NCBI RefSeq assembly: GCF_013408175.1
Contig: NZ_JACBYW010000009.1
Location: 1 to 64,000 of the forward strand
DNA length: 64,000 nt
Direction of reading: 5' to 3'
Source of the DNA: Actinopolyspora biskrensis
Lineage (GTDB): Bacteria; Actinomycetota; Actinomycetes; Mycobacteriales; Pseudonocardiaceae
The notes beneath the pieces were generated by a model, which worked only from the letters and a program-made list of their open reading frames with translations, was not told where the DNA came from and did not search any database. A program made the position numbers and the translations under genes. This document shows positions 1 through 64,000 of this stretch, one piece after another. How positions within the stretch are numbered: the stretch's first letter is position 1; the number at the start of each line of letters is the position of its first letter.

Positions 1-64
1 AGTGCGACCGCCTGCCTCGCCCGATCGCGGGCATGATCTCCGTCAGCGCCGCGTCCGCCCGCAC
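1..64 (-). CDS. Possible start of a gene cut by the window edge
   Basis: A GTG at 64 is preceded by a well placed GGAGG and opens a frame that stays clear of stops to the window edge (21 codons: MRADAALTEIMPAIGRG and on). It lies on the same strand as, and about 20 bases beyond the end of, the two small coupled genes, so it could be the third gene of that operon. The fragment is too short for any functional statement and may be a chance frame. Confidence 0.3.
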   Translation of the reverse strand, partial: MRADAALTEIMPAIGRGRRSH

Positions 65-83
65 GGGCGCCTCCGGCGGCGGG

Positions 84-320
84 CTAGTCATCGACAGCCC
101 CCTCGATCACGGTCGACTCGGACGCGTCGAGCTCACCCACCGGCAACGTCGCGGCGTGCTCCCGCAGAGCTCCCGCGAGCTGTTCGAGCGACTCGGCCAC
201 GTCGCGGCACTGCTGGGGCGTAGCGCGCCGACACCCGACGTCACGGGCGGCGTCGCCGAGTAGCTCTTCGCCGCGGATCATCAGGTACGACAAGCGCGAG
301 TGCGGGCCGTGGTTGCTCAT
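84..320 (-). CDS. Small hypothetical protein (78 aa)
   Basis: The 78-residue product starts MSNHGPHSRLSYLMIRG and is mostly helical in composition, with two Cys (CRRATPQQC) around the middle and an acidic C-terminus. The ATG overlaps the stop of the upstream gene as ATGA, which argues for translational coupling and fixes the start inside a longer open frame. The pair is divergent from an HTH/DUF397 gene pair, an arrangement common in actinomycetes, where such pairs resemble Scr1-type regulator modules. I do not recognise the family, and a role with the divergent regulator is only suggested by position. Confidence 0.65.
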   Translation of the reverse strand: MSNHGPHSRLSYLMIRGEELLGDAARDVGCRRATPQQCRDVAESLEQLAGALREHAATLPVGELDASESTVIEGAVDD

Positions 321-523
321 GCCTGCCCCCTGAGCGCCTCGTCGAGCACGTCCCGCAACTGTCGCGCCTGCTCGACCGTCCACGTGGTGCGGTTCCAGAT
401 CGTCGGCGTGGTGATCCGAATCTGTCCGTCCACCTGCGACACCCGGAGTGACACCGCCCCGCCCTCGGAGTCGCACGGCACCAGCTCGCCGGGGCCTTCC
501 AGTGATCTGCGTCTCGTCGTCAT
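317..523 (-). CDS. Small hypothetical protein (68 aa)
   Basis: The 68-residue protein begins MTTRRRSLEGPGELVPCD. The middle (residues 25-45) is predicted beta-rich, and the C-terminal WTVEQARQLRDVLDEAL is an amphipathic helix. It is the first gene of a two-gene unit, with its TGA overlapping the next ATG by one base. About 130 bases separate it from the divergent HTH gene, and that space holds an inverted repeat that could control both directions. No known fold or motif is evident, so function is unknown. Confidence 0.65.
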   Translation of the reverse strand: MTTRRRSLEGPGELVPCDSEGGAVSLRVSQVDGQIRITTPTIWNRTTWTVEQARQLRDVLDEALRGQA

Positions 524-550
524 GTCGTAGACTCCCGCTTACTCGAAGTA

Positions 551-576
551 GTGGTCTCTGCGTGGTGTGAGACCAC
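551..576. promoter_or_regulatory. Inverted repeat in divergent promoter region
   Basis: GTGGTCTC and GAGACCAC form perfect 8-base arms separated by 10 bases, in the middle of the divergent intergenic space between the small-gene pair and the HTH gene. The position suits an operator for the HTH regulator. Binding is inferred. Confidence 0.45.
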
Positions 577-656
577 TGTGACGGTACCGATACCACGGGA
601 ACAATCGCCCATTCAGGCGATCTCTACGAGTCGCGCTCTGATTTACGGTGTGGTGC

Positions 657-1508
657 ATGACCGGGACCACGAACCTTGCACCACGCGCCTACATTCTCGG
701 ATCTGAACTGCGAAAAGCCCGCCAACAAGCAGGATTCACGCTCCGGAAGATGGCTACGCAACTCGACGTGTCGCACTCGGTCGTTGTCCGTTGGGAGCGC
801 GGTGGGCGAGTGCCATCCACCGAATCGGTCTCGGCTCTGTGCGCGGTATTGGAACTGCCCAGTCACCAAAGAGAGCGGCTACTCGACCTCACACGAGAAG
901 CGGCAGCGGAACCAGTCAACTCGGTCTCGGTTGGTGCTACAGGCGAGGGCGACCAGTTGACCGCACTCTTGGAGTTCGAGCGCACCGCTACCACGATCAC
1001 CGACGTATCACCGCTGCTCATGCCCGGATTGCTGCAAACCGGCGACTACGCACAGGCGATCATGGGCACGGGCGTTCCGAACGTAGACGAGCGCGTAACG
1101 CTTCGCCTCGGTCGTCGAGACGTCATCACTCGACGTCGAGCACCGGTCAACTACACGGCGTTCATTTTGGAATCGGTGCTGCACCAGCCCGTTGGTGACA
1201 ACGAGGTGATGAACGAACAGCTGTGGCACCTCATCGAGATGGGACAGCGGGACAACATCGAGGTGCGCGTCATACCGCAACGACTCGGTTGGACACCCGC
1301 ACACGCGGGACCGTTTATGCTGTTGGAGTTCGAACGCGCATCCCCGGTGGTGCATCTAGAGCACCACAGGTCAAGCGCTTTTTTGCGTGATGAGGGGGAC
1401 GTTTCAGCGTTCATCGAGGCACGAGAAGATATCGATCGGTTGGCGATGAGCGCACAGGAGACGAGAGAACTCATCGCCGACGCAACCGAACGATTGGAGA
1501 CAACGTGA
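657..1508 (+). CDS. HTH regulator with DUF5753-type effector domain
   Basis: The product (283 aa from ATG 657; a GTG three codons earlier is possible) has an N-terminal XRE-type helix-turn-helix at about residues 10-65 (LGSELRKARQQAGFTLRKMA, VSHSVVVRWERG). The remainder matches the DUF5753 architecture common in actinomycetes, including LMPGLLQTGDYAQAI and a late FIEAREDIDRLA helix. Such proteins act in the cytosol as DNA-binding regulators paired with a DUF397 partner, and some pairs are described as antitoxin/toxin-like (Scr1 family). Its stop overlaps the GTG of the DUF397 gene, so the two are translated together. The target is unknown; the inverted repeat just upstream is a candidate. Confidence 0.9.
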   Translation: MTGTTNLAPRAYILGSELRKARQQAGFTLRKMATQLDVSHSVVVRWERGGRVPSTESVSALCAVLELPSHQRERLLDLTREAAAEPVNSVSVGATGEGDQLTALLEFERTATTITDVSPLLMPGLLQTGDYAQAIMGTGVPNVDERVTLRLGRRDVITRRRAPVNYTAFILESVLHQPVGDNEVMNEQLWHLIEMGQRDNIEVRVIPQRLGWTPAHAGPFMLLEFERASPVVHLEHHRSSAFLRDEGDVSAFIEAREDIDRLAMSAQETRELIADATERLETT

Positions 1509-1702
1509 CTCTATCGCACAAGGCGAGCGCGTGGCGTAAGAGCAGCTACAGCAGCCAGGAAACCAACTGCGTCGAGGTCGGCCGCATCGGCGACGGCGCG
1601 GCGGTGCGCGACACCAAGGACCGCGGCCTCGGCTACTTCACCGCCGACCGGCAGCAGTGGCAAGCGTTCCTCGACGCGGTGAAGACCGACCGCTTCGAGT
1701 GA
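1505..1702 (+). CDS. DUF397 domain protein
   Basis: This 65-residue protein has the DUF397 signature almost from the start: WRKSSYSSQETNCVEV, then AVRDTKDR and a C-terminal W-x-x-F-L-D helix. The GTG start overlaps the stop of the HTH/DUF5753 gene (GTGA), the usual pairing for this family. DUF397 proteins are small cytosolic partners of the upstream regulator; several are essential to developmental regulation in Streptomyces, but the mechanism here is not shown by sequence. A strong hairpin terminator follows directly. Confidence 0.93.
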   Translation: MTLSHKASAWRKSSYSSQETNCVEVGRIGDGAAVRDTKDRGLGYFTADRQQWQAFLDAVKTDRFE

Positions 1703-1714
1703 GCCAGGCACACG

Positions 1715-1752
1715 AACGGCGCCCCCGGGGACCCTCCCGGGGGCGCCGTTTT
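1715..1752 (+). terminator. Rho-independent terminator
   Basis: A GC-rich stem (GGCGCCCCCGGG with CCCGGGGGCGCC, short loop) is followed by GTTTTC just after the DUF397 stop codon. It ends the two-gene regulator operon. Confidence 0.85.
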
Positions 1753-1934
1753 CGTTCCGCGGAGTACCTGCGCTTCCACGATTGGCACCCGGACGTCCGG
1801 GGCACGTCATCGTTCGGTTCGCTGGTCACGGTGGCCTCGCCACGGGTCACGCCCGAACGGTCACCGCGTCCGCCCGGCGGTGCCCGCGTGCAGCCTCATC
1901 CACGAGCGCGGCCCACCACCGCTCGCGGCTCCCG

Positions 1935-2591
1935 TCACACCGCGAGTCCGGTGGGGCAGGAGACTCCGGTCCCGCTGATCCCGCAGTAGCCGTTGGGGTT
2001 CTTGCTCTCGGAGAGGTACTGCTGGTGGTAACCCTCCGCGTAGTAGAACTCACCGAGCCGGGAGATCTCGGTGGTGATCGTGCCGTGCCCGGCATAGGTC
2101 AGCGCCCGCTGGAAACCGTCCCGGCTCGCCTCGGCCACCTCGCGCTGCCGCTCGTTCTCGACCAGGATCGCGGAGCGGTACTGCGAACCGACGTCGTTGC
2201 CCTGGCGCATCCCCTGGGTCGGGTCGTGGTTCTCCCAGAACACCTTGAGCACGCCCGCGTAGTCGATGACCGCGGGGTCGAACACCACCAGCACGACCTC
2301 GGCGTGCCCGGTCGTCCCGGTGCACACCTCCTCGTAGGTCGGGTTGGGGGTGTAACCGCCCGCGTAGCCCACGGCGGTGATCCACACTCCTTCGGTCCGC
2401 CAGAAGGTTCGCTCGGCTCCCCAGAAGCAGCCCATCCCGAGCACCGCGCGCTCGGTTCCCTCGGGGAAGGGGCCGACGATGCTCCGCTCCGGGTGGACGA
2501 CGTGCCGCTCCGGCACGTCCAGGGGGGTGGAACGCCCGGGGAGGGCCTCAGCCGGTTCGATCATTCGAGTCTTGTTGCCGAACAGCGCCAT
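1935..2591 (-). CDS. msrA: Peptide-methionine (S)-S-oxide reductase
   Basis: MsrA reduces methionine-S-sulfoxide in proteins and free methionine in the cytosol, using thioredoxin. The catalytic motif GCFWGAE is at residues 54-60 with Cys55 as nucleophile. The family blocks [41 protein letters not shown] and QYRSAI follow, and a further Cys pair lies near the C-terminus ([11 protein letters not shown]) that may resolve the disulfide. The length (218 aa) is normal for the longer actinobacterial form with its roughly 45-residue N-terminal extension. It lies 53 bases downstream of the acyltransferase on the same strand and may be co-transcribed with it. Confidence 0.95.
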
Positions 2592-2644
2592 GTCCCCAGA
2601 CTACGCCGCACCCCGCCCCGGAAGGCCGGAAGACGGGCCACCCG

Positions 2645-3997
2645 TCAGTCTCCCGTGGGCCGCTGATCACCTTCCGGGACGCGCGGCCGCAGGGGAGTGG
2701 TCCGCTCCGCGTCCCCCTCGACCGGAACCAGCGGTGTGGTCCCCACCGGCTCGGTGGGGCGGTCGTCCACGGAAGCGCCGGTCGCCGCGGAGGCCGCCGG
2801 TTCGCCCCCCTCCCGGCGATGTGCCCCCGCGGAAGACCGCGCAACCGACTCCCGCTCCCGCGCCGGAGCGGCCAGCCGCTCCGCGCCGGAACGCCCGGCT
2901 CGGGAGGACCGGTCGGGGACGATGTAGTGGCGCAGATTCATGGTCGGTTCCTCGACGAACCGCCACGACAGGGTTCCCATCGCGTAGGCGAGCGGTACGG
3001 CGCACAGCATCAAGAGCCACTGGTCGCGCAGCCCGGCGAACACGAGCAGCTGCTGAATGGGAAAGCCCCACACGTAGACGCCGTAGCTGCCGTTGACCCA
3101 GAGATTGGGGACCCGCAGCCGCGCGGGCCAGAAGTGACCGGCGACGACGACGGAGTAGCTGACCGCGAGGGTCATCCAGAACGAGGTCGCCGTGTTCATG
3201 GGCATCGCGGCCAGGGCGGCCAGTCCCGCCAGGGAGGCCAGCGGCGAGAGCGGGATCCGGTACAGGTTCAGCACCACCCCGAGCGCGAAGGCCACGAGGA
3301 AGGCGATCAGCGGTTCCACCGGAACGCTGAGCAGTGAACCCGCGCTGTTGGCCCCCGGGTCCTGCTCCAGCCTGCGGTCGACGACGGCCACCACCACCAG
3401 GGCCACCACGGCGAGCCAGCGGCTCCGGCGCAGCCCCGCCCCGAGCAGCAGCAGCACGAACAGCCCCGCGTAGGCGAGCAGCTCCATCGGCAGCGTCCAG
3501 AGCGACCCGTTGACCGCCCCTTCCCAGGGGTTCTCCTCGAAAACCCCGGGAAGCCGGTGTTCCAGGGTCACGAGCCCGGTGTTGTTGACCACGTAGGCCC
3601 AGGTCCCGTGCGCGGTGAAGTACTCCCCCGGGACCAGGCTCGTGACCAACGGCCCGATCAGCAGGGCGGAGATCAACGATACGGTCAGCATGGGAGGCCA
3701 CAGCCGCAGCACTCGCTTGACGGCGAACCGCGCCGGGTGCGGGTCGCGCATCCAGCTCTCGGTGATCTGGAAACCGCTCATGGCGAAGAATCCCATGAGC
3801 ACGCCGTCATCCGGTTGCACGGGCCATTCTGGAGGAAAGAGATCGTTCCCACTGACCAGGGGGTAGCTGTGCCCGTAGATCACCAGGACCGCGCCGATCA
3901 TCCGGATCCAGGCGAAACCGTGGTTCGGGTTCGCGAAGTGCTCGGGATGCGCGTGATCGACGCGTGGCGCGCGGTCGCCCATCCCCTGTGACCTCAT
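2645..3997 (-). CDS. Acyltransferase 3 family membrane protein
   Basis: This 450-residue polytopic membrane protein belongs to the acyltransferase-3 (OafA/YrhL) family, which acylates sugars of surface glycans or secondary metabolites. It opens with FAWIRMIGAVLVIYGHSYPL, which contains the conserved His of the first membrane segment. FFAMSGFQI and the family's R-x-x-R-L-W-P (KRVLRLWPP) follow, then about nine more hydrophobic segments up to residue 350. The last 90 residues are a hydrophilic, Arg/Pro/Thr-rich cytosolic tail. The start could be the ATG at 3982, which has a better spaced GAGG. Substrate is unknown; the nearby glycosyltransferase fusion gene hints at a surface polysaccharide. 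Confidence 0.88.
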   Translation of the reverse strand: MRSQGMGDRAPRVDHAHPEHFANPNHGFAWIRMIGAVLVIYGHSYPLVSGNDLFPPEWPVQPDDGVLMGFFAMSGFQITESWMRDPHPARFAVKRVLRLWPPMLTVSLISALLIGPLVTSLVPGEYFTAHGTWAYVVNNTGLVTLEHRLPGVFEENPWEGAVNGSLWTLPMELLAYAGLFVLLLLGAGLRRSRWLAVVALVVVAVVDRRLEQDPGANSAGSLLSVPVEPLIAFLVAFALGVVLNLYRIPLSPLASLAGLAALAAMPMNTATSFWMTLAVSYSVVVAGHFWPARLRVPNLWVNGSYGVYVWGFPIQQLLVFAGLRDQWLLMLCAVPLAYAMGTLSWRFVEEPTMNLRHYIVPDRSSRAGRSGAERLAAPARERESVARSSAGAHRREGGEPAASAATGASVDDRPTEPVGTTPLVPVEGDAERTTPLRPRVPEGDQRPTGD

Positions 3998-4181
3998 CCG
4001 ACAACTCGACCAGTCGACAACAGCGCGACGTAGCCTAACTCCGATCGTGGAGCGGGCGGGGCCGCTCCCTACAGTTCGACGGATCGTTATCCGGGTAGTG
4101 GGCCCGCGCAGCGGGGAGAAATGCGAAAATGAGGGGTGGTCGCATTGGGGTGCGGCCGGGAATCCGGAAAGGGCTCAAGCG

Positions 4182-5459
4182 GTGACCTGGGAAGACGAGC
4201 TGCAGCAACTGGACGCGGAACTCGCGGCTGGACGCATATCCGCCGACGAGTACCGACAACGGCGCGACTCCGTGCTCGGCCGTGCCCACGCGGAGCAGGC
4301 AGGGCAGTCGGGCTCCCCTTCCGGGGGATTCCCGGCTCAACAGCCCGCGTGGCCGCAGCAGCACGGCGCGGCCGACCCGCAGTCGGGTGGTTTCGGGCAG
4401 CAGCAGAACCCGTTCCCACCTGCCTTCAGCTGGCAACAGTACGGTGACCAGGGACATTCCGGGCCCCAGGGCGTTCAGCAACCCCCGCAGCAGACCGGTG
4501 GGGACAGCACCCAGGTCGTCAACGTCAACCAGCCCCCGGGCGCGGCGCCCCAGCAGGGCCAGCCGGGGTTTCCCCAGCAGGGCCAGCAACCCCCCGTCCC
4601 GCCGGGAGGCTGGCCGGGCTCCGGCCAGTTCCCGCAGCAGACCGGGGCTGAACAGGCGGCCTGGGGACAGCAGTGGCCCGCCGCGGACTCTCCGGGCACC
4701 CCGTGGGGCAACTCGGACCTGCCTCCGGAGCCCGGGGACACCAGCTGGATGCGGCAGGGCCCCGAGGTCTTCGAAACAGCGGGCAAATCGGGCAAGGGCA
4801 AGATCGCCGGCTTCGCGGTCGGCGGCGCGCTGCTGGTCGGCGTGATCGTGGCCGGAGTGTTCTTCTTCCTGTCCGGGGAGGACGGATCGCAGCAAAGGGC
4901 CGCGGGCCCGGAGACGTCGAGCACCACGCAGACCCCGACCTCCACCGAACCGCCGCTTCCGGAACCCCCCGAGGCCAAACCCGCTCCGCAGAACGCCGAC
5001 AACGTGCTCATCCCCCCGCCGGGAGGCAAGGAGCACCCCTTCAACAACGAACCCGTGAAGCCGCCCGCGCTGGAAGGCGCGAAGTCCGGGGTGCTGTTCC
5101 CGCCGGTACGCGATTTCGCGCTGGCCAACGGCGTCTCCGACGGCTGGTTCAACGGGACGCAGAACCCGCTCGGCACGAGCCTGATCGCGGTGCGGATGCC
5201 GGACGAGGCCACGGCCGAGGAACTCACCCGGAAGTACCGGGACCAGCAGGAAGCCCTCACCGTCCTCGACGACCTGTCCTACCAGGGCGTGCCCGTCCAC
5301 TCCTCGGGCGACATCCTGCGCGCCGCCTACACCAGCCACGACTGGATGGTCGTGGTCGAGGTCAGGGCCGGCGACAAGCCGGCAGGCGAGGCGCGTTCGC
5401 TGTTCGAGGACCTGCTGAGCAAGCAGCTGGCGAAGACACCGCCGACCGTGCGCGAGTGA
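4182..5459 (+). CDS. Gln/Pro-rich single-pass membrane protein
   Basis: From the GTG at 4182 the protein has 425 residues. A short N-terminal helix, WEDELQQLDAELAAGRIS followed by ADEYRQRRDSVL, resembles the SHOCT-like oligomerisation motif of actinobacterial membrane proteins. A low-complexity Gln/Pro/Gly linker of about 150 residues follows, then a single transmembrane segment (IAGFAVGGALLVGVIVAGVFFFL). The extracellular domain (about 180 residues) begins with a Thr/Pro-rich spacer and ends in a folded alpha/beta region (VRDFALANGVSDGWFNGTQN). The linker style resembles FhaA and PknA of this window. It is divergent from the acyltransferase and convergent with the glycosyltransferase fusion. 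No enzymatic motif is seen; function is unknown. Confidence 0.82.
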   Translation: MTWEDELQQLDAELAAGRISADEYRQRRDSVLGRAHAEQAGQSGSPSGGFPAQQPAWPQQHGAADPQSGGFGQQQNPFPPAFSWQQYGDQGHSGPQGVQQPPQQTGGDSTQVVNVNQPPGAAPQQGQPGFPQQGQQPPVPPGGWPGSGQFPQQTGAEQAAWGQQWPAADSPGTPWGNSDLPPEPGDTSWMRQGPEVFETAGKSGKGKIAGFAVGGALLVGVIVAGVFFFLSGEDGSQQRAAGPETSSTTQTPTSTEPPLPEPPEAKPAPQNADNVLIPPPGGKEHPFNNEPVKPPALEGAKSGVLFPPVRDFALANGVSDGWFNGTQNPLGTSLIAVRMPDEATAEELTRKYRDQQEALTVLDDLSYQGVPVHSSGDILRAAYTSHDWMVVVEVRAGDKPAGEARSLFEDLLSKQLAKTPPTVRE

Positions 5460-5478
5460 CCCGGGAGGTCCAGCGGTG

Positions 5479-5512
5479 GACCGTCCCGCCACCGGTTCGG
5501 GGCGGGACGGTC
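5479..5512. terminator. Bidirectional hairpin between convergent genes
   Basis: GACCGTCCCGCC pairs perfectly with GGCGGGACGGTC across a 10-base loop, between the stops of the membrane-protein gene and the glycosyltransferase fusion. There is no long T-run, so termination efficiency is uncertain. Confidence 0.65.
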
Positions 5513-5531
5513 TCCGGCCGGATCCGCGGAG

Positions 5532-8500
5532 TCAGCTGTTCACCAGGTGCTCCAGCTCCGCGAGGGCGACCTCGGGGCCGAACTGGGCCTGCACCCCGGA
5601 ACGTCCCGCCTCGGACAACCGGCGCCATTCCGCGTCGTCGGTGAGCAGCCGCACGACCCCCTCGGCCAGGCCGGGCGCGTCGTCGGCCACCAGCACGTCC
5701 CGCGTCGGCTTCAGCCGGATGCCCTCCATGGCCAGTTCCGTGGCGACCACGGGCACTCCCACCGCGAGGCTCTCGCCCACCTTGCCCTTGACGCCCGCTC
5801 CGAACCGCAGCGGGGCGAGGCTCACCCTGGCCGCGTCGTAGACGGCGGACAGGTCGTCGACCCAGCCGTGGACCTCCACCCCGTCCCCCTGCAGCCGGGT
5901 GATCTCCTCGGTCGGGTTGCTCCCGACGATGTGCAGCCGGGCCCCGGGGCAGCGCTCGCGGACCAGCGGCATGATCACCTCAGCCGCCCAGCGAGCGGCG
6001 TCGATGTTGGGCGGGTGGTCGAAACCGCCGACGAACAGCACGTCACGCCTGGATTCCGGCCCCTCGACGCTCCCGCGAACATCGTGCACGTTGGACAGCA
6101 CACGCACGTCGGCGTCCTCGACCGTCTCGCTCAACAGCCGCTGCTCCGTCTCCGAGACGACGAAGGTGACATCGCAGCTGCGCACCAGGCCGAGTTCCAT
6201 CTGCCGCGAGGCGAAGGCCTTGCGCCGCAGCGCGCTGCCCCGCTCGTGCTCCGCTTCGGACTCGGCCAGTTCCGCCTGCCGCTGCAACCGCAGAAAGTGC
6301 ATGTCCACGGTGTCGTAGGCGATCACGGCCTGCGGAGCGTTCAGCCGGAGTTGCTCCAGCACGCTCCACGCCACCTGCGGCCGGGACAGCAACGCCAGGG
6401 TGATCTCCGAACCGGCCTCGTCGAGGAAGGCCTGCTGCAACCGCTCGTCGGCCAGCACCGTGATGCCCCGGCGCTGCAGATCGGTGGTGTAGGGCTCCAG
6501 CGCCGCGTGGTTGTTCGGGAGGAACACCACCCGCGCCCCGAGGGAGGCGAGCTGTTCCAGCAGCCGCCACATCCGCACCGAACCGGAGTCGTAGTTCGGC
6601 CGGGGGACCTGGTGGTCCTTGACCAGCACCAGCGGGCCGAAATGCCCGTACGTCCCCCGCTGGCGCGCCAGCCACAGGTTGCGGGTGCTCGACTCGGGCA
6701 GGTGCCGGGAGTGCAGCGTCTCCGACCACTTCTCCACGAAGACCCGCCGGTTCAGCTCCTGGTGCCTCTTCAGCCCGGAGCCCACGTCCGTGCCGTTGGA
6801 CACCCCCTCGTGGTGCACCACCTCGGCCCTGGGCTGCACGAGCGTGCGGTAGCCCGCGTCCCGCACCGCGAACGCGAGGTCGGTGTCCTCGTAGTAGGCG
6901 GGGCAGTACCGCGTGTCGAAACCGCCCAACGACTCGAACAGCTCACCCCGCACGAGGATCGCGGCCCCCGAGCAGTAGTCCACATCGCGCGCCACGTTGT
7001 GCTCGGCGGCGGCGGGATCACCCAGCCGCCCGAGGTTCCAGCCGCTGCCGTCCGACCAGACGACGCTGCCGCACTCCTGCAGCCGCCCGTCCGGGTAGAG
7101 CAGCTTGGCCCCCACCAGGCCGATCCCCTCGTCGGACTCGAGCGTGTCCAGCAGTTCGTCCAGCCACGACCCCGTCACCTCGGTGTCGTTGTTGAGGAAG
7201 AGCAGCTGTCTCCCCCTGGCGTGTTCGGCCCCCAGGTTGCAGGCCCCCACGAAACCGAGGTTGCGCTCGGCGCGCACCAGTCGGACACCGGGGCACCGCG
7301 CGAGGTGCTCGGCGCTGTCGTCCGGGGAGGCGTCGTCCACGACGATCACCTCGAACGGGACGCAGGCCCGGTGCCCGGCGATGCTGAGCAGACACCTCCT
7401 GGTGTAGTTCCACTTGCCGTGCACCGGGATCACGACGCTGACGACCGGCTCGTCGCTGTGCGGAACCGCGACCGGATCGCCGGGCTCCTCCTCCCGCGCG
7501 GCCGAAGCACCCCTGCCCATGGCGAGTTCGTAGACATCCCGGCGCGTGGTGCCGCGCGGGGCGACCCGCTCGACCGCGCGCCGGTATCTGGTGACCGCGC
7601 GCTGCACGAGCGCCGAGTTCTGCTCCTCCAGCTCGGCGGCCCGCCGCCGCACCGAGTCCAGTTCGGACTCCAGGGAGGTCACGGTTTCCCGCAACCACTC
7701 GATCCTGGCCGACTCCCGCTGACGTTCCAGCTCTGCTTCGTGCAGCTCGCCCAGCAGCCGGTCGCGTTCCCGCTCCGCCTCGTCGCCCCGGCTCTCCGCG
7801 GAAACGCGGCTCGACTCCAGCTCGGCGATCTTGTTCTTGAGCTCGGCCGCCTCCGCGCGGTTCTCGCGGCAGAGCTCGTTCAGCCTGGCCACATCGGCCA
7901 CCGCGGCGTCGCGCTGTTCGATCACCTCGTCCAGACCGGTGTCCCGATCACGGGCCAGTCTGAGGTCGGCGTCGAGCAGCACGGCCGCCGCGGGCAACTG
8001 GGGAAGCTGCCGATCCGAGGCGATCCCCAGCAGGTAGGTGTGATCCACCCCCTGCCGCACCTGCCAGGCACCGGACTCCCGCTGCCGCAGCGTCTGCAGC
8101 CGGACCCCGTCGGCCGCGATGTCCGGATCCCCCGGCTCGGAGGGGGTGACCAGCGAACCGACCGCGACGTTCTGCTTGAGCATCGCGGAGTGCCGGAAGG
8201 AGTCCTCGAGCAGCTCCTCGAACTGCGGAGCCGCCAGCTCCCTGACGTGGAAGGGGTTCTCGTTGCCGTGCTCCTCGTGGTAAACGGCGGTGTCCGGCGT
8301 GCTGACCAGCACGATTCCGCCCTGCGTCAAACGCGCGCGCATCAGGCGCAGCACCGCGTCGTGGTCGGAGACGTGCTCGATCGCCTCGAAGCACACGATC
8401 AGGTCGAACGGCTTGGCCTCGGCCAGCAGTTCCGCGTCGGTCATGGACCCGGTCCGGAAGGAGAGGTTCGACGACTCGTAGTTGAGCGTCGCGTGCTGCA

Positions 8501-8747
8501 CGGTCTCCTCGTCGATGTCGACGCCGACCACTTCGGAGGCCTGTTCGGCCAGCAGGGCCGCGCCGAACCCCTCACCGCTGGCCAGGTCGAGCACCCGCTT
8601 GCCACGGGCCAACCGCGCGGCGATCGCGTAGCGGTGGTAGTGCTCGTAGACGACCTGCGCGTCGTCGGCCCACGGGACGCACCGTTCACCGGTCCACTCG
8701 ATCAGCCGTCCCGGGTGTCGCGTCACCCGAGCACTGTCCTCAGCCAT
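5532..8747 (-). CDS. Methyltransferase / GT2 / GT4 fusion protein
   Basis: The 1071-residue cytosolic protein carries three catalytic modules. Residues about 30-260 form a class I SAM-dependent methyltransferase (VLDLASGEGFGAALL, then LIVCFEAIEHV). Residues 290-400 are a charged coiled coil. A GT-A fold family 2 glycosyltransferase follows (VSVVIPVHGKWNYTRRCLLS, VVDDASPDDS, the metal-binding LFLNNDTEV, and AYYEDTDLAF). The C-terminal third is a GT-B family 4/1-like glycosyltransferase (DVLFVGGFDHPPN, SLAPLRFGAGVKGKVGESLA). Such multidomain enzymes build surface polysaccharides or glycolipids. The ATG at 8747 was chosen because GAAGGGGG sits at ideal spacing; a longer in-frame extension lacks one. 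It is an isolated gene between rtcB and a convergent neighbour. Acceptor and donor sugars cannot be read from the sequence. Confidence 0.88.
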   Translation of the reverse strand: MAEDSARVTRHPGRLIEWTGERCVPWADDAQVVYEHYHRYAIAARLARGKRVLDLASGEGFGAALLAEQASEVVGVDIDEETVQHATLNYESSNLSFRTGSMTDAELLAEAKPFDLIVCFEAIEHVSDHDAVLRLMRARLTQGGIVLVSTPDTAVYHEEHGNENPFHVRELAAPQFEELLEDSFRHSAMLKQNVAVGSLVTPSEPGDPDIAADGVRLQTLRQRESGAWQVRQGVDHTYLLGIASDRQLPQLPAAAVLLDADLRLARDRDTGLDEVIEQRDAAVADVARLNELCRENRAEAAELKNKIAELESSRVSAESRGDEAERERDRLLGELHEAELERQRESARIEWLRETVTSLESELDSVRRRAAELEEQNSALVQRAVTRYRRAVERVAPRGTTRRDVYELAMGRGASAAREEEPGDPVAVPHSDEPVVSVVIPVHGKWNYTRRCLLSIAGHRACVPFEVIVVDDASPDDSAEHLARCPGVRLVRAERNLGFVGACNLGAEHARGRQLLFLNNDTEVTGSWLDELLDTLESDEGIGLVGAKLLYPDGRLQECGSVVWSDGSGWNLGRLGDPAAAEHNVARDVDYCSGAAILVRGELFESLGGFDTRYCPAYYEDTDLAFAVRDAGYRTLVQPRAEVVHHEGVSNGTDVGSGLKRHQELNRRVFVEKWSETLHSRHLPESSTRNLWLARQRGTYGHFGPLVLVKDHQVPRPNYDSGSVRMWRLLEQLASLGARVVFLPNNHAALEPYTTDLQRRGITVLADERLQQAFLDEAGSEITLALLSRPQVAWSVLEQLRLNAPQAVIAYDTVDMHFLRLQRQAELAESEAEHERGSALRRKAFASRQMELGLVRSCDVTFVVSETEQRLLSETVEDADVRVLSNVHDVRGSVEGPESRRDVLFVGGFDHPPNIDAARWAAEVIMPLVRERCPGARLHIVGSNPTEEITRLQGDGVEVHGWVDDLSAVYDAARVSLAPLRFGAGVKGKVGESLAVGVPVVATELAMEGIRLKPTRDVLVADDAPGLAEGVVRLLTDDAEWRRLSEAGRSGVQAQFGPEVALAELEHLVNS

Positions 8748-8785
8748 GCTGCCCCCTTCGAGTCGCCGAGCACCGGCCCACCACG

Positions 8786-8880
8786 ATTCTGCCCCGCACC
8801 GGTGCCCCCGCGGGCACGGGACCGTCAATTCTGCCCAAACCGGGGTGGGCCGCCCCCGCGAGGGGAGCCCAATTTTGCCT
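8786..8880. repeat. Three phased direct repeats (ATTCTGCCC-like)
   Basis: The words ATTCTGCCC (8786), ATTCTGCCC (8828) and ATTTTGCCT (8872) recur at 42- and 44-base intervals, about four helical turns, in the 193 bases upstream of the glycosyltransferase fusion gene. The first two are also followed by an ACCGG. They could be operator half-sites for an unknown regulator; this is inferred from phasing only. Confidence 0.4.
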
Positions 8881-8940
8881 ATAACTGCGAGTTATCCACA
8901 TGAGCTGTTCTCGAGCACGCACGAGCTCCGCGGCCCCGCC

Positions 8941-10137
8941 TCACCCCTTGACGCAGACGATCTGACGCAGCCGGGCCCGCACCTCCACGAGCGCGGACTG
9001 CGCCTCGATGACCGCGTCGATGTCCTTGTACGCACCCGGTATCTCGTCGAGCACCCCGGTGTCCTTGCGGCACTCGACACCCCGGGTCTGGCTGCGCAGG
9101 TCCTGCGAACCGAAGGTCTTCCTGGCCCTGTTCCTGCTCATCCTGCGGCCGGCCCCGTGAGCGGCCGAGAAGAAGGACTCCTCCGAACCGAGCCCGCGCA
9201 CCACGTAGGAACCGGTCCCCATGGACCCCGGCACGAGCCCCGGGTCCCCGCTTCCCGCGCGGATGGCCCCCTTCCTGGTGACCAGCATCGTCCGACCGTC
9301 GATCGTCTCCTCGGAGACGTAGTTGTGGTGGCAGGAGATCGGCTCCTCGAAACCGATCCTCCTGCCCCGGAAGGAGTCGCGCAGCGTGTTCTTCACCAGT
9401 CCCAGCATGATCCAGCGGTTCAGCCTCGCGTACTCCTGCGCCCAGAAGAGGTCGTGCTGGTAGGCGGCCATCTGGGGAGTTCCGGAGATGAACACGCCCA
9501 GGTCGCGGTCGGGCAGGTCGCGGTTGTGCGGAAGCTCCCGCGCCCTGGCCATGTGCCGCTCGGCCAGTTCCTTGCCGATGTTGCGCGACCCGCTGTGCAG
9601 CATGATCCAGACGGCGTCCTCGTCGTCCAGGCAGAGCTCGATGAAGTGGTTGCCACCGCCGAGCGTGCCGAGCTGGCACCCCGCCTTGGTCCTGCGGTCG
9701 TGCACTCCGGCGTACAGCTCGTCGAAGTCCTCCCAGAGCTGCCGCCACCTCCCGGTGGGCACTTCCACGCGGGCCGGGTCCACGGGCTCCTCGTGCGCGT
9801 TGAACCCGACCGGAACGGCCCGCTCGACGCGGCTGCGGATCCCGCGCAGGTCACCCGGCAGGTCCGCGGAACGCAGCGTGGTCCGCACCCCGGCCATTCC
9901 GCAGCCGATGTCCACCCCGACCGCGGCGGGCGAGACCGCGTGGGGCATGGCGATGACGGAACCGACGGTGGCGCCCTTGCCCAGGTGGACATCGGGCATG
10001 ACCCGCACCCCGTGCACCCAGGGCAGCGCGGAGATGTTGCGCAGCTGCTCCAGCGCGGCCGGTTCGATCTCGTCCTCCGGGGCCCACATGAGCGTGGAAG
10101 CCTCCGCACCGGACAGGGCGACCGGATAGTGTGCCAC
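8941..10137 (-). CDS. rtcB: RtcB-type RNA ligase
   Basis: RtcB joins 2',3'-cyclic phosphate and 5'-hydroxyl RNA ends using GTP and Mn2+, in tRNA splicing or RNA repair. The 398-residue product has all family blocks: PDVHLGKGATVGSVIAMP (residues 48-65), VDIGCGM with the metal-binding Asp and Cys79, GGGNHFIEL, HSGSRNIGK, SCHHNY, RKGAIRAG and the C-terminal AAHGAGR that holds the His guanylylated during catalysis. The GTG start follows GAGGAGTCAGTC, and the longer open frame upstream is non-coding. No archease, RtcA or toxin RNase is adjacent, so the RNA substrate is not indicated by context. It is probably a bacterial RNA-repair type. Confidence 0.93.
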   Translation of the reverse strand: MAHYPVALSGAEASTLMWAPEDEIEPAALEQLRNISALPWVHGVRVMPDVHLGKGATVGSVIAMPHAVSPAAVGVDIGCGMAGVRTTLRSADLPGDLRGIRSRVERAVPVGFNAHEEPVDPARVEVPTGRWRQLWEDFDELYAGVHDRRTKAGCQLGTLGGGNHFIELCLDDEDAVWIMLHSGSRNIGKELAERHMARARELPHNRDLPDRDLGVFISGTPQMAAYQHDLFWAQEYARLNRWIMLGLVKNTLRDSFRGRRIGFEEPISCHHNYVSEETIDGRTMLVTRKGAIRAGSGDPGLVPGSMGTGSYVVRGLGSEESFFSAAHGAGRRMSRNRARKTFGSQDLRSQTRGVECRKDTGVLDEIPGAYKDIDAVIEAQSALVEVRARLRQIVCVKG

Positions 10138-10400
10138 GACTGACTCCTCGAGAACGCTGTCCGAAAAAATCCCGCGGACGAAACGGATTCCCGCGGCGAG
10201 AACGGCGAAAACGCTCACCCGTCCGCCGGAACACCCCTGCGCGGGCAATGTCCCGGAGCCGTTCCGGATCCGGAAAACCCGGAGGAATGTGGAGGCGACC
10301 GTACTGCCGTGGCGCTCGACCCGTCGAACGATTTCTCCGCCGCGGCGCGGGCCCGCGAATTCGCGGGCACTTCCAGGACCGCACCGCTGCCGGCGACGAC
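10138..10400. other. Upstream region of rtcB, no gene seen
   Basis: This is the left part of the 493-base space between rtcB and the gamma-glutamyltransferase gene. No convincing open frame was found; short AT-richer tracts (CGAAAAAATCCC near 10160, GGATCCGGAAAACCCGG near 10265) could belong to the rtcB promoter. The rest of the space is occupied by a dispersed repeat. Confidence 0.4.
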
Positions 10401-10610
10401 TCACTGATGTTTTCCTGTCGTAGTGATGGCTGGTGTGGTGCTTCGGCGCCCGCGGCGCCGAAGCACCACATTGCCCACCGGCGCCGCCGCGGGGTCTCCC
10501 GTGGTGCTCTCGCCAGGACGACCCCGACGTTGCGTAGCCGCTACCCGATGTCGGGGATCCCGCGGCGAGAGCCCGCGAGAGGTTCCGCCACGGAAGCACC
10601 CAAGCAAGCC
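10401..10610 (-). repeat. Dispersed intergenic repeat R1 (near full length)
   Basis: This is a near full-length copy of a repeat family found throughout the window. Read on the minus strand, it starts about 20 bases after the TAG of the gamma-glutamyltransferase gene. The order of modules is GCTTGGGTG, GGCGGAACCTCTCGCGGG, CCCCGACATCGGGTAGCGG, a second GTCGGGG block, then a perfect 16-bp inverted repeat (arms 10435-10450 and 10454-10469, arm GTGGTGCTTCGGCGCC, 3-base loop), and the tail ACGACAGGAAAACATCAG. The hairpin could act as a terminator or RNA-stability element, although no T-run follows. Confidence 0.75.
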
Positions 10611-10630
10611 GATCCGTGCACTCTTCAGGG

Positions 10631-12430
10631 CTACCGCCCCACCGCGTAACCCTGCGCGCCCCTGGCGTTGGCCGCGCCGTGCAGCAGCCCGGTCCCGGGG
10701 TCCCGCGCCACGGCGGACAACCTGCCCAGCGCCCACTCCCCGGCGTCGACCACCTCGTGACCGCGCCGGCGCAGCTCGTCCAGCCGCTCGGCGCCGAGTC
10801 GCGACTCGGCCATCACCCGGCGCGGCTGCCAACCACGCGGATAGAAGGAGGCGGGAAAAGCCGTGGTGTGCCAGGCAGGCGCGTCGATGGCCGCCTGGAG
10901 GTCGAGCCCGCCGTGGACGTGGGCCAGCCAGAAGCACAGCTGCCACTGGTCCTGCTGATCCCCGCCCGGAGTCCCGAAGGCCAGCACCGGCTCGCCCCCG
11001 CGCGAGGCCAGCGAGGGGCTCAGCGTGCTCCGCGGCCGCTTGCCCGGGGCCAGCGAGTTGGGCAACCCCTCCTCCAGCCAGAACATCTGCCCCCTGCTGC
11101 CGAGGCAGAAGCCCAGCTCCTCGATCGTCGGGCAGGACTGCAACCAGCCGCCCGAGGGAGTCGCCGAGATCATGTTCCCCCAGCGGTCCACCACGTCCAC
11201 GTGCACGGTGTCCCCGCGGCTCTCCCCGCTGCGCGAGACCGTGGGCTCCCCCAGACCGACCCCGCTCGGATCGGGTGGCAGCGCGGCCCCCCTGCCGTGG
11301 GCCACGTAGTCCGGCAGCCAGGGCTCGAAGCCGCCCGGCCGCCCCGGGCGCAGCCGTCCGGAGGCGGTCCCGCCGATCAGCGCGCGCCGGGCGGCCGAGT
11401 ACTCGTCCGACAGCAGCTCCGGCAGCACCCCCTCGCGTGCGGAGTCGCCGTAGTGGGCCTCGCGGTCGGCGAAAGCCAGCTTCGCCGCCTCCACGGCGTT
11501 GTGCACGGTGTCCGGCTCGGCCACACCCTCCCGGTACTCGACGGGCATCCCCTCGAGCATCCGCAACTGCTGGAGCAGCACCGGCCCCTGGCACCAGGGA
11601 CCGAACTTCGACAGGCTCCAGCCGCCCGGCAGCTCCACCGAGGCGGGCTCCTCGTAGTGCGCGCTGAAGCGGGCCATGTCCTCACCGGTCAGCACCCCGG
11701 CGTGCTCTCGCCCCGTGCTGTCGCGAACGGGCGTGCGCGCGAAACGGTCCACCGCCTCGGCCACGAACCCCTGCGACCAGGCCCGGCGGGCCGCGTCGAT
11801 GCGCGCCTCGCGGTCCCCTCCGGCGCGCTCGCCCTCCGCGACCAGCCGCTGCCAGGTGCGGGCCAGCCGGGGGTTGCGCAGTACCGATCCGGTGCGCGGC
11901 GCCCGGCCCGAAGGCATCCACAGCCGGGCGGAGGACGGCCAGTGCGCGGTGAACAGCTCGCCGACGGTGGCTATGGTGTTCGCCAACCGCTCCACCACGG
12001 GGAAGCCGTCCGCGGCGTAGCCGATGGCGAAGCGCAGCACCCGGTCGAGCTCCATGGTCCCGTGGTCGCGCAGCAACAGCAGCCAGCCGTCCCAGGCGCC
12101 CGGGACCGTGGCCGGCAGCAGTCCGGTGCCGGGGACCAGGCCCAGTCCGAGCTCGCCGGCGAACCGTTCGACGGTGGCCCCCTCGGGGGCGGGGCCCTGT
12201 CCGGACAGGGCGCGGGGACGCCGCCCCGCCGCCGCGAAGAGGGCGGGCAGTTCCCCCGCCGGGCCGTTCAGGTGGGGTTCGACCACCTGCAGGACGAAAC
12301 CGGCCGCCGCGGCCGCGTCGAAGGCGTTGCCCCCTTCCTCCAGGACCGCCATGCCCGCCGAGGAGGCGAGCCAGTGGGTCGAGGCGACCATCCCGTGCGT
12401 GCCGGCCAGTTCGGGGCGAGTGGTGACCAT
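10631..12430 (-). CDS. Gamma-glutamyltransferase family protein
   Basis: The 599-residue protein is a member of the Ntn-hydrolase gamma-glutamyltransferase family, which is made as a precursor and self-cleaves to expose a Thr nucleophile. Family features are present: the start region HGMVASTHWLASSAGMAVL, NGPAGELPALF, Thr408 in GDTVHVDVVDRWGNMIS, the pair NSLAPGKRPRSTLSPSL, and FGTPGGDQQ. The nucleophile context is D-T-V, as in the GGT-like hydrolases, rather than the classical glutathione enzymes. No signal peptide is evident, suggesting cytosolic action. It could be a glutathione/mycothiol-conjugate or acyl-amide hydrolase. It is convergent with nothing, and a dispersed repeat follows its stop codon immediately. 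Confidence 0.88.
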   Translation of the reverse strand: MVTTRPELAGTHGMVASTHWLASSAGMAVLEEGGNAFDAAAAAGFVLQVVEPHLNGPAGELPALFAAAGRRPRALSGQGPAPEGATVERFAGELGLGLVPGTGLLPATVPGAWDGWLLLLRDHGTMELDRVLRFAIGYAADGFPVVERLANTIATVGELFTAHWPSSARLWMPSGRAPRTGSVLRNPRLARTWQRLVAEGERAGGDREARIDAARRAWSQGFVAEAVDRFARTPVRDSTGREHAGVLTGEDMARFSAHYEEPASVELPGGWSLSKFGPWCQGPVLLQQLRMLEGMPVEYREGVAEPDTVHNAVEAAKLAFADREAHYGDSAREGVLPELLSDEYSAARRALIGGTASGRLRPGRPGGFEPWLPDYVAHGRGAALPPDPSGVGLGEPTVSRSGESRGDTVHVDVVDRWGNMISATPSGGWLQSCPTIEELGFCLGSRGQMFWLEEGLPNSLAPGKRPRSTLSPSLASRGGEPVLAFGTPGGDQQDQWQLCFWLAHVHGGLDLQAAIDAPAWHTTAFPASFYPRGWQPRRVMAESRLGAERLDELRRRGHEVVDAGEWALGRLSAVARDPGTGLLHGAANARGAQGYAVGR

Positions 12431-12474
12431 CCACCTCAGGTTAGGGTGTCGGTCCTCTCGACTACGCTGCCGCC

Positions 12475-13167
12475 ATGCCCACCCAGCGCAGCGACGCCAC
12501 CGGGAGCACGGGGAAGAACGCGCGGCGGCGGGCGAAGTTGCCGGAACACCTCGACCCCGGAGGGGAACTCGTCACCGGGGACACCGAACTGGACGGAGCC
12601 CTGCTCACCGGGCCCCCACCTGACCCGGAGGACGAGCGGGTGGTGGCCGATGTCGGGCTGACCGCGAGCCGGTGGAGCAGCGGCAGGCTCACCGGTCGGC
12701 GTTTCCGGAGACTGCGGTGCGTGGACGTCGTCTTCGCCAACTGCGATCTGTCCGGTGTGGTCCTCGAGAACAGCGGGCTGCGGAGGGTGGAGTTCCGCGA
12801 GTGCCGCATGAGCGGCACGGTCCTGGCCGGCACGCGCATGGAGGACGTGCTGTTCCTCCGGTGCAAACTCGACACCGCCAATCCGCGCATGATCGCGGGG
12901 GACCGGCTGGAGTTCCTGGACAGCGAGCTCGGGCGGGCCGACTTCCACGAGGCGGCGCTGAAACGGACCGGTATCCACGACAGCGACCTGTCCGGGGCCG
13001 ACTTCTCCGGAGCCGACTCGCGCGGTCTCCGGCTGCACGGTTCCCGGCTGCACGACATCAAGGGGGCGGGCGATCTGCGCGGCGCGACGATCGCACCGGA
13101 CCAGCTGGTGGACGTGTCCACGGCGCTGTTCGCGGCCTCGGGCATAGCGGTCGGGGACCGGCGCTGA
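12475..13167 (+). CDS. Pentapeptide repeat protein
   Basis: This 230-residue protein has an Arg-rich N-terminus and, from about residue 75, repeated A(D/N)LxX-type pentapeptides typical of the right-handed quadrilateral beta-helix (VFANCDLSGVVLENS, LRRVEFRECRMSGTVL, DLSGADFSGADSRGL). Some family members mimic DNA and protect gyrase (Qnr, MfpA), but most have unknown cytosolic roles. The repeat set here is interrupted and shorter than in MfpA-like proteins, so a gyrase role is not claimed. It starts 44 bases from the divergent gamma-glutamyltransferase gene, so the two share a compact promoter region. Confidence 0.87.
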   Translation: MPTQRSDATGSTGKNARRRAKLPEHLDPGGELVTGDTELDGALLTGPPPDPEDERVVADVGLTASRWSSGRLTGRRFRRLRCVDVVFANCDLSGVVLENSGLRRVEFRECRMSGTVLAGTRMEDVLFLRCKLDTANPRMIAGDRLEFLDSELGRADFHEAALKRTGIHDSDLSGADFSGADSRGLRLHGSRLHDIKGAGDLRGATIAPDQLVDVSTALFAASGIAVGDRR

Positions 13168-13266
13168 TCGCCTCCCGCGGTCACCTCCACTGCCCTCTCC
13201 CACGTCCGGGGGTAACGCGTCCGGAGCCGTGACGGGACGCAGCGCGGCCGACTACGCTCGGTCGGC

Positions 13267-14229
13267 GTGGAACAGCGACGTCTGGGGAAGTCCGGTCTCG
13301 TGGTCAGCGCCGTCGGACTCGGTTGCAACAACCTGGGCAGACCGGGGACGGCGACCGAGTCGCCCCGAGGGGCGCAGGCCGTGGTGGACCGCGCACTGGA
13401 ATCGGGGATCACGTTCTTCGACGTGGCCGATGTGTACGGCGCCCCGCGCGGACGCAGCGAGGAGCTGCTCGGCCAGGCGCTCAACGGACGTCGCGAGCAC
13501 GCCGTGATCGCGACGAAGTTCGGCATGGACATGCAGGGGTCCAACGGCCCCGACTTCGCCGCCCGGGGCTCGCGCCGCTACGTGCGACGGGCGGTGGAGG
13601 CCTCACTGCGCAGGCTCGACACCGAGTGGATCGACCTGTACCAGTTACACCGCCCCGACCCGTTCACCCCGCTCGGCGAAACACTGTCCGTACTGGACGA
13701 CCTCGTGCGGGAGGGCAAGATCCGCTACGTCGGGCACTGCAACCTGGCCGGGTGGCAGACCGTCGACGCGGCCTGGAGCGCCTCCAGCGCGGGGCTCGTC
13801 GGGCCGATCTCGGCGCAGACCCACTACTCGCTGCTGGAACGCGAGGCGGAACGCGAGGTCGTGCCGGCCTGCGAGAAGTTCGGGGTCGGCCTGATCCCGT
13901 ACTTCCCGCTGGCGAACGGGCTGCTGACCGGCAAGTACCACCAGGGGCAGGAACCACCGGAGGGCAGCAGGCTCTCCGGCAGACAACGGCTGCTGGCCGA
14001 CGCGCCGTGGGAACGGATAGAGCGTCTCCGCGCCTTCGCCGAGCAGCGCGGCATCTCCATGATCGCGACGGCTCTCGGGTGGCTGGCGGCCCAGCCCACC
14101 GTGGGTTCGGTGATCAGTGGGGCCACCTCGCCGGAACAGGTCGAGTCCAACGCCGTGGCCGGACAGTGGTCCCCGACCGGGGAGGACCTCGACGAGCTCG
14201 ACTCGATCAGCCCACCCGCGCTGACCTGA
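13267..14229 (+). CDS. Aldo/keto reductase
   Basis: An NADPH-dependent aldo/keto reductase of the (beta/alpha)8 barrel fold, 320 residues, cytosolic. The catalytic tetrad is visible: Asp52 and Tyr57 in FFDVADVYGAP, Lys84 in IATKFGM, and His128 in LYQLHRPD. The C-terminal NADP-binding blocks (PYFPLANGLLTGKY, GSVISGATSPEQVESN) fit the AKR subgroup that includes YhdN and potassium-channel beta-like proteins. The start is a GTG at 13267. Substrate is not predictable; it stands alone, 99 bases after the pentapeptide gene. Confidence 0.93.
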   Translation: MEQRRLGKSGLVVSAVGLGCNNLGRPGTATESPRGAQAVVDRALESGITFFDVADVYGAPRGRSEELLGQALNGRREHAVIATKFGMDMQGSNGPDFAARGSRRYVRRAVEASLRRLDTEWIDLYQLHRPDPFTPLGETLSVLDDLVREGKIRYVGHCNLAGWQTVDAAWSASSAGLVGPISAQTHYSLLEREAEREVVPACEKFGVGLIPYFPLANGLLTGKYHQGQEPPEGSRLSGRQRLLADAPWERIERLRAFAEQRGISMIATALGWLAAQPTVGSVISGATSPEQVESNAVAGQWSPTGEDLDELDSISPPALT

Positions 14230-14393
14230 TCGAGCGCACCGCCCCTCCCGCGACCGCCTCGAAACCGGGCGCGAACACGGCGACAGCACGCGAAGCCGCA
14301 CCGTCCCGTGAATCCGCTCCCGCGGAACTCTCCCGAACCAACCGAACGGACAGTAGGCTTCGCGTTGGTTCGCAACGAGCACGAGGAGGTCAC

Positions 14394-15152
14394 ATGCTGC
14401 CCACGGAGACAGCCGCGATCGTCACCGGCGGAGCTTCCGGGCTGGGAGCCGCCACCGCACGCACCCTCGCCTCGAAAGGCGCGCGCGTGTTCGCCGTGGA
14501 CCTGCCGGACGCCGTAGCGGCGGCCCCCGAGGTCGAAGGAGTCACCTACACGTCCGCCGACGTCACCGACGCCGAACAGGTGCGGGCGGCCGTGGACCGG
14601 GCCGGCTCAGCGGACGTGCCGCTGCGCGTGGTCGTGAACTGCGCCGGCATCGGTCCCTCCGCGCGGATAGCCGGCCGCAAGGGACCGCACGACCTGGACG
14701 CGTTCCGCAAGGTCGTCGAGGTCAACCTGGTCGGAACGTTCAACATGCTGCGCCTGGCCGCCGAGGCCATCGGCAAGACCCCGGCCGACGAGCAGGGCCA
14801 GCGCGGGGTCGTCGTCAACACCGCCTCGATCGCGGCCTACGACGGCCAGATCGGGCAGGCCGCCTACGCGGCGTCCAAGGGGGGCGTCGCCAGCCTCACC
14901 CTCCCGGCCGCGCGGGACCTGGCCTCCTCCGGCATCCGGGTGATGACGATCGCCCCCGGAATCGTGGACACCCCGATGCTGGCCACGGTCGGCGAGGAGA
15001 TCCGGGAGGGGCTGGCCGCGGGCGTACCGTTCCCCAAGCGTCTCGGCACCCCGGACGACTACGCGCGGCTCGCCCTGGACATCATCGAGCACGACTACCT
15101 GAACGGCGAGGTCATCCGGATGGACGGGGCGCTGCGGATGGCCCCCAAGTAA
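14394..15152 (+). CDS. SDR dehydrogenase, 3-hydroxyacyl-CoA type 2-like
   Basis: This 252-residue short-chain dehydrogenase has the NAD-binding TGGASGLG at residues 11-18, NCAGIG at 82-87 and the catalytic Ser145, Tyr158 and Lys162 (YAASK). The insertion RIAGRKGPHDLDAFRKVVEV, the PGIVDTPML block and the C-terminal MDGALRMAPK match the type 2 3-hydroxyacyl-CoA dehydrogenase (HSD17B10-like) subgroup, which oxidises 3-hydroxyacyl-CoA in fatty-acid or branched-chain degradation. The ATG follows GAGGAGGTCAC. A repeat element starts about eight bases after the TAA in the same orientation. The exact substrate remains an inference from subgroup resemblance. Confidence 0.92.
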   Translation: MLPTETAAIVTGGASGLGAATARTLASKGARVFAVDLPDAVAAAPEVEGVTYTSADVTDAEQVRAAVDRAGSADVPLRVVVNCAGIGPSARIAGRKGPHDLDAFRKVVEVNLVGTFNMLRLAAEAIGKTPADEQGQRGVVVNTASIAAYDGQIGQAAYAASKGGVASLTLPAARDLASSGIRVMTIAPGIVDTPMLATVGEEIREGLAAGVPFPKRLGTPDDYARLALDIIEHDYLNGEVIRMDGALRMAPK

Positions 15153-15159
15153 CGTCTGG

Positions 15160-15300
15160 ACTTGGTCGGCTCGGTTCGCGTAGCGGTACGGGTGGCGGAA
15201 GACCTCCCGCGACGGTGCCGATCGCTCAGGTGGAAGCTTCGGTGTCCCGGCACCGAAGCACCACGTCGATCTCCGACGCGGCGGGAAAGCGTCGGTGAAC
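15160..15300 (+). repeat. Dispersed intergenic repeat R2 (internally deleted)
   Basis: A copy in the sense orientation directly behind the SDR gene. It keeps the A module (TCGGTTCGCG), the B module as GGCGGAAGACCTCCCGCG, the hairpin region GGAAGCTTCGGTG with CACCGAAGCACC, and the tail (GCGGGAAAGCGTCGGTGA), but lacks the middle CCCCGACATCGGG block. Confidence 0.65.
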
Positions 15301-15592
15301 GCTCGATCCGAACGACCTCTCGCCGGAGGACTTCCCGTGGTTGTCCCGCCACCACCGCGGCAGCGTCCTGGCGGATTCGCGGGGTGTCGCAATACGGTCG
15401 CTGGGCGCCGCCGGAGAACGAAGTCCGGGGAGTGTGATGCGGCGGGACCCGTCATCGCTCGTTCTGGTCCCCTGTGGAGTGTGCGACTACTCGCTGTGTT
15501 CGATCTTGTTCGCCGTGTTGCGACATGAAGTGATCTCGATCGGTCCTCCCGAACCGAGATATCGAGACAACGAGGATGAGGAGAGACATAGC
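15301..15592 (+). promoter_or_regulatory. Upstream region of the Gly-rich protein gene
   Basis: No gene is seen here. An imperfect hairpin (TCTCGATCGGT with ACCGAGATATCGAGA) lies about 30 bases before the GTG start, followed by GAGGATGAGGAGAG as ribosome binding site. Promoter hexamers such as TTGTTC and TTGCGA lie just upstream, but assignment is weak. Confidence 0.35.
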
Positions 15593-16855
15593 GTGCGTCA
15601 CAGTCGAGCCGCACTGGCCGCGGTAGGGACCGCTGTGCTGGTTCCGGCCACGTTCACCGTTCCGGTCGCGCAGGCTCAATCGTCCGAGGCCGCGCCGAAG
15701 GCGACGGTGCTCGACAAGCCTGGTAGCGGCAAGTTCAAGCTGGCACCGGACACCGACACCGTCACCATGTACGTGTGGGGCAGTGGTGGCGGTGGCGCCG
15801 GTGGCGCCGCCGGCGGTTCCGGCGGCGGTGGCGGAGGAGGCGGCAATGGCAACCTCCTCGGCAGCACCGGTGGTGGCGGTGGCGCGGGCGGCCAAGGTGG
15901 CGGCGGCGGTGCCGGCGGCAGCGGCGGCGGTTCCGGGGCGTTCACCGTGTGCACCTTCACAGTGACTCCCAAGACCCCCAGGACCGCCAAGTACTTCGTC
16001 TCCACGGGATCCCCGGGCGGCAGGACCAGTAACCCGAATCCCGCCGGCTCGGCGGGCAGGGGTGGTGCCACCCTGGGTGGCAGCGGTACCAGCGGTTCCC
16101 GGGGAGGGGACGGCAAGGGGGCCTACGGCAGCGTCGGCACCCAGCGTGACACCTACATCACCTTCCTGCCCACGAAGTCCGGTCAGGGATTCCTCTACGC
16201 CAACGCTTCCAGTGGGCACAACAGCGACAACCCCGGTGAATGGGGTCACGGTGGCGCACCCGGCGGGGGAGGTACCAGCGGCAGCTCCTTCAGCAGCAGG
16301 GGCGCCGGAGGCACCGGCGCGGAAGGCGGTGGGCAAGCCGGTCAGCCGGGCGGGCCCGGCGGCCAGGGCGGCCAGGGCACTTCCGACCAAGACTCGTCCT
16401 CCCCCTCGAACTGCTACGGACTGGAAACGACCACGGTCCAGCAGCAGAAAGGCAATCCCGGTGCCACCGGAACCGCGGGCACGCGGGGCACGATCACCAG
16501 CGACGGGGCTCGGGGAGAAGCCGCCTGCGATACCAACGGGCTCACTCACGCCCCCGGCAGTGCCGCGGGCAGCGGGGGCCGCGGCGGCCAGGGCGGTCAC
16601 GGCGGAGCCGCGATCAGTCACACCATCGGGTCCACTACCTACAGCTATGGCGCTGGTGGCGACGGCGGTAACGGTGGCGCTGGTGGCGACGGTGGCCGCG
16701 GCGGCAACGGCGGTGGCGGCAACGAGAGCTTCTCCCAGCGCGGGTGCTCCTCCGACCGTCAGGGCGACAACGGACGATCCGGCTCACCCGGCACCGCCGG
16801 AACCAAGGGCGCTCCCGGCGAGCACGGAGCCATCGTCATCGTCGAGACCCCCTGA
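15593..16855 (+). CDS. Secreted glycine-rich protein
   Basis: The 420-residue product starts with a Sec signal peptide (MRHSRAALAAVGTAVLVPAT, then VAQAQSS, cleavage probably after AQA). A beta-type segment (KFKLAPDTDTVTMYVWGSGGG) follows, then long Gly-rich tracts (GGGGAGGAAGGSGGG, GNGGAGGDGGRGGNGGGG), and the protein closes with GEHGAIVIVETP. The opening and closing strands around Gly-rich loops match the Gly_rich_2-type domain seen in phage tail and surface proteins, where the tracts form polyglycine-II-like bundles. Six Cys in four short segments could make extracellular disulfides. Collagen-like G-x-x runs (GNPGATGTAGTRG) also occur. It is probably exported to the cell surface or medium; ligand unknown. 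Confidence 0.83.
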   Translation: MRHSRAALAAVGTAVLVPATFTVPVAQAQSSEAAPKATVLDKPGSGKFKLAPDTDTVTMYVWGSGGGGAGGAAGGSGGGGGGGGNGNLLGSTGGGGGAGGQGGGGGAGGSGGGSGAFTVCTFTVTPKTPRTAKYFVSTGSPGGRTSNPNPAGSAGRGGATLGGSGTSGSRGGDGKGAYGSVGTQRDTYITFLPTKSGQGFLYANASSGHNSDNPGEWGHGGAPGGGGTSGSSFSSRGAGGTGAEGGGQAGQPGGPGGQGGQGTSDQDSSSPSNCYGLETTTVQQQKGNPGATGTAGTRGTITSDGARGEAACDTNGLTHAPGSAAGSGGRGGQGGHGGAAISHTIGSTTYSYGAGGDGGNGGAGGDGGRGGNGGGGNESFSQRGCSSDRQGDNGRSGSPGTAGTKGAPGEHGAIVIVETP

Positions 16856-16960
16856 CCCACCCGGCCCCCTGCCCTACCCGGCGTCCGGTGGTCGACGTTC
16901 GTGGCCGTGATCGAGGCCGACCGTTTCGCCGGACACCGAGCAGACGCCACCACCGTCCCC

Positions 16961-16983
16961 GCCCCGCCCCGGCGGGGCGGGGC
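16961..16983 (+). terminator. GC-only hairpin after the Gly-rich gene
   Basis: GCCCCGCCCC and GGGGCGGGGC form a perfect 10-bp stem with a 3-base loop, about 105 bases after the stop codon. There is no T-run, so its role as terminator is tentative. Confidence 0.45.
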
Positions 16984-17085
16984 GGCCGCCTCCGCACGGG
17001 CGGTTCCCCGCCGGGCACGAGCACTGCGGCCCGCCCGTTCCTGTTGCAGGATGCTCTCCGACCCCGAGAGCGTGCGAGGTGGGCG

Positions 17086-18132
17086 ATGACGCGAACGATG
17101 AAGGCCGTGCAGTACCGCCGGGTGGGCGGCAGCCCGGAAGTGGTCGATGTGGACGTTCCCGAGCCCGGACCGGGACAGGTACTGCTCAAAGTGGACGCAG
17201 CGGGGATGTGCCACTCGGACCTGGCCGTGATGGACTGGCCCGAGGAGGAGTTCCCGTACCGGTTGCCGTTGACGCTGGGTCACGAGGGAGCCGGCACCAT
17301 CAGCGCGTTCGGCCCCGGCCGGCACAGGTACTCCGAGGGCGAGCGGGTCGCGGTGTACGGGCCGTGGGGCTGCGGGCTGTGCCGCACGTGCTCCTACGGC
17401 GAGGAGAACTACTGCCGCTACGCGGGCCGGATGGGCATCCACCCGCCCGGGCTGGGCGCCCCCGGCGCGATGGCCGAGTACCTGCTGGTGGACGACGAGC
17501 GCCACCTGGTCCCGCTGGGCGAGCTCGATCCGGTGGAGGCGGCCCCGCTGACCGACGCCGGCCTGACCCCTTACCACGCGATCAAGAAGTCGCTTCCGAA
17601 ACTGGTCCCCGGCAGCACCGCCGTGGTGATCGGGGCGGGCGGTCTCGGTCACGTGGGCATCCAGCTGCTGCGGACGCTGACCCCCGCTCAGGTCGTGGCC
17701 ATGGACATCAACGACCAGAAGATGGAGCTGGCCCGGCGGGTCGGTGCGCACCGCGCGATTCGTTCCGACGACTCCGCGCCGAACGAGACGGCCGAGCTCA
17801 CCGACGGGCGGGGAGCGGAGGCGGTGTTCGACTTCGTCGGCAGCACGGCCACCACCCGCACCGCGGCCCGCTGCGTCACCACCGAGGGCGACCTCACGAT
17901 CGTGGGAGTCGGCGAGGGCACGGTCCCGGTCGGTTTCGGCACGCTGCCCTTCGAGGCCTCGGTCTCCGCTCCCTACTGGGGGACCAGGGGCGAGCTGGTG
18001 GAACTGCTGGAACTGGCCAGGAACGGCTCGGTCCGGGTGCACGTGGACTCGTTCCCGCTGGACGAGACCCCGCGGGTCTACGAGCGGTTCCACCGGGGGG
18101 AGATCCCCGGACGGGCCGTGATCGTGCCGTGA
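17086..18132 (+). CDS. Zinc-dependent alcohol dehydrogenase (MDR family)
   Basis: This 348-residue medium-chain dehydrogenase has the catalytic zinc ligands Cys42 and His66 with Glu67 (GMCHSDL, LGHEGAGT). The four structural-zinc Cys are in CGLCRTCSYGEENYC (residues 96-110) and the Rossmann motif in VIGAGGLGHVGIQLL. The profile fits NAD+-dependent alcohol or aryl-alcohol dehydrogenases of actinomycetes (AdhA/AdhP-like), acting in the cytosol. The ATG at 17086 follows GCGAGGTGGGCG; an upstream in-frame extension of over 100 codons is non-coding in composition. It is convergent with the RecB-like nuclease gene. Confidence 0.93.
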   Translation: MTRTMKAVQYRRVGGSPEVVDVDVPEPGPGQVLLKVDAAGMCHSDLAVMDWPEEEFPYRLPLTLGHEGAGTISAFGPGRHRYSEGERVAVYGPWGCGLCRTCSYGEENYCRYAGRMGIHPPGLGAPGAMAEYLLVDDERHLVPLGELDPVEAAPLTDAGLTPYHAIKKSLPKLVPGSTAVVIGAGGLGHVGIQLLRTLTPAQVVAMDINDQKMELARRVGAHRAIRSDDSAPNETAELTDGRGAEAVFDFVGSTATTRTAARCVTTEGDLTIVGVGEGTVPVGFGTLPFEASVSAPYWGTRGELVELLELARNGSVRVHVDSFPLDETPRVYERFHRGEIPGRAVIVP

Positions 18133-18180
18133 GGCCCGGAGGTTCCGGATTCCCCGTGACGGCGGGAAACCCCCATTCGC

Positions 18181-18395
18181 AGTGCCCGCGCGGATCGGGC
18201 GAGCGCTCGCTCGATGGGCAAGCGACGCCAGTCGCTTCTCACCACCCGAGCGACCGGCACCGCCGGGGGTTCTCAGTCTCGGGTCTCGCGAGGACGGCCC
18301 CGACGTCGTGCAGGCCGCTACCCGATGTCGGGGCACCCGCAGCGAGAGCCCGCGAGAGGTTCCGCCACGGCACCACCCGAGCAAATCACCCTGCA
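18181..18395 (-). repeat. Dispersed intergenic repeat R3 (near full length)
   Basis: Read on the minus strand, this begins about 20 bases after the TAG of the RecB-like gene: TTTGCTCGGGTGG, GGCGGAACCTCTCGCGGG, CCCCGACATCGGGTAGCGG, a second GACGTCGGGG block, then a distinct module of about 80 bases (18181-18260) shared with R6. It is highly similar to R1 over the first 110 bases. The tail with GACAGGAAA is missing. Confidence 0.75.
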
Positions 18396-18416
18396 AGGAC
18401 TCCCAGTCAGAAGCCG

Positions 18417-20090
18417 CTACACGTCCTCGACGCAGGGGACCTCCAGCACCGCCTCCGAACTCATCCACCGCCGGATGGCCAGAGTGGCCCGGACGTCGTC
18501 CTCGTTGTACTCCAACAGCCGTTCCCGCTGCACGAGGTCCGGCTCACCGCCGTCGAAGCCGACCGCGTCCCGGTACCAGCGCATCGAGTTCTCCCCGCCC
18601 GCCTCGGAGTCACGCCAGGAGAACCCCGCGTTGGGCGCGATCACCTTCAACCCCTTGCCGTTCGGGCAGACGAACTGGTCCCGCACCACCGCGAACACGT
18701 CCACCCAGTCCGCGGAGTTCACGAACTCGCGCACCTCCTCGACGGGAGGAACGCCCGGCTTACCCGCGAACCGCTCCGCCGAGCTCAACATCCAACGGTT
18801 CTCGGCGAGCTCGTTGTAGCAGTAGGCCCGGAAGACGAGCCCGCGCTCGTGCGTGGCGCGGCGCAGCGCGGAGAACCAGGCCCAGAACTCGGCGAACGAA
18901 CGCGCCTCGTCGTCCGAGGGCAGCGGGTCCCAGGTCACGAATCCCCGATAGCCGGACTCCGTCCCCAGCACCTCGGCCGTGCCCCGCGTCCCGGCGGTCC
19001 CCTCCTCGGGATAGGAGAGCAGTGCCCCCCAGAGGTAGGCACCCGAGTCCGAGTAGCTCTCCATGTCCACGTCGACTTCCACATCTCCCCTGGAGATGTC
19101 CACCCGCGGGACACGGCGTACGAGGGAGAGCCCGCGCAGCCACGCGCGCGCCAGCAGCACGGCCTCGCTCAAGCGTTTGGCGGGCAGCGGCGGGTCCGCG
19201 AACTCCTCGACGTTCAACGCGGCCAGATCGTCCACCTTCGAAACGCCCACCCGGCGCAGCCGCACCGCGTCGTCGCCGCGCACCACGAGACTCACGTCGT
19301 GCGCGGAGCGGAGCTGGCTCTCGCACACCGGCCACCAGGGGCAGCCCTTGCACTCCATGATTCGCGTCGGCTGGGCCAGCGCCCGCCCGCCCGTGGCGGC
19401 CGCCTCGGCCACGGCCAGCCGGTCCGCGAACCGCTCGTCGTACTCCTCCAGCACGCTGCGCTCGCCGGACCAGGTGCGGGACTCGAGGTCGTGCCAGACC
19501 ACGACCTCACCGTCGGAACCGATCGTCCCGCCCAGTAAGCGTCCACCGGACTGCATCCCGCAGGCCTGCAGCAGCCGCACGGCGTGGGCCAGCCTGAGCT
19601 GGTCCCGCGAGTGCGGCCGCGGTTTGCGCTTCGGGTCGTAGCCGGCCGACTCGGGTCGGGGCTCGGCGACCGGGGAGGTGCGCGCCCCCTTGCCCGAATC
19701 CGCGACCTTGTGCCGCACCACGAGCACCGGGACGTAGCCCGCACCGCTGCGTACCAGCAGTTCCACGGCGCCCTGCCTGCCTCCCCGACCGTCCCTGGGA
19801 AGCCGGGCACCGGAGATGTAGGCCGTCCCCTGCCGCATCGCCGCGAGAGTGGCCTCCTCCCCGGCCCGCTCGCCCACGTCGCGGGGGATCTCCGTCCACT
19901 CGGAGCCGAGCGTGCGACCGAGCCGGCACGCCAGCTGCCTGCGGTACTCGGTGGCATCGGCGATGCGCTGCTCCACTCCCGGGTCGGGAGGAGCCTGCAC
20001 GGCGTCGATCATGCTCGGGTCGTTGTCGAGATGCACGCGGCGGCGACAGCGTGTCACCACACCGCCGTCCAGCAGCACCTCTGAATCCAC
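18417..20090 (-). CDS. TM0106-family RecB-like nuclease
   Basis: The 557-residue protein matches the TM0106-type RecB-like family of putative nucleases. The N-terminal part holds the nuclease-like fold (DSEVLLDGGVVTRCRRRVHL, AAMRQGTAYISGARL, GYVPVLVVRHKVADSGKG). Next come a four-Cys candidate iron-sulfur or zinc site (C-G-M, then ECKGCPWWPVC), a helix-hairpin-like segment (LRRVGVSKVDDLAALNVEEF) and a C-terminal RNase-H/DEDD-type region beginning VDVDMESYSDSG with a late YNEDDVRATLAIRRW. It probably cuts or processes DNA in repair. The start is a GTG at 20090 with a weak CTGCAGG upstream. It is divergent from the Lys/Ala-rich gene. Confidence 0.85.
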   Translation of the reverse strand: MDSEVLLDGGVVTRCRRRVHLDNDPSMIDAVQAPPDPGVEQRIADATEYRRQLACRLGRTLGSEWTEIPRDVGERAGEEATLAAMRQGTAYISGARLPRDGRGGRQGAVELLVRSGAGYVPVLVVRHKVADSGKGARTSPVAEPRPESAGYDPKRKPRPHSRDQLRLAHAVRLLQACGMQSGGRLLGGTIGSDGEVVVWHDLESRTWSGERSVLEEYDERFADRLAVAEAAATGGRALAQPTRIMECKGCPWWPVCESQLRSAHDVSLVVRGDDAVRLRRVGVSKVDDLAALNVEEFADPPLPAKRLSEAVLLARAWLRGLSLVRRVPRVDISRGDVEVDVDMESYSDSGAYLWGALLSYPEEGTAGTRGTAEVLGTESGYRGFVTWDPLPSDDEARSFAEFWAWFSALRRATHERGLVFRAYCYNELAENRWMLSSAERFAGKPGVPPVEEVREFVNSADWVDVFAVVRDQFVCPNGKGLKVIAPNAGFSWRDSEAGGENSMRWYRDAVGFDGGEPDLVQRERLLEYNEDDVRATLAIRRWMSSEAVLEVPCVEDV

Positions 20091-20419
20091 GCCTGCAGGG
20101 TATGTCCTCACCCCCCGTGCGGGCCCCTCACCCCGGTGAGAGATACGCCAACCAACTTCCCCCGCCCCGCACGGAACCCTGTGACCTGCGACTTTTATCA
20201 CCACCAACGTGCGGGGGAGAGCACCTCGCCGCCCGGGGCACGAAGGACGCACCGCCCTCTCCCCGCCCCCGCAACACCCGGGCGGGTCCCGGACCCCGCG
20301 ATTTCCTCCGCACACAAAGTGCTCGTCCCGTCGTGTCGCTGTAGCAGCGGTGGGAGGTACTGCCTAGACTGATCGGCACAGCAGCCGTACGCCCATCCGG
20401 GCCGGAGGTGTTCGCCGCA
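20091..20419. promoter_or_regulatory. Divergent intergenic region, no gene seen
   Basis: These 329 bases separate two divergent genes. AT-richer patches (GACTTTTATCACC near 20190, CACACAAAGTGC near 20311) and CCTAGACTGATCGG near 20363 could hold promoters for either side. The GGAGG at about 20404 is the ribosome binding site of the next gene. Confidence 0.35.
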
Positions 20420-21055
20420 ATGGCAGGTCACAAGCGAACGCGACGGGCGTCGGCCCGGGCTCGCCAAAAGCCCGGCAAGGTCACGGACGACGCCGGGGAG
20501 CAGCGTCGTTCGGAGCGGAAGGCTCGCAGGGCGGACAAGAAGGCGGACAAGAGAGCGGCCAAGGCGGACAAGAGAGCGGCCAAGGCGGACAAGAGAGCGG
20601 CCAAGGCCGTGAAGAAGGGCGAGCACGGGCGCATCACCCCCGGCAACGCCAAGAAGGCCGTGGGAGTGGCCAAGATCCTCGGACCGGTACTGGTCCCCTA
20701 CGCCGCGCAGGCCGCCACCGGCGCCCGGGAGGCCTACGAACGCTTCCGGGCGCGCAGGCTCGGGGTCGCCGTGGAGGACGTTTCCCGCTTCTCCGGTCGC
20801 GGCGCCGCGCTGCACGCCCGCATCGCCGGCGACGCGAACGCGTTGGAGGAGCTGCGGCAGGGCGGTGACGAGGCGGACGAGTCCGTGACCCGCTTCGTGG
20901 ACTCGGCTCAGCGCAGACTCCGGGAGATGTCCAGCGCGGTGCGCGCCGCCGAGCGGATGCCCGCGGGCAGGAGACGGGCTGCCCACCGGGCGGTGGACGG
21001 GGAGCTGGGGCGCATCGAGGACGACCTGCTGCGGCGCTTCGGCGCACGCACTTGA
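20420..21055 (+). CDS. Lys/Ala-rich protein with tandem N-terminal repeats
   Basis: This 211-residue protein begins MAGHKRTRRASARARQKPGK. Residues about 40-66 are a tandem KADKRAA array encoded by a 21-base unit present almost three times, giving a highly basic helix. A hydrophobic stretch (AVGVAKILGPVLVPYAAQAA, about 80-100) follows, then a charged helical C-terminal half. It resembles actinobacterial DUF6474-type proteins of unknown function; the resemblance is by overall composition and not certain. The ATG at 20420 is preferred over the GTG at 20408 because GGAGG directly abuts the GTG. The basic repeat suggests nucleic-acid or membrane-surface binding. Confidence 0.75.
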   Translation: MAGHKRTRRASARARQKPGKVTDDAGEQRRSERKARRADKKADKRAAKADKRAAKADKRAAKAVKKGEHGRITPGNAKKAVGVAKILGPVLVPYAAQAATGAREAYERFRARRLGVAVEDVSRFSGRGAALHARIAGDANALEELRQGGDEADESVTRFVDSAQRRLREMSSAVRAAERMPAGRRRAAHRAVDGELGRIEDDLLRRFGART

Positions 21056-21726
21056 GTGGGAGTTCCCGTTCGGGCCGTCGCGGGTGGTTGCCCGGCGGCG
21101 CCGACGGGCGGAGTGGTGTTGACGGGCGGGGTGGTGTTCCGGCGCAGGCAGCGCCGAGGAAAGCCCCGGGCCGGTCAACAGCTCGGCCGGAGAACATCAG
21201 CGGTGTGCGCCGCCGCGGGCGGAGCCTCCTGTTTCTCGCTCTCCGGAACGACCGGAAAGTCGATGTAACGTTTTCCCTCCCTCGAACGATCGAACCGGCG
21301 GGAAGTGTGCCGGGACCGTGGCCTTCGGGATCTCCACTGATTCCCACGGCCCGGTTCGCCCCTGCGGCCCACCGGCACGAGTGGTGCGGTCGTGCTCGCC
21401 CCGCCGCGCGGAGCGAGCACGCCGGCGCGGACTTCGCCCGCGCCGAAGTCCGCGCCTCCGAACGGGACGTGGTTTCACGATGCGGAAAACCGACCGCCTC
21501 GTTGAACGGTCTGTTCGCGTCGGTGAGCAGCACGAGTTCGGCTCAGCCGATCACATTTCGAATCACGCGCCGTACCGGCGAAAATCCGCTCCGGAACCGA
21601 CCCTCGCCCCGAAGGCGTGCCCCGCCCGACGTGTTCCGCCCCGGAGTTCCGCGACCGTGCTCCCCGCACGGCACAGCAACGCCGCGGGAACCCCGCCGGA
21701 ACCGGCTCCGGGGGGTCGCATCCGGA
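21056..21726. other. 671-base convergent gap without a gene
   Basis: No credible gene is seen. The left end holds a weak repeat copy (R4). A perfect 12-bp hairpin (21425-21436 with 21444-21455, arm GCGCGGACTTCG) and an 8-bp stem (CGTGCTCG/CGAGCACG, about 21391-21421) lie in the middle and may stop transcription from one or both convergent genes. The remainder is featureless to me. Confidence 0.5.
21060..21205 (+). repeat. Dispersed intergenic repeat R4 (diverged)
   Basis: A diverged copy directly behind the Lys/Ala-rich gene, in sense orientation. TCGCGGGTGGTTGCCCGGCGG matches the A module, GTGGTGTTCCGGCGC with GCGCCGAGG matches the hairpin region, and GAGAACATCAGCGG matches the tail. The match is weaker than for R1, R3 and R5. 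Confidence 0.45.
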
Positions 21727-22653
21727 TCAGCGGTACGGAGACCACCGCACGGTGAAGTCGCGCTCCCGCATGGAACGCAGTCTCCTGTGGAGCTCACCCG
21801 CGACCGACGGGTTGCTGCGCAGGTTCGGCAGGACGCTCACCGTGATCTTGAGCTCACGCAGATCGCGCAGCACCGGGAACCCCTCCCAGGCGACGACGTC
21901 GAAGCCGTACGCGGCCACCAGCTGCCGGTAGGCCTCGGGAGAGCGCCCGAGCCGCAGGTAGCCCACAGCCATGGGGGTGAGGTCCCACTCCGGCGGACCG
22001 GCGCACAGCGAGTCGAAATCGCACAGCACCGGCCCCTGCGGCCCCATGATGACGTTTCCCAGGTGAGCGTCCCCGTGCGCGATGCTGCGGGGCAGGGCGA
22101 ACTCCAGCTCGTCGAGACGCTGTTCGACCGCGTCGCAATGCCGCTTCAGGAAATCCCGGTCCACGCGGTCGAGCTCGTGCTCCCCCTCCGCGAGACGCCT
22201 CCTGGCGTCCGCGACCGGACGCCACTCCCCGACCGAGGGGGGAATCCCCGAGGAGTGCAGCGATCGAAGCAGCCCGCCCAGGTCGTAGCCGGTCGGTTCG
22301 GCACCGGAGTCGGGGATCTCCTCCCAGAGCGTCGCCACGTGTTCGCCCGCCCGAACGGGCTGCCGCACGCCGGGGAGCAACCGAACGGAGGGCACCCCCT
22401 GCTCGGCGAGCCAGCGCGCGGCCTCGACCACGTTGTCGGCCCGGTAGGCCAACGAGGACGTGAGCACGATGCGCACGACCACAGGTGCCGTGCGCAGCAG
22501 AAACACCCCGTTGTTGACGAAGCGCAGCAGTCGCGCCCCACTGGGGTCCAACCCCGCGGCGGCGCAGACCTCGGCCAGCGCGGATTCCAGTTCCTGCGGG
22601 ATGTCGGACTCCCGTGCGGAATTCGGCGAAAAAGTCATGTTTGCCGATGTCAT
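21727..22653 (-). CDS. Aminoglycoside phosphotransferase-family kinase
   Basis: The 308-residue protein has the APH/choline-kinase fold. It shows a nucleotide-binding N-lobe (ARLLRFVNNGVFLL, PVVVRIVLTSS), the Brenner motif IAHGDAHLGNVIMG with the catalytic Asp, and the metal-binding LCDFDSLCAGPPEWDL. Members phosphorylate small molecules (antibiotics, choline, homoserine and others), and many actinobacterial copies lie next to XRE regulators without conferring resistance. It lies 60 bases downstream of the XRE/TPR regulator on the same strand and is probably co-transcribed. The ATG at 22653 follows GGAAGAC; a second ATG lies five codons in. Substrate unknown. Confidence 0.87.
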   Translation of the reverse strand: MTSANMTFSPNSARESDIPQELESALAEVCAAAGLDPSGARLLRFVNNGVFLLRTAPVVVRIVLTSSLAYRADNVVEAARWLAEQGVPSVRLLPGVRQPVRAGEHVATLWEEIPDSGAEPTGYDLGGLLRSLHSSGIPPSVGEWRPVADARRRLAEGEHELDRVDRDFLKRHCDAVEQRLDELEFALPRSIAHGDAHLGNVIMGPQGPVLCDFDSLCAGPPEWDLTPMAVGYLRLGRSPEAYRQLVAAYGFDVVAWEGFPVLRDLRELKITVSVLPNLRSNPSVAGELHRRLRSMRERDFTVRWSPYR

Positions 22654-22713
22654 GCTATGTCTTCCGGGGTAAGCGCGCCGCCGACGCCCACGGGGCACTC
22701 CCGCACGAGCCGA

Positions 22714-24096
22714 TCAAATCGAACGACTCTCCCTGAACTTGCGGACCTGCTCGGAGAAGTCGCGGGCGTCCGAGTTCGTGGTGTGCTTGGCCGCTTCCAG
22801 CTGCAGCGGTCGCAGCCGGTCCGGCACCCGGGCCGACTTGACCTGGGCCCCGATTTCGAGGGCCTGCCTGCCGACCTTGATCCCCTCCTGGACGTCACCG
22901 GCCCTTATGTGGTTCGTGGCCTGCATGCCCAGCCCGAAAACATGGCTGCGCTGCATGTCCACGTCATAGGACTCGTTGCACTTGATCGTCTCGGCGACGG
23001 CCATCGGCGCGTAGCGCTCCGGATCGAACTCGGCCAGCGCATCGTGCACCGAGCCCGTTACCGCGTGCAGGTCGTTCTCGTCGAAGAACCGGACCCAGTC
23101 CGGAGCCTCGTTCAGCCTGGCCCGCGCGAACTCGTCCCTGGTCCTGCCCAGCATCTTCGAGACCTGGTCCGGGAGGTTGAGCATCCCGTACGCCCAACCC
23201 TCGTTGGCGCACATGACCGCGACCGTGAGCGAGGAACCGGAGTCCTGGGCCGCTATCTGTCCGAGCTGGAACAGCTTCAAGGCCTCGTTGGGCTGGTGAT
23301 AGTGCAGGTAGACCCGCCCCATCCTGTACAGCACGTTCGCGACCAGGCTGTCGTCGTTGGCCTGTTTGGCGAACTGGAGCGCCTGGCCGAAATGACTTCG
23401 GGCCGGGTCCATCAGCCCCATGTCGAACGACGTCCATCCCGCCAGGCTGTGCATGTCGGCGAGCGAAGTGAACAACCGTTGTTGAACCTGGTCCGTGCAA
23501 CTGGCGTGCAGCAGCTGTTTCGCCCAGTGCAACTGGGCGACGACGGCGTCACGGCAAGTCCCCCCACCGTAACGATAGTCCAGGTCACGCAACGCTTTGG
23601 TCGCCGCCTGAATCTGCTGAACGTCGGCCATGCCGATACGCGACGGCGCAGGGGTCTGGGCACTGGCAGCGGCCCAGCCACTCTCCTCCGCGCCGAAGAC
23701 GGAAGCCCCCATAGCAACCGCCGCGGCATGGGACAGAAACTTCCGACGCTTCACCGTCTCGTCCTCCTCAGCCGGGGAGTCGCCGCTGTCCGAATCGGCG
23801 ACTCTCACTGCCGTCGCCCCGTCATAGGCGAGGCCCATATACCCCCTCGGGACGCCGAGACCATCCGCGATTCGGGCCAGCACGTCGTATGCGATGACCT
23901 GCCTGCCCTTGAGGATCTCCGAAACCTCGGATTGCGACTGTCCGGTGGCGGCCGCGATCTGGCGCTGCGAAACACCGTGCTTGCGCAGCAACTTGTAGAT
24001 GTCGCTGATGTTCCGGCTGGCCAGAGCTTCCCGCATCTCCCGTCCGTCCCAGACCTCTGGTGCGACGAGAGAACCGCTCGAACCGATGGTGTTCAT
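22714..24096 (-). CDS. XRE/TPR transcriptional regulator
   Basis: The 460-residue regulator has an N-terminal helix-turn-helix at about residues 30-85 (LRKHGVSQRQIAAATGQSQS, then EVSEILKGR), a Tat-like KRRKFLSHAAAVAMGASVFG segment in the middle (residues about 115-135) and a C-terminal array of helical TPR-type repeats (ANVLYRMGRVYLHYHQPNEA, AVMCANEGWAYGMLN). This matches the large actinomycete XRE/TPR regulators that control development or secondary metabolism. The hydrophobic KRRKFL stretch lies between domains and is probably a linker or hydrophobic core element, not an export signal. AGAGGGG precedes the ATG. It shares a 220-base promoter region with two divergent small genes. Confidence 0.88.
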   Translation of the reverse strand: MNTIGSSGSLVAPEVWDGREMREALASRNISDIYKLLRKHGVSQRQIAAATGQSQSEVSEILKGRQVIAYDVLARIADGLGVPRGYMGLAYDGATAVRVADSDSGDSPAEEDETVKRRKFLSHAAAVAMGASVFGAEESGWAAASAQTPAPSRIGMADVQQIQAATKALRDLDYRYGGGTCRDAVVAQLHWAKQLLHASCTDQVQQRLFTSLADMHSLAGWTSFDMGLMDPARSHFGQALQFAKQANDDSLVANVLYRMGRVYLHYHQPNEALKLFQLGQIAAQDSGSSLTVAVMCANEGWAYGMLNLPDQVSKMLGRTRDEFARARLNEAPDWVRFFDENDLHAVTGSVHDALAEFDPERYAPMAVAETIKCNESYDVDMQRSHVFGLGMQATNHIRAGDVQEGIKVGRQALEIGAQVKSARVPDRLRPLQLEAAKHTTNSDARDFSEQVRKFRESRSI

Positions 24097-24317
24097 TTGA
24101 AGACCCCTCTACGCTTCTCGGGCGTCGGTCGCAGATTAAGGCTCCGCGCAAAAGACGGTGAAGCAACCACAAGAAGCGGTGATCGGCAGGGCCGAACATC
24201 CGCTGACCGCTCATCGCGCGGTACGTCCGGTCGTCGCCCATCATCTAGCCAGCCGGCCGCCACACGTTCCAATCTAGTCATCAGCAAGCAACGCAGCACC
24301 GAGAGGACATCCGCCAA

Positions 24318-24593
24318 GTGGTTTCCTTCGAACACTCCGAATCCGAGGATTCGGCGGACTCCGCCCCCCGATCGGAAAACCGCCGGGACGATTCCGGAGA
24401 GGTCGTCGGACGGAACCACGGACAGGTGCGATGCCTCGACGTGAACCACACGCCGAGGGCCCTCGAGGTGCTCGTCAACCGGGACAGGGTGGTTCTCGCC
24501 GGACCGCCCGGTGCAACCGCGGCGCTGTCGGCCGAAAGGGTCGGCCAGTTGAGTTCCGCGCTGCGGTTCGCCGCTGATCAGGCGAGAAAGTGA
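24318..24593 (+). CDS. Small hypothetical protein (91 aa)
   Basis: This 91-residue protein has a disordered acidic/Ser-rich N-terminus (residues 1-35), then a compact region (VLVNRDRVVLAGPPGATAAL) and a C-terminal helix SAERVGQLSSALRFAADQ. The layout resembles the small protein encoded at 317-523, which also ends in a helix of the same kind (WTVEQARQLRDVLDEAL). It starts at a GTG, divergent from the XRE/TPR regulator, with the Cys-containing gene 12 bases downstream. The family is not recognised; a role with the regulator is inferred from position. Confidence 0.6.
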   Translation: MVSFEHSESEDSADSAPRSENRRDDSGEVVGRNHGQVRCLDVNHTPRALEVLVNRDRVVLAGPPGATAALSAERVGQLSSALRFAADQARK

Positions 24594-24605
24594 CGGTGAC
24601 GTACG

Positions 24606-24944
24606 GTGGACGCGATTCTGGGACAGGTTCTGCGCAACGCGGTCTGGGAGCGGCTCGATGTGCTTTCCGAGCTGACCAACCGCGCGGATGCGTCGTCCCT
24701 GCTGTCCGTGGCGCGTTCCGAGCTCCCGCGGCTGACCGCGGGATGGCGGACGCTGCTGACCGCACACGAACCGGACGAACGAGGCAACTGCCCCGAGTGC
24801 TCGAGCTGGCTGCGCCCGCGCAAGGCACCCTGCGCGGTGTGGCGCTCCGCCTACGAGCACCTCGTCGCCGGCGGCCTCGCCCCCCGTCCCGCACGGCACC
24901 TGCGACCGGCGCGGGAACTGCGCCGAGCAGCGCCGGTGCCGTAA
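24606..24944 (+). CDS. Small Cys-motif protein (112 aa)
   Basis: This 112-residue protein is helical through residue 55. It then carries CPECSSWLRPRKAPC (two C-x2-C / C spaced Cys), a likely zinc-binding knuckle, and ends in an Arg/Ala-rich tail. It begins at GTG 24606, 12 bases after the previous stop, so the two are one unit. Proteins of this shape commonly flank XRE regulators in actinomycetes, but their biochemical role is unknown. The tail is long and basic. Confidence 0.65.
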   Translation: MDAILGQVLRNAVWERLDVLSELTNRADASSLLSVARSELPRLTAGWRTLLTAHEPDERGNCPECSSWLRPRKAPCAVWRSAYEHLVAGGLAPRPARHLRPARELRRAAPVP

Positions 24945-25011
24945 AACCCGGCGGGCCCGGTTTCCGAACACCACACCCCCGAACCGGTTTCGGAGCCGAT
25001 GCCCGCCGAGA

Positions 25012-25063
25012 ACCGGTGATCGGCATGACGTGCCCCCCGACCACGGCCATGCCGATCACCGGT
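25012..25063. terminator. Perfect 16-bp inverted repeat
   Basis: ACCGGTGATCGGCATG (25012-25027) pairs perfectly with 25048-25063 across a 20-base loop, about 70 bases after the Cys-motif gene. It is probably a terminator or a protein-binding dyad. Confidence 0.55.
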
Positions 25064-25346
25064 CTTCCCGTCCGCCTCCCGCGGCCGTGCACGGCGGGGA
25101 ACGAACGGCACCGTGACAGAGCTCCACAGTGCCGTCGCCAACTCCACAATGCCGTACGACCACGCGCCGTGGGAATCACGGACCGGTGGACGGGTGCCGA
25201 GTTCCCGCCGACCGGGTGATTTCACAGATTTCCGCGAGCCGGTACCGACGTTACTCCCCTCCCCCGCACCGGTACCGGCTTGCGGATCCCACCACTCCGC
25301 CACCGGTGAATCGTCTGCCCGACACCCCGTCGGCGGCGGAGTAGTT

Positions 25347-25393
25347 CCGGGATCCCGGCACTCGTTTCCCCCTGGCGAGTGCCGGGATTCCGG
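25347..25393. terminator. 18-bp inverted repeat, one mismatch
   Basis: CCGGGATCCCGGCACTCG (25347-25364) pairs with 25376-25393 with one mismatch and an 11-base loop. It lies about 170 bases downstream of the isocyanide-synthase fusion gene, read in that gene's direction, and may terminate it. Confidence 0.55.
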
Positions 25394-25560
25394 CATATCA
25401 ACGGATTCTTCGGGGACTCGGTTGTCGTAGCTGGTCGCTTGGCGGAGCCTCTCGCGGTCGGTCGAGTTACCCAGGCTCAAAGCGCTTTCGCTGGATTGAC
25501 GTCCTGGTCTGGAGTTCCTGCTGAGAGCTCGGTGACTGTTGAGCCCGGTCAACCCCGCCG

Positions 25561-28500
25561 TCACTTGCGGCGCAACCGAGCTCTGGAACGCAGCTCCCCG
25601 TCCAACCGCGTCCCCTCCGAACACGTTCCGCGCAGCGGTAGTTCGGTGTACTGGGCGGGCACCATCATCAACGGTTGACGCCTGCCGAGCAGTGTGGAGT
25701 ACGCGGGAACGAACCCCTGGTCGAGCAGCGAAACGGCGAAGTCGACGGCGATGTAGCCCCGAGCGTCCAGCACGCCCGTGCCCTGCCAGGGCAGCAACCC
25801 GGAGCCGCCGAGATAGGTGAACCCGCAGCGTCCCCGGGTCACGGCGCTGACCGTCAACCGGACCCGGGGGCTGAACAGCTCCTCGTATCCCAGTTCCTCG
25901 TCCACCCGCATGGTGGACAGGTAGCGGATCGCGTTGTGCCAGGCCCTGCGCAACACGGCCACGCGCGCCTGGCGCACCTCGGGCGAGATGTGCGTGTCGC
26001 TCAGGTTGTACACGTCCGCGTAGACCGTCCGGGCCCAGTCGAGCCGGTCCACACCGGCCGGAACCGGCACCGGCACGGAGTAGACCATCGACATGACCAT
26101 CTCCCGGAACAGGTGCAGCGAACGCCCCGTCACCCCCTCCGCCCCGTTCCACTTCTCCGCGCGCTCCTGCACCTGGTCGAGCGTTCGGAGCGGGTTGTCG
26201 GTGATGTCGAAATCCGCCACGACCCGTTCCAGGCAACCGCGGAAGGAGTGGAACATGTCCGGCCGGCGGGACACGACCTTCGGCCCCAGCCGTTCCGCGG
26301 CCACGGTGTCGATCTCCCTGATCGACACGTACCCGTCGACGCCGGCCATGCTCGCGTACTCGTGGAGCTTGCGGGTGTAGGCGCGGGTCATCGAGGACGG
26401 GCGCGGACGGAAGTGCCTGCCGTCGGTGAGCACGTTGATGCGCAGCCCCGGCGGGTACACGCGCCGCACGGCCTGCTGCAGCTCGCGCAGGCGGACGAGC
26501 CCCCCGAACTCGGCGATGTCCGGCAGCGGGCCGTAGGCCTTCAACCGGTTCAGGGACTGCTTGACGGGAAAGCCGAGCAGCACCACCTCGATCGGTTCGC
26601 CCCGTGCCACGCAGCCGCCCACGTCGCGCTGCATGTCGGCCACGACGTAGTTGGAGCGGGATCCCTTGAGGAACTGCTTGCGGGTGAACACGTGGTGCAG
26701 GGCACCGACGACCGCTCCCACGCGCTCCCGGTCGTCCCGCCGGCGTCCGGCCTGGCCGCTGCCGGGGAACTTGGCCAGAGCTCCACAGGCCGTTCTCTCG
26801 GCGGCCCTGTCCGCGTCGTCGATGACGTTGGCCACGATGGACTCGGTCTCGGACCCGCTGAGCCGCACCGCCCAGCGCTGGGCAGAGCGGTTCTCGCGCA
26901 GAGCCGCCACGTGCAGCTCCTCCAGCGAGTGCGTGTTGGACAGCACCGGGCTGCGGCGCCCCAGCCGCTTCCGCGGGGAGGTTTCGAAGCTGTCGATCAC
27001 CGAGGCCGCTCCGGCACCGGTGGGCGGTTCCGCGGTTCCGCCGGCGGAACCGCCCTCGCGCTGGCGGGGCATCACCTCCCCGGCGGAGAGCGAGACGACG
27101 AAGGTTCCGTGCGCGTCGACGGGCGTGCCGAGGTCCCGGGCCATCTTGTCGTCGAACACCGCGACGACCTCCGCCTGGCCGAGTTCACGCAGGCGCCGCA
27201 CCGTCCACTCGGCGACCGACTCGGTGCTCTCCTCCGGAACGTGGATCAGGTCCGCCTCCGGCACCCCGGTCTCGTCCAGCGCCTTTCGCACGTACTCGCC
27301 GTCCCGGTCGCCGGAGAAGCAGAAGACCACCCGTCCCCCCGCGTCCCGGACGTCCCACACGAAGCGGGGAAGACCGCTGTGCACCGCCCCGGCCCAGAGC
27401 GGGGTCCCGGTGCTCCACTGGGGCGCTCCCCTCTCGGCCGTGCACCCCTTGGCGGGCTCCCCCGCCCGGGTGCGGGCCGACGTCCCCCTGCCCGCCCCCC
27501 TGGGACGGTCCTCCGGTTCCGCGGAGGGGTGGCTTCCTCGGCACAGCGGGACGGACGGGTCCCGTGCTTCCGGATCACCGAGGCGCTGGGGCGGTCTTCC
27601 CCCGGAAGTGACGAGGCCGCACGAATCGAGGTCGACCACCACCATCGGTTGCGGAACCCGTCGGTCCCAACGGCGCAGCCTGGTGCGCTCCTGCACGGTG
27701 TGCAGCACTCGCCGCAGCAGCGCGTCCTGTTCGGCCGGGACCGTGTGCACGAACCCCCGCAACGGGTGCTGCCCGGAGAGCACGTCGGCGCTGTCGGCTT
27801 CCAGGTCCCGCAGCTCGGCCGCGATCACGTGTTGCACGGCCGAGCGGGTCCGCCGCGAACGGGCGCCGCGCTCGCCGAACTCGAAGCTCTCGAACCCCCC
27901 GGCCAGCGTGTCCAGCGTGCGCGCCAGCGCACGCACCCCTTCGCGCACCTCGGTCGAGGTGACCCTGCTCGCGTCGCACACCCCGGCGGCGGAGGTGATC
28001 ACCACCCTGCCGGTCGCCTGCAGCTCCGGGGACAGTTCCACGGCCAGGGCACCCACGCGCGGGGTCAGCAGCAGGGCCCGGGAGTTCTCCAGCACCAGCC
28101 GGAAAGCGCGCAGCGGAGGGCGGATGAAGTACTCCAGGAAGTAGTGCAGCGCGGTCTCGTCGCGTTCGAAACGGTTGGCCACGACCTCGCCGAGCAGGGT
28201 GCGGGGCAGCGCGGAGCAGGGGCCGAGCAGCGCGGGGACGGTGACCGGGATCGTCCCGCCGGGGAACTCGGGGTGTGCCGGCGAGGGGGCGCCCGGCACC
28301 GCGGTGTGCTCCGGTCTCGAGCCGGAAGTGGCGCAGTGCATCCGCAGCATAGGATCGCTGTCGACCATTTCGACCAGGTTCCACCAGTCGTCGTCGGGAC
28401 GACGTCGCCGCTCCGGCGGGGCGTACGGGTCCAGCGCTCCGGTGAGCAGCGCCAGCCAGTCGGGGTCGCGGCGCTTGCGGGTGCTGCGCAGCCGGATCAG

Positions 28501-28722
28501 CACCCGGTAGAGCCGTGTCCAGGTGGGAGCCGTGCCCAGCGGGATTCCGCTGCCCGCGCGTTCCCCCACCAACCAGGCCAGGTGGTCGCGCCACACCACG
28601 CGCAACCCGTAATCGCCACCGGCCAGTATGGAGTTCGCTTCTTCCGCTTCGAGTGGCCACGTCCCGAACGGCCGTACGGTAGCCGTGCTCTTCTCGGGGC
28701 CAAGCCGGGGCCGACCGTCCAA
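25561..28722 (-). CDS. HAD-like / isocyanide synthase (PvcA/Dit1) fusion protein
   Basis: From a TTG at 28722 with AAGGAG seven bases upstream, the protein has 1053 residues. Residues about 630-1030 match the PvcA/Dit1 isocyanide-synthase family: LLGFPVKQSLNRLKAYGP with LPDIAE (about 716-738), YPPGLRINVLTDGRHF (756-771), and a C-terminal RLTVSAVTRGRCGF and LLPWQGTG block typical of the family's second half. Residues 359-550 look HAD-like: VVVDLDSCG with Asp364/Asp366, VFCFSGDRD with Ser470, and AVFDDKMAR with Asp524/Asp525. Residues 1-355 are conserved-looking but unrecognised (WWNLVEMVDSDPMLRMHC, ALHYFLEYFIRPPLRAFRL). Known isocyanide synthases convert Tyr or Trp to vinyl isonitriles with ribulose-5-phosphate; the HAD domain could act on a sugar phosphate. 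No partner dioxygenase is adjacent. Confidence 0.72.
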   Translation of the reverse strand: MDGRPRLGPEKSTATVRPFGTWPLEAEEANSILAGGDYGLRVVWRDHLAWLVGERAGSGIPLGTAPTWTRLYRVLIRLRSTRKRRDPDWLALLTGALDPYAPPERRRRPDDDWWNLVEMVDSDPMLRMHCATSGSRPEHTAVPGAPSPAHPEFPGGTIPVTVPALLGPCSALPRTLLGEVVANRFERDETALHYFLEYFIRPPLRAFRLVLENSRALLLTPRVGALAVELSPELQATGRVVITSAAGVCDASRVTSTEVREGVRALARTLDTLAGGFESFEFGERGARSRRTRSAVQHVIAAELRDLEADSADVLSGQHPLRGFVHTVPAEQDALLRRVLHTVQERTRLRRWDRRVPQPMVVVDLDSCGLVTSGGRPPQRLGDPEARDPSVPLCRGSHPSAEPEDRPRGAGRGTSARTRAGEPAKGCTAERGAPQWSTGTPLWAGAVHSGLPRFVWDVRDAGGRVVFCFSGDRDGEYVRKALDETGVPEADLIHVPEESTESVAEWTVRRLRELGQAEVVAVFDDKMARDLGTPVDAHGTFVVSLSAGEVMPRQREGGSAGGTAEPPTGAGAASVIDSFETSPRKRLGRRSPVLSNTHSLEELHVAALRENRSAQRWAVRLSGSETESIVANVIDDADRAAERTACGALAKFPGSGQAGRRRDDRERVGAVVGALHHVFTRKQFLKGSRSNYVVADMQRDVGGCVARGEPIEVVLLGFPVKQSLNRLKAYGPLPDIAEFGGLVRLRELQQAVRRVYPPGLRINVLTDGRHFRPRPSSMTRAYTRKLHEYASMAGVDGYVSIREIDTVAAERLGPKVVSRRPDMFHSFRGCLERVVADFDITDNPLRTLDQVQERAEKWNGAEGVTGRSLHLFREMVMSMVYSVPVPVPAGVDRLDWARTVYADVYNLSDTHISPEVRQARVAVLRRAWHNAIRYLSTMRVDEELGYEELFSPRVRLTVSAVTRGRCGFTYLGGSGLLPWQGTGVLDARGYIAVDFAVSLLDQGFVPAYSTLLGRRQPLMMVPAQYTELPLRGTCSEGTRLDGELRSRARLRRK

Positions 28723-28960
28723 CGGGTATCTCCTTGTTCTTCCTCCGACAGAGCGCGGAGACTCACGAGCTCCGCGAATGAACCGCCCGGCGCGGGGATC
28801 CCCGGGCGAGGAAGCGCGTTCACGAACCGCTCGTGCGGGTGTCGTGCCGATGAGTACATCGCTCTCGTCCCGGTCGCACGGACACACGCCGGTCCGAGGG
28901 GGGACGTGCCGGGAATTCGAACAGCGATGTCCACGGCCGGACCGAATTTTTCTGTTCAGG

Positions 28961-29171
28961 TTGGCTCAGCTGCCCGCTCGGCGGAACCTCCCGCTCTCCC
29001 GTGAGTGGACGCACCGGCGTCGAGCGGCCCTCCACACCACGTCGAGCCGTCCTCGCGGGAGCACAACGGGGGAGGTCCCGCGGCGGTACGAGTCGCTCGG
29101 GTGGTCGTTTCGGCGCTGCCACGCCGAAAACACCACACCGGTCGCCAGCACGACAGGAAAGCATCAGTGAG
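28961..29171 (+). repeat. Dispersed intergenic repeat R5 (near full length)
   Basis: The plus strand shows, in order, GGCGGAACCTCCCGCTCTC, a diverged GTCGAGCGGCC and GTCGAGCCGTCCTCGCG, GTCGCTCGGGTGGTCG, the hairpin region TTTCGGCG with CGCCGAAAACACCACACC, and the tail ACGACAGGAAAGCATCAGTG. Tail and hairpin match R1 closely. Unlike most copies it does not follow a same-strand stop codon. Confidence 0.7.
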
Positions 29172-29248
29172 GACACCACGAGAGCCCCCGGAATTACGAG
29201 AGTGAACCGGCGGGCGACCGTGCTCCGCGTGTCCGGCCGTGATCACGC

Positions 29249-29302
29249 GCACTCCGATCACGCTAATAAGCGATCTTTTCCGGCGGCAATGTGATGGAGT
29301 GC
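29249..29302. promoter_or_regulatory. Spaced dyad upstream of TetR gene
   Basis: GCACTCCGATCAC (29249-29261) and GTGATGGAGTGC (29291-29302) are inverted with a one-base bulge and a 29-base spacer that includes AT-rich CTAATAAGCGATCTTTT. It may be an operator pair or hairpin about 270 bases before the TetR gene. Confidence 0.4.
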
Positions 29303-29574
29303 ATAATCGCGGGACACGTGTTCCGTGCGCGCGGAGGTGACGGCGAGGCACCGGGTGGAGTCCCAGCGGCGAGGAGAGATCCACTTTCCGGGGAATAACC
29401 GGCCTCGACTCACCCTATCGACTGACACTCTGAAGGGCCGCTCAGAAAGCATGATCGCCGCAGGAACGCGAGACTGGGCAGGCCGTACCGCTTGCCGGGC
29501 AGCAGGTTCCCGGCGGCGCGTCTCGGACCGAGTCCGGAGAACGCTCAGAGCTCGTACAAGACCAAGGAGAAACC

Positions 29575-30222
29575 TTGCCCACCGAAGTAGCCCCGTTGCG
29601 CCGCAAACCAGTCCAACAGCGCAGCGCCCAACGCGTGGAACGGATGCTGGAGGCCTGCGCCCAGCTCATCGACGAGGTGGGATACGACGGCCTGACCACC
29701 ACGTTGATCGCCGAGAGGGCCGGCGTGGCCGTCGGCTCGCTGTACCAGTTCTTTCCGGACAAGCGCGCGGTGGTGCAGGAGCTCACCCTGCGCAACCTGG
29801 AGAGGTTCGTCCAGACCGTCTCCGAACGACTGGACCGGATGGAACTCGCTCACTGGTGGGACGCCGTGGACACCGTCTTCGACGTGTACCTGGGCATGCA
29901 CCGGGAGATCCCCGCGTTCAGCAAGCTCCACTTCGGGGATGTCGTGGACCTGCGGCTGCTGCACGAGAACAAGGACAACAACGCGGTGATCGCGGAGAAG
30001 CTCACCAGCCTCATCTCGGAGCGGTTCGGAATGAGCCCCACCGAGCTGGAGCTGCCCCTCTCGGTCGCGGTCGAAGCAGCCGACGCGGTACTGCACCTGG
30101 CTTTCCGGCGGGCCCCCATGGGGGATCCGACGCTGGTGAACGAGGCGCGGGAACTGGTCCGCGGGTACCTGTCGAGTCGCATCTCGGAGGATCAGCCGAA
30201 GGACTTGCCGGCTCCCCGATAG
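29575..30222 (+). CDS. TetR-family regulator
   Basis: This 215-residue TetR-type repressor has its DNA-binding helix-turn-helix at about residues 38-68 (GLTTTLIAERAGVAVGSLYQ, then FFPDKRAVV). The ligand domain is not diagnostic. The start is a TTG with AAGGAG six bases upstream. Its 3' end overlaps the convergent aldolase/racemase gene by 31 bases, so the two transcripts are complementary at their ends. Target and ligand are unknown. Confidence 0.93.
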   Translation: MPTEVAPLRRKPVQQRSAQRVERMLEACAQLIDEVGYDGLTTTLIAERAGVAVGSLYQFFPDKRAVVQELTLRNLERFVQTVSERLDRMELAHWWDAVDTVFDVYLGMHREIPAFSKLHFGDVVDLRLLHENKDNNAVIAEKLTSLISERFGMSPTELELPLSVAVEAADAVLHLAFRRAPMGDPTLVNEARELVRGYLSSRISEDQPKDLPAPR

Positions 30223-31490
30223 GTCCGCGCGGATCCGACCCTCCGACAGCGAGTCGAATCGTGCCACTCGATCAGGTGATATTCGTCGAATCTCTCGGCG
30301 AGTTCCCCTGCTTTGGCGTGCCGGAACCACACCCGATCACCGGGACGAAGCGCACCGGCTCCCCTGCCCACCACCGGGGTCTGCACCTCTCCCACTGCCT
30401 CGGTCCCGGTCAGGCGCAGCCCACTCGGCAGATACGGGCTGGGCAGCCGGTCCCGGCCCGCCGCGCCCGAAGCCGGATACCCTCCGCCGAACAGGGTCGC
30501 GCACCGTCTTCCGGGGCGGCGAACCACCGGCAGGGCGAACAGCACGGAGGGAAACGGCCTGAAGTCGTGGTACGCGTCGAACAGGGTGGGACCGATCAGC
30601 CCCGACCCCGCCGTCACTTCGGTGACGGCCCGCTCCGCCGCGGTGGTTTCCAGGCTTCCGGTGCCTCCCCCGTTGACGAACTCCAACTCGGCCACCCCGC
30701 CGACCGCCTCGACCACAGCAGCACGACGACGGGCGAGTTCCGCGGCCGAACGTCGCTGCACCCAGCGCACGGCAGCCGCCCGCAGCGGCTGCCCCGGCGG
30801 GGCGTCCCCCACCCCGGCGATCTGTCCTTCGTAGACGAGCAGGCCGACCAGCCGAAAGGCCTTCCGCCGCGACACCTCGTGCGCCAGTTCGCGGGCCTGG
30901 CCCGGAGAGCGCACCGGGGAACGCATCGGCCCGATGTGGACACCGGCGGCCGCTCCACGCCCCAGGTACGGGATCCGGCGCAGCGCGGAGTCCTCCAGGG
31001 GCCGCCAGGCGGCGTCGATCTCCAGGCACACCCGGATCCGCGCCGCGGAACGGCCACCGACCCGTTCGGCCAGGTCCAGCTGTTCGGCGGAGTCGACGGT
31101 GATGGTCACGGCCGAGGCTGCCCCCGGATCGGAGGCCAGTTCGGCCAGTGATCGGCGGTCCACCGTCGGGTAGGCGACGAGCAGGTCGTCGCCCACCCCG
31201 GTCCGGTACAGCCACAGCGCCTCCGCGAGGCTGTAGCACATCAGCCCGGAGAACCCGGGGCTTCTCGTGGCCCGACTGATCAGTTCGGGGCAGCGCAGGG
31301 ACTTGGTGGCCACCCGTATCGGCTTGCCCCTGGCACGAGCCACGAGCCCGGACGCGTTGCGGTCGAAGGCGTCCAGGTCGGCCACTCCGAAGGGCGGGTC
31401 GAGCTCGGACGTGGCTGCGTCCAGCCGGGCCGCCGAAACGGCCGCGGATGGTGCTGCGGAGGAGTTCACGCCATCAAGGTAAGCCCGCAC
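30192..31490 (-). CDS. PLP-dependent amino-acid aldolase/racemase (D-threonine aldolase-like)
   Basis: The 432-residue protein has the fold-type III arrangement of D-threonine aldolase and alanine racemase N-domains. ADLDAFDRNASGLVARA precedes the PLP lysine Lys63 in RVATKSLRC, followed by GLMCYSLAEALWL, AVTITVDSAEQLDLAER, GLLVYEGQIAG and the C-terminal strand domain with metal-site-like HAKAGE and DEYH. It resembles the amino-acid deaminase/aldolase group of actinomycetes, which act on D-hydroxy-amino acids in the cytosol. The start is uncertain: GTG at 31490 or GTG at 31469, neither with a strong ribosome site. It is divergent from the lactone oxidase and overlaps the TetR gene tail to tail. 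Confidence 0.85.
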   Translation of the reverse strand: MRAYLDGVNSSAAPSAAVSAARLDAATSELDPPFGVADLDAFDRNASGLVARARGKPIRVATKSLRCPELISRATRSPGFSGLMCYSLAEALWLYRTGVGDDLLVAYPTVDRRSLAELASDPGAASAVTITVDSAEQLDLAERVGGRSAARIRVCLEIDAAWRPLEDSALRRIPYLGRGAAAGVHIGPMRSPVRSPGQARELAHEVSRRKAFRLVGLLVYEGQIAGVGDAPPGQPLRAAAVRWVQRRSAAELARRRAAVVEAVGGVAELEFVNGGGTGSLETTAAERAVTEVTAGSGLIGPTLFDAYHDFRPFPSVLFALPVVRRPGRRCATLFGGGYPASGAAGRDRLPSPYLPSGLRLTGTEAVGEVQTPVVGRGAGALRPGDRVWFRHAKAGELAERFDEYHLIEWHDSTRCRRVGSARTYRGAGKSFG

Positions 31491-31647
31491 CTCTTGTTAC
31501 GCGAGTTGCTTTCACATATTTTCCGCCAATCGGCGTCGCCGAACCGACCGGAGTCCCCCGAGCATCTACGGCAAGGCGCCGACTCACGTGACGGCTACCC
31601 GACCAACCGCGCAAAGTGCTGTTACGAGTTCCAAGGACGGTCTGGCC

Positions 31648-32976
31648 ATGACACTCGACAAGTGGTCCAACTGGGCGGCGACGAGCACCGCCGCCGGTCA
31701 GCGCACGAAGCGACCGCGCGATCCACGCGAAATCGCCCGTACCATCACCGACGCCCGGGCGGAGGGCCGCAGCGTGCGACCACTCGGGTCGGGCCACTCG
31801 TTCAGCGACATCGCCACCCCGCGACCACCGCGCCACCGCGCCGGCGCGGTGGCGCTGGACCTTTCGGACTGGACGGGAATCACCGATGTGGACCGCGGCA
31901 GCGGACTCGTCACCGCACGAGGCGGCACACCGCTGCACCAGCTCAACGCCGAGCTGGACGAACTGGGGCTGGCCCTGCCGAACCTGGGTGACATCGACAG
32001 GCAGACGATCGCCGGGGCCGTCTCCACCGGAACCCACGGAACCGGCGCACGACTGGGCGGACTGGCCACACTGGTGCGGGCGCTGGAACTCGTCCGCGCC
32101 GACGGCTCGATCCTGCGCTGCTCACCCGAGGAGAACCCCGAGGTGTTCGACGCTGCCAGGGTCGGCCTCGGAGCGCTCGGGGTGATCAGCACCGTGACCC
32201 TGCGCTGCGTCCCGGCGTTCGCGCTCGCGGCCGAGGAGCACCCCCTCCCGCTCGACGAGGTCCTGCGGGACTTCGACCGGCACGCCGACGACAACGACCA
32301 CTTCGAGTTCTACTGGTTCCCCCACACCGCGCGCACCCTGGTCAAACGCAACAACAGACTGCCGGACGGGGAACCCACCCGGCCGCTGCACCCCTTGCGT
32401 TCCTGGCTCGAGTACCGGGTGCTGGAGAACGAGCTGTTCGGCGCGGTCTGCCGGCTGGGCCGTCGCCGCCCCGGCCTGGTACCGGGGCTGAACCGCCTCT
32501 GCGCGACGAGCTGGTCCGGGCGCTCGTACAGCGACAGGGCCCACCGGGTGTTCGTCACGGGACGAGACGTCCGCTTCCTCGAGAGCGAGTACGCCGTCCC
32601 GCGCGAGAGCCTTCCCGCGGTGCTGACCGAGCTGCGCGCGGCCGTGCGACGACTCGAACACCCGGTGATGTTCCCGGTGGAGGTGCGCGTGGCCGCCGCC
32701 GACGACATCTGGCTTTCCACCGCCCACGACCGTCCGACCGCCTACGTCGCGGTCCACCAGTTCAGGGGGATGCCCAACCGCGAATGGTTCGACACCTTCG
32801 AGCGGATCGCCCGCGCGGCGGGTGGAAGACCGCACTGGGGGAAGATGCACGGCCTGTCCGCCGCACAACTGCGCGACAACTACCCGCGCTTCGACGACTT
32901 CCTGCGGGTCCGCGAACGACTCGACCCGGATCGGGTGTTCGGCAACCCCCACCTGGAGCGGGTGCTGGGCGAGTGA
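31648..32976 (+). CDS. Sugar-1,4-lactone oxidase (FAD)
   Basis: The 442-residue flavoprotein belongs to the D-arabinono/L-gulono-1,4-lactone oxidase family. Its VAO-type FAD domain has GSGHSFSDIA (about residues 50-60) and GDIDRQTIAGAVSTGTHG, and its C-terminal ALO domain ends with HWGKMHGLSA and RVFGNPHLERVLG. It oxidises aldonolactones or related polyols with O2, giving ascorbate-like products or sugar acids. The ATG at 31648 fits the family N-terminus (WSNWAATSTA); an upstream GTG at 31588 is possible. It is divergent from the aldolase gene across 157 bases. Confidence 0.9.
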   Translation: MTLDKWSNWAATSTAAGQRTKRPRDPREIARTITDARAEGRSVRPLGSGHSFSDIATPRPPRHRAGAVALDLSDWTGITDVDRGSGLVTARGGTPLHQLNAELDELGLALPNLGDIDRQTIAGAVSTGTHGTGARLGGLATLVRALELVRADGSILRCSPEENPEVFDAARVGLGALGVISTVTLRCVPAFALAAEEHPLPLDEVLRDFDRHADDNDHFEFYWFPHTARTLVKRNNRLPDGEPTRPLHPLRSWLEYRVLENELFGAVCRLGRRRPGLVPGLNRLCATSWSGRSYSDRAHRVFVTGRDVRFLESEYAVPRESLPAVLTELRAAVRRLEHPVMFPVEVRVAAADDIWLSTAHDRPTAYVAVHQFRGMPNREWFDTFERIARAAGGRPHWGKMHGLSAAQLRDNYPRFDDFLRVRERLDPDRVFGNPHLERVLGE

Positions 32977-33077
32977 CAGGAGGTCGTCCCGCACGGGACG
33001 AGCGCGTCCACGGGGCCTTTCCGGCGCACCCGAACGGCGGACATCGAGCGATCACCCTCGCCGAACCCACCGCGGGC

Positions 33078-33827
33078 TCACCCCCACGAGGGCGCGGGCG
33101 CCTCGCTGGCCAGCAACTGGTCGTAGACCACCTCGTTGACCCAGCGGGAAACGGCGGTCTGCTCCGTGGACGGGGCGTCCTCGAAGGACCTGCCCTCCAA
33201 CTCGGTCCGGATCCCCTGCTCGTCGGCGCTGAGCACGGCCACACCGAACTGGCGGGCCCTGATGAGGCAGGTGGACACGAAGCCCTCGCGGTCGCTGACG
33301 TGCCGAGGCACCAGGATCGCGGCACTGGTGAACCTCGCGAACGGCACGGCCGCGGTCAAAGCTGTTCGCCAGTGGCGGGCCGGGGCCAACACCCCCGAGA
33401 CCCGCGCCGCGGCCGGTGGAACCCGGTCGGTCATCTCGGGCCAGACCCAGGTGGCTATCTCCGTGCGGTCCAGCACGGGCTCGCTCCCGACGCAGACGCG
33501 TTCGGCGTGCGCGTCCGGAACCAGCTCGGCGACCGGAACTATCCGACGGCCCAGCAGGCGCATCGCGGAGAGCACACTTCCGGTCCACCCCAGTGCTTCG
33601 ACGGCCGACTCGGCCAGCTCGTCCACGGAGGCGGGCAGTCCGTGCGCCCCCGTCGGACAGATACTGATCCTGCCGTTGCTGCGATCGTCTCTTGCGGCAT
33701 ATCCCGGCGTCGCGGTCAACTTTCCCGCCTCCAAGGGTGCTTGCACGAAATAGGGGCCGAACCGAGCAACGCCGCCGAGATGAGCGGACTCGGCGCTGAG
33801 GACTGTTCGGCGAATCTGCACGTGCAC
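33078..33827 (-). CDS. Hypothetical protein (249 aa)
   Basis: The 249-residue product is not recognised. Its N-terminal half has mixed strands and helices (ISICPTGAHGLPASVDELAE, VCVGSEPVLDRTEIATWVWP). The C-terminal half includes RARQFGVAVLSADEQGIRTE and ends with a helix followed by SEAPAPSWG. No signal peptide or membrane segment is apparent, and Cys are few. It has a GTG start (a second GTG two codons in is possible) and no strong ribosome site. Codon bias supports coding. It lies between the lactone oxidase and the IclR gene with no overlap. Confidence 0.65.
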   Translation of the reverse strand: MHVQIRRTVLSAESAHLGGVARFGPYFVQAPLEAGKLTATPGYAARDDRSNGRISICPTGAHGLPASVDELAESAVEALGWTGSVLSAMRLLGRRIVPVAELVPDAHAERVCVGSEPVLDRTEIATWVWPEMTDRVPPAAARVSGVLAPARHWRTALTAAVPFARFTSAAILVPRHVSDREGFVSTCLIRARQFGVAVLSADEQGIRTELEGRSFEDAPSTEQTAVSRWVNEVVYDQLLASEAPAPSWG

Positions 33828-33916
33828 CCGACTAGAACAGCTACGGGCGATTTGTTCGCGGTCCCTTCGAGCTCGCTGCGACCGACGGCCAACAAACGTC
33901 GGTGGCCGGTCGATGA

Positions 33917-33948
33917 GCGGTCAAGGAGGTTCAGCCGGGCTTGACCGC
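33917..33948 (-). terminator. Hairpin downstream of the IclR gene
   Basis: GCGGTCAAG and CTTGACCGC form a 9-bp stem around a 14-base loop, about 30 bases beyond the IclR stop. Confidence 0.55.
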
Positions 33949-33976
33949 CATTCGGGTGAGGCCACGACGGCCGTTG

Positions 33977-34756
33977 TCAGTCCGCTTCGGAGCGGAACGC
34001 GGTGGAGCTGTCCAACTGCCTGCCGATCGCTTCGGCGGCGGGGGCCAACGCCCGGACCAACTTGGCCACTTCCGCCTGCGCGGTCTGGACCACCAGCCCC
34101 AGCGAAGCCACGACATCACCGTCCTCGCGCACCGGAACGGCCACGGAACAGCTGCCGAACGTCATCTCCTCCGCGGTGCGGGCGAAGTCGCGCTGCCGCA
34201 CACCGGCCAGCTCACGCACGAGCCTTCCCGGTTCGGCGACCGTGTAAGGCGTGTACCGGACCAGCCCACGCGCGCAGTAGTCCTGCACCACCTCGCGCGG
34301 AGCGTGCGCCAGCAACACCTTGCCCACCCCCGTGGGGTGCAGCGGGAGACGGCCGCCGCTGCGCGAGAGGATCGGTATCGAACGGCGTCCGCTGAGCTTC
34401 TCCACGTAGACCGCTTCCGGGCCGTCCCGCACGGCGAGCTGCACGTTGGCGCCGGTCTGTTCGTGGAGCTGCTGCATGTAGGGCATGGCCGCGTTGCGCA
34501 GACCGGTGTGCACCGGGGCGAGCAGGCCGAGTTCCCACAGCCGCAGGCCGATCGTGTACCTGCCGTCGTTCTCGCGCCGCAGCGCGCCCCAGTTCTCCAG
34601 TTCGCCGACGAGCCGGTGCGCCGTGGCCAGCGGGACGTCGGCGCGTTGGGAGATCTCGGTCAGGGACAACCTCGGCGACTCGGCGTCGAAGGCGCCGAGC
34701 ACGCTGAACGCGCGGCCGGTCACCGTGCGACCGGACTCCCTGCTGTTGCCAGCCAT
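33977..34756 (-). CDS. IclR-family transcriptional regulator
   Basis: This 259-residue regulator has the winged-helix domain at residues about 10-65 (VLGAFDAESPRLSLTEISQR, PLATAHRLVGEL) and the IclR effector domain (MQQLHEQTGANVQLAVRDGP, HPTGVGKVLLA, GSCSVAVPVREDGDVVASLG). Such proteins usually control catabolic genes in response to an aromatic or organic acid. The ATG at 34756 follows GAGGTCCGGGGCG; a longer frame upstream is non-coding. No catabolic operon is adjacent, so the regulated genes lie elsewhere or are autoregulated. Confidence 0.93.
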   Translation of the reverse strand: MAGNSRESGRTVTGRAFSVLGAFDAESPRLSLTEISQRADVPLATAHRLVGELENWGALRRENDGRYTIGLRLWELGLLAPVHTGLRNAAMPYMQQLHEQTGANVQLAVRDGPEAVYVEKLSGRRSIPILSRSGGRLPLHPTGVGKVLLAHAPREVVQDYCARGLVRYTPYTVAEPGRLVRELAGVRQRDFARTAEEMTFGSCSVAVPVREDGDVVASLGLVVQTAQAEVAKLVRALAPAAEAIGRQLDSSTAFRSEAD

Positions 34757-35104
34757 CGCCCCGGACCTCTTCCCGCCGAACAAGTTCTCGCGGAGAGCAA
34801 GATACCTCCGCGAGGAGTGGCACCGCCCCCATTCGGAGCAAGCGCCCGCGTGGCTCGGGCGAGTACTCGCCCCCGGGCAAGCGGCGAAACCGCTCTCCGC
34901 CACCTACGCGACCGGCACGCGGGGCGGTGCCGACGGCGATCGTTCCGCTCACGGCGAAAACACCCGCACGCCGACCGCCCGTGGGGTCCGGCGCCGTAAC
35001 CGAGGCGGACCGGGGTGTGAGACGTGCGACTGCAACCGGCGCGGAGCTGACCCGCGGCCGGGGAGAGACCACCCACATCCGGCACGCGGGGCGAAACCGG
35101 TGGG
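34757..35104. other. Upstream region of IclR, no gene seen
   Basis: These 348 bases hold the IclR promoter side, repeat R6 and otherwise featureless GC-rich sequence up to the tRNA terminator. Confidence 0.4.
34842..34920 (-). repeat. Dispersed intergenic repeat R6 (partial)
   Basis: About 80 bases match the 18181-18260 part of R3 in the same orientation: shared words include GCCCGCG, TCGGGCGAG, GGGCAAGCG and GCGACCGGCAC with identical spacing. The other modules of the family are absent, so this is a separate module or a fragment. Confidence 0.6.
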
Positions 35105-35142
35105 GAAAACAAGAAGGGCCCCACCGAAGTGGGGCCCTTCTG
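35105..35142 (-). terminator. Rho-independent terminator of tRNA-Leu
   Basis: On the minus strand AGAAGGGCCCCAC and GTGGGGCCCTTCT form a perfect stem with a 4-base loop, followed by TGTTTTCC, about 75 bases beyond the tRNA 3' end. Confidence 0.88.
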
Positions 35143-35217
35143 GCTGCTTCTCGTCGTCCCTGCGGCCGACTCGCGACCGTGTCCCTCCTGAGAGGACGAA
35201 CACTCGTCGGCTCGTTG

Positions 35218-35301
35218 TGGGCGAGGGGGGATTTGAACCCCCACGTCCTTTCGGACACACGGACCTGAACCGTGCGCGTCTACCTGTTCCGCCACCCGCC
35301 C
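35218..35301 (-). tRNA. tRNA-Leu (anticodon CAG)
   Basis: The 84-base minus-strand molecule folds as a class II tRNA. The acceptor arm GGGCGGG pairs with CTCGCCC (one G-U), the anticodon stem CACGG/CCGTG encloses TTCAGGT with anticodon CAG, a long variable arm TGTCCGAAAGGACG follows, and the T-arm is GGGGG/CCCCC around TTCAAAT. CCA is not encoded. A tRNA-Leu beside fhaA is also the arrangement known in Mycobacterium. Confidence 0.96.
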
Positions 35302-35519
35302 GTGGGTGCTTGTTTTACTGTACAACACTCCGAACTCGGCCCCGAAACCGGGGGGTATTTTCGCCCGAAGGGACATCCTCGCCGAAGCGAGCCCGTACAA
35401 TCGAGCTGGAACCGCGTACCGTGATCGGCTCGACAAGAGTAACACGGCACGATCGGGAGGAACCGCACAGGGTCCTCCCCGGATGCGAACTAGTAGCTGT
35501 AACGACTCATCGCCCCGTA

Positions 35520-35560
35520 TACGATGGGTCGCAGGAGTCGAGAGTGTGGAGGGATTGCCG
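35520..35560 (+). promoter_or_regulatory. Candidate promoter and TTG start region of fhaA
   Basis: CGTATACGAT around 35516-35525 resembles a -10 element (TATACG) with TGTAAC about 16 bases upstream. GGAGGGA at 35548-35554 is six bases before TTG 35561, which decides the fhaA start. Confidence 0.45.
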
Positions 35561-37033
35561 TTGGGCCTCGTGCAGCGCTTCGAGCGCAGGCTCGAAGGCA
35601 TCGTCGGCAACAGTTTCGCGCGCGTGTTCGGCGGCAAGGTCGTTCCGCAGGAGGTGGCCCAGAGCCTCCAGCGGGAGGCCGAGCTGCAGGTTCGCGAACT
35701 CGCGGGCGGAAGGCTGCTCGCGTGCAACCACTACGCGGTGCAGCTGAGCCCTACCGATCACGAACGACTCATGGAGGACGAGAATCGGGTCACCGACCTT
35801 CTCGCCGACTGCGTTCAGGAGCATCTCACCGAGCAGCGGTGGGACACATATGGTGACGTCGTAGTCTCCCTGGAGCGCTCTGAGACGCTGCACACGGGAC
35901 AGTTTCGAATCAGTTCGTCCGTCGACCCCGACGTAAGCCGACGGCCGGCAACACCTCGTACCGCAGGAGACCGACCCATGAGCCAGCCACCAGGCCAATA
36001 TCCCCAGGGGGATCCGTACGGCCAGCAGGGGCAGTACGGCTACGACCAGGGCCAATACGGGCAAGACCCGAATTACGGCTACGGTCAGCCCGGCTACGAC
36101 CAGGGTTACGGCCAGCCCGGTGGCGCGTACCCGCAGTCCGGTGGCTTCCCCGACCAGGGTTACGGCCAGCCCGGCTATCCACCGCCGCCTCCCCCGGCCT
36201 ACGGTCAGCCCGGCTACGACCAGGGTTACGGCCAGCCCGGTGGCGGATACCCGCCGCAGCCCGGTGGCGCGTACCCGCAGTCCGGTGGCTTCCCCGACCA
36301 GGGTTACGGCCAGCAGCCGCCCGGCTACGGCCAGCAGCCCCCCGGTTACGACCAGGGCTACGGCCAGCCCGGCTACCCGCCGCCGCCTCCCCCGGCCTAC
36401 GGTCAGCCCGGCTACGACCAGGGTTACGGCCAGCCCGGTGGCGGATACCCGCAGTCCGGCGGCTTCCCCGACCAGGGTTACGGCCAGCAGCCGCCCGGCT
36501 ACGGCCAGCCACCGGGGTACGAGCAGGCATACGCCCAGCCGCCCGGCTACGGCCAGCCCGGTGGCGGATACCCGCCGCAGCCCGGTGGCGCGTACCCGCA
36601 GTCCGGCGGCTTCCCCGACCAGGGTTACGGCCAGCAGCCGCCCGGCTACGGCCAGCAGCCCCCCGGTTACGACCAGGGCTACGGCCAGCCCGGCTACCCG
36701 CCGCCGCCCGGTCCCGGCGGCTACCCCGACGCCGCGCCGAGGCAGTTGACCGCCACTCTTCAGCTCGACGACGGCTCGAACCGTTCGTACACCCTGCAGC
36801 AGGGCAGCAACGTGATCGGACGTGGGCAAGAGGGTCAGTTCCGGCTGCCGGACACCGGGGTCTCGCGCAAGCACATCGAGATCCAGTGGGACGGTCAGGC
36901 CGCTATGCTGGCCGACCTCGGTTCCACCAACGGAACCACGGTCAACGGCACCCCGGTGCAAACCTGGCAACTGGCGGATGGCGACGTCATCCGTGTCGGC
37001 CACTCGTCTTTGGTGTTCCGGGCACAAGGCTGA
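35561..37033 (+). CDS. fhaA: FHA-domain protein FhaA
   Basis: FhaA is a phosphothreonine-binding scaffold of the PknA/PknB network that helps regulate peptidoglycan synthesis. The 490-residue protein has the FhaA N-terminal domain ([38 protein letters not shown], residues 2-125), a roughly 250-residue Gln/Gly/Pro/Tyr-rich linker of repeated [11 protein letters not shown] and [14 protein letters not shown] units, and a C-terminal FHA domain ([38 protein letters not shown]). Gly-Arg, Ser and His-x-x-Ile of the phosphopeptide pocket are present. The family length is usually 430-530. It is the first gene of the conserved operon; TTG 35561 was chosen for its ribosome site and match to family N-termini. 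Confidence 0.95.
35990..36720 (+). repeat. Coding tandem repeats in fhaA
   Basis: About 730 bases consist of imperfect repeats of short GC-rich units encoding [15 protein letters not shown] and [14 protein letters not shown]. Several longer blocks (for example 36200-36370 and 36380-36680) are near duplicates, a signature of repeat expansion by slippage or unequal recombination. Confidence 0.85.
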
Positions 37034-37087
37034 CCCGGTCCGCGTGATCACGAGAGCCGACCGACGAGGTAGGAGCGTCACCGACAA

Positions 37088-37585
37088 GTGTCCGAGCTGG
37101 TGATTCAGCTGACCAGAGTGGGGTTTCTCGCCCTGCTCTGGTTGTTCGTACTGGCAGCGTTGCGCGTGGTTCGTTCCGACCTGCGGTCGGCCTCCGGATT
37201 GAAAATGCCCGTACCGGGCTCGAACAAGAGCTCGAACAAGGGCTCGGACAAGAAGGCGAAGGCCTCCGGCAAGCAGTCCCGCCCCAAGTCGAAATCGCCA
37301 CGCCAGCTGGTGGTCACCGAGGGGGCGTTGGCGGGAACCCGCATAACACTGGAAGGTCGCCCCATAATGATCGGCCGCGCCGACGACTCCACGCTCGTCC
37401 TCGACGACGACTACGCTTCGACGCGACACGCGAGACTGTCGCAGCGGGGCCAGGACTGGCACGTGGAAGACCTTGGCTCCACCAACGGAACGTACCTTGA
37501 TCGAGCGAAGGTCTCGGGGCCGACCAAGGTTCCGATCGGAGCTTCGATCCGAATCGGCAAAACGGTGATCGAGCTGCGCTCATGA
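37088..37585 (+). CDS. fhaB: FHA-domain protein FhaB (FipA)
   Basis: This 165-residue protein has an N-terminal membrane segment (VGFLALLWLFVLAALRVV, residues 11-28), a Lys/Ser-rich linker and a C-terminal FHA domain (IMIGRADDSTLVLDDDYAST, RHARLSQRG, GSTNGTYLD). FhaB binds Thr-phosphorylated partners of PknA/PknB and in mycobacteria associates with the divisome. It starts at GTG 37088, 54 bases after fhaA, and its TGA overlaps the pstP ATG (ATGA), so it is coupled to pstP. Confidence 0.95.
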   Translation: MSELVIQLTRVGFLALLWLFVLAALRVVRSDLRSASGLKMPVPGSNKSSNKGSDKKAKASGKQSRPKSKSPRQLVVTEGALAGTRITLEGRPIMIGRADDSTLVLDDDYASTRHARLSQRGQDWHVEDLGSTNGTYLDRAKVSGPTKVPIGASIRIGKTVIELRS

Positions 37586-39099
37586 CCCTCGTTCTTCACT
37601 ACGCAGCCCGCAGCGACCGCGGCCTGGTCCGTTCGAACAACCAGGACTCGGTCTACGCCGGCCCACGACTTCTCGCCCTCGCGGACGGCATGGGCGGCCA
37701 TGCCGCAGGCGAGGTGGCAAGCAAGGTCGTCATCGCGGCACTCGCGCCGCTCGACGACGACGAGCCGGGTGACGACCTGCTCGGACATCTGCACGACGCG
37801 ATGCTGTCCGGCAACAACGCCATCTCGGAACTCGTCGCCAGTGACCCGGACCTCGACGGGATGGGCACGACGCTGACCGCGATGCTGTTCGCGGGCAGCA
37901 AGCTCGGACTCATCCACATCGGGGACTCCAGGGCCTACCAGGTCAGAAACGACGAACTCTCCCAGATCACCCACGACGACACGTTCGTGCAGTCGCTGAT
38001 CGACGAGGGCAGGATCACCGAGGAAGAGGCGGCCAACCACCCGCAGCGGTCGCTGCTGCTGCGGGCGCTCACCGGGCACGAGGTCGAACCCAGCCTCGCC
38101 GTGCGGGAGGCGCGTGCCGGAGACCGCTATCTGCTGTGCTCCGACGGGCTCTCCAGCGTGGTCAGCGAGGAGACCATCACCGAGGCCCTGCGGATCAACG
38201 ATCCGCAGCAGTCGGCCGACCGGTTGATCGAACTCGCCCTCAAGGGCGGCGGTCCGGACAACGTCACCGTGATCGTCGCCGATGTGGTCGACGTCGACTT
38301 CGGCGACGACGCACCGATCGTCGCGGGAGCGGCCGGTTTCGGCGAGCAGGAGACCCAGCCGCAGCCCGACTCGGCCGCGGCCCGCGCTTCCGCCGCCACG
38401 CGCCCGCAACCGACCGAGCAGCGACAGACCAACGTCTCGGACGCCCCCGAATCACCACCGGACCCTCCGCGGCGCAGACGTTGGTTACGCGGACTGCTGG
38501 TCAGCTGCGGTGTGCTCGCGCTGCTGGCAGGCATGGTCTTCGCCGGGAGGTGGTGGGTGTTCAACCAGTTCTACGTCAGTACCGACGAGTCCGAGAACGT
38601 GTCGATCTTTCAGGGCGTGCAGGGCAGCGTGCTCGGGGTGAGCCTGCACCGCCGGGTCGAGGGCTCCTGCCCGCCCGGCGCCGCCGAGGGGTGCAGCTCC
38701 ATCGGGGTGAAGGACCTCAAGGAAGCCCAGCGCACCAACGTCGTCGACGGGATCACCCAGCTCAACAGCCTGGAGGACGCCCGCGAGACGATCCACCGGC
38801 TGCGGCTCACCGCCCTGCTGCCGCCCTGCGAGCAGAACGGCGGCGAGCAGAACGGCGGTGGCAGCGGCGACCGCACGGGGAACGACAACAACTCCGGCGG
38901 TGACGGAAGCAACGGCGGCGACCCCGACGCGTCGGACGCCCCGTCTACCTCCGAGCAGTCCGAGCAGTCGGAGGGTCCGAACAACCCCCAGCGGGGGCCG
39001 AGCGAGACCTCGGAAACGTCGAACGACTCGCAAACCGACGGCACACCGCTGCAATCCGAGGAGCAGGATCCGGGCGTCAACTGCCGGACGGTGAGTTGA
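37582..39099 (+). CDS. pstP: PP2C-type Ser/Thr phosphatase PstP
   Basis: PstP removes phosphates from PknA, PknB and their substrates. The cytosolic PP2C domain (residues 1-235) shows SDRGLVRSNNQDSVYAGPRL, LALADGMGGHAAGEVAS, MGTTLTAML, HIGDSRAYQV, LCSDGLSSV and GGPDNVTVIV, i.e. the metal-binding Asp set. A juxtamembrane Arg/Pro-rich stretch precedes one membrane helix (LRGLLVSCGVLALLAGMVFA, about 303-322). The extracellular domain ends in a low-complexity Asn/Gly/Ser/Glu tail. Length (505 aa) is close to the family norm. It overlaps fhaB by ATGA and rodA by TGATG. Confidence 0.96.
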   Translation: MTLVLHYAARSDRGLVRSNNQDSVYAGPRLLALADGMGGHAAGEVASKVVIAALAPLDDDEPGDDLLGHLHDAMLSGNNAISELVASDPDLDGMGTTLTAMLFAGSKLGLIHIGDSRAYQVRNDELSQITHDDTFVQSLIDEGRITEEEAANHPQRSLLLRALTGHEVEPSLAVREARAGDRYLLCSDGLSSVVSEETITEALRINDPQQSADRLIELALKGGGPDNVTVIVADVVDVDFGDDAPIVAGAAGFGEQETQPQPDSAAARASAATRPQPTEQRQTNVSDAPESPPDPPRRRRWLRGLLVSCGVLALLAGMVFAGRWWVFNQFYVSTDESENVSIFQGVQGSVLGVSLHRRVEGSCPPGAAEGCSSIGVKDLKEAQRTNVVDGITQLNSLEDARETIHRLRLTALLPPCEQNGGEQNGGGSGDRTGNDNNSGGDGSNGGDPDASDAPSTSEQSEQSEGPNNPQRGPSETSETSNDSQTDGTPLQSEEQDPGVNCRTVS

Positions 39100-40562
39100 T
39101 GGCGCGCACCGAGACCGATCCCGACAACCCGAGCACCTCGGGTTCGGGCGCCCAGGAGGCGACGAACCCGCCCAGAACACCGAACCGGCGCGGCATCGAG
39201 CTCGTCATGCTCGGCTTCGTCGCCGTGATCGTGACCTCCGCGCTGGCCCTGATCAGCATCAACCAGGAGTCCCAGCCCGGCACCCAGGTCCTCTACTACG
39301 GCCTCGCCTTCCTCGCCCTGTTCGGCCTGACACACCTGGCCGTTCGGCGCTGGGCCCCGTACGGGGACCCGCTGATCCTGCCACTGGTGGCCTTCCTCAA
39401 CGGGTTCGGGCTGGTGCTGATCCACCGCGTCGACATCGGCGACGCCGCCGCGGCGGAACGAGCCGGCGAAACGGCCAACGCCGCGGCCCCGTCGCAGGTG
39501 CTCTACACGGCCATCGGACTGGTGCTGTTCGTACTGCTAATCAAGATCGTCTCGGACCACCGCACCCTGGCCAAGTACGCCTACACCTGCGGGCTGGCCG
39601 GGCTGGTCGCGCTGGCGCTGCCCGCGGTACTGCCCGGTTTCATCGCGCCCACCAAGAACGGCGCGAAGCTGTGGATCAGCATCGGCTCGCTGTCCTTCCA
39701 GCCCGCCGAGTTCGCCAAGATACTGCTGCTCGTCTTCTTCGCCGCGTTCCTCGTCTCCAAGCGGGAGCTGTTCACCACGGCGGGCCGACGGTTCCTCGGC
39801 ATCGACTTCCCCAGGGCGCGGGACCTCGCCCCGGTGCTGGTCGCCTGGGCCGCCTCGATCGGGATCGTGGTCCTGGAACGCGACCTGGGGACCTCGCTGC
39901 TGTTCTTCGGCATCGTGCTGGTGATGATCTACATCGCCACCGAGCGCGCGGTGTGGATAGCGATCGGTCTTTCGCTGTTCGCCCTGGGCTGCGCGGTCGC
40001 CTACCCGCTGTTCGGGCACCTGCAGGAGCGCGTGGACGCCTGGCTGAACCCGTTGACCAGTGACAGCGGCTACCAGCTGCGCAAGGCGCTGTTCGGCATG
40101 GCCGAAGGCGGGATCGGCGGCTCCGGGCTCGGTGGTGGGAGACCGGCCATCGTCCCGTACGCCAAGAGCGACTTCATCCTCTCCACCGCCGCCGAGGAGC
40201 TCGGACTGCTGGGGCTGGCGGTCTTCCTGATGGTGTACCTGCTGCTGACCGCGCGCGGCCTGCGGGTGGCGCTGGCGGCGCGGGACTCGTTCGGCAAGCT
40301 GCTGGCCGGAGGGCTGTCCTTCGCGATCTCCTTCCAGGTCTTCGTGGTCGCCGGTGGCGTCACCGGGCTGATCCCGCTGACCGGGTTGACCACACCGTTC
40401 CTCGCCGCGGGCGGTTCCTCGCTCGTCGGCAACTACGTGCTGGTGGCCCTGCTGCTGCGGATCTCCGATTCCTCGAGGCGCCCCCAGCAGCCGAGCAGAC
40501 CGCAACCGAAGCAACCCCCGATCGCCGAGGCACATACCGAGTTGGTGGAGCGTCCACGATGA
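39099..40562 (+). CDS. rodA: RodA/FtsW-type peptidoglycan glycosyltransferase
   Basis: RodA is a SEDS-family polymerase that extends glycan strands from lipid II together with its partner PbpA. The 487-residue protein has about 12 membrane segments (starting at IELVMLGFVAVIVTSALALI), the SEDS hallmark GAKLWISIGSLSFQPAEFAK, LERDLGTSLLFFGIVLVMIY and a C-terminal LIPLTGLTTPFLAAGGSSL. The ATG overlaps the pstP stop (TGATG) and its own stop overlaps pbpA (ATGA). Hydrophilic tails at both ends are Pro/Gln-rich. Confidence 0.95.
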   Translation: MARTETDPDNPSTSGSGAQEATNPPRTPNRRGIELVMLGFVAVIVTSALALISINQESQPGTQVLYYGLAFLALFGLTHLAVRRWAPYGDPLILPLVAFLNGFGLVLIHRVDIGDAAAAERAGETANAAAPSQVLYTAIGLVLFVLLIKIVSDHRTLAKYAYTCGLAGLVALALPAVLPGFIAPTKNGAKLWISIGSLSFQPAEFAKILLLVFFAAFLVSKRELFTTAGRRFLGIDFPRARDLAPVLVAWAASIGIVVLERDLGTSLLFFGIVLVMIYIATERAVWIAIGLSLFALGCAVAYPLFGHLQERVDAWLNPLTSDSGYQLRKALFGMAEGGIGGSGLGGGRPAIVPYAKSDFILSTAAEELGLLGLAVFLMVYLLLTARGLRVALAARDSFGKLLAGGLSFAISFQVFVVAGGVTGLIPLTGLTTPFLAAGGSSLVGNYVLVALLLRISDSSRRPQQPSRPQPKQPPIAEAHTELVERPR

Positions 40563-42022
40563 ACAAGCCACTGCGTCGGGTGGCGATGGCCATGATGGCG
40601 ATGATCGTGCTGCTGCTGGCCAACGCCACCTATGTGCAGGTCATCCGCGCCGACGAACTTCGTTCGCAGTCCGGGAACCAGCGGACGCTGTACAAGGAGT
40701 ACTCCACGCCGCGCGGACAGCTGATCGCGGACGGCAAGCTGCTGGCCAGCTCCGAACCCACCGGTGAGGAACGGTTCAAGTACGAGCGCAAGTACGCGAA
40801 CGGCCCGGCCTTCGCCCCCGCAACCGGCTTCTACTCGTTCGTCTACGGGTCCAAGGGGGTCGAGCGGGCCGAGAACGAGGTGCTCAACGGCAACGCCGAC
40901 TCGCTGGCGTTCAACAGGCTGCAGGGCATGCTCACCGGCGAGGAGAAGAAGGGCGGCAACGTCGAGCTGACCCTGAACCCCGAGATGCAGCGCACCGCCT
41001 ACCAGCAGCTCGCGGGAGACGGTGTGCGCGGCTCGGTGGTGGCCCTGAACCCGCAGGACGGGTCGATACTGGCGATGGCCAACGCCCCGTCCTACGACCC
41101 GAACGAGTTCGCGGGCCAGTCGCGCAACAAGCAGGCGGAGGCCTGGAACGAGCTCAAGGACGCCCCCGGGGACCCGATGGTCAACCGGGCCACCTCGACG
41201 CTGTACCCGCCGGGGTCCACCTTCAAGCTGATCACGGCGGCCGCCGCGCTGGAGTCCGGCAAGTACGACTACGACACCCAGGTGACGGCGGCCCCCTCGA
41301 TCGACTTGCCCAAGAGCAACGCGACGCTGCCCAACTACGGCAACAACACCTGCGGGACGATGCCGACCGCACCGCTGTGGGAGGCCATGGCGCGTTCCTG
41401 CAACACGGCCTTCGCCGAGGTGGCCGGTGACGTCGGTGAGCAGAAGCTGCGCGAAGCCGCCCAGAGCTTCGGCTTCGGGGAGGACCTGAACGTTCCGATG
41501 AGCGTGGCCAACTCCTCGCTCGGTGAGATCAACGGTCCCGCACCGCTCTACCAGACCGGGATCGGTCAGCGCGACGTGCGCATGACACCGATGCAGAACG
41601 CGATGGTGGCCTCGGCGATCGCCAACGACGGCAAGCTGATGAAACCGCACCTGGTGGACAAGACGCTGGCCCCCGACATGTCCGTGCTCAACCGCACCGA
41701 GCCCGAGCAGCTGAGCCAGGCTGTGCCCGGCGACACCGCGCACACCCTCCGGGACATGATGGTCAAGGCCGAACAGCGCGCCGGCGACGAGGGGAAGATC
41801 AGCGGGGTGCAGATCGCGTCCAAGACGGGGACCGCCCAGCACGGCTCGGGCAAGGACCCCCACGGGTGGTACGTGGCCTTCGCTCCCGCGGAGAACCCGA
41901 AGATCGCGGTGGCCGCCGTCGTGGAGGACGGCGGGAACGTCGGGGCGAACGCGACCGGGAGCAAGATCGCCGCTCCGGTGGCGCGCGCCGTGATCCGCGC
42001 CGGTCTCCAGGGGGGTGGCTGA
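40559..42022 (+). CDS. pbpA: Class B penicillin-binding protein PbpA
   Basis: PbpA is the transpeptidase partner of RodA in lateral or septal wall growth. The 487-residue protein has a short cytosolic N-terminus, a membrane anchor (MAMMAMIVLLLANATYVQVI), the PBP dimerisation region and the transpeptidase domain. The active-site motifs are visible: STLYPPGSTFKLITAAAALE (S-x-x-K), ARSCNTAF (S-C-N for S-x-N) and SKTGTAQH (K-T-G). No PASTA domains are present, as usual for actinobacterial PbpA. The ATG overlaps the rodA stop, and pknA begins three bases after the stop. Confidence 0.95.
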   Translation: MNKPLRRVAMAMMAMIVLLLANATYVQVIRADELRSQSGNQRTLYKEYSTPRGQLIADGKLLASSEPTGEERFKYERKYANGPAFAPATGFYSFVYGSKGVERAENEVLNGNADSLAFNRLQGMLTGEEKKGGNVELTLNPEMQRTAYQQLAGDGVRGSVVALNPQDGSILAMANAPSYDPNEFAGQSRNKQAEAWNELKDAPGDPMVNRATSTLYPPGSTFKLITAAAALESGKYDYDTQVTAAPSIDLPKSNATLPNYGNNTCGTMPTAPLWEAMARSCNTAFAEVAGDVGEQKLREAAQSFGFGEDLNVPMSVANSSLGEINGPAPLYQTGIGQRDVRMTPMQNAMVASAIANDGKLMKPHLVDKTLAPDMSVLNRTEPEQLSQAVPGDTAHTLRDMMVKAEQRAGDEGKISGVQIASKTGTAQHGSGKDPHGWYVAFAPAENPKIAVAAVVEDGGNVGANATGSKIAAPVARAVIRAGLQGGG

Positions 42023-42025
42023 CGG

Positions 42026-43792
42026 GTGCCGAATTCCGGTCAAACGCTCGCCGAGCGCTATCGGCTCGCCCAGCGCATCGCGGTCGGTGGCATGGGTGAA
42101 GTCTGGCAGGCCGTCGATGTGCGGCTGGACCGGACGGTGGCCGTCAAGATACTCAAGCCGGAACTGTGCGGGGACGCGGAGTTCCTGCACCGGTTCCGCA
42201 CCGAGGCCCGCACCACTGCCTCGCTGAACCACCCCGGTATCGCGGCGGTGCACGACTACGGCGAGACCGCGGCCGTCCCGGACGGTCCCGAGGACACCGC
42301 CTACCTGGTCATGGAGCACGTCGAGGGCGAGCCGCTCGCGGCGATCCTGGCGAAGGAGGGGCGCATCGCCGCCGAGCACACCCTGGAGATGCTGGAGCAG
42401 GCGGGCAACGCCCTGCACGCCGCGCATCGGCGCGGCCTGGTGCATCGCGATGTGAAGCCGGGAAACATCCTGGTCACCCCCGACGGGACCGTCAAGCTGA
42501 CGGACTTCGGGATCGCCAAGGCCGCCGACGCGGCACCCGTCACCCGCTCGGGGATGGTCATGGGGACCGCGCACTACATCTCCCCCGAGCAGGCGCTGGG
42601 CAGCGAGGCCACCCCCTCCAGCGACGTTTACTCGCTGGCCGTGGTCGGATACGAATGCCTGCGGGGCCACCGCCCGTTCCTGTCCGACAACGCCGTGACC
42701 GTGGCGATGATGCACATCCGCGACATGGCGCCACCGCTGCCACCCGACGTGCCTCCCGGCACGCGTGCGCTGATCGAGGCCACCCTGGTCAAGGATCCGC
42801 GCGTGCGCTACGGCGAGGGCGGGGAGTTCGCCAACGCCGTGGCCAGTGTGCGCGCGGGCAGACCACTGCCCGCGCCACTCGCGTTGAACTCGCCGCAGCC
42901 CCCCGCCCCGGGGCCTGCCGGACCGGCGCAAGCCGCGCGACCCCAGCAGGTCACGCCGCAGCAGATCGCACCGCAGCAGCACGGCCAGCCGCAGCAACAG
43001 CAGCCCATGGCAGCGCCGCCCCCGCAGCACGGCGGCCAGCCCCAGACGGGAACGCAGCACCCGGCCATCAACCAGCAGCAGGGTGTGGGGTACCAGCAGA
43101 CGGGCAGGCACGTGTTCCCGAACGCTCCGGGAAGCGCACCGCCACCGGGGGGTGCGCCGTCCGGGCATCCGCACCCCGCGGGGGCACAGCCCTCGGGCAC
43201 GTTCCCACCCGGAGTCATCCCGCCGCAGACGGGGCCGGGCAACCCTCCGGCGGGGGGAAACCAATACGTACCGCCGATGAAGAAACACGGACCGGGGCGC
43301 GGAACGACTCTCTGGGTGGTGATCGTCGTAGTGGTGCTGCTGGTGCTCGCCTGCGGCGCGGCGGCCACGTTGGCCTACAACCACTACGCCTCACCGCCCG
43401 ACCACGGAGTCGACGACGAGGTCACGAGAACAGTGGCGCTTTCGGAAAGTGTTCGACAGGACACGACGGGTCGTGTGAGATTGGCCGATTTCGCTTCGCC
43501 GGGGGAGTTCAACACGAGCTCGTTGCGGCATCCTGAGGGGTGGCTCTCGCACGCTCCCACCTCGGCGATCAGCTCGCGGGGCTCCGCTCCGCACCGGAAG
43601 CAGCCGATCTCGTCGACCACCACGCACGCCGCGACGGGCACAGCCGTACGGGGTGAGGAACGGGAAGCCGGTACGTATGAAGTCGGGGGAACCGCGCACA
43701 GCGCCCAGACCTGGACCATATCGGCTGTCACAGGCTCTTGGGGCAATTTGATGGGACGCTCGTGGACACAGATCGGGACGACGCAGCGATGA
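42026..43792 (+). CDS. pknA: Ser/Thr kinase PknA, with long extracellular tail
   Basis: PknA phosphorylates cell-division and wall-synthesis proteins. The kinase domain (residues 10-275) has GGMGEVW, Lys41 in [18 protein letters not shown] (Asp142) and DFGIAK (Asp160). A 150-residue Gln/Pro/Gly linker leads to a membrane helix ([20 protein letters not shown]). About 135 residues follow outside the membrane, longer than the roughly 70 of mycobacterial PknA, and this tail (residues about 455-588) has no known domain and uses AGA, CGA, TTG and CTT codons more often than its neighbours. Its TGA overlaps the pknB ATG exactly (ATGA), which supports the full frame. GTG start, three bases from pbpA. 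Confidence 0.92.
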
Positions 43793-45759
43793 GCTCACCG
43801 CGACTTCTCTCCAACCGTTACGAGATCGAGGATCCCCTCGGTTACGGCGGCATGTCCGAGGTGCACCGTGGCCGGGACGTTCGGCTCGGCCGGGATGTCG
43901 CCGTGAAGGTGCTGCGTGCGGACCTCGCCAGGGACCCCACCTTCCAGCTGCGCTTCCGCCGAGAGGCCCAGAACGCCGCCGCGCTGAACCACCCTGCGAT
44001 CGTGGCCGTGTACGACACGGGCGAAACCGACTCGGAGAACGGTCCGCTGCCGTACATCGTCATGGAGTACGTCAGCGGCAGGACACTGCGTGACGTGGTC
44101 AAGAGCGAGGGACCGCTGGCCCCGCGCCGCGCGATGGAAGTCATGGCGGACGCTTCCGCCGCGCTCGACTTCAGCCACCGGAACGGCATCGTTCACCGGG
44201 ACGTGAAACCGGCCAACATCATGATCACCGACTCCGGCGCGGTGAAGGTGATGGACTTCGGCATCGCGCGGGCCGTGGCGGACGGCCAGGCGGCGGTGAC
44301 CCAGACCGCCGCGGTCATCGGAACGGCCCAGTACCTCTCCCCCGAGCAGGCCAGGGGGGAGACCGTCGACGCGCGCAGCGACGTCTACGCCTCCGGCTGC
44401 GTGCTGTTCGAACTGCTCTGCGGGCAGCCGCCGTTCACGGGCGACTCCCCGGTGGCCGTGGCCTACCAGCACGTCAGGGAGCAGCCGAGCAAACCCTCCG
44501 ACTCCAACGGCCAGGTTCCGGACGCGCTGGACGCCGTGGTGCTGAAGGCGCTCAGCAAGAGCCCGGAGAACCGCTACCAGTCGGCGGCGGAGATGCGCAC
44601 GGACCTGGTCCGGGTGCTGTCGGGACAGCGGCCGAAGGCACCGCTGCTGACGGCGGCCGCGGACGAGGACACCGAGAAGATGGGCGAGCCGGAGCCCACG
44701 CGGGTCAACCCCGAGCAGCCTCCGCCGACGGAGACGGCGGCGGCGGTTCCCCCCGACGACGACGGTTACGAGGAGCAGGACCGCAAGCGACGCAAGCGCT
44801 GGACGATCGGGCTGGTCACCTTCGCGTGCGTGGCCGCCTTCGCCGTGGTCGCCGGACTGGCCGCGATGATGGTCGGCGGTGGTCCCCAGCAATCCGAGAA
44901 GATCCAGCTCGGCTCTTACGAGGGACAGCGCATAAACGTGGCGCGGAACTCGGTTCGCGAGGCCGGGTTCCAGAACGTGCGGATCCAGACGCAGCCCTCC
45001 ACCACCGGCGAGGAGGGCACCGTGATCGACCAGAAGCCTGCTGAGGGCAACTATTCGCCGGACAGGGAGATAGTCCTGGTCAAGGGAACCGGTCCCGAAC
45101 AGGTGCAGGTGCCCGACCTGAGCGGGATGAACATCTCCCAGGCCCAGCGAGCGCTCGAGGACAAGGGGCTGAAGCTGGGCGTTCAGCGCGATACGAAGCA
45201 GGTCGAGGACCCGAGCAAGGTCGACAAGATCGTGGGCCAGAGCGAGGAGGGCAAGGTCCCGAAGAACACGGTCGTCAGGGTCACCATCGGCGAGGCCGTC
45301 CAGAAGCAGCCGGTTCCGGACGTCACCAGCTTCCAACTCGCCCAGGCCAAGCAGACGCTGACCTCCTCCGATTTCGAGGTCTCCACCAAGCGGGTGGACT
45401 CGAGCGAGAAGGCCGACACCGTGGTGAAGCAGAGCCCCCCCGGAGGAGCGAAGGCCGAACCCGGTGACACGATCACGCTGTCGGTGTCGAACGGTTCGCA
45501 GATGCAGATGCCCGACCTGAGCGGACTGGAAGCCTCCGAGGCCAAGAAGGCGCTACGCGACAACGGCTTCGAGGGCAACGTCTCCACGGAGAAGAAGCCG
45601 GTTTCGGACTCCTCCAAGGAGGACACCGTGGTGTCCACCTCACCGTCGGCGGGCTCCGAGATCGACAAGAGCCAGAGCGTGACCCTCTACATCGGCACGG
45701 AGCAGGAAACCCCGAGCTCCAGCAGTTCCACGGAGACCAGCGACGGGCTGTTCCCGTAA
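43789..45759 (+). CDS. pknB: Ser/Thr kinase PknB with four PASTA domains
   Basis: PknB senses muropeptides or lipid II through its PASTA domains and controls wall synthesis. The 656-residue protein has the kinase domain with Lys40, HRDVKPANI (Asp138), DFGIA (Asp156) and activation-loop Thr171 and Thr173 at the same numbers as in Mycobacterium. A juxtamembrane linker leads to one membrane helix ([20 protein letters not shown]). Four PASTA repeats follow (starting near [55 protein letters not shown]), ending in a Ser/Thr tail. It is the last gene of the operon, with a hairpin after the stop. Confidence 0.97.
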
Positions 45760-45768
45760 CCGGCAGGC

Positions 45769-45804
45769 CGCCCCGCCGGGTCGCGTCAGCGGCCCGGCGG
45801 GGCG
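45769..45804 (+). terminator. Terminator hairpin after pknB
   Basis: CGCCCCGCCGGG (45769-45780) pairs with CCCGGCGGGGCG (45793-45804) about ten bases after the pknB stop. There is no T-run. Confidence 0.65.
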
Positions 45805-45869
45805 CGCCCGCGGAGCGAGCGGCTCGGAGCACCGGCCCGGATGCGTCGCGAAGCAGCGGGGCACGTGAT

Positions 45870-45961
45870 GGACGGCTGCTCGGTATCGGGGCTCGGCGGG
45901 GCGAGAGCCCGCGGGAGGTTCCGCCACCCGCACCGCCACGCGAACCGGGACGACGAAGTCC
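45870..45961 (-). repeat. Dispersed intergenic repeat R7
   Basis: The minus strand reads CCCGGTTCGCGTGGCGG, GGCGGAACCTCCCGCGGG and CTCTCGCCCCGCC toward GCCCCGATACCG, matching modules A to C. The A/B part is close to R2. It lies just before the NTF2-like gene start, pointing away from it, so no gene stop precedes it. Confidence 0.65.
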
Positions 45962-45976
45962 TATTAGAGTCGCGGT

Positions 45977-46384
45977 ATGACTTCGGGGGAAGTGACTCAG
46001 GTTTCGGAGACCGTCGAGCACTACGTGCGGCTACTCGACGCCGGTGACGTACCCGGCGTACTGCGGCTCTTCGCCGAGGAGGGTGTGGTCTCCTCCCCGA
46101 TGCAGGGCAAGATCCCGGCGCGGGAGTTCTACCCCGAACTCGCGGCGACGCTGCAGCGTGCGGAGATAACCGCCCAGGAGGTCTTCGTCTCCACCACCGA
46201 TCCGCACCGCGCCGCCGTACGCTTCCGCTACGACTGGACCGCGGCGGCCGACAACCCTCCGAACTTCGACTGCATCGACGTGATCACTCTCGACGCGGAC
46301 GGGTTGATCTCGGAACTCAGGTTCGTCTACGACACCCACCCGCTTCGGGTGGCCTGGCAGAACGCGCTGGACAGGTTGCGCTGA
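45977..46384 (+). CDS. NTF2/SnoaL-like protein
   Basis: This 135-residue protein has the cone-shaped NTF2/ketosteroid-isomerase fold pattern: an N-terminal helix YVRLLDAGDVPGVLRLFAEE, then strands (VVSSPMQGK, AAVRFRYDWTA, FDCIDVITLDADGLISELRF) ending in a short helix. Family members are steroid isomerases, polyketide cyclases or binding proteins. The catalytic Asp pair of ketosteroid isomerase cannot be assigned with confidence. It starts with ATG 45977 right after repeat R7, and is convergent with trpG. Confidence 0.82.
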   Translation: MTSGEVTQVSETVEHYVRLLDAGDVPGVLRLFAEEGVVSSPMQGKIPAREFYPELAATLQRAEITAQEVFVSTTDPHRAAVRFRYDWTAAADNPPNFDCIDVITLDADGLISELRFVYDTHPLRVAWQNALDRLR

Positions 46385-46427
46385 CCGCGTTCGAGAAGTT
46401 CGTCGCGAGCAGCCGGGCAGCCGCGAG

Positions 46428-46443
46428 GACCCCGCGCGGGGTC
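46428..46443. terminator. Palindrome between convergent genes
   Basis: GACCCCGC and GCGGGGTC form a perfect 8+8 palindrome that overlaps the trpG stop codon and lies between the convergent NTF2-like and trpG genes. Confidence 0.5.
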
Positions 46444-47083
46444 AGCGCAGCGCGTTCGCGGCCACCTCGCGCATACCTCGCTCCAGCTGCTCCACCGTCG
46501 CCTCGTCGGCGGGGTGCCCGGCGGCCTCCATCCAGTTGGCCAGCATCCGATGCCCGCCCTCGGTCAGCACCGACTCGGGGTGGAACTGGACACCTTCCAG
46601 TGGCAGCTCGCGGTGCCGCATGCCCATGACCACACCGCCGGCCGTGCGGGCCGTGACGTCGAACTCCTCCGGGACGCTGTCCGGACGGACGGTCAACGAG
46701 TGGTAGCGCGTCGCGACCACCGGCCGCGGAAGGCCGGTGAAGACGCCGACGCCCTCGTGCTCTATCTCGCTGGTCTTGCCGTGCAGCAGCTCCGGCGCCC
46801 GCTCGACGGTTCCGCCCCGAGCCGCGCCGACGGCCTGGTGTCCCAGGCACACCCCCAGCAGCGCCTTGCCCGTTCCGGCGCACTCCGAGACCAGCTCCAT
46901 CGAGCGCCCGGCGCGCTGCGGCGTGCCCGGTCCCGGGCTGAGCAGCACACCGTCCGCCCGCTCGACGTCGGCGTCCGTGACCGCGTCGTTGCGGCGGACC
47001 ACGCACTCCGCCCCGAGCTGCGCCAGGTACTGCACCAGGTTGTAGACGAAGCTGTCGTAGTTGTCGACCACCAGAACCCGCAC
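46442..47083 (-). CDS. trpG: Glutamine amidotransferase (anthranilate / aminodeoxychorismate synthase component II)
   Basis: The 213-residue class I amidotransferase transfers ammonia from glutamine to the TrpE- or PabB-type chorismate enzyme. The catalytic Cys is in GKALLGVCLGHQAVG and the His-Glu pair in VQFHPESVLT, with DNYDSFVYNLVQYLAQLG at the N-terminus and LSPGPGTP binding the substrate. The gene sits beside the pknB end, as in Mycobacterium, where it is named trpG and may serve both tryptophan and folate. No trpE or pabB is in the window. Which pathway it serves is undecided (pabA is an alternative name). Confidence 0.93.
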   Translation of the reverse strand: MRVLVVDNYDSFVYNLVQYLAQLGAECVVRRNDAVTDADVERADGVLLSPGPGTPQRAGRSMELVSECAGTGKALLGVCLGHQAVGAARGGTVERAPELLHGKTSEIEHEGVGVFTGLPRPVVATRYHSLTVRPDSVPEEFDVTARTAGGVVMGMRHRELPLEGVQFHPESVLTEGGHRMLANWMEAAGHPADEATVEQLERGMREVAANALR

Positions 47084-47296
47084 GGCACCAGCCTACGGGT
47101 AGCTCGCCTCGCGGAGCGACCCCGGACGCTCCCGTGTCGGGGCCAACACCGCCCCCACCAGCGGGCCGAAACATCCGATTCACCCGTTGTGCTGCGACGA
47201 CACCCCGGGTCGCGCGGCCGAACGGCCCGAAATGCGATAGCCTGCGCATCTCGTGGACACAAGTCGGTCGCCAGCTCCGAACGCGGTGGTAGCGCC

Positions 47297-48694
47297 GTGA
47301 GCCCCGCGGGCAGCGAACGGCGCGTTCTCACCCTCCCGCATCGCGTCGTGCAACCGCTGCGCAAGCTGTCCCGTGCCAGCCACCCCGCCAGGATGGTCGT
47401 CATCGGCTTCGCGCTCGCCGTGCTGGTCGGGACGGTGCTGCTGATGCTTCCGATCTCGACCCAGCACGGCACCACCAGCTGGGTGACCGCCTTGTTCACC
47501 TCCACCTCGGCGGTGTGCGTGACCGGTCTGGTCGTGGTCGACACCGCCGGGCACTGGTCCACCTTCGGCGAGCTGGTCATCCTCGGGCTCATCCAGGTGG
47601 GCGGACTCGGCATCATGACCCTGGCCTCACTGCTGGGGATGCTCGTGGTCCGCAGGCTCGGGCTGCGGATGCGCCGCAACGCGCAGACCGAGACCAAAAG
47701 CCTCGGGCTCGGCGACATCCGCTCGGTGGTCGCCGGGGTCATCGCCCTCAGCCTCACCATCGAACTGCTCATCTCCTGCGCGCTCACCGCCCGATTCGCG
47801 TACGGGTACGGGCAGCCGCTGGGGCACGCCGCCTACTTCGGGATCTTCCACGCCGTCTCCGCGTTCAACAACGCCGGGTTCTCGCTGTACCCGGACAGCC
47901 TCCAGCGCTACGCCGCCGACCCGCTGGTCTGCCTTCCGGTGCTGTTCGCGGTGATCATCGGCGGGCTGGGGTTCCCCGTGCTGTTCGAGATCGGCAGGAG
48001 GCTGCGCGGGAAACGGCGGCGCTGGACGCTCCACGCGAAAGTCACCCTCAACACCTACGCGGCACTGCTGCTCATAGGCGTGTGCGTGTTCCTGGGCTTC
48101 GAGTGGAACAATCCGGAGACCCTCGGCTCGTTCGGAACCGGCGGCAAACTGATGGCCGGGGTGTTCCACGGGGTCACCCCGCGGACAGCCGGGTTCACGA
48201 CAGTGGACGTCGGGGAGATCAACTCGACCACGATGCTGGTGAACGACGTGCTGATGTTCATCGGCGGCGGCAGCGCGGGCACGTCGGGCGGAATCAAGGT
48301 CACCACCTTCGCGCTGCTGGCCTTCGTCATCCTCACCGAGGTGCGCGGCGAGTACCAGGTGCACGTGCTGCACCGCAAACTCCCCACGAGCGTGCAGCGG
48401 CAGGCGCTGACCGTGGTTCTCGTGGCCGTGGGCATGGTATTCACAGCTACCCTGCTGCTGCTGATGCTCACGCCCTTCGGGCTGGACGCCGTGCTGTTCG
48501 AGTCCGTCTCGGCCTTCGGTACCGTCGGCCTCTCCACCGGGATCACGGACCAGCTTCCCCGGCTGGGGGAGCTGGTGCTCACGGCCCTGATGTTCACGGG
48601 CAGGCTGGGGCCGATCACCATGGCCTCGGCGCTCGCGCTGCGGGAACGCGGACGCCGCTACGATTTGCCGGAGGAGCGACCGATCGTTGGCTAA
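47297..48694 (+). CDS. TrkH/KtrB-type potassium transporter subunit
   Basis: The 465-residue membrane protein is the ion-conducting subunit of Trk/Ktr-type K+ uptake. The four pore-loop signatures with their conserved Gly are visible: STSAVCVTGLVV, HAVSAFNNAGFSLY, GVTPRTAGFTTVDVG and SVSAFGTVGLSTG. The GTG at 47297 follows GGTGG; a long upstream frame is non-coding because it antisense-overlaps trpG. Its stop overlaps the next gene start by eight bases, so the regulatory subunit is made from the same mRNA. Ktr-like (Na+-coupled) versus Trk cannot be told apart by eye. Confidence 0.92.
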   Translation: MSPAGSERRVLTLPHRVVQPLRKLSRASHPARMVVIGFALAVLVGTVLLMLPISTQHGTTSWVTALFTSTSAVCVTGLVVVDTAGHWSTFGELVILGLIQVGGLGIMTLASLLGMLVVRRLGLRMRRNAQTETKSLGLGDIRSVVAGVIALSLTIELLISCALTARFAYGYGQPLGHAAYFGIFHAVSAFNNAGFSLYPDSLQRYAADPLVCLPVLFAVIIGGLGFPVLFEIGRRLRGKRRRWTLHAKVTLNTYAALLLIGVCVFLGFEWNNPETLGSFGTGGKLMAGVFHGVTPRTAGFTTVDVGEINSTTMLVNDVLMFIGGGSAGTSGGIKVTTFALLAFVILTEVRGEYQVHVLHRKLPTSVQRQALTVVLVAVGMVFTATLLLLMLTPFGLDAVLFESVSAFGTVGLSTGITDQLPRLGELVLTALMFTGRLGPITMASALALRERGRRYDLPEERPIVG

Positions 48695-49361
48695 GGACAC
48701 CCAGAAAGCACGCCCGTCACGCGTGGTCGTGATCGGGCTGGGCCGCTTCGGCGGATCACTCGCCGTGGAACTGGTCGAACGCGGTTCCGAAGTCCTCGCC
48801 CTGGACAACCGACCGCACCTGGTTCAGCAGTTCTCCGACGCGGTCACCCACGCGGCCGTCGCCGACACCACCGACCCGGAGGTGCTGCGCCAGCTCGACG
48901 TGCCCGACTTCCGCAGGGCGGTCGTGGCCATCGGCGACGACCTGGAGGCCAGCATCCTGACCACCTCGCTGCTCGCCGACTTCGAGATCCCCCACATCTG
49001 GGCGAAAGCGGTCAGTCGTCAGCACGGCCGCATCCTGGAACGGGTCGGCGCGCACCGTGTCGTGCTCCCCGAGCACGACATGGGCGAACGGGTGGCCCAC
49101 CTGGTCACCGGCAGGATGCTCGACTACATCCAGTTCGAGGACGACTACGCGATCGTCAAGACAAGGGCCCCCGCCGCAGCGGTGGAACGTCCCCTGTCCG
49201 AGACCAGGGTGCGCAGCAAGTACGGGGTGACCGTCGTCGGCATCAAACGCCTCGGCGAAGGGTTCACCTACGCCACCCAGGAGACCGTGCTGCACCACGG
49301 GGACATCCTCATCGTGTCCGGCAGGTCCCGGGACGTCGAGCGATTCGCCGACCTGACTTGA
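48687..49361 (+). CDS. TrkA/KtrA potassium-channel regulatory subunit
   Basis: The 224-residue cytosolic RCK protein binds NAD(H), ATP or similar and gates the TrkH/KtrB subunit. It has the Rossmann motif VVVIGLGRFGGSLAVELVER (residues about 11-30), the Asp of the second strand in ALDNRPHLV, and a C-terminal TrkA_C domain (SKYGVTVVGIKRLGEGF, VLHHGDILIVSGRSRDVER). One RCK unit is present, as in KtrA. The TTG start has GAGGAG upstream and overlaps the end of the transporter gene. Confidence 0.92.
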   Translation: MAKDTQKARPSRVVVIGLGRFGGSLAVELVERGSEVLALDNRPHLVQQFSDAVTHAAVADTTDPEVLRQLDVPDFRRAVVAIGDDLEASILTTSLLADFEIPHIWAKAVSRQHGRILERVGAHRVVLPEHDMGERVAHLVTGRMLDYIQFEDDYAIVKTRAPAAAVERPLSETRVRSKYGVTVVGIKRLGEGFTYATQETVLHHGDILIVSGRSRDVERFADLT

Positions 49362-49375
49362 CGGGGAGGGCCGTG

Positions 49376-49420
49376 CGAGTTGCCCGGGTGGTTCCTCGGC
49401 CCGCACGTGAGTCGGCGCCC
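49376..49420 (+). repeat. Dispersed intergenic repeat R8 (partial)
   Basis: Just after the TrkA stop the plus strand has GAGTTGCCCGGGTGG and CGGCCCGCACGTGAGTCGG, close to the A module and following CACGTGAG of R9. The B module is not recognisable. Confidence 0.5.
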
Positions 49421-49521
49421 TGCCGCGTCGGGCCCCTCCCCAGCAGCGGCCTGCGCCGCTTGAGAGACCTGTCGGGAACGCCGGGCCGGTGCGGCTCGTG
49501 AACCGCTCCCGGAGACGGTGG

Positions 49522-49677
49522 TCACTCCAGCGTCGGGTCCCCGAAGGGCAACCTCGGCTCGACCCACGGGAAGACCACGAACAGCAGCAGCGCCACGACC
49601 GCCGCGATCAGCAACAGCGCCTGGAGCACCCTGATCGGCAGCGGCCCGGGCAGGTGCCGCCAGATCCACGCGTACAC
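49522..49677 (-). CDS. Small conserved membrane protein (51 aa)
   Basis: A 51-residue frame (MYAWIWRHLPGPLPIRVLQA and on) starts at GTG 49677 with GGAGG eight bases upstream. It contains one membrane segment (VLQALLLIAAVVALLLFVVF) followed by PWVEPRLPFGDPTLE outside or inside. I recognise this as the short membrane protein that accompanies the crgA/sortase region in actinomycetes. It lies 53 bases after the sortase stop on the same strand, so it is co-transcribed. It may assist cell-envelope or division proteins; no direct evidence. Confidence 0.8.
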   Translation of the reverse strand: MYAWIWRHLPGPLPIRVLQALLLIAAVVALLLFVVFPWVEPRLPFGDPTLE

Positions 49678-49730
49678 TCACGTCACCTCCGCTGCCCGGC
49701 CGCTCGCGGTCGCCCCCGTTTCCACGGGTA

Positions 49731-50567
49731 TCACCCCTCCTCCAGCTCGGGAGGCCGCAGCTCGGGCCGCTCGGCGACCTTCGGGTAGCGCTTGGTCAGC
49801 ACACCGTGCACGATCATGCGCTTCTCCGCCGAGTACTTGGGGTGGCAGGTGGTCAGCGTGATCAGCCTGCTCCGCCACTCCTCCGGCACCGTGCCGGGCG
49901 GCCGCCCCGGAACCGGGTTGATCACCTCGCGTCGTGCGGGCCCGACCACGGTCCTGCCGTGAACCCCCTGGTAAGGACCCCCGATCGGTGCCACACCCGA
50001 GCAGTCCGGGTCCTGCTCGCCGCGGTTCCACCCCTCGGCCTCCTCGCTCATCGGCAGTACCCGGTAGACGAACCACTCGGCCCTGGTCTCGACCACCAGC
50101 GCATCGCAGGAGCTCAACCCGTCGAGCTCCCCGAAAGGGGCCATGCGCCCCGAGCGGTGGCCTGCCACGGCGAAATTGCCGCGTTGCCCCGGCAGCGCGG
50201 TACCGGCGTAGTGCCCCGGCCCGGCGGCCAGGCTTTCCCGGCCGGTCCCCTCCAGCACGGTGAACGGGAAATCCGGTCCCAGCGCCGGTACGTGGAGCCT
50301 GGCGAAACCGCTGCCGGGTATGGGATCGAGTCGCTGCTCCCCTTCGTCCCCCGAAGGCCGGTCCCAGCGCTGGCGCAGTTCTGCGGTGGCCGCTTCCTGC
50401 TCGCGCGCGGAGAACCAGCTGGTCACCTGGATCTCGTAGAAGACGAACAGCAGAACGATCAGACCGAGCGTGATCAGCAGCTCTCCGAGTCCGCGCAGCA
50501 CGGAACGCGAACGCCGCGGCCCCGGCTCCGGGGGCGGGGCCTGTGGAGAGGCCCGCGTGGTTGTCAC
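49731..50567 (-). CDS. Class E sortase
   Basis: The 278-residue membrane-anchored transpeptidase attaches LAxTG-type proteins to the cell wall. It has an N-terminal membrane helix (VLRGLGELLITLGLIVLLFV), the catalytic His in NFAVAGHRS, the catalytic Cys in LITLTTCHPKYSAEKR, and a downstream Arg in the same motif. These match class E sortases of actinobacteria. The GTG start follows GGAGGAG. No substrate with a sorting signal is adjacent. It is divergent from crgA across 261 bases. Confidence 0.93.
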   Translation of the reverse strand: MTTTRASPQAPPPEPGPRRSRSVLRGLGELLITLGLIVLLFVFYEIQVTSWFSAREQEAATAELRQRWDRPSGDEGEQRLDPIPGSGFARLHVPALGPDFPFTVLEGTGRESLAAGPGHYAGTALPGQRGNFAVAGHRSGRMAPFGELDGLSSCDALVVETRAEWFVYRVLPMSEEAEGWNRGEQDPDCSGVAPIGGPYQGVHGRTVVGPARREVINPVPGRPPGTVPEEWRSRLITLTTCHPKYSAEKRMIVHGVLTKRYPKVAERPELRPPELEEG

Positions 50568-50828
50568 CGTGTAGCTCCTCCCCGAATTCGTTCGAGGGAT
50601 CTCGCGGGAAGCATACGGGTTGTTCGGAAAATCCCGAGATTGCGTTAACGTGTGAGTGTAGATGGGTCGCCGTGGGGCGATTCGGTGCGAGTCCGGTCGA
50701 GGCGGTACGACGTCGGCCCTTCCGGGCTCTCCCGGGTCACCTCGCCGCGCGGCGCACGGAACGTGTCGAGGAGGCCGAGCTCGGCCGCAGGGCGGCGGGG
50801 ATCGGCCGAACCACCTGGCGAGGACACC

Positions 50829-51095
50829 ATGCCCAAGTCAAAGGTCCGCAAGAAGACCTCCACACCCCCGCCGGTCGATCGCCGCACACCGGTGAAGGCG
50901 AAGTCGGCAGGGCCCTCGCACCCGATCTATGTCGGCGTGATGCTCGGCATGATGCTGCTGGGTCTGCTGTGGCTGGTCGTCAACTACCTGGCGGGCCCGA
51001 AGATTCCCTTCATGGCCGAGCTGGGGCCGTGGAACTTCGCCGTCGGGTTCGGTTTCATGATCATCGGGCTGTTGATGACCATGAAATGGCGGTGA
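50829..51095 (+). CDS. crgA: Cell division protein CrgA
   Basis: CrgA is a small two-helix membrane protein that joins FtsZ-ring, septal PBPs and CwsA. The 88-residue product has the basic N-terminus [15 protein letters not shown], then two membrane helices ([20 protein letters not shown] and [18 protein letters not shown]) separated by [18 protein letters not shown], the typical signature. The ATG is chosen over an upstream frame by the family N-terminus. Its position next to sortase and the PH-like protein agrees with the origin-proximal division locus. Confidence 0.95.
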
Positions 51096-51185
51096 GCGAG
51101 ATGCGAAGCGGGTTCCGGCGAATCACACGGATGTAACCTATCCCCATGTGGACAACCCTTGTGGACAACTCCGCTCGGGGCTGTT

Positions 51186-51638
51186 GTGCGGCAGGCTGAC
51201 GACGGAGGAGGCGCGGAACCCGGCGGGAGTCTCCGCTGGAGCACCTCACCGGCCCTCATCGGGATCGGGTGGGTGCTGGCCTGCGCGCTCGGCCTGAGCC
51301 CGCTGCTGACCGGGAACGCGGTGGACACGGCTTTCGTCACCGCGGGGGCCCTGCTGCTCGCGGCCGCCTCCGGCTGCCTGACCTACCTGCGTCCGCGGCT
51401 GCGGGCCGACTCGGCGGGGATCGCGGTGCGCACGCTGGGCGGCGCGCACAGCTGGCCCTGGGAACGGGTTTCCGTCCGGATCAGCAGGAGCAGACGTCTC
51501 GGGCGCGAGACGCCCGTGCTCGAGCTGGACGTCCCCGAAGCCGACGTGCTCGGCGGACTTCTCGTGCTCGGCCGGTTCGACCTGGGGACGGAACCGGCCG
51601 AGGTCGCCGAACAGCTCGAACGGCTGCGACGCCGGTAG
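51186..51638 (+). CDS. PH-like membrane protein
   Basis: The 150-residue protein has two hydrophobic segments (ALIGIGWVLACALGLSPLL, AFVTAGALLLAAASGCLTYL) followed by a C-terminal PH-like domain (RLRADSAGIAVRTLGGAHSW, PWERVSVRISRS). This is the architecture of the conserved membrane protein next to crgA in mycobacteria. The start may be TTG 51159 instead. A role in the envelope or division complex is inferred from location. Confidence 0.8.
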   Translation: MRQADDGGGAEPGGSLRWSTSPALIGIGWVLACALGLSPLLTGNAVDTAFVTAGALLLAAASGCLTYLRPRLRADSAGIAVRTLGGAHSWPWERVSVRISRSRRLGRETPVLELDVPEADVLGGLLVLGRFDLGTEPAEVAEQLERLRRR

Positions 51639-51792
51639 AGCTCCCGGAAAGCTTCCACGACTTCCCCGCAAAAAGACCCGCCGTCCTCGCGTCAGGGGGA
51701 ACTCCCGGCAGAAGGCCCACGCCGAAGCGCAGGTGCTCTGAGCCCACGCAGGACGAGAAGCTCCGGTGCGTGAGTCGGATGCATCGCGAGGC

Positions 51793-51888
51793 GGGAGGGC
51801 ACGTGGCGTGGGTCGCTCCTCCAACACTTCCCGAGGCGCGGCCTCACGTGCCGGAAGCCGACCCACCCGAGCAAGTCATACCGCAAGA
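51793..51888 (-). repeat. Dispersed intergenic repeat R9
   Basis: On the minus strand, right after the rhomboid TAG, ATGACTTGCTCGGGTGGG and TTCCGGCACGTGAGGC match modules A and the R8 variant. Additional inverted words (GACCCACGCCACGTGCC) suggest an RNA hairpin of about 70 bases. Modules B and C are not clear. Confidence 0.55.
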
Positions 51889-51892
51889 CATC

Positions 51893-52828
51893 CTAAGTAA
51901 GCAGGACGCACCTGTACTCACCGCGACTCATCCCGCAGACCGTGTCGCCCAGCGCCGCGTCCCGCGTGAACATCGCCGCGAGCAGCACCACGAGCAGCGC
52001 CAGCAGCGCGCCGGACTGCCACACGAGGCGCCGGTTCGCCGGTGCGTAGATCAGCGCGGCCGTGGCGGCCGTGCCCAGCACCAGGCCACCCAGGTGACCG
52101 AACAGCGATATCCCGGGGATGGTCAGGGTCAGCACCACGTTGAGGCCGATCACCAGCAGGATCGGCCTCATGTTCAGCTTCAGCCGCCACGCCGCGACCG
52201 CGATCCCGCCGAACAGGCCGTACAGCGCGGCGGAAGCGCCCACCACGGGTTGGAACACCGATCCGAACAGGAACACGAACATGCTTCCGCCGAGCAGCCC
52301 GAGCAGGTACACCGCGCAGAAGCGGATCCGGCCGAGCAGCACCTCCATGTCACGGCCGACGACCCACAGGGCGACCATGTTGACCACCATGTGGATCATC
52401 CCCTGGTGCAGGAAGCCGGAGGTGACCACGCGCCACCACTCGCCCGCCGCCACCTGCGCGGGAGCCATCCGCCACTGGAGGAACAGCTCCGAGCGGAAGT
52501 TCTCCGCGGCGGATCCGGCCTGAACGGCGCTGAGCACGAACAGCAGCACGTTCACCGCGATCAGCGCCGGAACCACGATCGGCTTGCCGCCCACCCTGGC
52601 TCCGGCGATCGTCACCGGCTCACGGGTGTTTCGCCGGCCCTGCCGGACGCAGTCCACGCAGTGGTAGCCGACGCTGGCCTCGCGCAGGCAGTCCGGGCAA
52701 GCCGGACGCTCGCAGCGAGTGCAGCGCAGGCCGGTGGGTCGGTCCGGGTGACGGAAGCAGCCGGGCATGGCCTGCGCTCCGTGCTGCTCATCGGGCTGTC
52801 CGGGCGGAACGTTCACGTCAGGCCCCAC
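51893..52828 (-). CDS. Rhomboid intramembrane serine protease
   Basis: This 311-residue protein has an N-terminal zinc-binding B-box-like part (CFRHPDRPTGLRCTRCERPA, CPDCLREASVGYHCVDC) and six or more membrane helices. The catalytic Ser lies in VVGASAALYGLFGG and the His in ISLFGHLGGLVLG; FLHQGMIHMVVNMVALWVVG is the conserved His-rich helix. Rhomboids cleave membrane proteins within the bilayer. The zinc domain is a common actinobacterial addition. It is 50 bases downstream of ppiA on the same strand. Confidence 0.92.
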   Translation of the reverse strand: MGPDVNVPPGQPDEQHGAQAMPGCFRHPDRPTGLRCTRCERPACPDCLREASVGYHCVDCVRQGRRNTREPVTIAGARVGGKPIVVPALIAVNVLLFVLSAVQAGSAAENFRSELFLQWRMAPAQVAAGEWWRVVTSGFLHQGMIHMVVNMVALWVVGRDMEVLLGRIRFCAVYLLGLLGGSMFVFLFGSVFQPVVGASAALYGLFGGIAVAAWRLKLNMRPILLVIGLNVVLTLTIPGISLFGHLGGLVLGTAATAALIYAPANRRLVWQSGALLALLVVLLAAMFTRDAALGDTVCGMSRGEYRCVLLT

Positions 52829-52878
52829 TACACACGCGGCCCGTCGGCTCGACGCTCACGCGTCTGCTCGAAAAGGGC

Positions 52879-53439
52879 CTAGGCGGATTCACCACGTTCG
52901 ACGGTGACCTTCTCGATGACGATGTCGTTGACCGGGCGATCGCCCTGCCCGGTCGCGGTGTGCGCGATCGCGTCGACCACGTCACGCGACTCCTGGTCGG
53001 CCACCTCACCGAAGATGGTGTGCTTGTAGTTCAACCACGTCGTCGGCGCCACCGAGATGAAGAACTGCGAACCGTTGGTGTTCGGCCCCGCGTTGGCCAT
53101 CGCCAGCAGATACGGACGGTTGAACTGCAACTCCGGATGGAACTCGTCGGCGAACTCGTAACCCGGACCACCACGACCCGTCCCGGTCGGATCACCGGTC
53201 TGGATCATGAAGCCGTCGATGACCCGGTGGAAGATCACACCGTCGTAGAAAGGACCGGACCGTTCCCCGCGGGCGTTCGGCTCCGTGTACTCCGCGGTGC
53301 CCTCGGCGAGTCCCACGAAATTGGACACCGTCTTGGGAGCCTGGTTCGGGAAGAGAACCACCCTGATAGCACCCTGCGTCGTGTGCAAGGTCGCGGTGAC
53401 CGACTTCCCCACAAGCGATCCATTGTCTTCTGCCACCAT
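52879..53439 (-). CDS. ppiA: Peptidyl-prolyl cis-trans isomerase (cyclophilin)
   Basis: The 186-residue cytosolic cyclophilin assists folding by proline isomerisation. The catalytic and substrate-binding blocks are FHRVIDGFMIQTGDPTGTGR and NTNGSQFFI, with TTWLNYKHTIFGEV and the Asn of GEVADQESRDVV; it lacks a signal peptide. The ATG at 53439 has GGGAGG five bases upstream; GTG 53436 is also possible. A ppiA next to the crgA/CwsA cluster is the mycobacterial order. Confidence 0.95.
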   Translation of the reverse strand: MVAEDNGSLVGKSVTATLHTTQGAIRVVLFPNQAPKTVSNFVGLAEGTAEYTEPNARGERSGPFYDGVIFHRVIDGFMIQTGDPTGTGRGGPGYEFADEFHPELQFNRPYLLAMANAGPNTNGSQFFISVAPTTWLNYKHTIFGEVADQESRDVVDAIAHTATGQGDRPVNDIVIEKVTVERGESA

Positions 53440-53646
53440 CACATCCTCCCATCGGCGAGCGCACCCACCACCGCAGGGTGCAGTATGGGGTTTGATCGTC
53501 ATCGACATCGCGGTACCCGAGATGGAAACGCCACGAGTTTCCGCGCCACACCGTCCGTCGACCGCCGCGGTCACCGTGGCGGGACGAACGATCAGGTGCC
53601 ACCGAACTACAGGCTCGGGAAGAGCCCAGCATTAGGAGGCGAGAGC

Positions 53647-54207
53647 ATGGACGAGGTCAAGGCTATGTCCCGCGCGGGCGAGAACGTGGGCAAGGCCATG
53701 GGCACCGGAGTCCGCACCGCCCGGACGGGCGCGGCCAAGGCCAGCCGCGTCGGTTCGGACGTGACCAGGCAGGCGGTGGCACTGGCCGAGCAGGAGCTGG
53801 CCGCGCGCGGAATCTCCACCGACGACCTGCAGGAGCGGATCGCTCAGCGAGCCACCGGGATGTCGCGCAAGGAGCTCGCCAAGCGCGGCAAGAAGGCCCG
53901 CAAGGAGTGGGACAAGCGCACGGCGAAGCAGCGCAAACAGCTCGCGAAGGGCACGAAGGCCGCCCGCAAGGAGCTCGCCGGGCGTATCGACCCGGCCAAG
54001 CCCAAGCGGCGCAAGTGGCCCTGGATCGTGCTGCTGCTGGCCGGGCTCGCCGGTGCCGCCGCGGCGGCGTTGTCGCGCAGGCCGGAGGAACTCCCGATCG
54101 ACGACGGTGGCCAGTTCAAACCGAGCGGGGCGGGTGAACAGTCCTCCTCCACCGAGAACGGACAGGTCTCCGGGGTGCAGTCCCAGCAGGGTTCGCGGAA
54201 CCACTGA
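53647..54207 (+). CDS. Helical single-pass membrane protein, CwsA-like
   Basis: The 186-residue protein is Lys/Arg/Ala-rich and helical through residue 115 (MSRAGENVGKAMGTGVRTAR, RKELAKRGKKARKEWDKRTA). It has one membrane helix (WPWIVLLLAGLAGAAAAALS) and a short Ser/Gln-rich tail. It is divergent from ppiA with AGGAGG ahead of its ATG. In Mycobacterium the gene in this position is cwsA, a CrgA partner of the same architecture (helical basic domain, C-terminal membrane helix). I infer a CwsA-like role from position and shape; identity is not shown. Confidence 0.75.
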   Translation: MDEVKAMSRAGENVGKAMGTGVRTARTGAAKASRVGSDVTRQAVALAEQELAARGISTDDLQERIAQRATGMSRKELAKRGKKARKEWDKRTAKQRKQLAKGTKAARKELAGRIDPAKPKRRKWPWIVLLLAGLAGAAAAALSRRPEELPIDDGGQFKPSGAGEQSSSTENGQVSGVQSQQGSRNH

Positions 54208-54986
54208 TCGAGGTTTCCGCTCCCCTTGTCGCATCCTCTTGTCGCAGGTGCTCGCCCTGCGGAAGCTCCCGCGGTCTCGTGAGCGGGCGCCCCGGCACCG
54301 GGTAGCGCCACCCCGCCGGAAAGGCGCGTGGGCGGGTCGGTGGGCTTCCGCTCGCCCACGCGCCGGGCACAACGGCCGAGACGAGCGCACGTGGCGCTCC
54401 GGGCGGCCGTCCCCGCTCCCGTGTTGAGCACGGGCAGCCTCACCACCGGTGCGCGCACAGCGCGCCGTCCGCCGATGTCCCGCCTCCGCGCGCCCGCGGT
54501 CGCGGGTGTCGCGCGAGCACGGTGCGGACGCCGCCAGGTCCCGCGAGTTCCCCCGACGTGCCCTCTCCCCGGGTCCCGCCGGCCGGTCGAGCAGCGGTAG
54601 CTTGCCCACCCTTCCCTTGCGTCGGAAAATTCCCCTTCGAAAGAAATCAACTCGTTTCGTGAAACCGCGTCATGCCCGAGCACCGCCTCCGTCCCGTCCA
54701 CAGCGGGTGACTCCGGGGGGATCACCCGCCCCGAATGCCGCATTCGGGGCCCCGGGTTCGCCGGCATGTGTGGGAGGGCGACCGGGGCGGGCGTGGGAGG
54801 AGTCCGCGCACGGGGAGACGGGCTCCTCCCCGCGCCCCGCGACAGAGGGAGCACGAGGGGAACCGCCGAGGGAGCGCCGGCCCCGAAGGGGTTCGGCGCA
54901 CACGCCGAGGCCACCTGCCCGGGACCGGCCGGGCAGCGGGTCAGAATCGACGGTGTCGAGGTTCTCGACCGAGATGGGAGGAGAAG
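54208..54986. other. 779-base gene-free region
   Basis: No gene is recognised. It contains repeat R10, a hairpin with stems CGCGTGGGCG/CGCCCACGCG (about 54324-54363), a perfect stem CCCCGAATG/CATTCGGGG near 54731-54752, and an AT-richer patch (GGAAAATTCCCC, GAAAGAAATCAACTCG) near 54628-54655. Frames in this stretch look like chance frames. Confidence 0.5.
54245..54310 (+). repeat. Dispersed intergenic repeat R10
   Basis: Sense copy about 40 bases behind the CwsA-like gene: GCGGAAGCTCCCGCGGTCTC, then GCCCCGGCACCGGGTAGCG, matching modules B and C. Confidence 0.6.
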
Positions 54987-55256
54987 ATGACCAACAACGC
55001 CACGGACGAGACGAACAACCCGATCTTCGCCGAACTCACCCGCGAGCTGGCGGACCCGAGCGAGTCCGATCTGCGCGTGTCCCCCCCGCCGGAATTCGCC
55101 GAGCTGCTCGTGAACGAGGCGCTCAGCGGCAGGCACCGCGACAACGAGGACGGGGTCACCCCCCTGTCCCCGGTCCCGGACGAGCCCACCGAGGGCACGG
55201 ATCAGGACTCCGACGACGGTTCGGGGCGGCACGCGCAACCGGGGTCGGGCCAGTAG
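54987..55256 (+). CDS. Small acidic protein (89 aa)
   Basis: The 89-residue protein starts at ATG 54987 with GGGAGGAG at good spacing. Residues 12-55 may fold (PIFAELTRELADPSESDLRV, FAELLVNEALSG); the remainder is Asp/Glu/Ser/Pro-rich and disordered. The pI is very low. It stands alone between two large gaps and is followed by repeat R11. The family is not recognised. Confidence 0.6.
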   Translation: MTNNATDETNNPIFAELTRELADPSESDLRVSPPPEFAELLVNEALSGRHRDNEDGVTPLSPVPDEPTEGTDQDSDDGSGRHAQPGSGQ

Positions 55257-55844
55257 GTCCTCACCGACTCGGTTCGCGCGGGTGGTCACTCGGCGGGTCC
55301 TCCCGTCGGCTCCCGGGAGCGGGTGCCCGACTTCGGGCGGGCACGATCACCGCCGCTCCCCGCACCCTCCCCCGGAGGGGTGGTGGGACTCGTCGGCCGC
55401 TCAGAAGCGGTCGCCCCCGTGCCTGTCTGCACGGCGAAATCGGCGTCCTCGGGGCAGAGGGGTCCCACTCCGCCCGCAACGCTCCGGGGCCGAGCAGCCT
55501 GCGCGCTTCCCCGCGCTGCCGGACCGCGCTTTCCGCGTGGAGGTCGAGGGGAACACGGGGTGCCGCCGAGGCGGGGTCGTGCTGCGGGTCGTTCCGGAGG
55601 CGCCGCCGTCGAAGCGGTTCGTGCGGGTAGCGAGCCCACACGCGGGAGCCCCCGCACAGCGCGCGCCGAACACCTCGCCACCCGTACCGTGGTCGGCGGT
55701 ACTCCACCGGCGGCAGCCCCGGGGGAGGGCGGAGAGCGCCCCACCCGGGCGGACCACCGCTCCCCGCCGCGCCACGCCCGGCAACCGCGAACCGAAGAGC
55801 CCCGTGAACGCCGCGCAGTCGTTCCGCGAGCGGAAAGGGAGAAC
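55257..55844. other. 588-base gene-free region before mgtE
   Basis: No gene or known magnesium riboswitch was recognised. Repeat R11 is at its left end. The rest is very GC-rich with open frames that look accidental. A regulatory RNA is possible because of the length, but nothing specific is visible. Confidence 0.4.
55262..55335 (+). repeat. Dispersed intergenic repeat R11
   Basis: Directly behind the small acidic gene, sense orientation: GACTCGGTTCGCGCGGGTGG (A), CGGCGGGTCCTCCCGTCGG (B) and GGGTGCCCGACTTCGGGCGG (C). The words are diverged but in the right order. Confidence 0.55.
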
Positions 55845-57176
55845 ATGTCACGGGCCACCGTGCATGACCTGCTGGATCGCAACGAGATCGCCGCTCTGCA
55901 GCAGTGGCTCGCCGAACACCAACCGCACGAGATCGCCGACGAGCTCGGCCGAACCGACGAGCTGCGCGCCGTGCTCCTGTTCCGCCTGCTCGGCAAGGAC
56001 GAAGCGCTGACGGTGTTCGAGGAACTCGACCCGCCCGAGCAGCAGAAGGTGCTGTCCGGGCTGCGCGACCAGTCGTTCCGGGACCTGGTCGAGGCCATGG
56101 ACCCCGACGACCGCGTCCGCCTGCTCGGGGAGTCCCCGGCCAAGTTCGTGCACAGGGTGCTGATCGGGCTCAGCCCGCAGGAACGCGCCACCACGGCGGC
56201 GCTGCTCGGCTACCCGGAGGGTTCGGTCGGGCGCTACATGACACCGGAGACGGTGACCCTGCGCCAGGACCTGACCGCGTCCGAGGCCCTTTCCAGGATC
56301 CACGACAGGGGGACCGACGCCGAGACCGTCTACACCCTGCTGGTCGTCGACGATCGACGGCACTTCATCGGGACCGTCTCCCTCCGGGATCTGGTGCTGG
56401 CCTCCACGGAGCAGCCGGTCTCCGAACTGACCGACCCCGAGACGCTGCGGGTGCGGGCCGACGAGAACGCCGAGGACTCCGCCCGGCTCATGCAGGACGC
56501 CAACCTGCTGGACCTTCCCGTCGTCGACAGCGAGGACCGGGTGCTCGGGTTGCTCACCATCGACGACGCCGTGGAACTCATCGAGGCCGCCGACAGCGAG
56601 GACATCGCGCGGCAGGCCGCGGCGAGCCCGTGGAGCGGGCACTACATGTCCGCCTCGGTACTTCAGCTGGCGCGCTCCCGCATAGTCTGGCTGCTGCTGC
56701 TCATCGTCGCCGCCACGCTGACCGTCAACGTCCTGCAGTTCTTCGAGTCCACCCTCGAGGAGGTGACCACGCTGGCGCTGTTCGTCCCGCTGCTCATCGG
56801 AACCGGGGGCAACGCGGGCGCGCAGGCGGCCACAGCCTCCGTGCGCGCCCTGGCCGTCGGCGAGGTGCGCACCGGCGACGTGCTCCGCGTCGCTTGGCGG
56901 GAGTGCCGGGTGGGCCTCACCCTCGGTGTCACACTGGCCGTTCTCGGTCTCGGCATCGGCACCGTTTTCGTGGGCGTGGGGGTGGCGGCGACGCTGGCCG
57001 TTTCGCTGATCGCCGTGTGCGGGTGGGCGGCCATGATCGGAGCGACCATGCCGCTGCTGGCCAAGCGGGCCAACATCGACCCGGCCGTGATCTCCACCCC
57101 CCTGGTGACCACCCTCGTCGACGCCACCGGGCTCATCATCTACTTCATGATGGCCAGGGCCTTCCTGGGGATCTGA
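55845..57176 (+). CDS. mgtE: Magnesium transporter MgtE
   Basis: The 443-residue protein has the MgtE layout: an N-terminal helical domain (residues 1-125, RNEIAALQQWLAEHQPHEIA), two CBS domains (about 130-260, GRYMTPETVTLRQDLT and LPVVDSEDRVLGLLTIDD), a connecting helix and five membrane helices in the last 160 residues, with the pore motif GTGGNAGAQAATASVRALAV. MgtE is a Mg2+-gated Mg2+/Co2+ channel of the cytoplasmic membrane. GGAAAGGGA precedes the ATG. It is probably monocistronic. Confidence 0.95.
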   Translation: MSRATVHDLLDRNEIAALQQWLAEHQPHEIADELGRTDELRAVLLFRLLGKDEALTVFEELDPPEQQKVLSGLRDQSFRDLVEAMDPDDRVRLLGESPAKFVHRVLIGLSPQERATTAALLGYPEGSVGRYMTPETVTLRQDLTASEALSRIHDRGTDAETVYTLLVVDDRRHFIGTVSLRDLVLASTEQPVSELTDPETLRVRADENAEDSARLMQDANLLDLPVVDSEDRVLGLLTIDDAVELIEAADSEDIARQAAASPWSGHYMSASVLQLARSRIVWLLLLIVAATLTVNVLQFFESTLEEVTTLALFVPLLIGTGGNAGAQAATASVRALAVGEVRTGDVLRVAWRECRVGLTLGVTLAVLGLGIGTVFVGVGVAATLAVSLIAVCGWAAMIGATMPLLAKRANIDPAVISTPLVTTLVDATGLIIYFMMARAFLGI

Positions 57177-57315
57177 CCGGCGCTTTCCGGGTGCGGCGAT
57201 GCCGCTCCCCGGAGACGCGGTGATCGCCCCGCGGGGCTGTGACGACGCCGGGAGCACGAGCTGCCGCGCACCTCGGAGCGGCCTCCCCGCGCGCCTCGGG
57301 AGGAGCGGAAGACAA

Positions 57316-57340
57316 TTCCAAATATTGGAATCATGATTCC
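57316..57340 (+). promoter_or_regulatory. Overlapping palindromes upstream of gdhA
   Basis: TTCCAAATATTGGAA (57316-57330) and GGAATCATGATTCC (57327-57340) share four bases. Both are perfect dyads in an otherwise GC-rich region, about 100 bases before gdhA. They look like an operator for a nitrogen or amino-acid regulator, but no known consensus fits exactly. Confidence 0.55.
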
Positions 57341-57378
57341 ACGCAAGGCGAGATATCTCATCGATCCGATCGTCGTGA

Positions 57379-58782
<1,404 letters not shown>

Positions 58783-58836
58783 TCATCACGCCCCGCCACA
58801 GGGCCGGCTGAGCAGACCTCCGGAAGATCACGGAAC

Positions 58837-58869
58837 GGGTTTCGCCTCGGCAACAGCCGGGCGAAACCC
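58837..58869 (+). terminator. Terminator after gdhA
   Basis: GGGTTTCGCC pairs with GGCGAAACCC across a 13-base loop about 55 bases after the gdhA stop, followed by TCCCGTGT. Confidence 0.75.
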
Positions 58870-58972
58870 TCCCGTGTACCAGTCACCATTAATACTCGAG
58901 CGAGGGTGTTCCCCCGGCAGGGGCGTCAGGACCCCGCACCGCCTCCGGCGCGGCACGCAGGTCGTTTTCCGA

Positions 58973-59313
58973 TCACGCCCCGGTTGGCACCCGCCCGCCG
59001 TTCACGGTGAGCGTGGGCACCGAACCGATCCCGACTCCCGAACCCGCACGAGCTCCGCGCTCAGCTCCTCCTCCCGCTCCGCGTCCGCACCGGAGTCCCG
59101 CTGGTGGCGGTCGAACAAGCTCTCCCCGGCTCGGGGGCGTGCGGCACCACCCGGAACGGGCGGAAAACCACCTCCAGCGGCTCACCGGCTCGCCGGTGCT
59201 CGGCGCCCCCCGTGCGAACCCGCGCATCCGAGGGACGACCAGACGCTGGCGATGTCCGGGACGAACTCGAGGCGCGGCGTTCCCGAACCGGTCCGGGCCC
59301 CCGGTCGGGACAT
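58973..59313 (-). pseudogene. Decayed DsbA/FrnE-family oxidoreductase
   Basis: Three frames on the minus strand together read as a shrunken FrnE-type DsbA protein. Frame one starts near 59313 (MSRPGARTGSGTP) with LEFVPDIASVWSSLGCAG, where family members have CPWC in place of SVWS. Frame two holds EPLEVVFRPFRVVPHAPEPG, matching the family's W/F-R-P-F-x-L-x-P-x-A-P. The last frame holds GIGSVPTLTVNGGRVPTGA, matching the GVPTFxxNGxxxxSGA end, then TGA at 58975-58973. Both active-site Cys are replaced by Ser, two or more frameshifts occur and most of the middle helical domain is missing, so no functional product is expected. Confidence 0.72.
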
Positions 59314-59377
59314 GGCGGACGTTCCCTCCCGTTCGACGGTGCCGCTCATTTTCCTGTCCTCCCGTGCGCACACCGGC

Positions 59378-60949
59378 TCAGCAGCGCGCGTTCCGGGGGC
59401 GGTCCACGGCCCGCCCCTCCCCGGTGGCTTCCGCAGCGGCTTCGACCGCGGCTTCCCCGGGTGTTTCCTCAGCGGTTTCCTCAGCGGATGTGCTCTCGGC
59501 CAACGGCTTCTCCGGAAGGAGCAGCGCGAGCAGGAACGCCACCACCGCGACCATCGTCAGAATCAGGAACAGGTCCCCGAAAGCGGTGGCGACCTGGGAG
59601 CGGGCCGCCGCGGTGACCTCACCGGCCCCCTCGGTGATCGCGGACAGCTGCGGTCCCACCCGACCGGTGAGCAGCCCTCCGAGAGCACCGATGGACAACG
59701 TGGAGCCGAGCTGCCGGAAGAAGGTGCTCGCCGCCGTGGCCGAACCGAGGTCCGCGGCGGAGACGGCGTTCTGCAGCGCGAGCACGGAGGGCTGCATGGT
59801 CAGTCCGATGCCGATCCCCACGAGCGCCAGCGCGGCCGTGAACGGTCCGATCCCGGTGGCGGCACCGGCGGTGGCCAGCACCCCGAAACCGGTCGTCGTG
59901 GCCGCCGTGCCACCGATGAGGAACGGGCGGTACCTGCCCACCCAGGTGATGAGGTTCCCTCCGGCGAGGTTGGCCACCAGCACACCTCCGGTGAGCGGAA
60001 GCAACAGCAGTCCGGCCGAGGCCGCGGACCGCTCCTGGACGGTCTGCGCGTACAGCGGCGCGTGGACCACGGCGGCGATCATCACGGCACCGGAGATGAA
60101 GGAAAGGCCGACCGCGGCGGCCACCACCGGGGAGCGCAGCACGCGCAGCGGCAGCACGGGGTCGTCGTGGCGGGCCTGCCGGAGCAGGTACACCGGCACG
60201 GTCACGGCTGCGGCGGCCAGCAGCACCGCTCGGGAGCCCGCCGAGGCGAACGGGGTGCCCTCGCTGAGCGCCAGCAGGAACGCGGAAGCGCCGATCGCCA
60301 GCAGCGCCGCCCCGACGAGATCGATCCGGCGTTTCCCCGCCCGGGCCTCCGGGGCGGGCAGGAAGCGCCCCGCGATCAGCAGGGCGGGCAGCACGAGCGG
60401 CAGGTTGATCCAGAAGGCCCAGCGCCAGCCGAGGGCCGCTTCCAGGAAACCGCCCACCAGCGGTCCCACGATGCTGGCTCCGGCGAGCACGGCGCCCTGT
60501 ATCCCGTGAAAGCGCCCCCTGATGCGGGAGGCGAACATCTGGCCGATGATCGTCGGGGTCAGGGCCATGAGACCTCCGGTGCCCGTCCCCTGCACCGCGC
60601 GCGCCGCCAGCAGGACCGTCATGTTCGGTGCGGAGGCGACGCCCAGGGAGCCGAGGAGGAACACCGCGGTGGCCACGAGGTACAGCCGTCGCCTGCTCGT
60701 CAGGTCGGCCGCCTTGCCCCACAGCGGGATGGACACGGCAGTGGTGAGCAGGTAGCTGGTGACCACCCAGGCGAGCAGTCCGGAGCTGCCCAGTTCGGCC
60801 GGTATCGCGGGGAGCACCGTGGCCACGACCGTGGAGTCCATCGCGGCCAGGAAGACCACGATCATCATCGCCCAGAACGCGCCCCGTTTCCCCCGCTCCT
60901 GCCCGGGGAGGCGACGCCGCTCGCTTCCCCGCGTGGTCCTCGTTCTCAT
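59378..60949 (-). CDS. MFS multidrug exporter (DHA2-type, 14 helices)
   Basis: This 523-residue transporter has 14 predicted membrane helices starting at AFWAMMIVVFLAAMDSTVVA. Its loop 2/3 motif is GKAADLTSRRRLYL and the DHA2 motif C region is GAVLAGASIVGPLVGGFLEA. It exports drugs or dyes by proton antiport. The C-terminal tail is Glu/Ala-rich. It lies on the minus strand, divergent from a TetR gene across 168 bases with a dyad operator, the classical layout of a TetR-controlled exporter. The ATG at 60949 follows AGGGGTGGGCG. The drug substrate is not known. Confidence 0.93.
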   Translation of the reverse strand: MRTRTTRGSERRRLPGQERGKRGAFWAMMIVVFLAAMDSTVVATVLPAIPAELGSSGLLAWVVTSYLLTTAVSIPLWGKAADLTSRRRLYLVATAVFLLGSLGVASAPNMTVLLAARAVQGTGTGGLMALTPTIIGQMFASRIRGRFHGIQGAVLAGASIVGPLVGGFLEAALGWRWAFWINLPLVLPALLIAGRFLPAPEARAGKRRIDLVGAALLAIGASAFLLALSEGTPFASAGSRAVLLAAAAVTVPVYLLRQARHDDPVLPLRVLRSPVVAAAVGLSFISGAVMIAAVVHAPLYAQTVQERSAASAGLLLLPLTGGVLVANLAGGNLITWVGRYRPFLIGGTAATTTGFGVLATAGAATGIGPFTAALALVGIGIGLTMQPSVLALQNAVSAADLGSATAASTFFRQLGSTLSIGALGGLLTGRVGPQLSAITEGAGEVTAAARSQVATAFGDLFLILTMVAVVAFLLALLLPEKPLAESTSAEETAEETPGEAAVEAAAEATGEGRAVDRPRNARC

Positions 60950-61051
60950 CGCCCACCCCTTCGGTCGTTCCCGCGGACGGGGCCGGCATCCGCCGGAAGC
61001 GCGTTCCGCCGACGGCTGTTCGGCACCTCTCGCCCGGAAACACGCATTTCT

Positions 61052-61067
61052 AGTACAGTCCTGTACT
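61052..61067. promoter_or_regulatory. TetR-type operator between exporter and repressor genes
   Basis: AGTACAG-TC-CTGTACT is a perfect dyad. A related word TTGTACTACAGT follows at 61099-61110, close to the repressor start. Together they fit a TetR operator controlling both divergent genes. Confidence 0.7.
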
Positions 61068-61117
61068 GTAGATGGCGAAGCCGATCTGTGCAACAGACTT
61101 GTACTACAGTGGTGCGC

Positions 61118-61723
61118 ATGAATCCCGAAGACCCGCGGGCGGTCCGCACCCGCCAACGCGTACTCGATTCGACAGTGCGACTGCTCGCCGAACGCGGCGT
61201 CGAAGCGATGACCATGGACGCCGTCGCCTCGACGGCCGGAATCTCGCGCAGCACGCTGTACCGGCACTGGCCGGAACGCCTTCGACTGCTCATCGACGCC
61301 GTGGAACACCTCGGCGTCCAACTGCGTGACACCGCCCCGGGGGACCCGGCCCCCGGAGAAGGGCTGGAGCAGGAGTTGCAACGAGTGATCGGGCAGCTCG
61401 GCACGGGACTCCGCTCCTCCCGCTGGGGAGCGATCGCGGGCAGTCTCGCCGTGGCCGCCGAGCACGACGAGGCGCTGGCCGAGGTGTACCGCGAATACGT
61501 TCACAGCCGACGCCGGGAGGTGCTCTCCGCACTGCACCGGGCGCAGCGGAGCGGTGAGCTCGCGGACTCGCTCGACCCCGAGTGGGCCGTCAGCCTGCTG
61601 GCCGGGCCGATCTACTACCACCGGCTCGTGCTGCACCAACCGTTCGACGAGCAACAGGTCACCGAACACGTCAGCCGCACGGTGTCCCTGCTGCGCTCGA
61701 CCAACGGAACGAACGAGCGCTGA
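61118..61723 (+). CDS. TetR-family repressor of the divergent exporter
   Basis: The 201-residue TetR repressor has its helix-turn-helix at residues about 32-58 (AMTMDAVASTAGISRSTLYR). The C-terminal ligand domain ends in PEWAVSLLAGPIYYHRLVLH and resembles the AcrR-like TetR_C group. It probably represses the divergent MFS gene and itself through the AGTACAG-TC-CTGTACT dyad. No strong ribosome site precedes the ATG, so the mRNA may be nearly leaderless. Confidence 0.92.
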   Translation: MNPEDPRAVRTRQRVLDSTVRLLAERGVEAMTMDAVASTAGISRSTLYRHWPERLRLLIDAVEHLGVQLRDTAPGDPAPGEGLEQELQRVIGQLGTGLRSSRWGAIAGSLAVAAEHDEALAEVYREYVHSRRREVLSALHRAQRSGELADSLDPEWAVSLLAGPIYYHRLVLHQPFDEQQVTEHVSRTVSLLRSTNGTNER

Positions 61724-62025
61724 TCCGCTCCGGAGGGACGACGACGCTGCCGGGCACGCGAATCCGTCTCCGCGGGCGCGCGACATGACACACCCCCATC
61801 GGTGGGTATGTATGGTGACGCGAAGTTTCGCAGGAAAGCGGTAACGACCGTGTGGGACTTCCCCGGAACGGCCGAAAGGCCACGCAGCCGCCCCGACGAA
61901 CGCCCGGTCCCCGCAGCGGGCGGACGAGTTCGGCCGGGCGCGAGCCGGGGCCCTTCCCGGGGAGTCCCTCATCCGGGCGGAACCGCAGCCTCCAGCGACC
62001 GCTCCGCCACGTTGAGGGAACCGAC
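61724..62025. other. 302-base intergenic region, no gene seen
   Basis: Contains a short stem ACCCCCATCGGTGGGT-like near 61792-61808 and AT-richer GAAGTTTCGCAGGAAAGCGG around 61823. No gene was found. This is the promoter side of the PAS/GGDEF/EAL gene; TTGAGGGAACCGAC provides its ribosome site. Confidence 0.35.
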
Positions 62026-64000
62026 ATGGATCAGCAGGAGTCCGAGACGTTCGACGGCCCCGCCGAAGCCCCGGCGGTGCGGGCCGACGCGGCCAAGGTT
62101 CTCGCCGCCGAGGACATGCGCGAGTACGCGATCTTCTCGCTCGACGCGAGCGGCCACGTGGCCAGCTGGAACGCCGGTGCGGCGCGGATGAAGGGGTACA
62201 GCAGCGCGGAAGTCATCGGCAGGCACTTCTCCCTGTTCTACTCCGAGGAGGCGATCACCTCCGGATACCCGCAGTGGGAGCTGGAGCAGGCCGAGGCGCA
62301 CGGCTTCTTCATCGACCGGGGCTGGCGGGTGCGCAAGGACGGCAGCCGGTTCTGGGCCCACGTGGTGATCACCGCCCAGCGGTCCCCCGCGGGCAAGCTG
62401 GACGGGTTCATCAAGATCACCCGCGACGAGAGCGAGGCCGGAGCGCGTCAACAACGATCGATGCGCCGCTTCACCGACCTGTTCGAACTCGCCCCGGTCG
62501 GGATCGCGCTGTTCGACCAGGCGGGCCACCTGCTCGACGCCAACGGCGCACTGGCGGAACTGCTCGGCTATCAGCTGCGGGACTTCTTCGAGATGGCCGA
62601 ACACGACTTCCTGCACCCCAGCGACGAGGGCGGAGTGCTGTTCCCCAGCCCGAACAGCCCCGGAGGCGAGAACGTGGGCGGGCCGGTTCCGCACCGGGTG
62701 CTGGCCCGCTCCGACGGCCAGCCGGTGCTGTGCCAACTGCGCAGCGCGGCCTCGGTGAGCGACGACGGGAGCCGCTCGTGGCTGCTGGTCTTCCACGACG
62801 TGACCGCCCAGGTGAGCCACACCGAGGCCCTGCGCTACCAGGCCACCCACGACGCCACGACCGGGCTGCTCAACCGCAGGGGCTCCGAGGAGCTGCTGTC
62901 CACGCTGCTCTCCCGGAACACGGCCGAGAAGGTCGCCGTGCTGTTCTGCGACCTGAACAACTTCAAACGCGTGAACGACTCGCTCGGGCACACGGCCGGC
63001 GACGAGCTGCTCGCGGAGGTGGCCGAGCACCTGACCAGCGAACTCCCGCCGGAGTGCACCCCGGCCCGCTTCTACGGGGACGAGTTCGTGGTCTTCTGCT
63101 CCGACGTCGACTCCTTCGGCGGCCTGGAGGACTTCACCCGCGAGGTGGGCGAGCTCTTCCGGATGGACGTGCGGCTGCACGGTCGAGTGGTGCACGTGTC
63201 GGCCTCGGTCGGCTCCACGGCGGTCGTGCACCCCGAGACGACCCTGACCGAGCTCATGCGGTCGGCCGAGGCCGCGATGTTCCAGGCCCGGATACGTGGC
63301 CAGGGCCAGACGAACATAGCCCTCGGCCGTGTAGTGCCCAGCCAGGCCGGAATCGACCAGCTCGCCATGGAGCAGCAGCTCCGGGAGGCGATCGACAACG
63401 ACCGGCTGGGGGTGCACTACCAGCCCATCCTCACCAACGACGGATCCGTGGCCCTGGCCGAGGCGCTGCTGCGGTGGAACCACCCCGAGCACGGACCGCT
63501 CACCCCGGACGTCGTGCTCACCGTCGCCGAACGCGGAGGGCTGCTGGCCGAGCTGGACCGCTGCGTGCTGCGCACCGCGCTGCGCGAATCCGCGGGCTGG
63601 CGGCGTCCCGACGGCCGCCAGGTGAGCGTCGCGGTGAACCTCGCCGGTCTGCGCCCCGGACAACCGGGCTTCGCCGAGGAGATCTCCGCGGCGATCGGCG
63701 ACGCCGGGACCTCACCCGAGAACCTGGTGCTGGAGATGGTCGAAACCGTCATCGCGGAGCTGGAGGCACAACCGCTCCAGGCCATGCGCGAACTCGTGGA
63801 CACCGGCGTGCGGTTCGCCATGGACGACTTCGGCAGCGGCTACTCCTCGCTGGCCAGGCTCCGGGACCTGCCCACCCAGATCATCAAACTCGACCGGAAG
63901 TTCGTCTCCGGGCTGGGCACCGAGATCACCGACCTGGGGATCGCTCGGGCCGTGACCGAGCTGACCCGGACCATGGGGCTCACCTGCATCGCCGAGGGCG
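62026..64000 (+). CDS. PAS-PAS-GGDEF-EAL protein, cut by the window edge
   Basis: The first 658 codons are in the window. Residues about 30-140 are a PAS domain (FSLDASGHVASWNAGAARMK, GRHFSLFYSEEA) and 150-265 a second PAS (LFELAPVGIALFDQAGHLLD). The GGDEF domain follows (ATTGLLNRRGSEEL, FCDLNNFKRVNDSLGH) with the active-site loop ARFYGDEFVVF, in which the first Gly of GGDEF is Tyr. The EAL domain starts at LREAIDNDRLGVHYQPIL and has AEALLRWNHPEHGP, LVLEMVETVI, DDFGSGYSSLARLRDLP and IKLDRKF, i.e. the metal and catalytic residues. The protein is expected to hydrolyse c-di-GMP; the GGDEF part is probably a weak or sensory cyclase. It continues past the end. Confidence 0.92.
   Translation, partial: MDQQESETFDGPAEAPAVRADAAKVLAAEDMREYAIFSLDASGHVASWNAGAARMKGYSSAEVIGRHFSLFYSEEAITSGYPQWELEQAEAHGFFIDRGWRVRKDGSRFWAHVVITAQRSPAGKLDGFIKITRDESEAGARQQRSMRRFTDLFELAPVGIALFDQAGHLLDANGALAELLGYQLRDFFEMAEHDFLHPSDEGGVLFPSPNSPGGENVGGPVPHRVLARSDGQPVLCQLRSAASVSDDGSRSWLLVFHDVTAQVSHTEALRYQATHDATTGLLNRRGSEELLSTLLSRNTAEKVAVLFCDLNNFKRVNDSLGHTAGDELLAEVAEHLTSELPPECTPARFYGDEFVVFCSDVDSFGGLEDFTREVGELFRMDVRLHGRVVHVSASVGSTAVVHPETTLTELMRSAEAAMFQARIRGQGQTNIALGRVVPSQAGIDQLAMEQQLREAIDNDRLGVHYQPILTNDGSVALAEALLRWNHPEHGPLTPDVVLTVAERGGLLAELDRCVLRTALRESAGWRRPDGRQVSVAVNLAGLRPGQPGFAEEISAAIGDAGTSPENLVLEMVETVIAELEAQPLQAMRELVDTGVRFAMDDFGSGYSSLARLRDLPTQIIKLDRKFVSGLGTEITDLGIARAVTELTRTMGLTCIAEG

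Follow-up and report, generated by a model that had tools for sequence, protein, structure and literature searches.

Isonitrile synthases are described as drawing on the nitrogen of tryptophan or tyrosine and on one carbon of ribulose-5-phosphate (PMC7949033). Lim (2018) described two common bacterial architectures of isocyanide synthases (ICS), the single domain and the ICS-dioxygenase fusion, together with three in eukaryotes (PMC5974471), and a fungal survey, a preprint of 2023, gave the same three eukaryotic architectures (PMC10153163). That preprint counts the characterised isocyanide synthases as few and notes that their clusters escape current genome-mining software (PMC10153163). The yeast protein Dit1 reportedly does not work as an isocyanide synthase, its product being most likely formyl tyrosine (PMC7345447). 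This case indicates that members of the PF05141 superfamily need not form isonitriles.

Here we analyzed a protein of Actinopolyspora biskrensis in which a PvcA-like domain follows a HAD-derived region and a further N-terminal domain. It is encoded in a stretch of 64,000 nucleotides (contig NZ_JACBYW010000009.1, positions 1 to 64,000), referred to as the window. An earlier note, made from the letters of the window, held this domain order to be apparently undescribed. We found that it lies outside the architectures in PMC5974471 and PMC10153163, and that the available text of these two sources makes no mention of a HAD domain, or of such an N-terminal domain, with an isocyanide synthase. No other description was found in the literature searched, most subscription journals lying outside its coverage.

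The gene and its conservation

The gene is an open frame of 1053 codons plus a stop on the minus strand (25561..28722), with a TTG start at 28722. Its frame, strand, coordinates and length had been given correctly in the earlier note, and the motifs quoted there are present in the sequence. A ribosome-binding site, AAGGAG, lies at 28730..28735 on the same strand, and the sequence AAGGAG-ATACCCG upstream of the start is identical in the six Actinopolyspora sequences whose upstream DNA was examined. Full-length relatives were found in 10 of 10 Actinopolyspora genomes, the host's own included, and also in Halopolyspora and Saccharopolyspora. Five relatives (two from Actinopolyspora, one from Halopolyspora and two from Saccharopolyspora) cover most of the protein at 47-72% identity. 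Across the 10 pairs computed, Nei-Gojobori dN/dS was at most 0.61 for every domain. On the evidence of the open frame, the conservation in the genus, the ribosome-binding site and dN/dS, this is a real gene of 1053 codons under purifying selection. On the other strand, a long ORF (25675-29004) is probably the shadow of this GC-rich gene. The flanking gaps of 616 and 852 bases that had been noted agree with the ORF list. A search of plasmids gave one weak match, spanning 11% of the protein.

The C-terminal PvcA-like domain

Residues 594-1053 (460 residues; 25561..26943, minus strand) form the PvcA/Dit1-type domain. PF05141 (DIT1_PvcA) matched residues 703-846 with 63.1 bits against a gathering cut-off of 26.4 (E 3.8e-17), the match spanning only profile positions 3-147 of 273, about half. 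This was the sole Pfam family in the protein at E<=1, and no PF02668 or PF00501 domain was found at that limit. PF05141 also matched 13 of 13 aligned relatives (E limit 5). The hhalign comparison with eight canonical PvcA proteins from the same bacterial family gave a probability of 98.9% and an E value of 1.7e-17, and the alignment reached columns 98-392 of alignment A2, taking in the RLS and PWH strands at the C-terminal end. A model of residues 594-1053, built from seven sequences and of middling confidence (pLDDT 66), was compared with solved structures by Foldseek. All eight matches at E<=0.001, the eight best, were PvcA (3e59) or PIsnA (9dhm, 9dh4), with E values of 7e-7 to 5e-6 and a probability of 1.00; the structural scores were low (TM 0.32-0.38 by query and 0.45-0.53 by target, rmsd 10-14 A). 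Together these matches bear out the C-terminal assignment of the earlier note, showing a predicted PvcA fold and membership of the PF05141 superfamily.

Judged by its sequence, the protein is not a canonical PvcA. It scored 32.1 bits against the NCBIfam TyIsonSynPvcA cut-off of 600. In a tree of 38 rows, the 30 divergent members were split from the 8 canonical PvcA proteins by a long branch with 100/100 support. There are 69 positions invariant across the eight canonical proteins, 63 of them alignable to the relatives. Thirteen of the 63 were kept in 26 of 26 relatives and five more in 25 of 26. The kept core consists of K721, K728, G731, P734, D735, P758, D767, Y782, R820, W928, R955, P978 and W979 (numbering of the window protein); it thus holds, among others, two Lys, two Asp, a Tyr, two Arg and two Trp, and contains the positions of the FPxK Lys, a second Lys, P-D, the D of DG, and PW. 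The remaining 50 canonical invariants were not kept throughout. The His of RLSIHP was kept in none of the 26 relatives, as was the Phe of GITRF, whose Arg was kept in 7 and lost in 19. The His of PWH was kept in 11, with Gln in the other 15, the window protein included. Of the earlier note's second ground for rejection, conserved catalytic residues of PvcA missing throughout the homologues, half applies: the 13 canonical-invariant positions are kept and many others are lost. The loss of so many invariants suggested that the chemistry may have changed. Together with the profile and fold matches and the separate branch, it points to a member of the superfamily outside the canonical isocyanide synthases.

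Within the genus, dN/dS of this domain ranged from 0.10 to 0.21 over eight pairs that share genomes, with 0.10-0.14 in seven pairs and 0.21 in the eighth. The PvcA-like domain is the part of the protein under the strongest selection, and its charged and aromatic core is shared with PvcA.

The HAD-derived region

Motif alignment placed a HAD-derived region, degenerate in the genus, at residues 359-575 (26998..27648, minus strand). In the window protein, D-x-D and D-D are kept, the motif-II Thr is replaced by Phe (with Ser next to it), the motif-III Lys is replaced by Thr, and low-complexity sequence takes the place of the HAD cap. Without the motif-II Thr and the Lys, the protein failed the four-motif test for a catalytic HAD phosphatase, and a Pfam scan of this region gave no family at E<=0.1. 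The Thr and Lys positions were lost in 10 of 10 Actinopolyspora rows. These two substitutions and the replaced cap speak against the working phosphatase that the earlier note had suggested for the window protein.

We then took a census of HAD motifs among 30 divergent proteins, the motif states being read partly by eye. Four short proteins (L039, L041, L042 and L043) have no HAD region, and L054, cut by a contig end, was left out. Among the remaining 25 proteins, which include the window protein and second copies, all four motifs (D-x-D, T, K, D-D) were present in 13. One motif was changed in three (L038, L051 and L053), and several were lost in nine, namely six rows of the window's genus together with L046, L047 and L048. 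The nucleophile Asp was kept in 16 of 16 aligned HAD regions; it is Gln in L047 and L048, which lie outside that alignment. On the tree these two stand apart from the window's genus, and the placement of L046 is poorly supported.

Alignment A5 draws its 13 HAD regions from beyond the genus, L038, L051 and L053 among them. PF03767 matched 11 of these 13 rows at E<=0.1, the best at 2.1e-5, and all scores shown stayed under the Pfam cut-off. The A5 profile matched solved structures weakly; acid phosphatases came at E 0.02-0.026, behind an entry whose label reads ubiquitin-like modifier. In eight of eight within-genus pairs, which share genomes, dN/dS was higher in the HAD region and linker (0.22-0.61) than in the PvcA-like domain (0.10-0.21). 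For two pairs of HAD-intact relatives, the HAD and PvcA-like values were 0.26 versus 0.28 and 0.19 versus 0.15. Read from their motifs, these regions show that the partner domain is of HAD type, decayed in the window's genus and intact in many relatives. The naming of a HAD-like domain was right for the family, with motifs intact in about half of the census, and has to be qualified for the window protein with its missing Thr, Lys and cap. It appears that the HAD domain is an ancestral, once-active partner that is now decaying in Actinopolyspora.

The N-terminal domain

The N-terminal domain (residues 1-356; 27655..28722, minus strand) may be NIS-synthetase/kinase-like, by fold only. For its model (pLDDT 78), the 11 best Foldseek matches were all NIS chains (one of DesD, five of IucC and five of AcsD), and protein kinases ranked after them. 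The NIS matches had E values of 0.016-0.43, none below 0.001, with a probability of 0.51-0.98 and TM by query of 0.26-0.34. In the run with the C-terminal domain, unrelated matches had a probability of at most 0.16 among the 50 matches listed, which makes the NIS signal notable.

We also compared the domain with NIS enzymes by sequence. The alignment was collinear with the second half of these enzymes, and the raw hhalign score was highest for NIS (25.6 versus at most 23.1 for controls). The P value for NIS was 0.034, whereas one of the 17 control profiles reached 0.024. In an hmmsearch over 401 sequences, the first NIS row ranked behind 18 non-NIS rows. In the reverse HMMER search, one of 32 N-terminal domains was found at E 0.00045 and the next at 0.056. 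Because a control beat the hhalign P value and HMMER ranked non-NIS sequences first, homology by sequence was rejected, and the likeness was taken as a possible resemblance of fold only. The modelled domain may thus weakly resemble NIS siderophore synthetases. The earlier note had described this part, given there as 355 residues, as unknown; the possible weak resemblance in fold adds to that description.

In the host's taxonomic family, the domain was found in 27 of 120 sampled genomes, each of which also had a divergent PF05141 protein, and it was absent from sampled genomes without such a protein. Among 394 genomes of the class, with five candidates scored per genome, the host's own genome alone matched.

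Distribution, variant architectures and neighborhood

PF05141 was found in 50 of the 120 family genomes, and a divergent PF05141 protein in 34, classed by weak score and frame length. Of these 34, three (G108, G079 and G056) were judged by position and frame alone and several others by frame and N-domain match. G053, a former 35th carrier, was rejected, its 427-residue protein fitting both profiles poorly (A2, E 6e-9; A3, E 2e-12). The divergent count leaves out short fragments (G114, G076, G089) as well as the intermediate proteins of G076 and G043 (412 and 418 residues). In four short forms only the PvcA-like domain is present, the HAD and N-terminal domains both being absent. A second copy of 805-889 residues, with HAD motifs intact, was found at four loci.

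The search was extended with the PvcA-domain profile, 5-8 candidates being scored per genome, so that absences here, as in the N-domain search of the class, are provisional. It matched 11 of 200 genomes of the order, which comprised five of the genus, strong matches outside the family in G155 and G147, and weak ones in G043 (within the family), G132, G178 and G183. Among 296 genomes of the class it matched the host's own genome and gave four weak matches. In the G147 gene, probably split over two contigs and read in two pieces, a PvcA-like domain comes after a HAD-like stretch in which all motifs were recognized by eye. No N-terminal domain was found in that frame, and Pfam gave PF05141 only and no HAD family. 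In G155, which belongs to another family, MFS_1, AMP-binding, thioesterase and ATP-grasp genes lie downstream of the gene on the same strand. It is the sole genome with an NRPS-like context, its completeness is 74% and its ORFs have frame shifts; the two other genomes of its family gave no match.

We compared 26 loci, two of them from the same Halopolyspora genome, using gene maps from GC-bias gene calling rather than annotation. An NsdA-family HTH-TPR regulator (22714..24096, minus strand) and an APH-fold phosphotransferase (21727..22698, minus strand) were each found in 22 of the 26 loci. A divergent TetR regulator (29575..30222, plus strand) was found in 18, and a 112-residue protein with a CPxC motif and no Pfam family at E<=0.1 (24606..24944, plus strand) in 16. 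Since 111 of the 120 family genomes have the APH-like neighbor, many more than carry the gene, the NsdA-like/APH pair was rejected as a set of specific partners and is better regarded as landmarks than as proven partners. No dioxygenase, NRPS or transporter gene was found among the window neighbors scanned, which are part of the window's ORFs. The earlier statement that no biosynthetic gene is adjacent holds for these neighbors and fails for G155, where NRPS-like genes adjoin. The window also contains, 9-17 kb away, a PknB-type kinase gene that passes its NCBIfam cut-off, as well as FtsW/RodA-, PBP2- and PP2C-like genes that fall short of theirs. In 7 of 11 one-contig genomes with a divergent copy, the gene was within 100 kb of a record end (G051, G105, G083, G021, G060, G022 and G107); in G065, G032, G086 and G006 it was farther away. 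These distances suggest that the gene probably lies near oriC in many species. It is usually held in one conserved chromosomal neighborhood, outside any obvious pathway.

Proposed function and alternatives

The explanation that we favor, and to which we give an even chance, is a divergent enzyme of the isocyanide-synthase superfamily, on its own branch, whose ancestral HAD partner is decaying in Actinopolyspora. By analogy with PvcA-type enzymes and their use of ribulose-5-phosphate, the C-terminal domain would condense an amine with a sugar phosphate. The product would be an isonitrile or, on the model proposed for Dit1 of yeast, an N-formyl compound. In relatives, the HAD domain would remove the phosphate from the sugar-phosphate substrate or from the leaving fragment; in Actinopolyspora this step would have become dispensable and the HAD domain would serve as a linker. 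The N-terminal domain could be a reduced NIS-synthetase or kinase fold that acts as a substrate holder or scaffold. A bolder proposal, which we put forward tentatively, is that this is a third bacterial isocyanide-synthase architecture, in which a self-contained NIS-like/phosphatase/isocyanide-synthase enzyme, encoded by a core gene in a conserved neighborhood and not by a classical cluster, produces a small molecule of the isonitrile or N-formyl kind (a metallophore or a component of the envelope).

The PvcA-fold domain could instead have been re-purposed for another reaction, such as a different amine-sugar phosphate condensation in core metabolism. We consider this plausible but rather doubtful. 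The long branch with its full split from canonical PvcA, the many invariants not kept throughout, and a position that is usually conserved rather than part of a pathway cluster would fit such a change, but the kept core still has PW, P-D, the D of DG and both Lys, that of FPxK and the second one, and in G155 the gene adjoins an adenylation domain and a transporter. It is unlikely that all three domains are degenerate and that the protein is a non-enzymatic regulator or scaffold, since the PvcA-domain core is invariant in all 26 relatives, dN/dS of that domain is low in all eight within-genus pairs, and the four short forms retain the PvcA-like domain alone. What could suggest a non-enzymatic role is the loss of HAD motifs in the genus, in L047 and L048 apart from it on the tree and in the poorly placed L046, along with an N-terminal domain that is shorter than the solved NIS chains (539-580 residues) and unrecognizable by sequence, and an NsdA-family regulator adjoining the gene.

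A narrower alternative is that the HAD domain still functions in Actinopolyspora through altered residues. The nucleophile Asp in every aligned region, the D-x-D and D-D of the window protein and the Ser directly after its lost Thr are in keeping with this, but the loss of Thr and Lys throughout the genus, the raised dN/dS and the lack of any Pfam family on the window region at E<=0.1 make it improbable.

Comparison with known systems

The N-terminal domain has the NIS synthetases DesD, IucC and AcsD as its 11 best structural matches, and differs from them in being shorter, in its weak E values and TM scores, and in having no support by sequence. The relatives' HAD regions share motifs and weak profile matches with the HAD subfamily IIIB acid phosphatases (PF03767), from which they differ in scoring below the Pfam cut-off and the window protein in having neither the catalytic Lys nor the Thr. 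Natural variants of the accessory domains exist, with HAD intact, HAD decayed, no HAD or no N-domain, and through them the part that a phosphatase partner plays in ribulose-5-phosphate chemistry would be open to direct test.

Yeast Dit1, a protein of the fungal spore-wall pathway, belongs by name to the Pfam family of the window protein (PMC7345447). With PvcA/IsnA (PF05141; PDB 3e59, 9dh4, 9dhm) the window protein has in common the fold and the 13-position invariant core. Unlike PvcA/IsnA, it has two extra N-terminal domains and many changed canonical invariants, and its gene usually lies in a conserved neighborhood rather than a cluster; the neighbors scanned included neither a dioxygenase nor an NRPS or transporter gene. 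ICS-DOX and the fungal ICS-NRPS proteins likewise fuse PF05141 to other domains (PMC5974471). Their partners are dioxygenase or NRPS domains (PMC5974471), whereas those of the window protein are a HAD region and the N-terminal domain. HAD-ICS and N-HAD-ICS add to the known bacterial architectures, the single domain and the ICS-dioxygenase fusion, as described in PMC5974471.

Conserved neighbours of the fusion gene

The NsdA-family TPR regulator gene at window positions 22714-24096 scored 324 bits against the NsdA family (cut-off 75) and is paired with a gene for an APH-fold kinase, which was present in 111 of the 120 sampled genomes of the bacterial family. Two small conserved ORFs of 91 and 112 aa (24318-24944, forward strand) face the fusion gene. 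They were found to be conserved in 11 and 16 of the 26 compared loci, respectively; the 112-aa product carries a CPxC motif, and a Pfam search with this protein returned no family match at E ≤ 0.1. A divergent pair encoding an alanine-racemase-fold protein and a member of the FAD-linked sugar-lactone oxidase family lies at 30192-32976, with each gene found in 14 of the 26 loci.

Variant forms and a locus outside the family

Second, shorter paralogues of 805-889 aa with intact HAD motifs were located just beyond the NsdA-like/APH pair at loci L005 (17575-20184), L036 (5646-8165), L037 (12197-14614), and L038 (14912-17581). Short forms of 458-615 aa at L039 (6987-8462), L041 (9097-10623), L042 (9275-11122), and L043 (8758-10134) contain the PvcA-like domain and lack the HAD region and the N-terminal domain; the pair directly precedes three of these four. 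The relative in genome G032 (L055, 9933-11744 and downstream) is open in two different reading frames, which is a frame shift in either the genome or the assembly.

In G155, from another family of the same order, a ROK regulator gene is followed on the opposite strand by the fusion gene and genes for an MFS transporter, an adenylation domain, a thioesterase, and an ATP-grasp/L-amino-acid-ligase-like protein (L093, 9776-18429). Frame shifts occur within ORFs of this locus, whose genes possibly form a small, undescribed cluster.

A 427-aa PF05141 protein in G053 (L040, about 9270-10560, forward strand) perhaps represents a further subgroup; it fits poorly to both the profile of canonical PvcA isocyanide synthases and that of the window protein's family.
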